In this document: one piece after another, positions 1 through 64,000 of the stretch
How positions within the stretch are numbered: the first letter of the stretch is position 1
How the letters are laid out: each line of letters starts with the position of its first letter
From: Heterostelium album PN500
Taxonomy: Eukaryota > Evosea > Eumycetozoa > Acytosteliales > Acytosteliaceae
DNA: 64,000 nt
Assembly: GCF_000004825.1 (NCBI RefSeq)
Contig: NW_008805064.1
Coordinates: forward strand, 248,001 to 312,000
Direction of reading: 5' to 3'
The notes under the pieces: model-generated
The model's input: the letters and a program-made list of their open reading frames with translations, nothing else
What the model was told of the DNA's origin: nothing
The model's database searches: none
Translations under genes and position numbers: made by a program

Positions 1-2759
1 GACCGAAAGACAATGACGGCGACACTCGAAGAGTCGTTCGTCAAGCGTACCGAAGTCATTGAGACAATGATCATCAAGAAGATCGAAGATAAAGACAAGC
101 GTCGTACTGAGCAACAGACACTCGCTATTGAAACCAAGTTGGATGCAGTCCGTGACAAGATCAAAACAATCGAAACACAATGTATGGATGTTACAGCTGA
201 TGTTAGAAAATTGAAATTGGAAAACAGCAGCAGCAGCGGCAGTGGAGTTGTAACTAGTTCTGCAAGTGTAGGCGGTGGAAAGATCAATACTCCAACATCG
301 TCGCCAACCTTTAACAAGTCAGAGGTGTTGGATGAAATCAAAAAGGTGGAACAACAGTTGAATGAAAAGATTGTAAAGAACGAACAGAAGATGCTCACCG
401 ATATCAAGACTACACAGACAGAGATTGGCGAGTTGCAACGCAAGATCAAGTCAACACAGTCCGACGTTGCCGACACACGTGACCAGATCGAGAAGCAAGC
501 CACCAAGGTGAAGCAATTCGAAGATGACCTGAGAAAGAGTGACTCGCTGTTGCTGTTGGTTCAGAACAACCTGAAGAAACACAACGAGATCTTTGATCGT
601 GAACGTGAGCGTGAGCAAGAGCGTCAGAAACTACAGGAGGTCGTCAAGCGTTTGGAAGCCAACCAAAAGAAGATCGAGGCAGAGATTGCCGAGGGAAATG
701 AACAAGTCGAACGTGTCCTCAGAGAGGAAGCAGCAGGAAATCACTCACCATCGCCATCACCCTCACCATCACCATCGCCATCCGTCACCAAATCACCACT
801 CATCTCCAAACGTTCATCGGTTGTACTCTCACCATCCAACACCTCTACATCGCCGGCATCAACATCGGGTGTCACCTCATCCTCCACAACATCATCTACA
901 CCACCCAAAACAAACAATGACATCTCCAACGAAGACGGTGAAAATGGTATTCTCTGGGAGTACGATCCATATATTGAGAAATGGATAAGATTATCAATTA
1001 AAGTAAGTTAGTAAAGTTGGCAATAATTGTAATAGCTTGATATTAATATATGTTTTTATATCAGTTGAAAATTGATAGAAAACCATTTGCAGAGGGAGCT
1101 CTAAGACAAGCATATCACACTGTTTCTTTGGGTATTTTCGATAGTAATCTTCCGGCTTTGAGTGCCAAGCATACATTCCCAAGTACAGATTTGATTGCTG
1201 GAAATAGCAATGGTAATGAAGCTGTCAATCAACTAAAGTCTGGCACCAAGTTTGTTCTAAAGTTGTACAAGAAGGAAGCTGAACATCAGACCAGTCGTGA
1301 GTTGTATTTCGAGGATGTAAAGATGCAGCTTGTTTGCCGTGATTGGGGACATCGTTTCAACCAGAAGAATCCACCAAAGAAGATTGAATTCCTGATGTCT
1401 TGGGTGGTCGAGTTGACCGATCGTACCGGAAGCAATGGACAACCCGTTCTTTGCAGTATCGAACCACTGTTGGTCGGTGAATTCAAAAAGAACAACTCCA
1501 ACTATGGTGCCGTTCTCAATAACCGTTCAACTCCACAGGCATTCTCACATTTCACATATGAGAACTCGAACAAGCAGATGATCATTGTCGACATTCAGGG
1601 TGTCGACGATCTCTACACAGATCCACAGATTCACACTAACGACGGTAAGGGATTCGGTCTTGGTAATCTCGGAAAGACTGGAATCAACAAGTTCATTACC
1701 ACTCACAAGTGCAATGCAGTGTGTGCACTGCTCGATTTGGATGTCAAACTCGGTGGTAGCAGCTTGAGTACAAAGGGACAGTTGAAAGGAACCATGGTTA
1801 TGCCAGACATCATCAGTGAGTTGGATCCAAGCTCAGAGATGGTGGTGCGTGTCGGTGCACACGAGCTCGAGAAGCCAGACTTTGCTCGCAAGGAGTTGAA
1901 GTGCGTCAATACCGTGCAGTCGTTCCGTGAGACAATCAATTGCATCTACTTCTTTGAGAACGAGCGTTACCTCTGTGCGGGATACGGTGACGGTGTGCTC
2001 AGAGTTTTCGATATTGAAAACAACTGGAGCTGTCTACACACTATCTACGGACATCGTAAGCCAGTGAGTTCGGTCTGCTCCAACTCACAGTATCTCTTCA
2101 CATCGTCGCCTGATCAAACCATCAAGATTCACACCTTGAAGAACACCAGCAGTGTTCTCCAGACCCTGATCGGACACACCGGTGAAGTTTCATGTATTCG
2201 CGCCAACGAGAAGTATCTATTCTCTTGCAGCTACGACAAGACCATCAAGGTCTGGGATTTGAACACTTTCCGTGAGGTCAAGTCGTTGGAAGGACAACAC
2301 ACCAAGTATATCAAGTGTTTGGCAATGTCTGGACGTTATCTTTTCTCCGGTGGTAATGATACTACCATCTACGTGTGGGATACAGAGACGTTGACTTGTT
2401 TGTTCTCGATGCCAGGCCACGAAGATTGGGTGCTGAGTCTCCACGCTTGCGGTCCATATCTCTTCTCGACCTCCAAGGACAACGTCATTAAGATTTGGAA
2501 TCTCTCTGACTTTAAGTGCATAGAGACACTCAAGGGTCACTGGAACAGTGTATCTTCGTGCGTTGTAAATGATCGTTACTTGTATTCTGGTAGTGAGGAC
2601 AACTCTATCAAAGTATGGGATCTAGATTCACTCGAATGTGTATATACAAATCAAAAATCACATTCACTCGGTGTACGTTCCATTGCCTATCGTAAAAATC
2701 AATTAATTTCGACATCCTACGACGGTTCAATTAAGATATGGGAATGGGTGACAAGATAG
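1..2759 (+). CDS. mhkA: Myosin heavy chain kinase A-like alpha-kinase (5' end outside window)
   Basis: Exons 1-1002 and 1065-2759; the intron has a GTAAGT donor and TCAG acceptor and joins in frame. The frame is open to base 1, so the start lies upstream. The 898 visible residues show, in order, a charged coiled coil (about 1-240), a Ser-Pro/Thr-rich linker (about 245-310), an atypical alpha-kinase domain (about 320-600) with the glycine-rich loop GLGNLGKTGI near residue 531 and a following Cys-x3-Cys (CNAVC), and seven WD40 repeats (about 615-898) ending in WEWVTR. In Dictyostelium, MHCK A phosphorylates the myosin II heavy-chain tail and drives filament disassembly; the WD repeats bind the substrate and the coiled coil oligomerises the enzyme. 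MHCK B and C lack the N-terminal coiled coil, so A is the best match. The assignment is by family architecture, not by alignment. Confidence 0.92.
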
Positions 2760-2794
2760 ATAAAATAACAAATCAAAAACAAATCAGATCAAAT

Positions 2795-2827
<33 letters not shown>

Positions 2828-2975
2828 ATATACATACATACATACATATATAGTAGTCAATAATAATAATAGTAATAATAATAATACTTCGAGTTGTAAT
2901 TCTAAATATATAATTAAATAAAATGAAAGCAAAAAAAAAAACATTAAAGTTTAAAAATATTAATCTCTCTCTCTT

Positions 2976-3571
2976 TTATAAATTTGGTGATGAATTGTTT
3001 TGATATGATTCTATGTTATCTTTCTCATCAAAGTGAAAATCAAAGTCTAGCTTTGCTTTGAAATGATTATCTTTTAGATAGTTAAACCATATCTCAAAGT
3101 CAGGCCACATCGACTTGAATGGCATTCCTTCTCTCTCCAAATCAAACCATTTCGGTTGCATTTCATCGGTTTCTACAAGTTCACCTGACCAATCAGTTAC
3201 GATAAATACATGATTCTCTAGATGTTCCATTGGGCCTCCTACGTATTTCGGATTCTTATAATGAAAATGAACCTTTCCTCTGGTGTGCGTGTGCATGTGT
3301 TTGTAATTATGATGATAACATTCTATCAGAATATTCAACGTTTTAATACTACAAATAAAAGTTAGATTACATACACACTATAGATAGTAGTCGGTGTTAA
3401 ACCAAACTCTTCTTTTGCCTCTCTGATAGCTCCCTCTTCAACAGATTCATTTGGCTCAACTTTGCCACCACAACCGTCCCATTTTCCAACACCGAACCCT
3501 CGCTTCTTTAATCCTAACAATATCTCTTTATTGTTGTTTCGAATAAATAGACATAAATTAACTAATTTCAT
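2976..3571 (-). CDS. MTH1/NUDT1-like Nudix hydrolase
   Basis: Exons 3571-3375 and 3348-2976 (189 aa); the 26-bp intron is very short but has a GTATGT donor and TTTGTAG acceptor and preserves frame. A complete Nudix box (G-x5-E-x7-REAKEEFGL) follows the segment GFGVGKWDGCGGKV, and the C-terminal half carries DEMQPKWFDLE and PFKSMWPDFEIWF, both typical of mammalian MTH1 (NUDT1). Enzymes of this group hydrolyse oxidised purine nucleoside triphosphates such as 8-oxo-dGTP and so protect DNA from mutation. About 20 extra His-rich residues (near YHHNYKHMHTHT) lie between the Nudix box and the next strand, partly encoded at the exon junction; if the intron were longer these would disappear. Substrate is inferred from family only. 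A transposon-like element begins 50 bp upstream of the start codon. Confidence 0.85.
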
Positions 3572-3620
3572 TGGGAATGCAGCAATTTTTACTTAATTTA
3601 AATTTTTTTTTTTTTTCAAT

Positions 3621-3805
3621 ATGATTGGGCTTGCGTCAATTTTGAAAAAAAAAAAATAATAATAAATAAATTGACAAAAAAAAAAAAAATTCAAAAGAAT
3701 AAATTTATTTACAAACTTAGATAAAAAGAATAATTTTTATTATATGTTTAGTGATTTTGTTGAACATAAAGTTATAAATAGTTTGTTTCAATTCTTTGAG
3801 TTTGA
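3621..3805 (+). repeat. Left terminal inverted repeat
   Basis: Left arm of the 840-bp element. It matches the reverse complement of 4276-4460, including the stretch with ACAAACTT, ATATGTTTAGTGATTTTG and AGTTATAAATAGTTTG. The main differences are poly-A length and a few substitutions. Confidence 0.75.
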
Positions 3806-4275
3806 ATTTTTTGAAAACAAACATAAAATTGACTTGCAAGAGGAGTCACATCGAGGGATGCCATCGACTGAAGAGGGATTTCAATGAATCCAGCAACGGT
3901 GGAAAAGCCTGATCTCACCCTTTTCACAGCACTTCCAAGAGATTGTGATATGGAGGATGGTTTCGAAAAATACACGCAACATGCTGCATCTCGTATCCAC
4001 CTCGACAGGTGGACGGTACCACTGGCGAATGCCAGAACCAAATATTCATTTGTCTCAAATTCAGACGGTTCGAGAATAGCAAATGATTCGAAAACTTCGG
4101 CTGCTGGCTCTTGGATTTGGTTCTCTTCTAATTCCTCTTCAGTATTTCCATAATCATTGAATGAGATCCAATATGTAAGGGGGATCTCTCTCTTTCGTAG
4201 AGAAAACCATCGTTAGAAGCTCCACAGTATCCATGGGTGATTGAAAACCACACTGATTGGATGATGGAACGGCAA

Positions 4276-4460
4276 TCACTAAATAAAGAATTGAAACAAA
4301 CTATTTATAACTTGATGTTCAACAAAATCACTAAACATATAATATAAATTATTCTTTTTATTCAAGTTTGTAAATAAATTTATTCTTTTGAATTTTTTTT
4401 TTTTTTTTTTTGCAATTTAGCATTTTTTTTTTTGCTCAAAATTGCCGCAAGCCCAATCAT
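4276..4460 (-). repeat. Right terminal inverted repeat
   Basis: Right arm of the 840-bp element, the inverted copy of 3621-3805. The outermost 15 bases are perfectly complementary to the left end. The next bases differ by GCGG versus GCGT. Confidence 0.75.
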
Positions 4461-4689
4461 TTATTTTTTTTTAAAAAAAATTTTAATAAGATTTTCGATG
4501 TTCAAAAAAAAAAAAATATAGTTTATAATTTCATGAAAAAAAATCAAACCAAGCGAACGCTAATATTTGCACCAAATATTCTGCACCATCCAAGTACGGT
4601 TTTAATATAAAAAGTTAAAATAATATAAATTCTTTTATTGTTTGTTAAAAGTTATTACAATACATAGATATAATCAATTTAATTAATTA
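4461..4689. other. Intergenic, 3' flank of the IPT-DNase II gene
   Basis: AT-rich sequence with T and A homopolymers between the inverted-repeat element and the stop codon of the minus-strand IPT gene. No gene or RNA was recognised. Confidence 0.6.
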
Positions 4690-7600
4690 CTATATTGTGT
4701 AAATATTTGATTGTTGACCAGCAACAAATAGTTGAATTGATTGAAGTGGTTGGTTCAATAGTGGACACACTGCAATCTGACTTGATTCAAATGATGTACA
4801 TATCGAACTCTGACCATTAGATATAAGTTTGATATATGTATCTGTATCGAATGAAATACCATATTCTACTGGAACAAAGTTTGATCCCATGATATAAACA
4901 TTGTTGCTTTGAATATAGTAATTGGTAATAGAAGGTGCCAAATATGAAAAGGTGGTATTCTCGGAAAATTGGATTGTTTGATTTGATACCTGTACAGAGA
5001 TGGAGATGTTTGATCCTATACCTGGAGGAATACTGCATTCGAGGAAATGATCAAAAGAGCTACATTGGATTTCAGTGGAGTTGTTGAGCTTGATTTTAAC
5101 ATTGTCAAAAGTATTGCCGAATCCAGCTCCGTCAATCTCGATGACACCACCGGTTGTACCAATTGGTTGATTATTAAGTTGGTTTATAATTGCAGGGTAA
5201 TAGGAGAAGTCGGTTTGAATAGATTGATCTCCTACCTGGATAACCAATGGCACTGTAGATGTTTCATATTCCAATTGGAATTCAATCATTTCATCTGTGG
5301 AATTGATAATTGGTACCAGTTTATCATCAAAGAATAACAAAGGAAGATCGACAGCATCATCATCATTGGTTCCAAATCCACCAAGAATGAAAACGGTATC
5401 ATTGGGATCGCGAGATTCTGGGGATATACCAATAATTTGAGGACCACTGAAACTGAATGATTGTGAATCGAGAGTATCAATGGTAAAACTAGATGATTGG
5501 TCTCCTACAGTGACTGTTACGGTTTGATGATCTCCCATAGCAGCAGGAGTCAAACATTGGATCGAGTTAACCGACAAGCTAACTATTGGCCAACATTCCA
5601 GTCTTTCATCGATCATAATATTTACTCTTGTAGCATCGGTACCAAAGTTTGAACCGTTTATGGTCATGATATCACCCATACCTCTAATGACTGGTTGGAC
5701 AGCTTGTATCAATGGTGAGTCATACGAGAAAATGAATTTTGAACGTTGAATATCAAAGATAGTATCATCATCTGATATTAAAATTTCATTTCTCTTTCCT
5801 ACACCATTTGGAACATGACAAACAATAATCTTGGAAGATACAATTTCTGTGGAATCACACTGGTTTTCACCAATAGAAACTACCATTGATGAATTGAATC
5901 TAATTCCATTAATTGTAATCATATATCCACCGTTGGTCGAGCCTGTCAATTGGTTGACTGATGTGATAATTGGACCGATTCCATTGCACAACGAATCAAA
6001 ATTACCAGATAGGTAATCTGATTCACTTATCATTTGGATGTCACAAAACTGAGAGTTCAATGTAGCTACTATGATTCCAGTTAAATCCAAAGATATAGCA
6101 CCTCTATAACCACTTGGTTTTGGAAGATAGTAAATTTCTAAATCACCATATTGTGATTTACTGTTTGATTTTGATTGGAGTATACTCTCTAACAAATAGG
6201 TGATAGAAACAATAGAGATAGGTGATTGCAATGAAACTCTGGTTCCTGTTGTTCCTACTGATTCATATCTAAGTTCAAGAGGATTTCCAATTTGATCACG
6301 GTTTAGCTCCTCTAAGAATCTGATAGGTTGGTCATGGAATTGTTGTTGAGGATCAACTGTGAGCACTTTAATGGCTTGGCTGGTTTGATCTATGCTTAAC
6401 CACTTTCCAATTGAATTTTCCAACTTTTGTAATTGATAGGTGTTGAACTTGTCTAAACTACTAGAGTTGAATGAAAGAACTTGTTGTAATCCACTCTGGA
6501 GTAGTATTTCATTCTCCAAAATGGTTGATTTGATTACTTGCTGGTTGGATTGTGAAGATAGTTGTGTAGCTACTCTACTGAATTTCGATCTTGGAATTCT
6601 CATCATATTCAAAAAATGATTGTCAAACACTTGATCAACATTATTGGTATTCGGCTGAATTAATTTGTGATTGTTCAAAATATGAATAAAGTTAAGATCA
6701 CTACGATATTGATCTTTCACATAGTAAAATAGGCCATCCAAGTTAGAGATTCGATCATCTTGAGATAAACGAATCATCAGACCAATGAGCTCTTCAACCG
6801 GTATAATATCAAGGATATTAACTTTATCTACTCTTTCTCCTTCTCCATCTGAATATGAATCTGTGCTCATCCAATCCCAAGCTGCTGCTGCACTTCGCTT
6901 CATCAGAATATCGTCATTTGGATTATCTACAATATCACTTTTTAAATAATAAAGATTAGTATACTAATTTCTCTTGTAAGTTAAAAAAAATAGTAATTAC
7001 TCTTCATAAGTTTCAATATTATCAAAATTAGATACAATATTGCTTATACATTGGTCGAATATTGGTTGATTAGTTCCTTTCATATTCTGTTTTAAAGTAA
7101 ATTATTAATAAATCTGAAAGAAATAAAAAATGAAAGATTATTGGTATCAACTTACATTATATAATTTCTTTGAGATTGCTAATATTAAACCATTTGCCCA
7201 GTTTGGTGTATTATCTCCAACGGAATATAAAGTAGTTTGTTCGATTGATTGATAGTAGATATAGTGAATTGTCATTAGATATGCAATCTCTTCTTCACAG
7301 ATGTCTTGAGAGGATCTAATGATAAATGGAGGTAAGAACTTGAAACCTTCCATTTCACCAATCATGAATTGATAAAAGTTGTTTTTGGCATTAGGTAGTT
7401 TCGTCATAAAGTTAGAGGCGAATCGCAAAAGTTTGAAATCCATATTGTTTGGCAAGTCGTAGTTTCTCAAAGACTGTACTTGAGAGTATGGGAAAAAGTA
7501 ATTCACTGGGAAAACAACAGATGGTTTGTCAGCAAACATTTGTATCAAAGTTACTCTAGATGCGTCTTGGGTGCACTCGAAAAGCAGATCAGAATAATCA

Positions 7601-10600
7601 CAGACAGAACCTATGGCTTGATCAAATGCAATGTAGTGGATACTAAGTAGATCGTTGGCAACATAGTCAGTAATATCCAATTGATTGGGATTGATCTGTC
7701 CAGCGTTTGGAATGGATACTTCAACTGTTTCATCGTTGGGTTTAGTGAAGGTCTTTGAAGTTCTTAGTGATTTCAAGTTTATCACCAAATCTCTATCTGC
7801 ATTGATTGTAGCTGGTAATACACTGAGTGTTTGTGGTGGGAATTTCGATATATATTGGCCTTGAATGTAGTCCTTCACTTCAATCTTGATTTCATTGTTC
7901 CAATCCTTAGGTCTAACTTTAATAGGTTGATCAATAGTATAAAATAAACCAATAGAATTACTTTAATAGATAATAAAAACATGGTTGTAAGTATTTGTTG
8001 AGACGAGAGAATATGATAATATTAAAATCAACATACCTATTCGCTGTTATTCCATTCTTGATTTCGGTATCGTAGCTTCTAACCATTCTGTTGAATTGAT
8101 AAACCAATGTTTGGTGACGGAAGCATAACGCTCCTCCACCACGATAACCTTGTCCATTGTGACGGTTGTTGTCTCCAACACAAAAGAAGTTATCCAGTGA
8201 ATCGGGTGTAGTCACACCATAGTTCGGATAGATTGGGAATCCAAGCTTAGAATGCTCCTTACCGGCTCCTGTTTTTGCACCTGAAAACCTTGCATCCTTG
8301 TATTTCTGATTGTCTTTCAGAGACAAACTCTGAGGGAATTCCATCATTGCAACATTCAAAACTTGCTTGGTTGGCGCGAATGCTGGTACTTCTTGATGGT
8401 ACATCTGAACAAAGTAGGTTTGTTTGAAAAAGTCAGCGATTCTCATCCAAAGATCGATTCCATCCAAGTAGCCTGGCTCCTTTCTCTTTGATATAATATA
8501 GGGCGACAGTGGTTTTTTAAACTTCTCATCTCGCTTAAATAAATGATTTGAAGTTCCAATCTTCATGAAATAGAATGCATCCATTCCACCGATTGAAACT
8601 TTCTTACTATTCCAATAGCAAATTCCCTCTATATCGTACAGATTCTTTATATTATTTTCACAAGTGGTTCGCAGAGTTGCCATCAATGTTGGATTGGTAG
8701 GGTTTTTCAAACTGAAGAGATAAGGGTTGTCTGTTTGAGTGACAGTGTCTGGAATTTCGTTTGGTTCCATTAGGAATCCATGATTTTTGACGATGTACTC
8801 TGCAACTGTTTCAACATTGTCAAATGAATAACAAAAGAAATGTTGACTGTTGGTTGGTAATCCAAGGAATTTAACACCTGCTGCAGGACCATTGAATGCT
8901 GACTTGTCGGTAGTGGTATACGATGGAAACAATGGATTGGAATGTTGAATGTGCAGTCCACTGAAATTGTCGTCAAAAATTACAGAGGATTTCATATGAC
9001 CAAAGACTTCGGTTTTTAACTTATCAATATCGATTCTTACTCCCTTATCATCACGTGTACCTATTTGATCGTTTATAAACATATATTTGTAGTCTGAATA
9101 TTGCTTAAAAGTTGCCTCTATTGGACTGAGTATATTTAAATCAGTGTAAGTTTTTGTGTGTTGAATATAAGGTAATTTCTTTAGAGTGTCTCCAGTTGAA
9201 TCGATATACAAATAGGATTGATCATTTGATTCCTCCAATTTTATAGATGAACCACCAATCTACAGGACTGTTTGTGTTGTCTTTTTCAGGTGGACCTAGA
9301 CAAGCCAAAGAATTGGAACGGAATGTAACGGCATTGATTGTTTTCACACCTCTGACTGAAACAACAATTGGATAAACTCCTGGCTCGATCTTCAAAATGG
9401 TACATCTAATCTTGGTATCACTCTCCAAAATTAAAACATTTGTACACAATCTGTTGGCACCGTCCTGAACAGCAATCGATATATCATCTTTGTTATTTCC
9501 AAAACCAGTTCCAGTAAGTGTAACGAAGTGAACTCTCCTCATCTTTGAACCTTGACTTGGAGTGATGGAAATGAGAGAAGGACCGCTATAACTAATTAAA
9601 TAGCCCTGAGGTTTGTAAGTATGTTTCACTTGGAAACTATCTAGTGAGACCAAGCTGATTGGATAATCACCTGGAATGTTTGGTGGGATGATACAATTGA
9701 TTTTACCGTCATCCTTTGTACACTTGTCAGCAGCAATCATTTGTTCACCAAGCCAAACTGAATTGATAAACTGAAGATTCGATCCTAGTATCTCGAAATT
9801 ACCTCCACCTTCTGGATTTAAGGAATCCGGTTGATTCAATGTGCCAAAAGTTGAATCGAGATATTGGAATGTTTTAGTTGTTTGGTAGTCAATTCCCTTG
9901 ATAGATACGAAAATTGGAACGGTTTCAGCTGATTGAATGTCATTTGGTTGCACAGCACATTGAAATTCTTTTGTCTCTAGATCGATCGATAGAACTTTAC
10001 AATAGGTATTCTTAACCTTGAATTTAACAATTTCGAATATATCGTCATATTCCATAACGGGTAGTTGCGAAATGGTAATAGTTACAATTGTTTCTGAGTA
10101 AACATAACCAAAATCTGGAGTTACAGAGACAATTACTGGATTGGCAACGGTAAGAGTTAGAGATGCTGAAGGTGAACCACCACTACCAGACAATACGGTT
10201 ACATCTGAACTTCCAACAGTAGCATACGGTTGTGAAGAGTCATAGGTAATCAATAAAGAATTGTCAGAAACCTTGTAGATGTCATCTACAATCAAACCAT
10301 TGATATAAACTTCATCCTTATCAGAGAAAAGCAAACCGTTCAATTGTAGCTCCCATATTCCCAGTCTGAATATGTAGTTTGGTGAGATTGAATTGAGAAC
10401 TGGACCGTCTTTGAATGTGATGGGATCGATAATATCATTAGAAAAACTAAGACCGTTTACAACAACTGCTACGGGATACTCGCCAGCTGGCTGTTTCTTA
10501 GAGAGTGGCTCCAGCGTACACACTATCTTGATTTCGGATTTCTTCAGAATATTACATTTGGTCATTCCAACCATAACATGTGATGCTTCTCCCAAGTTAC

Positions 10601-11738
10601 TACCTCTAACGGTTATTTTATCATCAACATCATTTCTTACAAACTCTGGAGATGTTTCATCAATAAAAGGTTCTAAAATGTAATTTTTAAAATAGAACAA
10701 TTAGTAAATGTATATACTAATAAATCAATAACCAAAACTTACTATAGATTGTATAAATTAAATTATTAAAATTCACATTTCCAATATTTGCCAAGATTTC
10801 AAGTTGAGTTTCACCCTTTGGGATATCATAACGCAACTGGCATTGGCATACAATTTGGTTTAGTGTCCGACTCACAACAATACATGATCGACTGTCTAGA
10901 AAGAAATCATAATTTGTATTCTCAATGAAGTTGGCTCCATCGAATATAAGTTGATGTACTGGCAATGATGAGAGTGCTCTAGCTGGATTGTAACCAGTGA
11001 TAATGGGCTGTGGATAGTATTTAAATGTAATGGAATGCATTACATTAACACCGCTATACATTGAAATAGATAGTGGACAATATTCGATAATTCCAACCAC
11101 CTGATTGGGAATGGTACATTTAATGACAGTATCTGTAAAACTAACAATGGCAAGAGCTGTCTGACATAGATAAACAGTTGGTGGACTAGGATCTTGGAAA
11201 TCAACATTACCAACATTTATCATAAAGTTTTGTCCATTAATAGTAAGAGTTTCTAAATTCTGAGCATACGATTGTTCTGGTGAAATTGAATATATTATTG
11301 GTTCTATTTTGAATTTTTAAATTGGAAAAAAATATAAGTTTTAATATTTAATAATAGAATGAGAGACTGAATTATTATATTATACTTACTGACTAGTTCA
11401 TAATTAATTGAAATACCATTCAATGGGAATACCTTGTTTCCATTGTACGTGATTCTTAAGTAACAATAGGATTGTTGTTTTCGAGGATCGTCAAACTTCC
11501 ATACGTATTTGCTACCTGGTAGTTGTTGATGAACATTGTGTGGGACATTGTTGACATAGAGCGTGAGAAGATTTACATTCGCAAAGTTCTCACCGATGAT
11601 CGTGAACTGATTTTCTCCACGTGCATAACCTTTTAGTGCCGAGTAACTAACAACTCTCTGTGAATTTACTATAGAACCATCTAATATAAATATAAAGAAA
11701 AAAGTAGTTAAAACTAAACAAAAAAAATAATTTTTCAT
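4690..11738 (-). CDS. Secreted IPT/TIG-repeat protein with embedded DNase II domain, frame broken once
   Basis: Exons 11738-11390, 11303-10743, 10672-8037, 7960-7156, 7086-7001 and 6937-4690; all five introns have GTAAGT/GTATGT/GTAATT donors and join in frame. One frame change is needed inside exon 3 near 9236-9242, a run of four A; skipping one base gives about 2,227 residues. A signal peptide (1-26) is followed by about eight IPT/TIG (E-set immunoglobulin-like) repeats (to about residue 765), a DNase II domain (about 770-1165), an unrecognised region (about 1180-1620), and about five more IPT repeats to the C terminus, with no membrane anchor. DNase II evidence: PVDWWFIYK at the start, two HxK motifs (GHMKS at 8998-8990, EHSKLGF at about 8254-8246), CVGDNNRH and RGGGALC. 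DNase II is an acid endonuclease of lysosomes or secretions. In dictyostelids IPT repeats occur in cell-surface and secreted adhesion proteins. Whether the gene is intact depends on the frame change, which could be a sequencing error. Confidence 0.85.
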
Positions 11739-12657
11739 TGTATAGTTTTTGGTATTTAATTATAACTACTATTTTTATTTATTTAAAAAAAGATAAATCT
11801 AAAAAATATTTGATTAAAATTAAAAAGTGTTTTGATTAGACGAGCAGGGTTCGATTGAGCAGCAAATCACAACCCATTTACAACCCAGATTAATTGTTAA
11901 AAAAAAAATATGATGTTGGAGATTTTTTTTTTGAACACAGTTGAACCAATAAAAACAAACGACTGTTCATCATACACAAAAGGCAACAAGGTGCAAAAAT
12001 AATTTTTTTTTTTTTTTAGATATTTGTTATTGTGCCAGAATACACACAATGATATTGTTAAAATAAACAAAATTAAGGATAAAAAAAAAATAGGACGATT
12101 TTGGTTTATTTGATTTGAAATTTATTATTGTTGATTAAATAAGAATGACATACTTACTACAATGATATATAGATCTAACACTATTTCAACCCCTAAAAAT
12201 CATCTTTTGTCATTTCTATTCGGATGGCAACAAGAATGTTGGATTTTTAGGGTTTATATTCGATTGATACCATCCATTGACATATCGGTTCGTAATACCT
12301 ACAATCTATCGTAATTGAAACAAGAAGCACTGAAGCCATTTATGAATTGTTTATGGATTATGTGCAACCATTGTAACTTTTCCTATGAACATGATTCGAA
12401 GGGAAACAACGGCGGTCAAAAGAATCGAATCATTCACATGATAAACACCCAGAGAGAGTTCCCGAGGATAAGAAGAAAGAAAAAAACAATTCTATTAAAG
12501 AATTTTTAGAACATGTTTTTTTCTTGACTTTATTAAAAATAACAATTTTTTTAAAATATTTTAAAATTTTTTCATATAAAAGAAAACTTAAAAATAAATT
12601 TGTAATATAAAATTATCACATGAATTATTTATTGTTCTACCATCAAAGTTTATAGAT
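11739..12657. other. Divergent intergenic region
   Basis: This 919-bp AT-rich region separates two divergently transcribed genes, so it should hold both promoters. It contains an 11-bp inverted repeat, CCCTAAAAATC at 12191-12201 and GATTTTTAGGG at 12242-12252, around a less AT-rich 40-base core. No convincing gene or RNA was found; a 64-codon frame at 12315-12509 looks like chance. Confidence 0.6.
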
Positions 12658-14699
12658 ATGATTAGTTCTGAACAATCGAATCTACAACAGCAACAACAAC
12701 AACAACAACAACCGTGGAAAAAGAAAAAGCAATCATTCAAAGAAAAGCAAAGAAAAAGCTCATTCTATTTAGCGACTTGGTTGTTCTTAAAGATTCTATC
12801 GGTTGTATTCTTTATATCTTTCTTTTCTTCATAGTAAGTTATCCGATGATATGTAATGATATTCATTAATATGTATTAATCTATCCACAATAATTATGTA
12901 CAGTATTCAAATTAAAGGTTTGGTTGGTGATGATGGTATCTTACCTTTGACTTCAATACTCGAGTCAAATGTTGGAACTTCTTCATCGTCGTCAGTAGCC
13001 GAGGTCAATTCCATATGGTTATTCTTTATTAATACACTTGGTCTGAGTGTTAATACTCTTCTACATCTGATATGCATTAGTGGATTGATATTCAGTGCAC
13101 TCTCTATCTTTACGATCTCACACTCTGTCTATCTCGGTTTCATGTGGTTCTTTTACTATTGTATCGTCGATGTTGGTCAGATATTCTATGCATATCAGGT
13201 AAATATTCATTTATCATAAATATAGAGATCATTCACATATTAACAACTACTAACTTTATTTATTTGACTCAACACAACAAAGTGGGATCAATTACTTTTA
13301 GAGACTGCATTTTTAGCTATCTTTATATCACCTTTCAACTCGAAATATGATGAGAAACCATCTCAACCAATTAGATATCTATTAAAGTAAAGTATTTCAT
13401 TAATTTTATCATTCATTCATTCGTTCATAAAGCACTAATTGTTTTGTTAATTCATAATGTAATGTATAAAGATGGTTATTGTTTAGATTAATGTTTGGTA
13501 GTGGAATTTCAAAGTTGACACCGATTTGGTCATCTCTTCAGGCAATGTGTTATCATTATGAAACTCAATGTATACCCAATGCTTTTGTATGTATAATATG
13601 TGTTTATAATCTTTGTTTTATAATATATATATATACTAATAATGTTTGTTATTTGCAGAGTTATTATTTCCATCAATTACCACATAGTTTTCATCAGTTT
13701 GAGACGTTGGCTACTCTTGGCATTGAGATATTGGTTCCACCTTTGTTTTTTGCACCGAGAATCTATCGGACCTTTGCATGTATATTAAATATTCTCTTGC
13801 AGGTAATGATCATCATTACTGGCAACTACCATTACTTTAACTACCTCACGATTGCTCTCTGTGTGTTGTTGCTAGACGATTCGATTCTCCTCTCAAGTTT
13901 CATACCAAACATTCTCAAACAGAAACTACTGGATCTCGAACAGGAGCGAAATCGATCGTATCAAGTGAAACGACCGGATTTCGGTCTGTCCAGTATCAAC
14001 TCAAAGAATCTGTTGGTGCCCTTTGTATTTATATTGGTGGGAACATCGTCGATCTACTCGACGACGCGCTACCTACAACGCCAGTCGGTACCGGTGCTGA
14101 TCCAGCGTGTGCATAACGCGCTCAGTTTCTATCATATCGGCGGAACCTATGGGTTGTTCTCGACGATGACGACCGAGCGCTTCGAAGTGATCATCGAGGG
14201 CAGCTACGACGCCGAGAATTGGCGCGAGTACGAGTTCTACTACAAGCCTGGCAACTTGTCGCGACCGCCACCATTCATCTTTCCCGGACACAATCCGCGG
14301 CTCGACTGGCAGATGTGGTTCGCCGGCTTGTACACCGACGCCAAGCAGCAGCCGTGGCTGATGCACATGCTGGTGAAACTGCTCGAGGGCTCGCCAGAGG
14401 TGCTCAGTCTCATCGAGTACTCGCCGTTCCCAGTCGATCAGCCACCGCGCTACATCCGAGCGCTGCGCTACAAGTACAGTTTCACAAAGTGGTCGAACAC
14501 CTCCAGCGAGGAATGGTGGCGACGCGAATACAAAGGAATCTATGTCAGACCGTTTTCACTCAACCCACCACCACCACCACCACCAACAACACAACCGTCA
14601 ACAACAACAACAACATCAAAAAACAATCATCAACACCCCACACCTTCTTCACCATCCGCTAAATCATCGTCATCTTCAAAAAAAGCAACAATGAAATAA
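12658..14699 (+). CDS. Lipase maturation factor (LMF1/LMF2)-like membrane protein
   Basis: Exons 12658-12833, 12904-13198, 13283-13386, 13487-13586 and 13659-14699 (571 aa), all joining in frame. Hallmarks of the LMF family are YIQIKGLVGDDGILPL early on, YQWDQLLLETAFLAIF across an exon join, SYYFHQLPHSFHQFETLATL, and near the C terminus YDAENWREYEFYYKPG and HNPRLDWQMWFAGL. There are several membrane spans between about residue 40 and 270 and a Pro/Thr/Ser-rich tail. LMF1 is an ER membrane chaperone needed for folding and dimerisation of secreted lipases in vertebrates; the client in amoebae is unknown. Bases 14040-14560 are unusually G/C-rich for this window although they encode the conserved family region. 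The fourth intron (72 bp) has no stop in frame, so an unspliced message would still be translatable. Confidence 0.9.
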
Positions 14700-15098
14700 T
14701 ATTTTTATCACTTTTTCACTGAACAAACACTCGTCGTTCGTAACGTGATTTTTATTGGCTCCAGAAAAAAAAAACAATATTTAATTAATTTCAATTTTTT
14801 ATTTAATTTTTTTTCTTAAATTCATTCGATTTTTTGATTTTTTTTTTTTTTTATTAATTTTAAATTTAAAAACATATTTATATATATATCTTATCTTTAA
14901 TAACTTTCTTCTTTTTTATTTGTTTTGTTTGTTTTAATTCAATCAATCAACAATTAGTTAATAATAAATTAAAGAAGTTAGTTTTTTTTTGATAAATATA
15001 TATATTTATATATTTTTATTTTAGTATATTAGATAGATAGATAGTTTATTTTTTTAAAATATTATTATTAATAAATAAATAAATATCTTTTTGGAAAT
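14700..15098. other. Intergenic region
   Basis: Very AT-rich spacer between two plus-strand genes, with T/A tracts and a TAGA microsatellite near 15031-15045. Nothing else was recognised. Confidence 0.6.
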
Positions 15099-18000
15099 AT
15101 GGATTCAAGAGTATTAAAAGATCTTTTAAACAATCCTAATAGTATTCCAACGTATCTAAAGCAATTGTGGAGTAAAGAAAATGGAACACCTCAATTCTAT
15201 ATTAACGTGTTGGAACAGTGCTATCAGATTATCATTGGATCCACTGATCTTACAAACGTTGAACCATTCTTTAAGAATCTAAAAGATCAAGGATTGTTAC
15301 AGTTTGGTACATGCGATGTCACTTGGAACTTTGGTGACACTGCCTATAAATGTAAAACATGTCAATTGGACCCTACAACTGCAATGTGTATTGCATGTTT
15401 CAATGCTGGTGATCATAAAGGACATGACTGTATGTTGTTTGTTTAAACAAATATGATTAACAATCAAAAAGAATAGATAGATAGATAGATATTAACATTT
15501 GTTATTTTCAACCAAATTTAATAATAGATGCTTTACAAAGTGTTGCTGGTGGTTTTTGTGATTGTGGAGATCCATCTTCATTTAATATTAATGGGTAAGT
15601 TTTAAAATTTGATAAACATATGAAAATGAAAGATTGTTATAACTAACAAGTTTGATTGTTGTTATGTTTTATCTATCTAGATTTTGTCATAAACATAAAG
15701 AACTTAAAGATATTGTTGATCTCACTAAATATCCAGAAAGTTTTATATTATCTTTGTGTTATGTTATTCAGTTTGTTTTCGAAAAGATTTACTCGTTTTT
15801 CGAGAGTAATTCAGATAGCGCCTATGAAATCTATATGGATTGGTTGTTGAAACTGGCGCAACGCGGTGACGTCGTAAAGATGATTGTTATTAAATATCTA
15901 GCAAACACAGAGGTTGGCTCACAGACAGCGATGTTGCCACCATCGCCATTCTCGCCGTCGCTTCTTGAGCAGTTCTATCACCCCACCAAACACAACGAGG
16001 TCTACGATTCAATGAAGTTGGCATTCGTCAACTTTTGTGTATTCTTGCGTGGCAGTGTCGAGCTGACCCGCACAATGATTCTCACGGTCATCCCGACCTA
16101 CAAGCAATGCATACTCGACTCGAAACAACACATGCTGCTCGCCGCATTCACTGTATTCTCAACATCGTCAGTCACCGATCTCCTGCTGCAAGTCAACTCG
16201 TCGGGCATCGTAATCGATACGGTTCTCGAGTTTTTCACGCGCTACTACATCTATCGCGCGCCATGGATGAAGAAACACCAGAAGATCATCAAAGTCAAAG
16301 AGGAATTCACACCGCCACAATTTAGCTATATTATTCACTTGCCCGCGCTCACCAACAAGCATCTCACTCGTCTGAGAACTGACATTGGATTCATCATGTC
16401 GAACAAAGCCATCTGTAGATCCGTAGTCGAAGACGGCAAGCAGTTGTCTCAGTGGTTCAAAATGGTGTCACTATCGCAGGGAATGAATCCAAACATTGGA
16501 AACCGTCCAACCAGCGTCGACGACTGGTCACCCGCATTCAACATGGATATTTCATTCAGTTCGACACTGTTCTCACTGCTCGACGTCATTGGTCGCAACC
16601 GTCAGGAAATCGAGCGAGTCATTCTACAGGCGTCGCAAGTGCTCGGACAGTGGATTCTCGGCTGGATTGCCGTGCATCAAGAGAAACTCGAGTTAAAACA
16701 AGCAGATATCTCACAGATCATTCAGCACTCTACCAAAACCGATGGATTCTCTTTCCACTTGGTTTTGCACCGTAGCATTGCAGCATTTGTACATTTGGCA
16801 ATCTCGGAGCTCTCCAGCGAGTTCTTTGCTGCCGGTGGACTCCACGGAATCTTCTCGCGTATCATCGGTGAGAACAGCATGATCTCACTGGTCGACTATG
16901 CCAAGTGTTCGATTGCACATCCACTGCGATTGATTGCTGCGCTCGGCGAGATCAAGGCTGGACTGTGGCGTGCTCACGGTCGCGAGGAAGACATGCAACT
17001 CCAAACAATGATGTACCTCAGTCTGCACTTCCAGCGATTCTACGATTTGGACATCTTTTTGATACAGATTGGCTCGGTTTTGATGGGTGCCAATCCATTT
17101 TTCAGTCAGGCGCTCACCGAGTACAGCTTACAAGATTGGTTCAGAATTGAATTGCCAACATCGAGTTCATCGTCGGCCATTCCATTCCCAACACCAAGTA
17201 AAGCACTCAGACAAAGTTCTGGTGCTGTAAAGACAACACCAGCGGCAACAACAACAACAACAACAACCACTACAACACCAACAACAAGAGTAAAGACAGC
17301 AGAGGAAAAAGAACAAGAAAAAGAAGCAAAGGAAAAGAAAAAGCAAGCAGATGAATTTAACAAAAAGAAGATTTTGGCAGAGGATTTCATTCAATTCATC
17401 ATTATGATATCGACTAACAAGACATTGATTGGTATGACAGCTCAAGAAATCATTCGTAAGGAATTGATTCATCGTTTATGTCTTGGTGATGCCACCCATT
17501 CACAACTATTAAGAAACGTCAAGAGTAATCTAATTCAACATCCAGATTTCGAAAAGATTCTAAATGAAATTGCAACTTTCCAAACTCCACAAAAGGTAAG
17601 AAAAGATAAGAAAAGAAAAGGAAATATATTTATAGATTACTAATCTCATTTATACTTCTTTCAGACTGAACAAGGAAAATATCAATTGAAAGAATCATGT
17701 TGGGCAGAGTTTGATCCATATTTCGCACATTACAATGTTCAAGATCTTCAAACTGCTGAGGAGCGACTTCAAGAGTTTAACAATAAGACCAAATCCAATA
17801 TTTCACGTGGAACCTATATGACCTACAAGACATTGCCATGTATGGAACCAATCGATACTATTTTATGCTCGAAAGCAGTTCACCAAGTTCTCTTCACAGT
17901 GCTTCAAAATCACTTGGTAAACTCACAGAAATCAACAGAAACATTGCTCACTCATACACTCCATGCTTTGGAGCTTTGTGTCGTTCAAACACAAACCATG

Positions 18001-21000
18001 CTTTCGAAACAACAGGTAACCGAGTTACCATCGGCATCGGCCACCCCCAAAAAACAAACAACTCCACAGAAACAACAACAGCAACAAAAGACAAGTCACG
18101 ACTCACTCGCTACCGATATCGACTTCCCTTCAAACAACGATATTTTCATCAACGCCAACTTTGAAGTCAATATGGAGAACAAGAAGATGAGTTTGATGAC
18201 TCTTTTGGTCAAGTTGAGTACCACCCAAGGAATCAATGGCGATCACAAACAACAACTTCAAAACATTCTCAATATTCTCATGGAGAACAACGATGCCTGC
18301 AAGCAAACCGTCGATAACTACTGGCAAGCCATCAGAGCCAAGAAGAATCTTAGCACACCTGGAAAACGCGAGGATCCAGAGGAGGAGAAGAAACGTTTGG
18401 CCAAAGCAAGACAAGCTGCCATCTTGGCACAAATGAAAACGCAACAAGCCGCTTTCAAATTCGATGAGGACGACGAAGACTATGAGGATGAAGACGATAT
18501 CAATTCGCAATCGAAGGACAAGAAGGCAGAAAAGGTAGACTCCAATCTTTTGGTGGTCGACGGACAGATCTCCACTCACACTTGTGCGCTGTGCAGAGAA
18601 GCCGGTTCACTCAAACGGCCAATGGGTAGAGTTGCATTCATCCAGCCATCGTCGGTCTTGATGCTCTCCAAGATGACCGCAGAGGAGAGAAACAAGCGAA
18701 TGACTGAATCCATCAAGAAGGATCTCATTCAGAGCAAGAAAGATAGCAAGGAAGGTGAGGAAGAGAATGGAAGAGAGAACCAAAATACACCATCGAATAT
18801 CAACGCACAAAACAACATTCAGAATGCTCTGAACGATCTTTTGGGTCAGAATGAAATGGACGAAGAGGATCTCGAGGATGTCGATATGGGATCGGACGAC
18901 GACGATACCGACGATGAAGTTGGCAAAGCCATTTCCTATTTGAACAAACTATCGAATTTCAATATGTACGGTGAAGGAATGGATTTGTTTGGTGATGGCG
19001 ACGAGATGGATGTTGAAGACGGTTACTATGACACCTCCGATGACGATGACGATGACAACGACGACAATGGCACTGACGACGACGACGATGACGACAACGA
19101 AGATGACGACGGTGACGAAGATCTCGATGACGACAACGAAATGTATGATGATCACGATCATCATCATCATAAGTACAATGTCGTAGATGAAGTTGATTAT
19201 TTCTCATCGATGGATGAAGACGATTATTCTGATGATGAATTGGACGACAACATCATTTATGAGTTTGCCAATGGTGAAATTAGACCAATCATGCCAAAAA
19301 CAACAACAACAACCACAACCACAACAACATCAACAACAACAAACAATGATAACAAAAATAATAATAACAATGATAATAACAATAACAATGATAACAATAA
19401 TAATAGTTCGAATAACAATAATAACTTCACAACTGGTGAACAAGTATTACGTTTCCTAAATGATATGAGAGGTAGAATTACTAATCATGGCGATGGAACT
19501 GCTACTATTTTTGCTGGTGACGGCAATCCAGGAGATGACGATGATATTAGTGACGACGACAGTGAAGATGACGGTGTTGGTGGTGGTCATGGACATCCTC
19601 ATGATCTCTTTGATAATCCATTCTTTGAAGACGATTTCGAGGATGATGTTATGGATAAGTTTTTGGATAAGACCGAACCGGTCTGTGGAAATCCATGGTC
19701 CGACAAGTTCAGTGTCCAAGAAGTATTTAGAAACACTGAGGAATCGGTCAACCTTCACATGTCATTCTGTGGACATCAAATTCATGAAGATTGCTTCACC
19801 GATTACTCTTGGTCGCTATTGAAGAATCAAAACTATGAAGGTGAAGAGATTGTTGATGTCCAGAAAGGTGAGTTCCAATGTGTGCTGTGTCGTCGTCTCG
19901 GTAATGCTTTGGTTCCTGTCATTCCAGACAGTGGATTCAACACACAAACCACTGCTGCAACACCTGAGTTGGATTCCTATAACAGCTTCTTGCAGTCGGT
20001 CTCCAAGTCACTGACTGGAACCGACCAATCGAGCAACAGCAACACAGAATCACTCAAACCTGTAAAGCAAGCAATCGAGCAGTTTGCATCGAGAGTTTAC
20101 AGTGTTCGTTACCAGCTGAATTTCTACAACTCTGAATCGAATGCCAAGGTTTTGCCATATATTGGATCTGCCATTGCCTCGACCATCGCCGACACTGAGC
20201 TTGCCATAAGAGTGCCAGACGACGACCAGCCAAACGTCAACAGTGAATACATGTTGTTTAGAATGACCGAATCGAATCGTGTCGATATTCGCTCGTTGTT
20301 CCGTGTCAGTGTTGCACATGTCAAGACTCACCAGCCGCTGCAATACGAGAATCAGCTGTTGTGGCAATCGATATCCGGTCAGATGGCCATGCCAATGCCA
20401 ACACTCGAACCAGCCACCGACGAAGAGAAGAAGAAACAGAACCAAGAGCAACAACAAAAGTTGGACATGGAGTCGTTCCCACCCTTCCTCTCGTTGGATC
20501 TCTTCCACAACTTTGTTCAACTCTACCTGAGAACCTCGGTACAAGACAGCTCCGTCACTGCCAACAATCGATTCTACATGATGGTCAGAATGTTCTTTGA
20601 TGCCTACCTCACACAATCGGTGTTCTCTCACTTCAAGACACTCGAAGAGAACCCACAGATCTCAGAGATGTTCATCCTCGAGGTGAACAAACTGATAACA
20701 ACACCGAACGAGAATCAACAAACCATCAGCGCAATGCCAGAACACCTGAGCAATCAAATTCGTTCGGGTTGTCTTGTCTTTTTGAGAAGATTGTCGCTGA
20801 TTTTGTACGCGTGTCTCAATGTCAACCCACCGAAACCACAATCGACATTGCTCAATGACGAAGCTGCGGAAACTCAATACCTGATGAACTACCTCAAGTT
20901 GTCAACTCCATTCGAAACACAGCTGATCAATGTTATCAACACATTGATCACTCACTCTGATAGTCTTGTGCCATTGGTATCGAAATGGTCAGAACAAATA

Positions 21001-21690
21001 TTGTCATCCTATGCAATCTATCTTTCAAGTGAACCAAACGCATCAGATTCAAATAATAATAATAACAACAACAATAACAATAATGAAATTCAACTGTACA
21101 CCCCACCAATTTCAATTATCTCAACACCAAGAATACCAAATCCATTCCTGCTTATCAATCTTGAGAGAAACTACAGTGCACTATCTCAATATTACTCAAC
21201 CGTTCCATGTTTACAATGCAAGACAATCTCTAGTTCACAAGCTCTCTGTTTGATCTGTGGTACTCTATGTTGTCTTGGTGGATGTTGTAAGAGATTCTTT
21301 GATCAAAAGAATGAATATATTTTGGTAAGTAGTTTGTTAAATCTAATTAATTAATTTAAAGTTATTCATATTCAGTATAAACTAATTCTCACTCATTCAT
21401 TCATTCATTCCTATTTATAATCTAATTATTAGCACGCTGAGAGATGCAATGCAGGTACTTGCATATTCTTACTCATTAAATCTAGTTCCATTTTGATGGT
21501 TCATTTACCAAGAAAGACCTATTGGATTTCACCATATTTAGATGACCACGGAGAAGAAGATCCAAATTTAAAGAGAGGAAAACCTTTGTTCTTAAATATG
21601 AGTCGTTACAATCAACTCAATTCATTGTTAGTCAAACATCAAATCGATCAAGATAGTAAAATCGCTGAAAATACTGTTAGAGAACAATAA
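15099..21690 (+). CDS. UBR1/UBR2-type N-recognin E3 ubiquitin ligase
   Basis: Exons 15099-15429, 15528-15594, 15681-17595, 17665-21324 and 21433-21690 (2,076 aa), all in frame. The UBR zinc box spans the first three exons: FGTCDVTW, YKCKTCQLDPTTAMC, CFNAGDHKGHD, then GGFCDCGDPSSF and GFCHKH. The C terminus has the UBR autoinhibitory-domain motif HAERCNAGTCIFLLI followed by YLDDHGEEDPNLKRGKPLFL. Such proteins recognise destabilising N-terminal residues and ubiquitinate the target for proteasomal degradation. The RING-H2 is split: its first pair, CALC, is near residue 1078 and the rest (CGHQIHEDCF near 1473, CVLC near 1510) comes after about 390 residues dominated by Asp/Glu and Asn runs. The N-terminal Arg/N-degron function is inferred from the family. 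The specific orthologue (UBR1 or UBR2) cannot be told by eye. Confidence 0.93.
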
Positions 21691-21968
21691 AATAAATATA
21701 AAATATTTTTATAAACCTATTCCTTACCACCACTTTGTCTATATAAAGTAAAATTATCTATATATATCCTTTTATTTGTTTTTTTATTTTTTTATTGTTT
21801 TAATTTTATTGTATAATTACTAAGAAATAAATAATAGTATTAAAAATAATGATAACAAACAACAACTTACAACAAACAAATATATACTTTTAAAACTTTT
21901 GACATATTCTTTTTAATATAAATAATATTTACTATTTACTTCACACAACAATTATCAACAACAAACAA

Positions 21969-23044
21969 ATGGAATCAGAGAATCAACCTCCCAATAAAAA
22001 AAATCAAAAGTATCAATACAAGAATAATAATAGATATAATACCAACTACAAAAATCAAAATTATTTGAAACCAAGATCCTATATTCCAAAGACAATAAAA
22101 AATGTAGAGACAGAGACTGCAACAACAACCACTACTTCAACAACTACTCCAACATCTGCTCCAACAACATTATCCCTTGAATTTGTTACTTCTCCAAATA
22201 CTGAAAACTCAAAATCTTTGGAGAGTGGTGATACCATTCACAGTCCACGATCGTCTACTGATGATACACCAATAAAAACAGAATGCAATACCTTTGAGAA
22301 TTTAAATGAACTTCAACAACCAGAGTCACCGCTCAACAGCCAAGATGTCATCGATTACTCACTAAACTCTTTGAGTGATGCATTCGAGTGTCAATCTGTT
22401 GGTTCCAGTCACAATAACAACAACAATAATTATAGATATAATTATAAATCAACCAAATCAAAAGCATTCAAAAAGAACTTTAAAAACAATAATACTACTC
22501 AATTACATCAAACATCATCTTCATCATCGCCTCCAAACTATGTATCTGCAAATCCACATCAAACAACAATCCAGAATCAAAATGCACCACCACCTCAGGG
22601 ATATCACCCAATCTATTTTTATCCACAAATCTACTATGGTAAGTAATTAGATTCTTCTTTTAATTAAGATTTGATCAAAAAACTTATTTAAATCCTATTA
22701 TTCATCTTTAGATCCTGTGAGTCAAGCACCATATTTTCAAGTACCATCATTTGCTTTGATACCTTTGCCATACAACCCATATTATGACCAAAACAATCAA
22801 CTTCCACCACATATCTATCATCAAGTGCCACCACAATATCAGAACGATCGGTAACTATTAAAAATATTTTATTCTATTCTATTTTTGTTATTCTATTTTT
22901 ATTGCTAACAGATATCTACAACTCTTCTCTAGTCAGGTTAACTTTATACCAACAAAAAATCAATACAACAATAACAACAACAATAACAATAGCAACAACA
23001 ACACTGGTAAATGTGAAAACATGAATCACAACAAAAGAGTTTAA
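21969..23044 (+). CDS. Low-complexity Asn/Pro/Tyr-rich protein, unrecognised
   Basis: Exons 21969-22638, 22712-22850 and 22912-23044 (313 aa), with GTAAGT/GTAACT donors and TTTAG/ACAG acceptors; frame is kept at each join and the last exon ends in a TAA. Residues 1-55 are Asn/Lys/Tyr-rich and basic, 55-160 are Thr/Ser-rich, and about 180-290 is rich in Pro, Gln and Tyr (HPIYFYPQIYYDPVSQAPY), ending in an Asn run. No catalytic motif, signal peptide or membrane span is visible. The tyrosine/proline-rich half resembles disordered regions of RNA-granule proteins in composition only. The two downstream exons are short but their coherent Pro/Tyr-rich reading supports the splicing. Confidence 0.7.
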
Positions 23045-23084
23045 AAAAAAAAATGATTTCTTTTTTTTTTTTTTTTTAAAACTT

Positions 23085-23116
23085 AACCATTTGGATCATT
23101 TTTTTTTCAAATGGTT
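23085..23116. repeat. 9-bp hairpin after the stop codon
   Basis: AACCATTTG at 23085-23093 and CAAATGGTT at 23108-23116 are perfectly complementary with a T-rich 14-base loop. The hairpin is 41 bases after the preceding stop codon, so it may be in the 3' UTR. Confidence 0.5.
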
Positions 23117-23494
23117 CGGTGGGAATCAAAAAAATATCCCGATTTAGAATATTTAATAAATTTATTGGTATTATCATACAAATCATATTAGATATAATTC
23201 AAAAATTCTTTTTTTTTTCTTGATCCATAATTCTTGGTAAAAAAAACCTTTGTAATCAAGTTTTCAAACTGTTTTCAACAAAACTGTTCATTTGTTACCT
23301 TGATAACCTAATTTTACATTTTAATTTTTTTTCCTTTACAATCTTCAAATTTATTTAATAGTTATTATTTCTTACATTTTTAAAATATTATAGCTATTCT
23401 TTTTTTTTATTCTTTATCTTTATATTCTTTATCTTTTTATCTATTATTTAATATTTATTTATCTATTCTTTAATTATTTATTTATGTCACAGAT

Positions 23495-23758
23495 TTCTAT
23501 AGGTCCTTTTAAGGTAAAGAAGTGATTTCTTTAATACTATTTCATCTACACTTGTATGAATTTTTGTATTCATGTTGGGTTGATCGATTGACATTTTACC
23601 AGTATGACTATAAGTATTATAATGATTTGGTTTGTAGGAGGAAAATCTTTTAAGCAACTACCCACCTCACTATATCTATCTTATCTAAGATAACAGATGA
23701 AATAGTTTTAAAGAAATCATCCTCTAGGACTTCTTTGACCTTAAAAGGACCTATAGAA
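23495..23758. mobile_element. 264-bp MITE-like element
   Basis: The ends are inverted copies: TTCTATAGGTCCTTTTAAGG at the left and its complement at the right, with imperfect similarity continuing inward to about 23549 and from about 23697 (including ACTATTTCATCT / AGATGAAATAGT). GAT flanks both sides (23492-23494 and 23759-23761), a possible 3-bp target duplication. There is no coding capacity. This fits a miniature inverted-repeat transposable element. It lies immediately upstream of the nuclease relic described next. Confidence 0.7.
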
Positions 23759-23760
23759 GA

Positions 23761-24173
23761 TCTCATTTTCGATATGGTGCCAGAGTAAAGACCTACCTTT
23801 TCGACGAATATAATATCCCAAGAAATATAATATAAAGCGCTTATTTAAAGTCATTCATTTATTCACAATTATTTTTATTTTTATTGTTTTCTCACAAAAT
23901 AAAATTATAGATTTTCGTACCAAAGTAACAGTTCAAGAAAAGTCAGATGCCAAACGAAAAGAAGTGTATAAAGCCGCCAAAGTCAAAGCTCCTCCGGATG
24001 ATCCTAATTCTTATGTTATCAAATACTATTTGGATGGAGAGACAAAGTGTTACATCAACCGCGATTTCAATGCCTGTTTGAACATGGTTACTATTGCCGA
24101 AGCATATTTAAAAGGTAAAGCCCGTCCAACTTTATTGTGTTCATTCAAAAAGGACAACCCGGAGGATGATTGA
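23761..24173 (+). pseudogene. Fanzor/TnpB-like nuclease relic (C-terminal part)
   Basis: The frame from about 23913 to 24173 encodes some 86 residues with NRDFNACLNM followed by IAEAYLKGKARPTLL. This is the pattern of the RuvC-III end of TnpB and its eukaryotic Fanzor relatives (NRDxNAxxNM, then a downstream RP). Just upstream, in another register (23762-23824), RVKTYLFDEYNIPR resembles the segment before the zinc ribbon in that family (DEY then Cys pairs), but the Cys pairs are missing. A splice-like ATTATAG precedes 23912. No earlier domains occur before the neighbouring gene at 23044, and a MITE abuts the left side. TnpB proteins are RNA-guided DNA nucleases carried by transposons. Here only the C-terminal portion remains, so it is called a relic. 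The family call rests on short motifs. Confidence 0.6.
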
Positions 24174-25015
24174 ATAGATCTCACCGAAATGAAATGGTTT
24201 CATCAAAAGATGTAAGTAAAATGATATTTTTTTAAAAAAAAATGAAAAGCACAAAACTAATTTTTTTTTCTGTTTCTCAAGAGAATAAATCCAAATTTAC
24301 TAAATTTAAATTTTGTTCTTTTTTGATTTTTAATAGATCGTTCAATTTCAAATATTCAATTAATAAATAAATAAATAAATAAATAAATAAATATATAAAT
24401 ATTCTTGTACAATAATAATTAATAACAAAAAGAGTTAAAGAAAGATAGATATATATGTTATTGTTATTATTATATTGTTATTGATATTATTAGAGAGATA
24501 ACGATTTAAAAACTTAAACACCTCATTATTAAGTGTGATTTTATCTCACCCACTATCTATCTATCTTAATACAATACACCATAAAACTACCCTCCAAAAT
24601 AGTTTTTCACAAAACAGTGACCATTTACACTAACCATACACACACACACCAAAGTGCATCCTACCTTTTTTTAATTACTGTTTATTTATTTATTTACATT
24701 TTTTCGAAATTGAATCATATCATATGATTCAATTTCCATTTTCATTCTTTAACATTAAAGTTTAGTTAGTTACCGATTCTTTTTTTACTTTCTGTCTATC
24801 AAACTATCTCTATCTTTATAGATTCAAAATTTATTATTTTTTTATTATTTTATGTTCAGATAATATAATATAATAAATAGATATATAATAATAATAACAA
24901 ATTTGTTATTTATATTTTATTATTTTGTTTTATTTTGTTTTATTTTTGTCGTTAAAGTTAAATTCTTTGTAATAACATTAAAAAAAAAAAAGTAAAAAGA
25001 GTAGAGGTAGAAGAA
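24174..25015. other. Intergenic region upstream of the cytochrome b5 gene
   Basis: This AT-rich 842 bp holds an (AAAT)n microsatellite near 24362-24392, a perfect palindrome at 24706-24736 and a long A/T-rich leader before the next start. No other gene was seen. Confidence 0.6.
24706..24736. repeat. Perfect 31-nt palindrome
   Basis: GAAATTGAATCATAT and ATATGATTCAATTTC are perfectly complementary arms of 15 bases around a single C. It lies 280 bp upstream of the cytochrome b5 start codon. It could be a cruciform, a binding site for a dimeric protein, or a fragment of an inverted-repeat element. Confidence 0.7.
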
Positions 25016-25464
25016 ATGGATATACTTTCTTCTTATTTAAGCAACACATTTAGTAGTAGCTCTCCAACAAAGAATAACAGTAGCAGCATGCTTACGATCG
25101 ATACAAACAACAATACAAATATACACTCACCACCTACACAAGTCTACTATACAATTGAAGATGTTAAGAAACACAACAAAGCAAACGATCTGTGGATGGT
25201 CCTTTACGATAAAGTTTATAATTTAACAGAGTTTCTCAACGAACATCCCGGTGGTAGTATTTTATTGGTAAGTTGAGAGGAGTGAGATTGAAATCAAAAC
25301 AAAACAATTATATTAATTAATTAATATATTCCCATAACTTTGATAAAATGTAGAGTGGAGCGGGCACCGATGCAACCTATTTATTTGAAGATATTGGTCA
25401 TAGCTACGATGCTGTCAAACTGCTAGATAAATATTATATCGGCGAACTGAGCAAAAAGAAATAA
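25016..25464 (+). CDS. Soluble cytochrome b5-domain protein
   Basis: Exons 25016-25267 and 25354-25464 (120 aa). A Ser/Asn-rich N-terminal extension (about 1-40) precedes a complete cytochrome b5 fold: YTIEDVKKHNKANDLWMVLY, the haem-binding EHPGGS with the first axial His, and the second axial His in EDIGHSYDA, then LLDKYYIGEL. The chain ends with KKK and has no C-terminal membrane anchor, unlike microsomal cytochrome b5. It should therefore be a cytosolic haem electron carrier unless the N terminus directs it elsewhere. The start is the first ATG after the leader and is in frame with the domain. The redox partner is unknown. Confidence 0.9.
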
Positions 25465-26213
25465 TAAATCAACCTGTAATATATTTTAATATTATTTTAT
25501 TTTTTATAGAAAAAACAAAGCAAAGCAAACTTGTTACCTTTACCAAAATGGTTACAAGTCAATCAAACATCAATTACCACCAACACCATTGATATTATTT
25601 GAAAACCAAAATTTTTTTATGGCTTTTTTTTACCTTTTTTTTTTTTTTTTTTTTGCCTGAAATTACTTACAATCAGGTGATTGTCAAAACTTGTGGTGTC
25701 AGTTGTTCTGTTGTTTTTTATATTATTTTCTTTTTTATTTTTTGAATTATTTTTAAATTTATATTTATCAATCACAAAAATAAAAATATTGATCATTTTT
25801 ATATAAATCTATTTATTTATTTATTTATTTATTTAATTGTAAAAATATCACCACCACTATAATCAATCAATCAATTCAATCTCATCATCATCAGCAAAAA
25901 TAAAACAATTATAATATTACTTACTAAACACGATCTGTAACACCACACAAACTGACTAATAATAAATAAAAAAACAAACCAAAACAAAACAAAAACACAC
26001 AATTTTAATCACAATATAAAATTATAATATAATTTTGATTATATATAATATATTATCATCATCAGTCAGTCAAAACCAAACAATATAACAACCAATAACT
26101 TCAACAAAAACAAAAAAAAATAAAAACCAAAAATTAAGAAATAAATAAATAAATAAATCTAATCATACATAACTATAGTTAGTTAGAGAAAAGAAGTAAT
26201 AACAAAGTAAAAA
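25465..26213. other. Intergenic region
   Basis: This 749-bp AT-rich spacer has an (ATTT)n tract near 25806-25836 and long A/T runs. No gene, RNA or element was recognised. Confidence 0.6.
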
Positions 26214-26887
26214 ATGGGTGAAAAGAAAATGGAAATGTTTTTGAGGATTATGGTTATCTTTTGTGCGATAGCATTAATTGTAAGTCCACTTTTGTACTTG
26301 GTTGATGATCACATCAACATGTTGAAAGAATAACTCACTAATCTCAAAATCTTTTGTTTTTTTTTTCAAATTAACAACAGGGTCTAACTGTACCTTATTG
26401 GATCTATCTTAAATATGCAGTCGATGATTCAGCTTGGGTTGCATTTGCCATATATCTAATATCAGCACTGCTGTTGATTTTCTTGGCTTTCATTGGTATT
26501 TTTGGTGCTGTCAAGAAGAACAGAGGTTTACTTTTATATGTATGTCAATCAATCAAGTAGTCAATGAATCAATCAACCAATCGATTGGTTCATCATAACA
26601 AGTTATTAACAAACAAGAAATCATCATTATTTATATAATATAATATATAGTTTGCAGTTGTAATGATTATTATGTTATTGTTTGCAGTTGCTCAGATTAT
26701 CGTAACAACATTGGATCTAACAGATTGCAGTGATAAGGGTAACAACTTTAGTTTCCTATGTTCAAGAAATTCAGCAGGTTACTACGCACCGGTTGCCGTA
26801 TTACTATTTATTAATTTGTTTGGTGCTATCGTTGCGTTGGTACTAAGATGGAAATTGGTTCACGATACATCTGGAAACTACTATTAA
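26214..26887 (+). CDS. Small four-span membrane protein, tetraspanin-like
   Basis: Exons 26214-26279, 26381-26539 and 26651-26887 (153 aa), with GTAAGT/GTATGT donors and in-frame joins. It begins MGEKKMEMFLRIMVIF. Four hydrophobic segments are visible at about residues 8-30, 44-64, 77-99 and 124-146. A short polar loop containing CSDKGNNFSFLCSR, with two Cys, lies between spans 3 and 4, and AVKKNRGLLLY between spans 2 and 3 resembles the small intracellular loop of tetraspanins. It is much shorter than classical tetraspanins and lacks the CCG motif, so membership is uncertain; a MARVEL-like or other four-span family is possible. Role unknown. Confidence 0.75.
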
Positions 26888-27303
26888 AACAAATCAATCA
26901 AAATTTTTAAAAAAGAAAAAGAAAAAAAGAAAAAAATAGATAATTATTGATTTTCGATTCCAAACCAAACCAAACCAACCAAACAAATCAAGATCTATTT
27001 AAAAGTATAACTAGTTACACATATATATATATTTCTAATAAAAAAAATTAATTTAATTTAAAAGATATCGATCATGTCTCAGTTTGTTTTTGTCGCGATA
27101 AAAAATAATATTTAATTTCTTTTTTTTTTTGTTTTTTTTTTTTTTTGAAACTATTTGATCATCAATATCATAAAAACATCAAATTAATTAAATTATTACC
27201 CACTTTTTTATTTTTTTACTTTATTTTTTTTTACTAAAACAAACATTGAATTCAATTAAATAATATAATAATATAGATAGATATATACACTTTTAAAAAA
27301 AAA
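26888..27303. other. Intergenic region
   Basis: This 416-bp AT-rich spacer with T-runs near 27119-27146 ends in a poly-A leader directly before the next ATG. Nothing else was recognised. Confidence 0.6.
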
Positions 27304-28490
27304 ATGAGAGGTAAGATTTTTTTATAAATTTAGTAGTATTATAAATTATTACTAACTTTATATATTTTTTTATGTTTTTGTTATGTTTTGTTGTAAAGTG
27401 GAATCACAAGTTCCACCTGTACAAAGAACTTATTATGAAGAGTTATTTAAATCGGCGGATTTAGATAGAGACGGTGAGATTGGTGTTACAGATGCAGCTT
27501 TCTTTAGGAAATCAATGTTACCGAATGAAACGCTCGGTGAGATTTGGATGCTTTCAGATGTTAAGAATGGCAAGTTGGATATCGATGACTTTATCGTTGC
27601 GCTAAAGTTGATTTCTTTGGCTCAGTTGGGTGCACCTATATCGCTCGACAGCATCAGAATGATGCCAGTCGTACCACCACCGAAACTGCAAGAGGTGGCA
27701 CCGATGCCATTCGACTGGGTGGTAACACCCAACGAGAAGTCAAGCTACGTGGATATATTCAATCGCAACGACGACGACGCCGATGGATTCATCTCGGGAG
27801 ACCAGGCGAAAGCGATATTCAGCACATCGGGGCTGCCAGGAAAGCTGCTCGGTCACATCTGGTTCCTCTCGGACCTGAACGGTGACAGAAAACTCGACTG
27901 CCAGGAGTTCATCATTGCGACATTCCTGATTCGTTCGATTCTCAAGGGATATGAGTTGCCCAGTAAGTTGCCGGATTCACTTCTCCAATCGTCAAAGTAC
28001 ATCAGCAACATTGGAATACCGTCACCCAAGGTGCCAGAGTGGTTGATTCCACCGGCCGAGCGAATCATCCACGAGGACACATTCAACAAGAATCAACAGA
28101 ACGGCAAAGTCAGTGGAATGCAAGCAAAGTTGATCTTTGAAAAGTCGGGACTGCCCGTGATGGATCTCAAGCAGATCTGGGACCTGGCCGATTACAATCA
28201 AGAGCAGTATTTGGACCGTCAGAAGTTTGTCATTGCAATGTTCCTGATTGCGCAACGCAAGAAAAAGAAAGAATTGCCACCAACGCTGCCACCCGTACTC
28301 TTGGAGTCTTCGAAAGCCAACTTCCAACCGACATCGCCCACCACCACAATCGATTCAATCGAGAAAGCGAAATCGCACCATGGTGGAAAGTATGACTTTG
28401 ATTTAGATGAAATCGTTTCAAATACAACACCGATCGTTGGTGCAACAACACCCGTATCAATGACATCACCAACAAATGAAAATGATTTCC

Positions 28491-28575
<85 letters not shown>

Positions 28576-30582
28576 GCAACAACAAGTAATTCAACAGCAA
28601 CCAATTCAACAACAACAACCGATTCAACAACAACAACAACCAATTTTATCACCTCCACCACAACCACAATTACATCATCAACATTCATTTAAATTTGATC
28701 AAGGATATCAGCAAGCTATGGCACCACCATCACAAATTCAAGCTAATCTTCAATCACCAACTCAATCTTTTGGTGTAAGTAACATTGTGAATTATCAAAC
28801 TTACTTACAATTGTACTTACTTTTATTTTGAACAAAATTGTTGTATTATAGCAAACTCATACTAAAGAATCAATAGAAAAAGTTAGACAACAAACTGTGG
28901 AGCGAGAGAAATCATTGGCAGAGTTACAGAAGCAATTCATTGAGGAATCGGCTATCTCTATTGAGTTGAATAAACAGCTGCAAGCAGATACAAAGGTGCT
29001 TGAGGATATTGTTGTTGAGATTAGAGAGCACGAGGAGAGGCTTGCTGTTCAGAGGCAGACTATCATCGAGATCAAAGAGAAGATATCGTCGACACGTGTC
29101 GATATCAAATCGTACAAGTCACAGTTGGAACAGGTCACTAAGCTGCTACAGGAGAAATCCGAGCAGTACGACGATGAGAATGAAACACTCTTGCTGCTAC
29201 AGGGAGATCTCACCGACAAGCAGTCGGAGCTGGAAAAGTACACCCAGGAGATCGCCACTCTAAAGTTGGCGATCGAGTCTGTCAAGTCACAGAAACCCGA
29301 GAAAAAGAATGAGATTCAACAGACTAACCGAGCGATCAACGATGCCAAAGCCGAAGTGAAGCGACTGAACGAAGAGTTTAAACAACTGAAAGTACAACAA
29401 TCAGCTATTAATCAGTCATCCGATAGCAACTTTTCCAACAATAGTGGTAGTAGTACAAAGGATACAGGTGTTGTTGTGGCTCCTGCTGCTGCTACTACTA
29501 CAACAACTACAACTTCATTCAACTCTCCACCTACAACAACAGCATTCGATGATGGTTGGTCACTCTTTAACACAACAAACGTTGTCACTGCTACACCACC
29601 AGCAACAGAATCACCAATTTCAAATGCACCTGTAACTACAGCTACACAAACTGAATCCAGTAGTAGTAATAACAATAGTCCTTTTGCCACAAAGACTGTT
29701 GTTTCACCAACAACATCAACAACTACAACAACGACGACGACATCTTCTAATACAGAACCTACTCCAGCAGCAGCAGCAGCAACAAACAACTTTTTCTCAA
29801 ATGACAACTTCTTTGATGATAGCAAATTTGTTAATTTCAATGATAATCAATTCTCTTCATTTGGATCTGCAGAGAAGAATCATTTGTTTAATGTGGTTGG
29901 TGATGACAATAGTTCGAGTTCACACAAAGCAGATGCTGGATCGGACTTGTCATTCAACGACAGTTCAAATCTATTTGGAAACAGTACATTTGGTGAACCA
30001 AGTGGTTTCGATACTTTTGAATCTTTCCAATCTGCCAAAGATCCATTTACCACTTCCATTTCAAACACTTCATTCTCAACACGTGAATCATTTATTGTAC
30101 AACAACAACCAAACAACAGAGCATCCACCAATGTATCAACTAATAACAATTTCTTTACTACCACTACTACATCACCAACAACAACAACAACAACTTCCAC
30201 AACAAACAATGATAATAATAATAAGCCAGTTGAATTTGGCAACAATGTATTTAATGAAGACGAAAGTTTTACAAGCAATAACGACTCAAAAGAAGAAGAA
30301 CAACAACAACAACAACAAAATGTACAAATGGGATTTGAAGATTCATTCGATGATACATTCTCAAGTATTCAATCAAGCACTAGCATCAAGGTAGACGCTG
30401 GAGAAACACCATTCAATACACCATCAAACTCTGTTAATGCCGATGATCTCTTTGGTTCGACACCATTCGGAGTGACCACCAAAACAACGATGGACTCTGT
30501 TGATAACAATAGTAACTTGTTCTTTGACAACAATGCATCATTCTCTTCAAATTTCGATGATTCTCCATTCACCAACAATTAA
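27304..30582 (+). CDS. Eps15-like EH-domain endocytic scaffold
   Basis: Proposed exons 27304-27310, 27399-28774 and 28852-30582 (1,037 aa), all in frame. Three EH domains (about residues 10-100, 112-205 and 225-315) carry EF-hand loops such as DLDRDGEIGVTD and DLNGDRKLDCQEF. A (CAA)n-encoded poly-Gln tract follows, then a coiled coil (about 465-640: SLAELQKQFIEESAISIELN and on), and a long Ser/Thr/Asn-rich tail with repeated DDLF/FDD/FDSF-type peptides typical of AP-2 adaptor binding. Eps15/Ede1 proteins organise early clathrin-coated pits by binding NPF-containing proteins and AP-2. The first exon would be only seven bases (ATG AGA G). An alternative is a start at 27383 (MFCCKVESQ) without that exon. 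Confidence 0.9.
28491..28583 (+). repeat. (CAA)n trinucleotide tract coding poly-Gln
   Basis: About 30 consecutive CAA codons with a single CAG interruption sit inside the Eps15-like gene. Such tracts are common in dictyostelid genes and prone to length change. The antisense strand reads as a spurious poly-Val frame. Confidence 0.9.
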
Positions 30583-31335
30583 TTAATTAATCAAACGAAC
30601 CAACAAACATTACCATGCAATGCAATGCAATATAAATTAAATAAATCAAAAAAAAAAATAAAAAATAAAATTGAAAAAAATTTTTCAAAAAAAAAAAAAA
30701 TTGCAAAAAAAAATGAAAAATGAAAAAAATTAATTTTTTTATTTCAATTAAATTTTTTATACAAGTTTTATTCTTTTTTCTTCCTTTCTAATTATCTATC
30801 CTATCATTTTATTAATTATTATTATTGTTTTTTTTTAAAGCAATGTAAACATTATCTTTGATAGGGTTATAAGAAGGATTTAATAACAACAAACAAACAA
30901 ACAAAAATACCAACTAAATTACTATATTCTCAAAGTTTATTATTTTTTTTACATTCTATACTTTTTTTAAACAAAAAAAACAGGTATACAATACTATTGT
31001 ACAAGATCTATTTATTGTATACTCTTTTTAATATAATCGTTTGATCTTTGTTATGGGATAATAAAATATAATATATAAATATTCACTTTAATGATCATTA
31101 TTATTATTTGATTAGAAAAAAAAATATAAAAAAAATAAGATAGAGTTTTGTGTGTGCAATTGTATTGTATAGATAGATATAGATTATTTATTTATTATTT
31201 TATTATTTATATATATTTATTTATTTTTATTTCATTCTCATTCTCATTATTATCATTATTATTATTATTTATTATTATATTTTTCAAAAATAAAATAAAA
31301 TAAGAATAGAAAAGAATAGAATAAAATAAAATAGA
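30583..31335. other. Intergenic region
   Basis: This 753-bp AT-rich spacer contains a perfect 10-bp inverted repeat, GTATACAATA at 30984-30993 and TATTGTATAC at 31013-31022, with a 19-base loop. The rest is A/T tracts and AAAAT/AATAG leader repeats before the next gene. Confidence 0.6.
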
Positions 31336-33079
31336 ATGGATTCTCAACATCAAATCAATAAAATGATAGTCAACACCACAGGCTTACCGTTGCACCACAA
31401 TAATCATTACTATCACGGTAGTAGATATGCTACTAGTATTAGCACACCTACAACACCTACGGCAACAACTACCAAATCAAATATAGATTGTAATAATAGT
31501 GTAAATAACTTTCAACTTATTCCAACAGCATCAACAAACCAATATAATTGTATCACTAGTAACAATATTAATATCAACATCAATATTAATAGTTTAAATA
31601 GCAACTATCACCATCAAGTTCAACCAACTTCCTCTTCCTCCTCCTCCGCATCATCGTTTTCATATAATAAAAAGAGATCAAGAGACATTGTGGATATTGA
31701 GCAACTAGGAATATTAAATAATAATAATAATAATAGCATTAATAAAAATATTATTATTAATAATAATAATAATAGTTTAAATAATAATAGTCATATAAAT
31801 AATAATAGTTTTACATCATCATCATCAAACTCATCAGCATCACAGTCAAAAAAAGAAAACACAACATTTTATCAAAATCATTTAAATAGTAAAGGGGCAA
31901 CTACCAATTATTCAACATCCCCACTATCAAACTCATTCTCTACTTTCACAAGTCATTTCTACAATGACGATGATTACAATGATGAAGATGACCACAATAA
32001 TGTAAAGATATTCAAGTCTCGAAAAGACGTAAGTTGATCAAGATTTTTATATTGACATTTTCAATACATTTCAAAATTTGGGTACTAACAAAACAATTTA
32101 ATAATAACAATAACAATAGGATAACGATAAAAACATTGTTCCAACATCACCTCATTTACATAAATCAATAAACTCACCATTTGCCTCTAATCTATCAACC
32201 TCACCACTTTCTTCTGTACCTGTTTCTCCTCTGCTGTTACCACCATCAGCCACATCGACACCAATCACACCAAGACAAGCTATTTCTTCTTCGCATTGCT
32301 CAACACCTCGATCACATCTACCAAACAGTATACAACAACACCTTCACCAACAATATCATAATCAAATAACTCCACAGCTGTCACCATTGACACCACCTTC
32401 CAAACCTGATTTCAAATTGTATCAACAACAACAGCAACAACAACAACAACAGGAGGAAGAATCAAATCGAAAACAACAACAAATTAATAATAATGATCTT
32501 AGTAGATTTGAACTTACTTTTGAACAACTAAAGATATTCGAAGAGGATGAACCCGAGTTGATAGAACTCAATTCATCTTGGAACGAAGAGGAGCATGATC
32601 ATGATGAATTGGCATTGCCACCACGCAGCATACTGTCATGTGCAACCAGACAGCCATATCAACTTTCCCCGATAGAGTCGGTGGTGGTCAGATCTCGCAA
32701 TCCAATGGCACCCTATTTACTCTATGGTACAGAATCACGCTTCAGTAACTCATATACAAGCAGCAGTAACAACTCTTATGAAGATTACTCTGAAGAAAGC
32801 GAGAATGGAGATGACGACGACGATGAAGATAATGACATATCAAGTGATTGTGACAATCAAACCGGAGGACCATTAAGATTTTTCGATAGTAAAATACCTC
32901 AGTCCATGACAATCACACCTTCTTTTGAAAAGAGTGCTCCACTCAACATTAACACCAATAATCTGTGGAGGCCAATCAATTCCAACAACAATAACAACAC
33001 CAACAATTCCAACATCATCAACAACAAAAACAACAACCCTAATTTTGGAAATACGAATTGGAGTCACATTAATAGGTGA
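31336..33079 (+). CDS. Asn/Ser/Pro-rich protein, unrecognised
   Basis: Exons 31336-32028 and 32120-33079 (550 aa), with GTAAGT donor and AATAG acceptor, joined in frame. The N-terminal half is Asn/Thr/Ser-rich. The middle contains many Ser-Pro and Thr-Pro pairs (for example ITPQLSPLTPPSK) that would suit proline-directed kinases. An acidic block follows (about residues 365-405, FEEDEPELIELNSSWNEEE), then PPRSILSC and SPIESVVVRSRNPMAPYLLY, which look like the only conserved, non-repetitive segment. It ends in Asp-rich and Asn-rich runs. No signal peptide, membrane span or enzyme motif is visible. It may be a regulatory or nuclear protein, but function cannot be assigned. Confidence 0.75.
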
Positions 33080-33237
33080 TTTTAAATTTGTTTTTTTTTT
33101 TTTTCCTTATCCTACACTTATATAACCTTTATATATAATTATATTTTTCTTTTTTTTTTTCTTTTTTCTTTTTTTTTCTTTTTTTTTTTTGTAATCAATC
33201 TAATTAATAAATAATAAATTAATTTAAATTATTTTAT

Positions 33238-35395
33238 TTATAAACCAATCCAATAAGATCTACCTCCTGTGTTATGAATGGGTGCGACTAATGGTGATGT
33301 AACAGTCCATTCATACCATACTTTTGATCGATTTGAATTTCTCCAAAATTGCAATGTTATCTTGTTTCCTTTTTGAATATTTATTGGTTCCTGTGAGAAT
33401 GAGATTAAAAATAATTAATAAACGGTAAAGGAAATAGTTTGATCAAAAAGTGTTTTTCCTATCACACTTACTTTGATGGGGAAATAAATTGGGAACCAAC
33501 TGAACATTCCTGTTGAAAAGTTGGCAGGGTTTATACTAATGTGAACATCGTCATATAAACAACAATCAAAGTATCCGATGAATCCATGTAGCATTGTATC
33601 GTTTTCCACTGAAAAATCAATGGTTTCAAATCGATCGTTATCTATCACTATTGGTTGTAACGAATGCTTTTGTTCTCCGATAGTCTTGGTAACCTCTGGG
33701 TTGGGATGAGTGAATGTAAACAACGGTTTGGAGGTTGCTATCTGATGGAAATTATGTGCTTTCACCACGTAGGGAGTTTCGAAATGCTTTAGACTGGTAT
33801 GAGATGCCACTTCATTGTAGAGTTTCGACGATGACATCGGTGCGATATACGAGGTGTACCAAGTCGGTATACTTATTCCGTTGGGTTTCAAGAATCGCTG
33901 AGCGCCGTCAAGACACTCGGGACTCAGTTCGTTATCACCGAACGAACCGAGTAGCTCTGAAACCATGATGTCGGCGCGTTCCTCCGTCTGCCAGTAACGC
34001 ATATCGCACTCGATGATGGTGACAATCTCTTGCCATCCTTCCATCACTATTCTATTTCTCAGTGTGACAATGGCGTTTGGATTCTTTTCGACGGCAAACA
34101 CACGGATCTTACGACTGGCTTCGAGTGACGCTGTAATTGCCGATTTGATAAGCGGTCCTCTGCCAGCACCGACCACCATAACAGTGGTGAGCGAATCGGG
34201 AGTGGTTGTGGCGAGTAGTGCCTTACGAATTGCATTCTTATACTCTAAATACTTGACGGGATCTCTTTCGAAGATCTCATAGGTTTGCGACTCGAGATTA
34301 TCCATCAACGGTTGCAACGGCATCTGTAAATAATCCAAGTAAGGTTGTTCAAAGTATTCCACTTCTGTAATAGGTTCTTGATTCTCATGTAAATACTTGA
34401 TATATTTCAAATAATCTTGCATATTTTCAGCACAACCTGATAGAATGAATTGAATATTATACTATAAGATAGGATAGATGTTATTAGTAAAAAAACTAGT
34501 TAACTTTTGCTTTTACTTGTTCATTGATTGTGCAATTATATATTATTTACCTTGAATATCTTTCTAAGAAACTCTCTGTGTTTTTGAATTAGAGATGGAT
34601 ATCCATTTGGATTGGTTACGAAAATCGATGTTGGTATGATGATTGCTTTCACTGGTTCACCTAGCCATTGATTGATGACCGAAGGTGAAGGTAGGTCAGC
34701 TGTCATCTCTAAAACTACAAACAATGATGGATGTTGATTACACAATGTCCTGAAATCATTCCAAATACACCAAGTATTTACTGGTGCTACTGATGAATTG
34801 TCATTGTTTGTTTCATCGGCCACCGATTCACTTCTATCCAAAGACAACTCTGGTGTAGTTAACGGTATTCTCATCCACAACCGCATGTTGGTCAAGGAAC
34901 TTAGTGTTTGATTGATTATCTGAGCATAAAAAGGTGATATCGATTTGGTGGGTGTCGGTATCATCAATGCTGGTACTGCTAAATGTGCTGCCCATGATAT
35001 CTCTTGTTTCATTGCCTAACATAAAAAAACATGTTAATGTTACTATTATTGTTTTTAACTTTTACTTAGTAGCTACTACTTACATCGATAGATGTCTTTC
35101 TAATTGTGATATCTAATGAATCTACATGTAACCATGGAGATAGTTTCGCAACTATAACCGACTTCCATTGTGAAGACTCCAAAAGTAGATCTGATCTTGT
35201 GAAAGGTTGATCCAATCGAATATCTCTTTTGTTACGTGGGTGTGCAATTGGAACTGCCAGAAAGTCAAATCCAGTATCATAGGCATTATCAACCTCATTC
35301 CTTAGATCACACACATCATTATATTCAATACCACATGAAAATGGGTAATGTTCTCTGTTTAGGTTGTTGTTGTTGTTGTTGTTCATTGACGACAT
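33238..35395 (-). CDS. prmt5: Protein arginine methyltransferase 5 (PRMT5)
   Basis: Exons 35395-35084, 35015-34551, 34461-33472 and 33390-33238 (639 aa, the usual PRMT5 length); all joins are in frame. An N-terminal TIM-barrel-like region leads to a Rossmann methyltransferase domain with [10 protein letters not shown] (SAM binding, near residue 356), the double-Glu loop [15 protein letters not shown], and a C-terminal beta-barrel ending [14 protein letters not shown] and [10 protein letters not shown], all diagnostic of PRMT5. The enzyme makes symmetric dimethylarginine on Sm proteins, histones and other substrates, normally with MEP50. The start is the ATG just before the Asn run; an upstream TTG is not used. 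Its upstream region is shared with the divergent trehalase gene. Confidence 0.95.
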
Positions 35396-35854
35396 CAAAG
35401 TGAAGTGAACAAAACAAACTGCAGTTAACTAAATAAAACTAATTTTATAATAAAAAAACAGATTTTCTGACTAATCATGCTAAAATCATTTTGATTGAAT
35501 GTTTTTACAAAAAATAAAAATAAAATAAAATAAAAAACAAAACTTTAGTTTTTTTTAAAACATTCAACCAATGTTGTTCCAAAAATCGTCTTAAATTAAA
35601 AGCGATTTTTAAGATTCCTTTAAAATAAAATAAATTAAATACGATTTTTTTAATTTTTTTTAATCCTGGTGGTTACTTTTTTTTTGTTTTTCCCATCAAA
35701 ACAAAATATCTTATTAAGTTTATTTTTTTGCCAAATCAATTCATTTATTTTTTTCATCTTTGTGTTTTATTTTTTTATAATTATTTGTTTGTTTTTATTT
35801 GTAATACTTATTATTTGTATATTATTATTATTCATTCTTGTATTATATATTGGT
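35396..35854. promoter_or_regulatory. Divergent PRMT5/trehalase intergenic region
   Basis: This 459-bp region lies between divergent start codons and presumably carries both promoters. It contains a perfect 11-bp inverted repeat, TTGAATGTTTT (35495-35505) and AAAACATTCAA (35557-35567), and a second stem-loop, AAAAATCG (35581-35588) with CGATTTTT (35603-35610). The T-rich end before 35855 is open in frame with the trehalase but looks like leader sequence. Confidence 0.5.
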
Positions 35855-37567
35855 ATGAACTTTTATATTTTATTTAGTTTTAGTGTAATATCACTTTTTA
35901 TTGGTGGATCATTATCACAACCATGCAGTCATCCAATTTATTGTAGTGGACAGCTACTGGAAACAGTACAGTTGGCACAGATATTCAATGATTCAAAGAC
36001 TTTTGTTGATATGCCATTGAAGTATTCACTGGAACAGGTGCTGCAATCATTCCAGGCGTTGATGAACGGTACCCATAATAAAGGTGGTCCTACACCAACC
36101 GATATCAGTGGTTTCGTATCTGATAACTTTTATCCGGCGGGATATGAAGTAGTCCAAATGAATCCACCAGATTGGGTACCGTATCCGCCATTTCTACTTC
36201 AGATCAAATCACCTGAGCTACGAGTGTTTGGACAGTCGGTTCACACTAAATGGCGAGATCTCTCGCGAACATTCAATCACACTGGGCTGTGTGATCAGTG
36301 TTACTCATCGATATCGGTACCGTATCCATTCATTATTGCAGGTAGTCGGTTCAGAGAGTATTACTATTGGGATAGCTTTTGGATGATTCAAGGTCTGCTC
36401 GTTTCAGACATGACAACGACAGCGCGTGGAATGCTATTAAACTTTGCATCGGTATTCAAACAGGTTGGATTCATTCCGAATGGTGGTCGTCTCTACTATC
36501 TCAATCGTTCTCAACCACCACTTTTCACTCAGATGGTACAGGAATATTTCACGGCAACCGAAGACATCCAGTTGGTTGCAGAACTTCTTCCAATTCTCGA
36601 TCAAGAATATCTATTTTGGATGGAGAATCGTGTCGTGCAGATACAATCACCAAACTACCCTGGAACTCATACTCTAAACTTGTACAATTTCACTAGTACT
36701 CAACCACGTCCGGAATCCTACTATGAAGATTACACAGGTGCAAAATCAATGACAGAAGAACAACGAATTTTCTACTATAGCTCTTTGGCTGCCGCCGCAG
36801 AATCAGGAATGGATTTTTCAACGAAATGGTTTGCTTCTGGCAGTTTAAACCTAAGTTCAATTGAAACTATTAATATAGTTCCAGTGGATCTAAACTCTAT
36901 TCTCTATGCCAACGAGAAAACACTATCGAAATTCCACTCTATGTTTGGAAATACTTCAATGTCTAGCTATTATTCCAGTCAAGCAGCAAAGAGAGCGGAA
37001 GCAATGATGGATATAATGTGGAGTAAAGTTGACTATCAGTGGTATGACTATGATCTCAGCACTGGCAGTCAGCGAACACAATACTTTATTACCAATTACA
37101 TGCCTCTGTGGGCTGGTCTGCAAAACCAACAACCAATTGGCTATTTCACCCAATTCGTAATGGATGAAATAGTGAAGGGAATGTTCTCAATCTCCATGGA
37201 TTATGTAGGTGGAGTACCAACATCACTTGTAAATTCCGGACAACAATGGGATTTCCCATATTCTTGGTCACCACAGCAATATTTCATTATTGAAGCGTTG
37301 TTTTCCACTAACAGCTCGATAGGTTCAGACATGGCATTAGATTTAATCGAGAGATGGGTACAAACGAACTATTGTGGTTGGTCATCGACTATTTCCATTC
37401 AAGGCGGAATGATGTTTGAGAAATACAATGTCAATGAAGTTGGGCTACCTGGCGGTGGAGGTGAATATGTCGTTCAAGATGGTTTTGGTTGGACCAACGG
37501 TGTAGCATTGTATCTACTAAACTCTTATGGTTCTAAATTAAAATATAGTGCATGTTCATCATCATGA
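35855..37567 (+). CDS. Secreted trehalase (GH37)
   Basis: Single exon, 570 aa. The chosen ATG gives a clean signal peptide (FYILFSFSVISLFIGGSLS, about residues 2-21) before CSHPIYCSGQLLETVQLAQI, which matches the mature start of family-37 trehalases. Both family signatures are present: SRFREYYYWDSFWMIQGLL near residue 163 and QWDFPYSWSPQQ near 464, plus the glycine-rich EYVVQDGFGWTNG near the end. The enzyme hydrolyses trehalose to two glucose molecules. In dictyostelids trehalose is the spore storage sugar, broken down at germination. The open frame extends another 62 codons upstream, but that part is T-rich, all hydrophobic and unlike coding sequence, so the downstream start is preferred. 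There is no C-terminal anchor. Confidence 0.94.
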   Translation: MNFYILFSFSVISLFIGGSLSQPCSHPIYCSGQLLETVQLAQIFNDSKTFVDMPLKYSLEQVLQSFQALMNGTHNKGGPTPTDISGFVSDNFYPAGYEVVQMNPPDWVPYPPFLLQIKSPELRVFGQSVHTKWRDLSRTFNHTGLCDQCYSSISVPYPFIIAGSRFREYYYWDSFWMIQGLLVSDMTTTARGMLLNFASVFKQVGFIPNGGRLYYLNRSQPPLFTQMVQEYFTATEDIQLVAELLPILDQEYLFWMENRVVQIQSPNYPGTHTLNLYNFTSTQPRPESYYEDYTGAKSMTEEQRIFYYSSLAAAAESGMDFSTKWFASGSLNLSSIETINIVPVDLNSILYANEKTLSKFHSMFGNTSMSSYYSSQAAKRAEAMMDIMWSKVDYQWYDYDLSTGSQRTQYFITNYMPLWAGLQNQQPIGYFTQFVMDEIVKGMFSISMDYVGGVPTSLVNSGQQWDFPYSWSPQQYFIIEALFSTNSSIGSDMALDLIERWVQTNYCGWSSTISIQGGMMFEKYNVNEVGLPGGGGEYVVQDGFGWTNGVALYLLNSYGSKLKYSACSSS

Positions 37568-37760
37568 TGAATGATAAATAAATTGTTTTTGTATATATTT
37601 CTATACAACAACAAAGAAATAGAGATAGGAATGTGAAAAAAGATTTGTGTGTGTAATTATTTATATGTATGTTTTTTTTTTATATTTATAACTTTTTATT
37701 TTATTAAATTAGAATTGAATTTTGAGGTATCTGAATAATGTCGCAACAATCAGGTGCCGT
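37568..37760. other. Short convergent intergenic region
   Basis: This 193-bp AT-rich spacer lies between the convergent trehalase and kinase genes and presumably contains both polyadenylation signals. No other feature was seen. Confidence 0.6.
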
Positions 37761-40551
37761 TTACATCATATAACAGCTGCAACATTTACGTTGAACTTTG
37801 GTTGAAATTAATGGTGCCTTTTCACTGGATTCCGATTTGGAAGTTGGTTGTGTTGCTGCCAATTTAGGTGATGCTGTTTTCGAGTTTGATGCGACTCCTT
37901 GTGATTTGATAGTTGGTGAATTGGTTTTGTTGGATGTAGATGAAGAAGATGATGATGATGATTGTGTTGTCGTGGTAGAGGTAGTAGTTATTGAAATATC
38001 AGATTTTTGATGTTGTGGTTGTTGTTGTGATGTTGGTATTGGTTCAACTATATCAAGCTTTGTTTCTGTTGTTGTTGTTGTTGTTAGTTCTTGTGATTTA
38101 TCAGCATTAACATGGAGTGACATTGTTTCAACTGCTGGATGCTGATGCTGCTGTTGATTCTTATCTGTATCGTGAATTTCTACAATCACCGCTGGTTTGA
38201 CTTCTTTGCTTTCCTCAGTTGAAATAGTAGTCTCTTGTTGAACAGTAGTAGATTTGTTGATTACTTCCGCTACTGGCTCTGGAGTGGTCTCAACAACTTC
38301 TACTTTAGGCTCTTCGACAATGTGTGCTTTAGTTTCCTCAATAGCAACAACTGCTGCTGGTGATTGTTGTTGCTCTTCGTTTGATTGTACAGAGATGGCT
38401 TCCACCTTCTCTGGTGGAACTACTGGTAATACAACTTCTTCAGGTTTATTCTCTTCAATTTTGACTTCTTCGACCACACTTGGTTTGATTTCTTCAACTG
38501 GCAATACAGTTTCTTCAACTTTGACTTCTTCCACCAATTGTTGTGGTTTGGTTTGTTCTTCTTGAGCAATAACTTGAACAGGTGCTGTTGGTACTTGTTC
38601 TTCTTCTTTTGGTTGTTCGGTTACCTGTATTGGTTCAATTGGGGTTGGTGAGGATGTATGGTCGACTGAAATATCTACTGTGGTGTTGGAGATGTTGTTT
38701 TTGTTTGCTGCGGATATCACTTCTTTTACCAGGTCAGAGGAATCGAAACTAACATCGGCGTCATGAATTATGACATCATCAATATCTGAATCTGGGTCGT
38801 CACTCTGAGGAGAATATGGTGGTCTATCGTCGTCGTCGTCATCATCCTCTTCAGCATCGTAGTCAACATCGATATTTTGATATCTTTGGTTTTGTTGTTG
38901 ATGATGTTGTTGTTCATTTTCATCATACTCGTCATACTCTTCATCGTCGTCGTATTCATCGTCATAGTCGATCTCATCTTCTTCGTCTTCGTCGTCATAG
39001 TCGTCATCGTCATAGTAATCGTCATCCGAATAGTCACTCTCTTTCTCGTATGTATGATAAGAAGTCTTACTAATATTAAATGAAACATTTCTTTTCGATG
39101 CTGACATGGTTCCTGATTGTTGTTGCTGTTGTTGCTGAGTTATATGAGCGTTACTATCATCGTCATCGTCATCATTACCAGAAGCATCTACATCTTCATC
39201 ATAATCATCGTCCTCTCCATCTCTAACTTCCAACTCATCGTCATTGTCAATATCGTCATCTTCTTGATCAGCCGGTTGTTGTTGTTGTTGTTGATGATTA
39301 TTTTGTGGAGTTTCATTTGTTGATTGATAATGGTTTTGATCGTCAGAGTCAGTGTCTGACGAGAATGAGGAATCGGAATCATCGGATTCAGTACCGGTAC
39401 TATTTTTCTGGTCAAACTGGCCGGTGGAAATGATCTTTTTGGCATCGGCAATCAATCCTCCTGGCTGTGGTTGCTGTGGAAGTGGAGGTGGCGCTCCATT
39501 GGTTCCGTTGGCCATGCTACGCAACGATGGGTATTGAAGCGATGGATTCTCTCCAAACAAATCCACTTTCATTGTCTTTAAGGTCTGAGAGATCAGCTTG
39601 AAAGCGGGACGATCGTTTGGATTGAATTGTGAGCACTGGAGCATCAGCATCAAGAAGGCTTCTGGACAATCAGCGCCTACCTGTGACACCATCATCTCTG
39701 CATTGACACTATAGTTTGCCAATCTCATATTTGGTGTTGGCTTATTTCTGGTGATCAACTCATACAACAACATTCCAAACGAGAAAACATCACAACTTTC
39801 ATCGTAATCTTGTCCAGTTATCATTTCTGGTGCCTAAAAAAAAAAACAAAAACAAATATTAATATTCTATAACAATAAAAATACATTTAAATGTAATAAG
39901 TACTTACCATCCAATTATCAGTACCACAAATAGTCATTGATTTATTATTTTCATCATCAACAATTCTGGCAAAACCAAAATCACAAACTTTAACTTTCCA
40001 TTGAGTGTCAATCTGAAAAAAAAAAAAAAGTTAGATATTTATTTGTTTTGTTGGTTGAGCAAGATTAAGATATTATTATAACTTACTAAAAGATTAGATG
40101 ATTTCAAATCTCTATGTACAATATTTTTACTGTGAAGATATGACATTGCCAAAGATACATCCAGTGCAATATTGATTCTCAATAGCCATGGTAGGTCGAT
40201 GGATCGATTCTTTAGGTACCATTGTAAATCACCGCCCTGAACCAATTCAGTAACAATATATAGGATACCTTGTTTCTCGGCGACACCCACAAACTGAATG
40301 ACATTTGGATGTCTAAACAGTTTAATGGTCTCGATTTCACGATGTAAAAACTTTTCGAGATCCTTTCTATTGGGATCGTCTGGTGCAATGTGAATCTTCT
40401 TGATGGCAACCGGTGTACCTAGATAGTCGCCCATATAGACTTTACCGAACCCACCACTTCCGATCTCTCTGCCAATCGCCAAATCCTCGAATGCAATCGT
40501 CCATGCATTTTCAATGGATGGTATCGATGTATCTATACCTCCACCATTCAT
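37761..40551 (-). CDS. TKL-family protein kinase with acidic tail and CaaX-like end
   Basis: Exons 40551-40087, 40012-39908 and 39833-37761 (880 aa), joined in frame. The kinase domain (about residues 22-290) is complete: IGSGGFGKVYMG, VAIKKIH with the catalytic Lys, HRDLKSSNLL, CDFGFAR, and MAPEM at the second exon join. The APE region plus SCDVFSFGMLLYELITR points to the tyrosine-kinase-like group, presumably Ser/Thr-specific. The remaining 590 residues are disordered: Asp/Glu runs, then Val/Glu/Pro/Thr-rich repeats (VEEVKVEETVLPVEEIK) and Ser-rich sequence. The chain ends KCCSCYMM. The last four residues fit a CaaX prenylation box with upstream Cys for palmitoylation, which would tether the kinase to membranes; this is an inference. 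The upstream stimulus is unknown. Confidence 0.92.
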
Positions 40552-41212
40552 TATATTATACTATACTTATACTTATATTATATATTATATTATTTTTAAC
40601 TTTGCTTATGCTTTGCTATGCTAATGCTAATGCTATGATATATTTTATTTTTCAGGTGATAAAAAAAAAAACAAGTGATTGATTATTTTATTTTGATTGT
40701 TTGTTTGTTACTGACAACAACAATTAAAAAAAAACTTATGATACAAAGAAATGAATAAATAAATAAATATATTTTATATGTGTGTGATTGGTTTGTTTTT
40801 TTTTTTAACAAAATCATTGATCAATAATATGATTAAAAAAAAAAAAATAAGCAATAAAAAAAATATGGGTCAGATTTTTTTTAAAATTTTTTTTTAAAGT
40901 TTCTTTTTTTCAAGAGATTTTTGAAATCAGAGGGTGTATTGCAATTGTTTCAAAACTGATATGATTTAGTGCCCAAAAAAATGGGCAATAAAAATTTTTT
41001 CATAACAGCTAAATTTTGATTTATCAATTTTCATAAAAAAAATCGTCACCTCACCACACATTACCAAAAATAAAAATATTTTTGAAAACAGAAAAAGTTG
41101 ATCAAAAGTTTTTTTTTTAAAATAAAATTTATTTATTTCAAATAATTAATTTTTAATTTATTTATATTTTATATATATTATTTATATTTATATTTATATT
41201 TATATTTTATTT
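40552..41212. other. Intergenic region
   Basis: This 661-bp spacer is very AT-rich, with a perfect hairpin TGCCCA-AAAAAA-TGGGCA at 40970-40987 inside a less repetitive stretch (about 40915-41100). No coding frame or known RNA was recognised. Confidence 0.55.
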
Positions 41213-42826
41213 TTATGCAGATGGTCTTTTTACATTTACGTCAATATTTTTCTTAATTGAATCTATAATTGTTGCTACGGGATCTTCTGAATCGGATATC
41301 TTTAGACCAAATCCTTTTTGTGACATTCGTTTGGTTGGTGACTTTTTAAATGTTGTTATGATGGTGCTGAACAGTGTGAAAAACTTTTCCGTGTTGTATT
41401 TGTTGTTGGTGGTGGTGGAGATAGTGGTATTGCTGCTGCTGTTAATGTTATTGTTGTTGTTGGTTGTGGTGCTGCTTGAGAGTGAACTGTCTAGTGACAA
41501 CGACGAGCCAGACGACGAGGTCGGTGTGGCAATCGGATTGAAAAAGTCAAGTACTTCGTTGAACAGCTTCTCGGTATCGAGATACTGTTTCTGTGTGGTG
41601 CGAAGTGTTGTATATGCGTTGTTCATGAAACGCGGCACCGCTGTGATGAATGGATCTTCGCTGTCGGTCGTGTTGACGATGTCGTCGACGATGGTTGTCA
41701 ACTCGGTGTAGTCGGTCGACAGCTTCGACAGCTGATTGCCCACCTCCTGCAGATTGATAAGCGAGGCGTTGGAGATGTGTTGCAACTCATTTGGCAGAGT
41801 GTAGCTCTTTGGGTGGTTGTTGAGGAGTGTCTTGATTGCAAAGTCGAGAAGCGATCCGCTGTTCTGGTTGTCGCGTATCTCTAGAATCTTATTGAAGGCA
41901 TCGAGGTGGAAACCATCGGCTTGACCACGATGTTGATTTCCGGCGTTCAAATAGTTACCGAGCGAAACAAGAGTGGACAAGAGCAACACTAGCGAATGGC
42001 TGGTTTTCAGTTCGTTGCAAGCAATCGAGACGGTTTCAATAGAGTCGGCGATGTTCTTTATCAAGTCGTCAAACTTCAGCATGAACTCCCAGCATCTCAA
42101 ACGCTGTTTGATCTTTGGGAATCCGTCGATCATCAGACACCAACGCTCTGGCTTGTCGAGGATAAAGTCATCGTTTAGCTCTAGGATCGATGCCATTTCC
42201 TCTTGTGTTGGGATGTTGTTGTGGAGCGTCGAAACCAATTCCAACGACAACTTTGAGGAATCTAGCTCTCGCAACGCTCTAATTAGATTCTCATCGCTCG
42301 GCAACTTGCTACACATGATCGAGATGGCATTCGATCGTTTCTGTGAGAGCACTGAGATCACTTTTTGAATTGGCTTCTTATTCATAACGGAACTACTGGT
42401 ACCACTGACACCCAAACCAGAGAGAACCGGTGAACCATTGAACGACACAAGTTTTTCAGTATACAGCGAAAACAACTCTACGAATTGTTCTTCATCAAAT
42501 GTAACCTCTGGTAATTTATTCCAAACTGAATCTTTCCTATAATTATTAATCAGTTGATACATGTTAGTTTTGAATTTAATTTAAGTGATTAACAATATTA
42601 TTATACTTACTCTAATGTACTAACAACAACTCTACTCCATGGAAGTGGTTTCATTCTCTTCTTAGGAGTGATGGCTGGTTTTGATGGATTAGACTTTGAC
42701 TTGTGTGAGCTTGATCTTGCTTTTGGTGTATTTGTTACATCGAATAGATTATAAGTTGCAGTTTCATTGATGGTTATCTTTTTGAGAATGGCTGATGATG
42801 ATTGATCATTTTTGTTGTTATCATGA

Positions 42827-42858
<32 letters not shown>

Positions 42859-44277
42859 TGATGATCCATTTGATGATGATTTAGTTAAATTATTTAAATT
42901 CTTTTCTGAAGAAATAGGTGATAATAATATATCAGTTGTTGAATTATTGTTATTATTGTTATTTGATAGATTTGATTTTGGTGATTTATAGTCTACTTCA
43001 TCGAAATCATCATCAACCAAAGTTGAAGAATCGAAAAGTACCGAGGTGTTTGGTGATCTCACATACATGCTCTTTCTGAATGCACTGGTGAACTTATCAC
43101 TACGTTTCAGGTAGGAGATATTGACTGGACCGTCACCAATGATGTCGTTCTTTCGCGCGATATACTCATCGTATCGCTCGGTCGGTGCTCTATAGTTGAT
43201 GTATGAACCATTCTCAATGGCCGATTTGATTGCATTTCTCAGAAACTTTAGTTCGTGACTCAACAGGCGAACCAGTGGTTGCTGCTCCTGATACTGGATG
43301 ATTGTCAACTCTAGATCTTGGGTAGACATTCCACGAACTAGTTCGGGTCGCTTTCTCGTCTCGAAGCCAATGCCCGCCATCACTTGGAAACGAGCACTCT
43401 GTGTCTTGAAATCACAGTGAGTGACGTGCTCCTGTGATTTGAGAATCTTGACAATTCCCAGTGCTTTCCAGCGAGTCAGTAGCTTCTCAACTTTTCGCGG
43501 ATTCGGAGCGTTGTCCAGCAAGCAATTTAGCAGAGTGATGGTGTTGACTTGTGTTTCGATATCACCACTTGCCAGTAGGTTTACTAATGTTGTGTAAGCA
43601 GGCAAGTTGGTTTCTAGAGCGTGGTTTTTGGCGGCGCGATGCACCAACGAAAATCCATCGAAATTACACACAACAAACAACAGCTCAATGGATTGTCTAC
43701 AGACTCCGGTTATGACAGATGGTGAGACAAGTGAGTACAGTTTATCAATGATTTGAGGACGTGACATCACTTCGTCCAATCCACTGTGGAATCCCATGAA
43801 ACAACGCAGTGCCGTCAAGCAATAGGCTTGGGTATTTCCATGACTCTTTACGATGACGTCGAGCAGCTGATTGATTCCACCCTTTGCAATGAATTCCTCG
43901 ACGTAATCGACATCTTTCATTTGGAAACGAATGTTGAATATGATATCTTTCATGGTGGGCGAGGTCGAAGAGTTTTGCCTCAGACTATCGATTACGCGCT
44001 GAGCGATGGCCTGCGGACGCATTCTCAGAATGAAATAAGACTTCTCGGCTTCGACCAAGCGTTCCGGTGTCAGGAATGCATCGTCTATATAATGGAGAGT
44101 GACCGGATTTTGAAGTGCGTACGATCCAACCTTTTCAACGGGAATCTTAAAGTGTGTCAGCAACACTTTGATATGATCTTTTACTGCAGTGTCACCATCG
44201 AATATATGTGATACCGATTGACACTGGGGGTTATTTCTATGTTCATTTCCATTTAGAAATTCAACTCTTATTTTCAT
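41213..44277 (-). CDS. forC: Formin lacking an FH1 domain (ForC-like)
   Basis: Exons 44277-42611 and 42536-41213 (996 aa), joined in frame with a GTAAGT donor and TATAG acceptor. The N-terminal 390 residues are the GTPase-binding/armadillo-like region (for example MKDIIFNIRFQMKDVDYVEE and AYCLTALRCFMG). An Asn/Ser-rich linker follows, then the FH2 actin-nucleating domain (about 540-890) with KRMKPLPWSRV, SVWNKLPEV, QKRSNAISI, LVSLGNYLNAGNQHRGQADG and DNQNSGSLLDF. The polyproline FH1 stretch that normally recruits profilin-actin is absent between linker and FH2. D. discoideum ForC is the known FH1-less formin, with a role in multicellular development, so this is a likely orthologue. The C terminus has a basic, Ser-rich segment and no clear DAD. 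Confidence 0.92.
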
Positions 44278-44799
44278 TTTTTTGGTTTTTTTTTTGGACT
44301 GTCAATTTGAGAAATTTCAATTAAAATTCCTTTCAAATAAAATCAAACATTGAACTGAAGAATTTCAAATTATTATATATATCTAGAAAATTGTTATTAA
44401 TTATTATTTTCAAAACCTTCAATCTCTTTGGATATAAATACTGGAAATGTTATTATTATTTGTATAAATAAATGATTTGATATATTTATTTTTAATATGA
44501 TTGATTATGAAAAACAGTTTCAAATTGCAAGGATGGCTTATTAAATACAGAATTTTCAAATTTGACTGAATATTGTTTAATTGACTCACTACTTTGATTG
44601 ACTGATTGATGATGTTGATATTACTGGTTAATTTGAACTATTTTTATGGTGTAATGTAATGTTCTACTTTTACTTTGGAATTATATGAATATTTAATTTG
44701 ATTTTGGAAGGTATAGATCAACTATTATACATATATACATATATATATAAATAAATAGTGTATAATTTATTTTTATATTATTAAAGAGAATAAATTATA

Positions 44800-44961
44800 A
44801 TGACATCCAAAAAATTGGTTTTTATATCATCAAATTCACTGGAGCATGGAGGTCACCTCATCAGCAAGCTGGTAATAGCCAACCACTCAAACTTTAACAA
44901 CACTATAATAGTTACCCCCAGGCACTGTTGCTTGAAAATCAGATATATATATATATATTAA
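44800..44961 (+). CDS. Possible 53-aa small protein
   Basis: An ATG preceded by an A/T leader opens 53 codons (MTSKKLVFISSNSLEHGGHL to IYIY). Bases 44805-44940 have clearly higher G+C and less repeat than the surrounding DNA, as coding or structured RNA would. No family was recognised and the last six codons run into an AT microsatellite. It could be a small protein, a first exon, or a non-coding RNA whose frame is fortuitous. Low confidence. Confidence 0.25.
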   Translation: MTSKKLVFISSNSLEHGGHLISKLVIANHSNFNNTIIVTPRHCCLKIRYIYIY

Positions 44962-45347
44962 ATATAAATTAATAATAATAACACTGCAACACTATAACAA
45001 GAACAACAACAGCTTAATATTAATAGGAAATATAGATTTACAGGTGAGGTAAATAAAATAAATTGTAGTAGTATTAGTAGAACAGAAAACATAAAATTTT
45101 AGTTAGGGTTTGAATTTGATCAAAATAGTGTTAAATTTATTTTTTTTTAAACATAAATAATTATAGGTATGTGAGGGATAGTGAATTGTGGCTGCTACTG
45201 CTGTTGTTAAAAGAAGAAGATTGAAGAAGTCAAAGTTGTAAGGGTGTGTTTGTGTGTGTGTGCTTGATTTGTTTCTTTCTTGATACACACCACCACTCAA
45301 ATACTTACCACTCCACTAAAACTAACAAATCAATCACATTGAACACA

Positions 45348-45374
45348 CTTGGTGTGTGTTTTGATCACACCAAG
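45348..45374. repeat. 9-bp perfect hairpin
   Basis: CTTGGTGTG and CACACCAAG are separated by nine bases and followed by an A-run. On the plus strand it looks like a stable stem before an A-tract; on the minus strand it follows a T-tract. Purpose unknown. Confidence 0.5.
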
Positions 45375-45780
45375 AAAAAAAAAACACACATTAAAATCAC
45401 ACAACTATATTTAAATTTTATAATACTATGAACATTTTTAATATAAATTGATCAAGATAAATGAAACTATAAACTATAATTGGTTGAAACATCAAACAAA
45501 TAAACTTTCAATAATTGATGTTTCTCAACACTAAAACAAAAACAAGAACAAACAGATTAATATATAATCATATTGAATCCTACTTTAAAGTTAATTTGTT
45601 AGTCTCTACATTTTCAAAGGAACAATCAAATCAAATGAAATCATCAAAACCTTAAAATAATAAATATATAAGTTTATAATTAAATGTTGTTTGTTTTTGT
45701 TTTTTTTTTTTAAAAAATATTAGTTTATTATTATTATTATAAATGGTTTGTTGCTTTTTGTTTTGTTTTTAATTTATGAT

Positions 45781-48700
45781 TTAATTGTTGTTTTCGATAT
45801 CGTCTAAGAATTGTCTTGGAACTTTAATGTTAATTCTGTCATCCATTAAATCACGGTATTCGGCATCCTTACGTTTCTTGGATGCTTGAGCTTTCTTTCT
45901 TTGTTGAGCTTTCTTCAATTGATATTCCTTTGGATTGGCAACGGCATCAATGATTCTCTGTTGTTTACGTTCGTTACGTTGTTGTTGAACGTTCGACTCC
46001 GCCTCTTTGTAGGCAATGGAGAAAGTTGGCCCTCCGACCTTCTTCTTGACGATTCTCAGTACCTCTTCGGTGAGTGACTTCAAATCCTCTTCATCCTGCT
46101 TCAAGTTGGCAGCCGATGTTGTCTTGTAGAGTGGCAACAACATCAGTGGTAGATAAGGTTTGAGTTTATCCACTGACAATTGAGTTGCCATCGCAGCCAT
46201 CCATCTGAAAATATATTTTCTTCTCATATAACCAAGTTTTGAAGACATATATGACAATCTCTTGAATAGCCAAAGCAACATCGGGTATTCTTCACCATTT
46301 CCAGTATTATTATTATTGTTGTTGTTGGATGTTGAAATAGTTGTTGTTGTTGCTTCTTCTTCTTCTTCCTCCTCCTCTTCTTCTTCTTCTTCGTTATCTA
46401 CTTGCATATTATCTTCTTGTTTATTTGAGGTAGAAGATGATTGTTGTTGTTGTTCTTCATCATCGAATCCCCATGACATATTGTTATTTGGATTTTCTTC
46501 AACCAATGGTTTTGTTTGTTCAACAACATCACCGATGTTGTCATCTTCATTCTCATCGTCATCAGAAGCTGGACGAATTGTCTGACACTTTAAGAAGACA
46601 ACAGAGAGGAATACAAGGTTCTTGACAACTTGAGCACCGAGATCGTCACCCAGCAACTTGCTGTTGAGTGTTGAGCATGTCTTCTTTGTCACCTCAAAGA
46701 GATTGGTTGGACTGAAAATGAATGATTGTACATCGGTGAGTTTGGATTTGGTTGATGACAACTTATTGATGGTTGGAACGAGTTGGTCGAATTTCTGGTT
46801 GGTAAAGAACGCACCGAAAAGTCTGGCCACAGAAGTTCTCACCCAGATATGAGGATAGTTGAAATAGTCGACGGCACGCTGCCAGAATGGAATCCAGAGT
46901 TTGCTGGAAATCTCCGATGGATAGTTGGACTGTACACGCTCCGCCATACAGAAAATGTTGTAAGACAGTTGCCAGCCAATGAGCGATGCCGACGTCTTGA
47001 CACTCTCGTCGTCGCCACCCAACTCCTCAAAGACCTGAGAGGACTGCTCCAACTGCTGGAGTGTCTCCAAATTCTTCTGGAGATGTCGCACGGCAAGCGG
47101 GACGATCTTCTCAAAGAATTGGTTGAATCCATCGACCACCTCCGAAGCAATTCCGAATACCTGTGCCGCGGTCTTGGCCATTGCCAAATTGTCGGCATTT
47201 CCAAACCAAACGATCGTCAACTCAATCAGTTTGTTGGCGACTGGCGCAGCAATGTTTTTGAGTAGCGATTGCAACACGTTCGACGCCAGCACTCTACATT
47301 TGTTGGCATTGTCATTGGCGATTCTAACAATGAGTGGAACAAAGATGATTTGTGAGTAGGTGTTCAGTACTTGCTGTGGGAATTTCCTTGTGATCTTGAG
47401 CAACATCTTCAAGACTGCCATTCTACCATCCTCAGACTCGTAGTTTAGATTCTTAACAAAGAAGGTCAACTGTTGTTTCAAACGTTTCTCACCCATTGGA
47501 TAGTAGATCAAAAAGTCGAGCATCAAATCACTCAATTGATTTTGAATGAGAAGAGTGTGTGATCTAACCAACATATTACTGGCAAGATCAACAAGGTCAT
47601 AGATCTCTGTCAACAAAACCTTTCTCTTTATCAATACCTATAATATATCAAATAATTTATATATTAATAAACTTTTAATCCAAACTAAACTGTATTACAA
47701 TAACAATTTAATAATACATACATGTAATAATTTAATTGCTTTGGTAACTTTGATTTCAGTCTCAGTAAAGAGTTGTTTGGTCAATGAAAGAATACCACGG
47801 AGTTGTTGTTCATTTACCAATTGATTGGAAGGATCCTTTAGAATCTGAATGATGATCTCATAGCAATAGGTAGTGAGCTCTTCATTGCTCTGATCCATTT
47901 GAAGTCTCTTTAGAATCAAAAGCATCACTGAATTGATCTTTGATTTCAATGTTGGCAATTCATAATTTAGAATTTGATTAAAACACTATATTATTTTAAT
48001 TATTAATTAATTAAGAGAATGGTTAGTTTGTTTGTTTGTTTCTTTTGAAATTGTTATTATAATAATTTATATGAATAGTTACTCTAATTGAAAGTGCAAC
48101 AATCTTTGAATTCTTATGCTCAATCGATTTGATGAGATTCGGTACCATTGGATCAATCATCTGAAGATATTCGAGAGTGTTGATCTTGTCGTTATGCACC
48201 AAGAGATTAAACATGAGAATCAATGCGAAATCAGTGTAGATATAGAGATTCGATTGAACACGTTTGATCATTTCCGCTCTCTTCTTGTTTGGATCGTCTT
48301 GAATTGAGAAAGTATCTTCAAAAGTAGGTTTAGCAGATTGTTTCTTCTTTAACTCTTGTTTTTCAATCTTGGTAACTAGTGTTAATGTAATAAATGTAAT
48401 ATTAATATATTTGTTTTGGTTGTTGTTGTTGTTGTTGTTGTTGTAATGATCTTTAAATACTATTACTTACCATCAAGTTTCTTTTCACCTTTTTGGAATT
48501 GTTGATAGATGAAAATGAGTAGATCTTTTGAATTTACACTTTGGTTGATTGAGATACCCTTGGCAACTTTACTTAGCATCTTCTGAACGTTGCTGAGGAA
48601 TGAGGGTGAAGTGGAATCTTGGAGAATATCTTCGAGTGGTTTGATGATATTCTTTTGGATACTGCTAAAGTGAGTGAGACTCACCAACACTTTGAGTGCA

Positions 48701-51700
48701 TCCATCACTCTTGGTTGTTTCGCTTCCATATAGCTGTCTTGAATGATTGAATCCTTTGGAATCGAGATATCCAAGAATAGATAATCGATAATGATATCCA
48801 TTATCAGCTTGGATTGAGAATCGATCTGACCGGCAGGAGTCTTGTTTCTCACCAGTTGGAGTAGCAACGAGTGAATGGTGTACACGAGGATATGCTTCAT
48901 GTAACCGGATTTCAACACGAATTTGAGGTCGTGAAGAATGAACGGGAAGAAACGAACACCCAACATCTCCAGAAGTTTAGTCAGTGTCTCACGAGCCGAC
49001 TCACGTGTCTGAAGATTTTTGGCTTTCAACTCACCAACAACCTTACCAATCAATGGCGGGTAGAGAACTTTACTGGACTCATCCGGTAGCAGACTGTAAA
49101 GCTTGAACATTGCCAATGATACATTGACATCAATCATGGAGGTACGCTCCAAAGTGGTACCATGCTTCTTCTTTGTGATAATCAAGAACTTCTCGAGTTC
49201 CGGCACCAAGACGTGTACGATTGCTTGATGAATCTCTTCACTTATGTTACGTGCTTTGACAGATTCCTGGACGTTGACAACCATCATTGTTTGAGCAATA
49301 TCAACAACACCTTCAGATTTGAATCGATCGTCATCTTCGACATCATCATTCTCCTCGTCATCCTCTTCTTTATCTTTCTTGCCAGTGTCCAGCTTGACAA
49401 TCTTAATTTGTGCTTTCTTCTTCTTGATCGATTCAATCACTTCCTTTGAGATCTCTTTCTTGTCCAAGAAGAAATGGAAGTTATCCAACACGTCGCAGAG
49501 TGCACGAAGCAAGAACTTTTGTTTGATTGGATGCTTCTCCATCGCTTTGTGAATGGTACGAATCACCTGGTAGTAGGTACGCCAGTCGAGACGAGCGGAG
49601 AGCTCACCGATCGCTTTGCAAACCTCACCAAGATACGACGATTCCTTCTTGTTGGTCTCTTGGATGGTTGCCAAACAAATGGGAATGAGATACTGCACCA
49701 CTGTAGATACCTTGAATTCATTGGTCTTCGACTTGATCACGTCACGCAGTGTTGTGAATGCAGAACGACGCTTCGACAACTGGATATGTGTGAAACTGGC
49801 AAAGAAACCTTTGTCACCGGCGAGAATAGCCATGTCTGAGAAGAAGAATTCCGAGTGCTTGGCAATGAGCTGATTGAAGAGATTCAACAGCTCAACACGA
49901 GCGTCTCCAGGTTCCTGAAGATTGGCGCGAACCGCTGGAACAAAGTACTCGTACAACATTCTGTATCGCCACTCCTTGTTCTCTTGGTCGAGTGTTGTCA
50001 ACTGCTGAACAAACTTGGTCATACCGGATGCAGCACATGCTCTAATCGAGAAATCGTTGTCCAACAAGTAGAATACATAGTTGTTCAAAACGGATGGCAA
50101 TTGGAGTTGATCGTATTTATCCAGTTGTTCGTTCGACTTGGCAAAGGCTTTCAGACGTGGTTCGAAATCGTAGGTGTCTTGAATCATCTTGGGATTGAAT
50201 GCATTCAAATCGGTGAGCAGCTTGATGATCGATTTGATCGATGGAACTTTGGTGGCAATCGATTTGAAGACCTCCACGAGAATCTCACGCGATGCTCTAC
50301 TTGTGAAACTGGCAAACAGCGCTGACAATGGCCCGATGTGTGACTCTGGATTGCTGACAAACTCAATCATGTTCTTGAAGATGGTGAGGATAGAGATGAC
50401 CATATCCTTGTCGGATTTGATCTTCTTGAGCATGGCATTGCCAGACTTGAAGAATGGAACGAGCAGATCGAGAAGCTGGCTGGCTTGCTCTGGGTTCTTG
50501 GCATATCGCGACAACTCAGCGAGAATAAAGAGTTGACGACGCGAGATGTTTCCAATGGTTGGCTTGACGACTTGTCCGTCCATGTCGACACGCTGACGAC
50601 GATACAAGATCGACTTGACCGATGTGATGATAGTGTCGACGTGTGGAGTGAGAATGACACGGTAGACTTCCGATTCGTCGGCGTTGACCAACAGGTTCTC
50701 AATGAGTGTAAGAATGTCGGACTGAATCGGTCCGTGAGAGATGAATGAGAACAACTTGGGTAGCAGTTCACTGTCTGTTGTTAGATGGTGAACAAGATTC
50801 TCTTGGAGCGATACGTTGAGAATCAACTGCTTGATACCAATGGGCAGACCGTACTTGGAGATATGTGGGAGCATCTTGGTGATGATCTGGAACAAAACAG
50901 TGAGATGTGGATTGAAATTGACTTGAGCAAATTGCTGAACGATAGTGGCAATTCTACGAATGGAGAGTGATCTTATCTCGCTTGTCTTGGATGTCGATGA
51001 ACCAAGCTCACGACAAGCATTGATGGTGATTGCCAACAAGATACGAACGATCATATCAATCTTATCTACCAGGAGCATACCCATCTGTTTGGTGAAAGGC
51101 TGCAAGATATTAAGGAATTGAACTTGTGCGTCAAACTGTGGTAACAAATTCAAAGATTCATTGAATGAATCAATTGAAATAGTTTTAGCAACTAGTTCTT
51201 GTTTCTTATTCTTCTTGTTGTTCTTGTTTGTGGTGGTGGTTGTTGTTGATTCTTCTTCATCGCCATCCAGTTGTTTAACTGGGAATGCAGGTAACAATTG
51301 AATGGACTTAAGGAATGAATTTGAAATACGATCGAGAATTGGTTGAATCTCGTGTTTTTCAAGTCCAGAGAGGTAAGAGAAGATGGTTGCACGTTGTTGG
51401 TCGATGGTGGTTCTACCCGAAGTTCGCTTGTTCAACTTGGATAGCAGAACCTTGACGACAATCTCGATGATTTCTGGACGCTGCTCACGCGGAACCGAGC
51501 AAGTTGGCGATGAAGTAGCAATGACAAAACTAACCATTTCATCACGCATAGTCTTATCGCCAATCAGTCTTTCAAAGTTCTTTCGGTAGGGATGCAAGTT
51601 GGGACGAGTGAGCAACACACACTGCAGACCAACCATTTGGATCTGTGATTCATCTAGTTCCAAAGTACGCAAGAAGATCTCTTGCATCAGCGCACTACGA

Positions 51701-54700
51701 TACATCTTCATCGGTTTCTTCAGCTGGCCAAAGAATTCCAGGAAGAAAGTGAGGATAATGTTGGCCTGTGACTTGGTGTAGCCACGTTGCTCACGATTCG
51801 ATTCACTGAGAGCACCGTGTTTCTCATCGAATGGACGATTGAAAATCGCAGAGAATCTATGATAGTCAATAGAGACAAAATCAAGGAATTCCATAATGAT
51901 ATCCTTGGCGAATGACTCCACCAAGTGTCCGAGCTGTGACAATGTCTTCCAGAGAACTTCATTGTAGGCAGCGACAGTTGTTGGTTGTTTAATGATATTC
52001 TTACATCCCAAACGCTCTTTAATGGCACCTTTAGACATCTCCAATATCTCTTCAAACAACAAATCAACTTTCAATAAAGATTCATCGAATTGATTTTCAT
52101 TTAAATATTCATCCTCCTCTACTACTTCCTCTTCTTGTTCTTCTTCTTCTTCCTCTTCTGCCAAGTCCATTTCATCAACAACTTCTTCTCCTTCTTGGTC
52201 ATCATTATCATTGATTTGTTCAACTATCGATTGTTGTTCTTCCTCTAGTTTTGCTGCTGCTTTGGCATGAGCTTTACTCTTGCTCTGCTCGAGCACTTCG
52301 TTGTTGGAAAGCTGCAATCGCTTGTAGAAAAGTGGGTAGAACTCCTTGATGAGGTCGTTGGATTTGGCAATGGCGATGATTGACTTTTGTACGGATGCCC
52401 ACAGCGGTGTGTATCTGATGTAGAAAGCACCGAGTAGATAGTTAAAGAAATGCTGTTGGAGCAATCCAACATTTCCAGAGGTGAACAACGTCAAACAAGA
52501 GTCCATCTTTGCAACGACAGCACGACCCTCAACCTTGTGGAACTCGGCATTCTCAATCTCCAGTAAATACTCTAACAACCGAGCAATGTCAACGTCCTTC
52601 TCGCTGGTCTCCTCGTAGAGAGTGGCACTGTGCAAATGGATCATCACCTGAATCGATGATTTTCTAATGGAGCTGGATTTAGACGATAGATTCTCGCTGA
52701 ACAATGGGATTAACTTTTCGAATTGTTCATAACTAACTAGCTGTTTCTTTTGTTGCTTTTGTTGTTTCTTATTGGATTGTTGTTGTACGACTTTGGTTGC
52801 TGTCTTATTACTTGAAATATTGATAACCGTTCCACTGCCAGCAGCTGAACTTCCAGACGATGGGAAGTTGACAGACAACTGGTAGTTTTGTATCAGAGTA
52901 TCCAAATAGATGGAGGCGGCATTCAAAATATAATAGTTGTCTGGCTGCTTCTCTAATAACTCCAAAACCGTTGGTAAAAGTGATTGTAATTGACTTGAAT
53001 CTACACGTGACACAATGACAACTCTTGAAACTAAACATTGTCCTTGAAGATATATAATATTATTATTGCTGTTGTTGTTGCTGCTACTACTGCTCTTTGT
53101 TATTCTTGTAAAACATGATTCCAAAACTTTGATAATCGATCTATCTTTGTATTCGAGTGAGAGAGACAGTACTAGACCTGCCCAGAGTAGGGAATCGTCG
53201 ACACTGGCAGTGTTTAGATAGTTTTCGAGTTTGGCAGCTATTTTCGGTGTGTTGTGCAGGATTGGGAAGTCGGATACCGAAGTTAGACCGTCGACTCCGT
53301 TCGGGTCGAGTGCAATCAGACGCACCAGGAATGTAATGGTTTGCTCAAAGTCGAGATTCTCAATGTTCCTCTCGAGATACTTGACGAGTCGCTGAATGAC
53401 AAACGATTCAAACAGACTTTGTCTGTCGATCGACAAACAGAACGAAAAGATATTCAACTGCGAGTGTTGATCGGAGTGAGTGAATAACACCTCTACCAAA
53501 CCCAAAAACATGTCCTTGTGCTCCTTGAAGCGATTGAAATGCAGCTGTGGCAACAGACCGGACATGGCAGCGGTGATCGATGCAACATCGAATCCATACT
53601 TTACAACTATATTCTTATAGGTATCTTTATTCAATACCTTTGAAATAATATCTAAAATAAACTTGTAATCTAAGTAAGAGTATAGTATGATTAGTATATT
53701 TTTAAAGACAACAACATCCGAATCGATTAGATATAACTACTACATACCAGTTATAAGACAACCTCTTTTGAATGAAATAAAAGATTGAATGATTGAATAG
53801 TATGTGTTGAGTTGTGAGGATATAAAGTTGGATGATTCAGTGATTGTTTGTAGTTGTTCGTTGAGAGTGTCAGACTCGGCTATCAATGTCTTCCAGATCG
53901 GTTGTAGATTATCGCTTTCATTCTTGGCATGTCTAATAACGAGTTGGTATATTTGTAGGAGAACACTTTGTCCAAACTTTACTTGTTTAGATCTATCTTG
54001 ATTGTTGTTATTGTTATTATTGTTGCTGCTAGTTGATTCACTCTCGACCTCATCCATCTCTTCATCTTCATCTTGACTATCATCATTCAAATACTCTATT
54101 GTTCTAAAAAACATTGGTATGGTATACTCTGTTCTAGAATGGAATCTACCCTTTGTACCCTTGATCATTTGGAACAAAAGGAATGTGAAAGCATCGAAAT
54201 ATTCACCACCGGCTCCACACTCTCTATGCTTCTGCCACGAGATGGCAAACATCTCATTCAAAGTCGACTGTAGATTCTCAAACGGTATCTTTCTCAAGAG
54301 ATAAGCAATACTCTCCGCCGCAAATCTTCTAATATATTTTCTTTTTTGTTTTAACAACTCTGTATATAATCTATTCATCGAATCGAGTGAGATAGGATTA
54401 GAATTGAATGAATGTCGTTTGGTTTTGTTTAGTCGAATCGACTACTACTTACTGGAAACAAGTAATGAAATCTTTGGTGATCTGTTTCTCAAGGAATTTG
54501 AATTGATAGCAAATCGATGTGAATAGTTGCTCGATGTTCTCGGCGGATTGCTGTTGGAGATGTTGGTGTTGGGCGGGCGGTGCGAGTAGCAGTGAAACGA
54601 GGGTCGGTAGGATCGGGTTGTAAAAGTATGGGAAGAACTCGGAGCGAAGGTCACGCGAGAGCGCAGCCAACAAACTGAGGAGTGGCCGCAGTGCCTTGTT

Positions 54701-55278
54701 GTTCGGTCGCTTCAAGTGCTCGTTCAATATGTTGACGATACGCTCCTTGTCGAGCAACAACTCGGCCAGCCCAACTGGACATCTTCGCAGGTGTCGCTGG
54801 AACGAGGCAAAGTCTTCGGAGAGATCCAACTCGCGCCACGCCATCATCGTCTGGTGAAAATACGAATCGTTCTGCTCATCATCCAGCTCAATAATGATAT
54901 CTCCTACCTTTCCAAATATATTGATATCGATATTGGCGATCTTCTCACTAAATGATAAAAACTAATAAACATAACATGTTTTGTTAATTAAATGATTATT
55001 TTTCGGAAACAAAACAAAACATAACAAAAACAATCCATTCCTGCCCCCGCTTGCGTAAAATCTCGGTTAAAACACACTCATAACAAAACAAAATGGAATG
55101 TGTGAGTGGAACTTACTTTAAATCTATTCTTTTTCTTACTAGCAGAACCACTATTATTATTATTGTTATTGTTGTTAATGTTGTTTTCTTCATTATCTTG
55201 TAAAATAGAGTTACCCTCTTCAGAGTAATACTCTTGTGGAGTAGCACTATAGTTATCTTTCTTCTTTGTTCTTGCCAT
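45781..55278 (-). CDS. utp20: UTP20, small-subunit processome component
   Basis: Exons 55278-55117, 54961-54453, 54370-53748, 53651-48471, 48375-48083, 47985-47722 and 47637-45781 (2,962 aa); every join keeps frame. It is a giant alpha-helical HEAT-repeat protein. Family evidence: N-terminal FLSFSEKIANIDINIFGK (created by the first splice), YIRRFAAESIAYLLRKIPFE, a DRIM-type region in the long exon, MIDVNVSLAMFKLYSLLP followed by ARETLTKLLEMLGVRFFPFI and HILVYTIHSLLLQLV, and a basic C terminus (AQQRKKAQASKKRKD). Human UTP20 is about 2,785 residues. Inserted acidic (Glu-rich) and Gln/Lys stretches explain the extra length. UTP20 acts in the nucleolus in early processing of 18S rRNA precursor within the U3 snoRNP/SSU processome. 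The short first exon (54 codons) is basic and Asn-rich. Confidence 0.93.
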
Positions 55279-56075
55279 GATTGGTTATTCTGTGTATATA
55301 TATTTAAAATCAAGTTGATGTATTTGATTGTACTTCCAACTTTTAAGTGCTATTGCTATCTCGAAACACAACAAAAATAAAAATAAAAAAAAAGAATGAA
55401 AAAAACAAAAAAAACGATTGATGAATTCCATTCGTTTTTTAAAAAATAAAATAAAAATCAAAAATAATTAATTGTTTAATATATTTATTTAATTTACTTT
55501 AAATATATATAATATATATATTTAAGATCAATTCAAAAAAAAATAAACAAACATAGTTATAAACAATCCAAAACAATTTCTTTCATATACTTTCAAATTA
55601 AAAAAAATTAAAAAAAAAAATAATAAATAATTTTTTTTTTTAATAAATAATTCTAATTAATTCTTTCCTATGAATAAATAACTATGTTGATTCAAATATA
55701 TAATATTAACTGAAATCAATAAATTACTACAAAAAAAAAAAAAAAACAAAATTATAATTTTTAAAAATTTGAAAAAAAAAAACAAAAAAAATCATAATAT
55801 TATCAAATTTATGAGGATAGTGGAATCTTACATTATTATTATTGATGGTCTTTTAATTATAATCTACAGCTGTAGGATAGTGAATAATATATATTAAATT
55901 TTGTAGATAACATAGAAATAGATAGAAATATAAAGCTTTGTTAAATATATTATTAAAAAGTTAATCAATATTGATTAATAATTTGAATATTTATTAGATA
56001 TAGATATTGTCTTGTTTGTTTGTACATATTTAGAATAAAAAGAAAACTTTAAAAAGAAAAGAAAAGAAAGATTGA
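55279..56075. promoter_or_regulatory. Divergent UTP20/PAN3 intergenic region
   Basis: This 797-bp AT-rich region separates divergent genes and should contain both promoters. A perfect 12-bp palindrome, CTACAGCTGTAG, lies at 55864-55875, about 200 bp upstream of the PAN3 start, and GGATAGTG occurs at 55815-55822 and 55876-55883 around it. No gene was seen. Confidence 0.5.
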
Positions 56076-58447
56076 ATGAATAATCAAAGTGGCGGAAACA
56101 TTGGTAATTCAAATGTTGGCGGTAATAACAATAACAATCAAAATATAATAACATCACCCAACAGTAATAATAATAATAATAATGGAGGAAATGGAAGTGT
56201 AGGTGGTCAAATTCCACCACTGATATCACCGATTATAAATAGTAAATCTAGTTTTCAACCAAAGGGTAATAATAACAACAGTAACCAACAACAACAACAT
56301 ATATTACATTCACCAGTACAACAACAACAACCACAGCAACAACAATCGATTGTAGATCCAAACTTGATTAGTTCATTACAGAATCTAATGGTTAGTCAAT
56401 CGATGTCAAGACAACAACAGCAGCAACAACAGCAACAAGTACAACAATCACAACAATGGATGGATCAAATACAACAACAATTCGATGATTCTTTAGATTA
56501 TGATCAACAACAACAATATCTATATCAACAACAACAAGCAGCTGCAGTAGCAGCTGCAGCACAGGTACAGCTACAACAGCAACAGCAGCAGCAACAACAA
56601 CAACAACAACAGGTACAACAAGTACAACAGCAACAACAACAAAAGAATCAATATCAACATATTATGATGCAACAACTTCAACAGATTCAACAACAACAAC
56701 AGATGCAACAACAACTACAACAGCAACAGCTGCAGCAACAACTACTACAACAACAGATACAGCAACAAAACTATAACCTAAGTCAGCAACAACAGGCAAA
56801 CATAAAGTCAAATGTAATATTGTTATATTTTTTTTTAAAAAAAAAGATAGATTATAGATCTACTTTAACTTGTAGGAATATTCTATTTACACACTCATTA
56901 TATTTGAATAATAGCAATACAATCCATATCAAACATACTCACATCAACAAGCAGGACAGCAACGTAATAAATTTGGAAGAAGACATCTCAGTTCATTCTT
57001 TATGTCCGATACACTAAGACAGGATCTACTCAAACAGAAACTACTGTCCTATACAACTCTAGATCCAAACGGTATGTTTTTGACAGAACTAAACTAAACT
57101 AAACTAAACTACTAAATACTAAAGCAATACAAATATAATAATATTAATTACTAATCTTTTATTATTATTACTTTTTAGATCCAAGAATGAAAAATATACC
57201 ACCGATGTTAAATAAATATCACTCGTTGTATCCATTGGACAATGAAACCTCTAGAGATAAAGTGGGTATGATGTTTGGATACCCAACATCTGTGTACAAA
57301 GGAACCAGTACAAACGATGGTTATCAATATGCCATTAGAAGAATCGAAGGTTTTCGACTCTCTAATGAATTCACACTTCAGGCCGCCGATGCTTGGAGAA
57401 ATATACAACACCCAAATATTGTAGCATTAAAAGAGATATTTGTTAGTAAAGAGTTTGGTGATAATAATTGTATGTTAAATGTTTAATATTAATGATCATT
57501 AATATTGATTCCAATGTAATTACCTATTATTAATGTTATTATTATTATTATTGTTGTTGTTAGCTATTTTCTTTACATATGAATATCATCCTGGATCAGA
57601 AACATTGGAATCGAAATATCTAACACAGAATGGTTCGAATATCAATGAATCTACGCTTTGGAGTTTTATTTGTCAGATTGTTTCGGCGTTGAAAGCGATT
57701 CACTCGGCCAATCTGGTGTGTAGGGTGATACATCCGTCAAAGATATTGTTGACCGGCAAGAATCGAATCAGAATAAATGGCGTCGGTATCTTTGATGTGG
57801 TGAACTTTAACTATGAAACACCGAGAAACCTGTCGCAACTGCAGCACGAAGATCTCATACTGTTTGGCCGGCTGATTTTGTCGCTCGCCTGCAAGTCGGC
57901 GGTGGCAACGTCGAACAACAACCTGAACAAGTCGATCGAATACATATCGAATCTCTACTCGAAGGATTTCAAGAACCTGGTGATCTTCCTCCTCTCGAAA
58001 CCCGTGCTGAATCTACCGACGATCGACGATGTCATCTCGATGATTGGCGGACGCATTCTGCAGGAGACTAGCTACCTCCACAGCTACACCGACGAGCTCG
58101 AGCAGGAGCTGACCAAGGAGATTGAGAATGGACGGCTGTTCCGCCTGCTCGTCAAGCTGGGATTCATCAATGAGCGACCGTCGTTCGACATGGATCCGCG
58201 CTGGTCTGAGACCGGTGATCGCTACCTGCTCAAGCTGTTCCGCGACTACGCATTCCACCAGGTCTACGAGGACGGCACGCCAATGCTCGACTTTTACCAC
58301 GTGGTGGAAACACTCAACAAACTGGATTGTGGCGTATCCGAAAAGATCTTGCTGATGTCACGTGACGAACAATCACTACTGGTAGTCAGCTACAAAGATA
58401 TTAAGAGATGTATAGACAATGCATTCCAAGAGCTTCATCAAAAGTAA
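56076..58447 (+). CDS. pan3: PAN3, PAN2-PAN3 deadenylase regulatory subunit
   Basis: Exons 56076-56813, 56915-57071, 57179-57469 and 57564-58447 (689 aa), all in frame. The N-terminal 245 residues are Asn- and Gln-rich and disordered. The second exon carries SSFFMSDTLRQDLLKQ, and the third LDPNDPRMKNIPPMLNKYHS, both typical of the region before the PAN3 pseudokinase. The pseudokinase (about 300-560) includes YAIRRIEGFRL, HPNIVALKEIF and YEYHPGSETLESKYL but no HRD or DFG, as expected. The C-terminal knob domain has NGRLFRLLVKLGFINERPSF and GDRYLLKLFRDYAFHQVYEDG. PAN3 dimerises, binds poly(A)-binding protein and recruits the PAN2 nuclease to shorten mRNA poly(A) tails. The CCCH zinc finger found in many PAN3 N termini was not seen. 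Confidence 0.94.
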
Positions 58448-59170
58448 TCACATTGTTTTGATGAGGAATCAAAATATCTTTTATTTGTTTTTCAAGCTTT
58501 CCATCTTTAATTCCAATTTCCATTCACATACAATCCAATCCAATCCAATCCAACTCAATCCATTTCCAATAATTTCATTTTTTAATTCAATTCATCATCA
58601 TATGGAGAATTATCATTCACTTAACTACAATTATTATTAATCATCAAGCTTTAAATATTTCCATGTTACATTAATCAAAACAAAAACAAACCAAAAAAGA
58701 TAGAAAAAAAGAAAAAGAAAAAAAAATGGAAAAATACAAAACATAGTTATAAAAAAAAATATAAAAATAAATAACAATTATTAATTCAAAAAAAAAAAAA
58801 AAAAAAAACTAAAGACTTTCTTAGTTATTATTATTATTTAATAATTAAATGAATCAAATGAGTTTATGTATGACAATGTATTCTAATGTAATATTCAGTT
58901 AATTTGAATAAAACTTATAAAGAAAAGTATAAGATAAACAAACTTTTTACAAAAAAAAAAAAGAAAAAGAAAATTGACTCAAAATTTAAAATACAATAGC
59001 CACAAGGAATTTGATGACAAACTGCATTACTATTTCTATCACTATTTCATGATGTACCTGTATTTTTGATCCAATTGAACAGTTCTTAATAAAAATAACA
59101 CTAATTATATGTTTTTTTTTTCTAATTTTTCTTTTATTCCTAATTCATAATGCCTTTACATCCAATTCGT
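58448..59170. other. Convergent intergenic region
   Basis: This 723-bp spacer lies between the 3' ends of PAN3 and RPL31. It has long A-runs (near 58787-58809), CAATC repeats near 58526-58551, and no gene. Confidence 0.6.
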
Positions 59171-59706
59171 TTAGTTCTCAGTAACGACTTTAGTGACGAC
59201 ACCCTATAATCGTAGTGAAAAATGATAGTTTGATGAGTAAAAGTGAAAACAACAAGTTTACTGGAGATTGATGATATTTACCTTGAAACTCTTGCATGGG
59301 ACGAATGAAGCGAGAGTGTAGAACTTCTCACGAGCATTCTCGTCATCGTTTCTCTTTCTGGAGAGAACGATACGAACTCTGTTTGGGGTTTGCTTGATAC
59401 CTCTTGACCAGAGCATGGTGTTCAACTTGTTGTCAAGACGGACATCCTTGGTCTTCATGACTTCTTGGGCGAATTGTCTGATTTGCTTGACAGCCTTTGG
59501 AGCTCTGTCTTTGAAGGTGCTGTAATCATAACGTATCAATCCTAAATTAGTTTCTAAAACTCTAGATAGACATAGATACTAGATATATATAGGGTAGTTT
59601 GTTTTGTTTTCTTTACTTACGTTCCCATGAGTCTCTTGTGGAGGTTGATGGTGTATTCACGGGTGATTGGTCCCTTCTCAGCTGGAGTAGTGTTCTTTGT
59701 GGCCAT
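59171..59706 (-). CDS. rpl31: 60S ribosomal protein L31 (eL31)
   Basis: Exons 59706-59621, 59519-59282 and 59203-59171 (118 aa), joined in frame. It starts MATKNTTPAEKGPITREYTI and continues LHKRLMGTTFKDRAPKAVKQ, IRQFAQEVMKTKDVRLDNKL, MLWSRGIKQTPNRVRIVLSR and KRNDDENAREKFYTLASFVP, a complete eL31 chain. The last exon supplies only GVVTKVVTEN, matching the conserved acidic end. It is a structural protein of the large ribosomal subunit near the exit tunnel. The exons are rich in G/C-ending codons, typical of a highly expressed gene. It is divergent from ABCE1 with 1.15 kb between starts. Confidence 0.96.
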
Positions 59707-60856
59707 TATGTTATAGGAGTGTATCAGGAAACGAACAGTTCAAGAAGATGAAATCAATTCGATATACTATCACTTGGCGACGACACACAGAGTGCATTGC
59801 TGCGAGAGCCAACACGAGTGGTGTGTCAGAGGGTAAGCACGACACACACCCAACGAAAAAACAATTTTTCAAAATTAAATTTCATTTTTCCAATTTTTGT
59901 TTTTGAACTTCGACTCTTTTTTTTTTTTTTTTTTGAATTTTTTTTTGTAAGATGACTTGTCCATGTTGAAATGATCATACATTATTCACAAGAGTCGTTC
60001 AATTCTTTATTTACTTTAGTTATTCCTTTCCTTTATTAGTAATGTAGTTTTATTCGGTTTTTTAATTAAACTATTGTTTACTTTTTATTTTTATTTTTAT
60101 TTTTGCAATTATCTTTAAATATTAAAAAAAAAAAAAGGAATTATAATTTTAAAGTTATATTATTGTCATAATCAACCATCCATTTAAATATTAATCAGTC
60201 AAGAATCAATTAGTGAAGTATATTCTACTCTTCATTAATATCAGATGATGAGTTATCCTACTTTACTAAAGTTTTTTTTTTTTTTGTTTTTACAAATATT
60301 TTTTTAAAAAAATAAACAAAATACTTTTGTTGAAATAAAGAGTAAATTTAAATGAATGTTTAAACTAAACATTGATCTATAAAGATAAGATGTTTTATTA
60401 ATTAATTGATTAATGTTAACGATTTACTTCTATATGTTGGCAAAGTCCATCAACTTTGATGTATGTAACGTTTTTTTTTTCACTCTTTTTATTTTTTGAT
60501 TTTTGAAAAAAAAAAAAAAAATTCTCACATAAAATTAAACATTATTGAAGCGTCTGCTTTCTCGTCTTCTCTTTCACAATCAAATAAGTTGATTTAAATT
60601 TGTTTATTTTTTATATTTATTGATATTATATTCAATATTTATTTAATTTGTAAGATATTTTCTAATCAATTTCTCAATAATAAGTTATAATGTAATCAAA
60701 TGATTAACAAAAAAACAACTATCTTAAAAAAAAAAAAACAAAAAATAAAACAAAAATTAGGTTAAAAACAATAATAACTTTTAGAGTTAATAACAACATT
60801 AAATTCGAATCGATAGATAAAATATAGATAGATAGACAGATTAATATATAACAAGA
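59707..60856. promoter_or_regulatory. Divergent RPL31/ABCE1 intergenic region
   Basis: This 1.15-kb region lies between divergent start codons of two translation-related genes. The part nearest RPL31 (59707-59840) is G/C-richer and probably its leader and promoter. The rest is T/A homopolymers, with CATCAA-CT-TTGATG at 60448-60461 and a GATAGATA leader just before ABCE1. No gene was recognised. Confidence 0.5.
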
Positions 60857-62843
60857 ATGGCAGATGATTTAACTCGTATTGCTATTGTTAATGCAGATCG
60901 TTGCAAACCAAAGAAATGCAGTCAGGAGTGCAAGAAGAACTGTCCGGTCGTGAAGATGGGCAAACTCTGCATTGAGGTGAAACCAACTTCAAAGATCTCA
61001 TACATCTCCGAGGAGTTGTGTAACGGTTGCGGTATCTGCGCCAAGAAGTGTCCGTTCGAAGCGATCAACATTATCAATTTGCCAAAGTCACTACAGAAGG
61101 ACACCACTCATCGTTACGGTCCAAACAGTTTCAAGTTGCATCGTTTGCCAACTCCACGTCCCGGACAGGTACTCGGTTTGGTCGGTACCAACGGTATCGG
61201 TAAGTCGACGGCACTCAAGATCTTGGCCGGTAAATTGAAGCCAAATCTCGGTATCTGGGATCAACCACCCGAATGGCAAGAGATCCTCACATTCTTCCGT
61301 GGATCCGAACTCCAATCATACTTTACAAAGATTCTCGAGAACATGAAGGCACTCATCAAGCCACAGTACGTCGACAACCTTCCAAAGGCTGTACAAGGAA
61401 CCGTTCGTACCGTCTTGGAGGCCAAAGCACAAGCTGGAAACAAAGATCAAATGATCAACGATCTCGACCTCAAGACTGTCCTCGATAAAGATATTAACGT
61501 ATTGTCCGGTGGTGAACTTCAAAGATTTGCAATTGCCGTTGTTTGTGTTCAAAATGCTGATATGTAAGATTATCATCAATATCGATTGATAATAGTTCAA
61601 ACTTTAAACTAACATAATACTACTCACTTACATTATTCATTTAGTTTTATGTTTGATGAACCATCTAGTTATTTGGATGTCAAACAAAGATTAAAGGCTG
61701 CTCAAGTCATTCGTTCATTGATTCAACCAACAAAGTATGTATCTCAAGATAAGATAGTAGTCTTTGAAAAGCAAACACTAACAACAACAATCATCATTAT
61801 TATTATTATTATAATGCGCATTTTATAGTTATATTATTGTAGTGGAGCATGATCTTAGTGTTTTGGATTATTTATCTGATTTCGTATGTTGTTTGTACGG
61901 ATCTGCTGGTGCATATGGTGTTGTAACATTGCCATTCTCTGTTCGTGAAGGTATCAATATCTTTTTGAATGGTTTCATCAAGACTGAGAACATGAGATTC
62001 CGTAAGGAAGCTTTGACTTTCAAGTTCTCAGAGACCGCCGATACAGAGGAGGAAATCAAGAAGCATTGTCTCTACAAGTATCCAGCGATGACAAAGACAT
62101 TGGATGGATTCAAGCTCGAAGTAAAGGCTGGTGAGTTCACAGACTCTGAAATCATTGTTATGCTCGGTCAGAACGGTACCGGTAAGACCACCTTCATCAA
62201 GATGTTGGCCGGTCAACTGCCACCAGACGACGGTGCTTCGATCCCAGAGTTGAATGTAAGTTACAAACCACAGAAGATCTCACCAAAGTTCCCAGGTACC
62301 GTGCGTGAGCTCTGCCACAAGCGTATTCGTGACACTTTCCTCCATCCGCAATTCAACTCTGACGTCGTCAAGCCACTGAATCTCGAGAACATCATCGATC
62401 AGCAAGTACTCAATCTCTCTGGTGGTGAGTTGCAACGTGTCGCCATCGTTCTCTGTCTCGGTCAGCCCGCCGACATCTACCTCATCGACGAGCCATCTGC
62501 CTACTTGGATTCCGAACAGCGTATTATCGCATCAAAGGTTATCAAGCGTTTCATCTTGCACGCCCGTAAGTCTGGTTTCATCGTAGAGCACGATTTCATC
62601 ATGGCCACCTACTTGGCCGATCGTGTCATCGTCTACGAAGGTGTTCCAGCCGTTCACTGCATTGCCAACGCACCACAGTCACTGCTCACCGGTATGAATC
62701 AATTCTTGAAGACATTGGATATCACTTTCCGTCGTGATCCAACCAACTATCGTCCACGTATCAATAAGCTCGAATCCGTCAAGGACAAAGAACAGAAATC
62801 AAACGGAAACTACTTCTTCTTGGATGCTCAAGATACTGAGTAA
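60857..62843 (+). CDS. abcE1: ABCE1/RLI1 ribosome recycling factor
   Basis: Exons 60857-61563, 61645-61734 and 61829-62843 (603 aa, the usual family length), joined in frame. The N terminus carries the two [4Fe-4S] cluster motifs ([10 protein letters not shown] and [16 protein letters not shown]). Two ABC ATPase domains follow: Walker A GTNGIGKS, signature [12 protein letters not shown] and Walker [11 protein letters not shown] in the first; [20 protein letters not shown] and [11 protein letters not shown] in the second. Both H-loops sit in VEHD. ABCE1 splits 80S ribosomes after termination or stalling and is essential in eukaryotes and archaea. Codon use is biased to C/G endings, as expected of a highly expressed gene. 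Very high confidence. Confidence 0.97.
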
Positions 62844-63452
62844 AATGTACATCCATATATAAACAAACAAAACAACTGAATAAAAACAAACAACCAACCT
62901 CTCCTTTGTTTGTCTCTCCTCATCAAAACCCTCTTCCATTTCACAACCAACCAAAAGTAAATGATTCAATCGGAACAACATTGTCCACCAGGCTTCAGTT
63001 TTTTCAAAAAAATCAAGTTTTTTTTTTTTTTTTTGAACCAACAAATTCAAGTTAGCAAAAAAAAATCAAACAATAATAATTATTCAAAAAAACATATAAA
63101 AAAACAATAACAAAAAAAACTTATCAATTTTATTATTTATTTGTTTAAAAAATAACTAGCTAACGATTTAGTTATCTCATAGGAGACAATTTTTTTTTTT
63201 GTTTTTTTGAATCTCATTTTAAAAGTCAGGTTTTTGCTATAAAAAAAAATTGTTTTTTTTTTCTTTTTTTTTTGGAGATCTATTAACTTCAAATTTTTTG
63301 ACAAGACAAACTACAAACATTCCATGTGTCGAAGAGTCGAATGATCACCCCATTTCACTTTAAACGATATTTTTTTTAACTATAACTATTTATATCTAAT
63401 AAATTAATAAGATTAGAGAAAATAAAAATATAAATAAACAAATAATTAAAAA
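62844..63452. other. Intergenic region
   Basis: This 609-bp spacer has long T and A tracts (63019-63034, 63190-63200, 63250-63274) and no recognised gene, element or RNA. Confidence 0.6.
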
Positions 63453-64000
63453 ATGGGTTATATCACAGAGAAAGGTAGAAAGAATCTACCTACTTATACA
63501 GGTGGAAATACAATCGATAAATCATTACTCTACAAATATATAGTTTCACCATCTTGTAATGTAATAGTAGAATGGTTTCCTAAATCATTTCAGTAAGTAA
63601 ACAAACTCGAGTTTATTATTATTATTGTTTTTATTTTTTTTGTAATTCTAAAAAAACACATTATAGATATTAATAGTATTTTTTTATTTTAATTTAATTT
63701 AATTTAATTTAATTTGGATAGTCCAAATCTTGTAAGATCTTATCTTATATTTGAATCTAGATTATTAAATTTCAATATACTTATTGTTATTATTATTATT
63801 ATTATCATAAACAGGTTACAGCAACAGGATTCGTATGTAACTTTATAGCATTGTTTTTAATGTCGTCTTACATGAGACCAGTTAACGATGGTCAAGAGCC
63901 AGTTGACGATTCAAGTTTTAGATGGGTTCACTTCATCTCTGCATTCTTTATATTCTTTTATGTCATGATGGACAACATCGATGGAAAACAAGCTAGAAGA
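63453..64000 (+). CDS. CDP-alcohol phosphotransferase (ethanolamine/choline type), 5' part
   Basis: Exons 63453-63592, 63722-63731 and 63816 to the window end. The second exon is only ten bases, TCCAAATCTT, and makes [20 protein letters not shown] in the joined protein, matching the conserved W-P-x-x-x-x-PNLxTxxG region of choline/ethanolamine phosphotransferases. The window ends within the catalytic motif, showing [11 protein letters not shown] (DGx2AR; the rest lies outside). These ER or Golgi membrane enzymes transfer phosphoethanolamine or phosphocholine from CDP-alcohol to diacylglycerol in phospholipid synthesis. Two hydrophobic spans are visible. Substrate preference cannot be decided from this part. 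Confidence 0.9.

Follow-up and report, generated by a model that had tools for sequence, protein, structure and literature searches.

DNase II is usually a stand-alone protein of about 350 amino acids, and extracellular, Ig-like IPT/TIG repeats are found in dictyostelids in the Tgr proteins of Dictyostelium (TgrB1 and TgrC1), in which, to our knowledge, no DNase II domain is known. The Tgr proteins have a C-terminal transmembrane anchor (PMC12821622; papers given here by PMC number are cited from excerpts), and kin recognition by TIG proteins in D. discoideum is the subject of a title cited in PMC4931340. P. pallidum has 110 IPT/TIG proteins (PMC4931340), and D. discoideum casts DNA traps (PMC4937021). 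DNase II depends on a pair of HxK motifs (Schafer et al., 2007, cited in PMC4148230), and members of the family work independently of metal ions (PMC4148230). A large lineage-specific expansion of DNase II-like genes has been described in Trichinella, where most members lack the catalytic motif (PMC4148230; PMC10249883); the protein cloned there consists of 294 amino acids, and the excerpts make no mention of a fusion with TIG repeats. In dictyostelids, the GO term "deoxyribonuclease II activity" is enriched in, and shared by, the expansions of several species (PMC8535579). Thus, a dictyostelid DNase II expansion as such is already in print; TIG fusion, loss of HxK and fast change of the domain are not mentioned in the excerpts of that paper. 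Here, we describe a dictyostelid gene in which, unlike in the usual stand-alone enzyme, the DNase II domain forms part of a larger product, encoded by about 2,230 codons, that also comprises an unnamed segment and TIG arrays, as well as the family to which this gene belongs. In the literature searched, which did not include the genome paper or the protein-family databases, we did not meet the TIG-DNase II fusion, the division into putatively active and dead clades or the pattern of rates described below.

A DNase II domain between TIG repeats

The window, which is the whole stretch of 64,000 nucleotides analysed, corresponds to C3:248001-312000 of a genome of 32,926,113 bases in 39 contigs. 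The gene lies on its minus strand, as do all the parts given below in window coordinates, and runs from an ATG at 11738 to a stop at 4690 (11738..4690) in six exons, which are separated by five GT-AG introns of 86, 70, 76, 69 and 63 nt in order. Exon 1 (11390..11738) encodes a hydrophobic N-terminus resembling a signal peptide, as judged by eye rather than by a prediction program and for this gene alone, and a weak TIG repeat that scores 13.9 bits against a Pfam cut-off of 20.9. Two TIG repeats are encoded by exon 2 (10743..11303), and further TIG repeats followed by the DNase II domain by exon 3 (8037..10672). An unnamed segment of about 600 amino acids follows: its first half is in exon 4 (7156..7960), the short exon 5 (7001..7086) lies within it, and its second half is in exon 6 (4690..6937), which continues with TIG repeats up to the stop. 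Unlike the Tgr proteins, the product has no transmembrane segment in its last exon, where no 19-residue stretch exceeds a mean hydropathy of 1.9. The order of parts is therefore signal-peptide-like start, TIG repeats, DNase II domain, unnamed segment and TIG repeats, and the reading frames together with Pfam bear out the coordinates, strand and order that a first-pass annotation, made from the letters of the window, had given.

When the exons were searched with both profiles, TIG (PF01833) scored 54.2, 104.7 and 110.2 bits in exons 2, 3 and 6, respectively (E-values 1.5e-14, 2.5e-30 and 5e-32; cut-off 20.9 bits), so that the repeats annotated on both sides of the DNase II domain are recovered, and DNase_II (PF03265) scored 86.6 bits in 7961-9259 (E 2.3e-24; cut-off 23). 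The numbers of eight and five repeats first proposed would include weak ones: Pfam delimits 2 + 4 stretches ahead of the DNase II domain and three behind it, with one below the cut-off in exon 1. Within exon 3, the DNase II domain runs from its conserved Cys up to the exon end (8037..9302); it contains the first HxK motif (HxK1) as GHMK, the second (HxK2) as EHSK, and GDNNRHNGQGYRGGGALC. The two HxK motifs and the RGGGALC claimed earlier are thus present, as GHMKSS, EHSKLG and RGGGALC, and both HxK motifs align with those of the canonical copy of the genome and of paralogues. With DNase II as represented by PF03265 and the structure 5i3e, the domain shares the profile, the two HxK motifs, an HS-P motif and the GD.N/RGGG motifs; unlike the canonical copy, it has extra stretches in its middle. 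Chance resemblance is ruled out, because the Pfam E-values are low and the same order of parts is repeated in many paralogues. In the window the gene is accompanied by genes for an alpha-kinase/WD40 protein, a lipase-maturation factor and a UBR1-like protein. Just downstream of it lies a foldback element (window 3621-4460) with 149-nt arms that are 91% complementary and 487 nt apart, and with an outer arm pair of 36 nt; a DNA search, which skips simple repeats, found no second copy of this element in the genome.

The exon set is not as consistent as it was first taken to be, since a one-base frame break in an A-rich stretch of exon 3 (9222..9259), where the DNase II domain starts, separates the TIG frame from the DNase II frame. 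The TIG frame continues for 25 codons beyond the conserved Cys, across the first DNase II strands, and reads through CLGPPEKDNTNSPVDWWFIYK before its stop at 9222, and the remainder of the domain sits in another frame that is open from 9259. An intron across the break can be rejected because the two frames would both be needed within about 40 bases, too short an overlap in a gene whose introns measure 63-86 nt. A programmed frameshift is disfavoured by the paralogues: in the same clade (clade A, see below), the 21 other genes for which letters are available (20 plus C3:997k) are all open from a VDWW-like to a YLY-like motif. Since the paralogues are open at this place, an assembly error or a recent mutation is the likely cause. 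Roche 454 sequencing errs in homopolymer-type runs. The break is A-rich and the P. pallidum genome was read with dideoxy and Roche 454 methods (PMC5282741), so that a homopolymer sequencing error would explain it most simply, a recent mutation being an alternative. If the break is real, the protein would end after the first DNase II strands and the window copy would be a young pseudogene; the copy might indeed be dead, given the break, and C12:1022k, another clade A copy, has a frame slip as well. This is nevertheless somewhat unlikely in our view, as the coding sequence on either side of the break, about 786 codons ahead of it and 1,447 behind it, is open across GT-AG splice sites, and the A-rich site and the sequencing methods, if the genome is that of P. 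pallidum, also speak against it.

The family and its unnamed segment

Is the fusion a single oddity, as it first appeared? A search of the genome with PF03265 gave 65 matches, which reduce to 48 loci, some of them fragments, when same-strand matches less than 3 kb apart are joined, and the window gene is instead one of a family with these 48 DNase II loci, fragments included. At least 35 of the 48 have a TIG match on the same strand within 8 kb; this is a lower bound because the TIG list covers 150 scored matches of 729 candidates, and C35:133k, for example, has a TIG-like match at 14 bits in a separate scan that is absent from the list. Conversely, 131 of these 150 scored TIG matches (of 729 candidates) have a DNase II locus no more than 8 kb away. 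The 13 loci without a listed TIG match are C3:2986732, five on C27, two on C15 and one each on C3 (474680), C9, C10, C23 and C35, among which those on C9 and C10 contain internal stops and C23 is a short contig. C3:2986732 (L009) is a stand-alone DNase II that scores 344.5 bits and has both HxK motifs in a frame of 360 amino acids. The five C27 loci (317429, 345964, 350698, 356422 and 362119) are small C-terminal DNase II matches, covering approximately positions 225-309 of the profile, with no listed TIG match nearby.

The fusion of TIG repeats with DNase II is real, because paralogues hold both domains above the cut-offs in single uninterrupted frames that require no joining of exons. One frame of 616 amino acids (L037) scores 63.9 bits for TIG and 71.5 for DNase_II, and another of 596 amino acids (L033) 89 and 81.9 bits, respectively; in a third (L042) DNase_II reaches 60.3 bits and TIG, at 14.2, stays under the cut-off. 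The locus C10:814527-827834 (L020) encodes 4,436 amino acids without a stop, in the order TIG repeats, DNase II domain and further TIG repeats, and two pieces of this frame contain 30 and 6 TIG stretches, with DNase_II at 124.4 bits in the second. This gene is one of several giants (clade B), three of which (L020, L018 and L017) have long Ser/Thr-rich C-terminal stretches after the last TIG repeat, like glycosylated stalks. On C12, giants (1006k, 1031k and 1063k) on one strand alternate with clade A genes (1022k and 1054k) on the other, as if they had been duplicated together.

The unnamed segment also recurs. The exon 4 stretch has 19 other matches in the genome, down to an E-value of 7e-5, and by their coordinates 18 of them directly follow DNase II loci of clade A, with two belonging to a single gene; the remaining one, C15:524820, has TIG matches in its neighbourhood and no PF03265 match. 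No exon 4 match was found at four clade A genes (C17, C35, C3:442k and C6:383k). The segment hits no Pfam family above the cut-off and no relative in the PDB (best E 0.75), and the predicted structure of this segment from a paralogue, with a mean pLDDT of 38, is too poor to use. In the giants, a segment of about 550 amino acids occupies the same place; its C-terminal end and that of the clade A segment are alike by eye, and homology between the two is unsupported by hhalign (probability 0.1%). Since the segment is without a known relative, a further function that it carries may have been overlooked.

Catalytic motifs and rates of change

Catalytic motifs were surveyed in 35 of the 48 loci, namely 22 clade A genes, eight giants, four short members and the canonical copy. 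HxK1 is present in all 22 clade A genes, although in C12:1022k its frame is shifted relative to the upstream part, and HxK2 in all 21 that have that stretch, C12:1022k not being among them; in some clade A genes HxK2 sits in a short exon and is visible only by three-frame translation. The slip in C12:1022k (C12:1022000-1022810, L016) occurs in an A-rich stretch just ahead of HxK1 and represents either a sequence error or decay. None of the eight giants has either HxK motif, a call that was made for five by alignment to the canonical copy, where LGKG and D.S[YH] stand at the HxK places, and for three by motif search and reading. By motif search, HxK1 and HxK2 are likewise absent from all four short members (C15:499k, C3:17k, C6:218k and C3:2647k), in three of which the only H-x-K is part of a GIHxKH[ST] motif elsewhere in the domain. 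In a tree calculated from the N-terminal halves of the DNase II domains of 33 of the 35 rows (without C3:997k and C3:2647k), clade A, including the window gene, forms one side of a branch with support of 97/94, and the giants group together with support of 98/96. The four groups of letters read as short members are represented here by three, which are placed next to the giants with long branches and weaker support, and joins of this kind may be false. A single loss of HxK on the side of the giants and short members would be the simplest reading. The clade A domain profile matches the solved bacterial DNase II 5i3e at an E-value of 1.9e-8 with HxK1 aligned, and the window DNase II piece alone at 0.0087; the AlphaFold model of the window DNase II part (mean pLDDT 41) is too poor to check the active site. 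Pattern searches for clade A relatives gave 105 matches in prokaryote genomes and 29 in viral contigs, none of which was confirmed.

Rates of change were compared between the DNase II and the adjacent TIG parts of three recent clade A pairs, picked as the closest available; the compared parts include some codons at frame ends that are possibly intronic, which can distort the rates. Nonsynonymous differences per site in the DNase II and TIG parts were 0.036 versus 0.007 in C28/C9 (p 0.001), 0.053 versus 0.019 in C25a/C25b (p 0.001) and 0.085 versus 0.007 in C3/C23 (p 2e-8), whereas for the synonymous rates no difference between the two parts appeared in two pairs (p 1 and p 0.23, respectively) and a slight one in the third (p 0.04). 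Pooled over the three pairs, pN/pS was 1.16 for DNase II, given without a test against 1, and 0.50 for TIG; the contrast in N:S between the two parts had a pooled p of 0.015 and single-pair values of 0.03, 0.30 and 0.22. A further pair, C28/C14, which is not independent of C28/C9, gave pN/pS of 0.94 versus 0.16 (N:S p 0.07). The older clade A pair C3:442k/C17 gave 0.36 and 0.38, the fast change of DNase II being absent. In two pairs of giants it is the DNase II-like part that is better conserved, with nonsynonymous values of 0.012 versus 0.062 and 0.006 versus 0.028; in the first of them its synonymous rate is also lower (p 8e-9), as gene conversion would give. Thus, a fast-changing DNase II domain was observed only between recent copies that bear HxK. 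The fast change fits some arms race, and also a relaxed constraint. The HxK motifs are unchanged in these same recent pairs, and this speaks for a kept function.

Possible roles of the fusion proteins

The best reading, which we hold with some confidence from the sequences, is that the family consists of probably secreted acid DNases bound to a surface or matrix, together with dead paralogues reused as binding modules. The clade A proteins would exit the cell via the secretory route, and their TIG arms would attach them to the cell surface, to matrix or to bacteria. There, their DNase II domain would cut DNA, probably that of bacteria eaten as food or invading, or else matrix DNA, through the HxK pseudodimer mechanism known from DNase II, which needs no metal. 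In the giants without HxK, the fold would probably serve as a binding module. The first-pass annotation had already suggested an extracellular nuclease with adhesive or matrix-binding arms; uses in self/non-self contact or against bacteria, which it also raised, are conceivable. The TIG arrays on both sides, the last exon without a transmembrane segment and the motifs kept in clade A agree with the suggestion of such a nuclease, and the notion of a lone fusion has to be given up.

DNase II is classically lysosomal, and dictyostelids feed on bacteria; the proteins could therefore be digestive enzymes that act in the acid phagosome on engulfed bacterial DNA, in which case the TIG repeats would be stable spacers and not extracellular adhesion arms. 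A DNase II of Trichinella works best in slightly acidic conditions, which would suit such a role, as would the metal independence of the family (PMC4148230). However, a stand-alone DNase II with both HxK motifs (C3:2986732) is already present, and tens of copies with long TIG arrays as well as dead giants are not obviously needed for digestion, so we consider a purely digestive role unlikely. It is quite unlikely, too, that the DNase II fold is mainly a module for binding or recognition even in clade A, where HxK would serve to bind DNA or another ligand rather than to cut. The absence of both HxK motifs from all eight giants and all four short members with letters, and a pN/pS near 1 in the domain of recent clade A copies, would be expected of such a module, and among the approximately 125 DNase II-like genes of Trichinella one tested member is inactive (PMC10249883); yet clade A keeps both HxK motifs although the rest of its domain changes fast. 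Least probable, and only a faint prospect, is a diversifying system of recognition and nuclease in which TIG arms dock on cells or bacteria, the active clade A domain is the fast-changing part that faces an opponent and the giants without HxK are decoys, receptors or inhibitors. Candidates for such an opponent are an inhibitor, a target surface or a rival strain.

The family links two features that have been described separately, namely the expanded DNase II genes of dictyostelids (PMC8535579) and the abundance of IPT/TIG proteins (PMC4931340). It also offers a test bed, in organisms that eat bacteria, for studying how an extracellular multidomain protein takes up an enzyme and, along another branch, perhaps turns it into a dead binding module.
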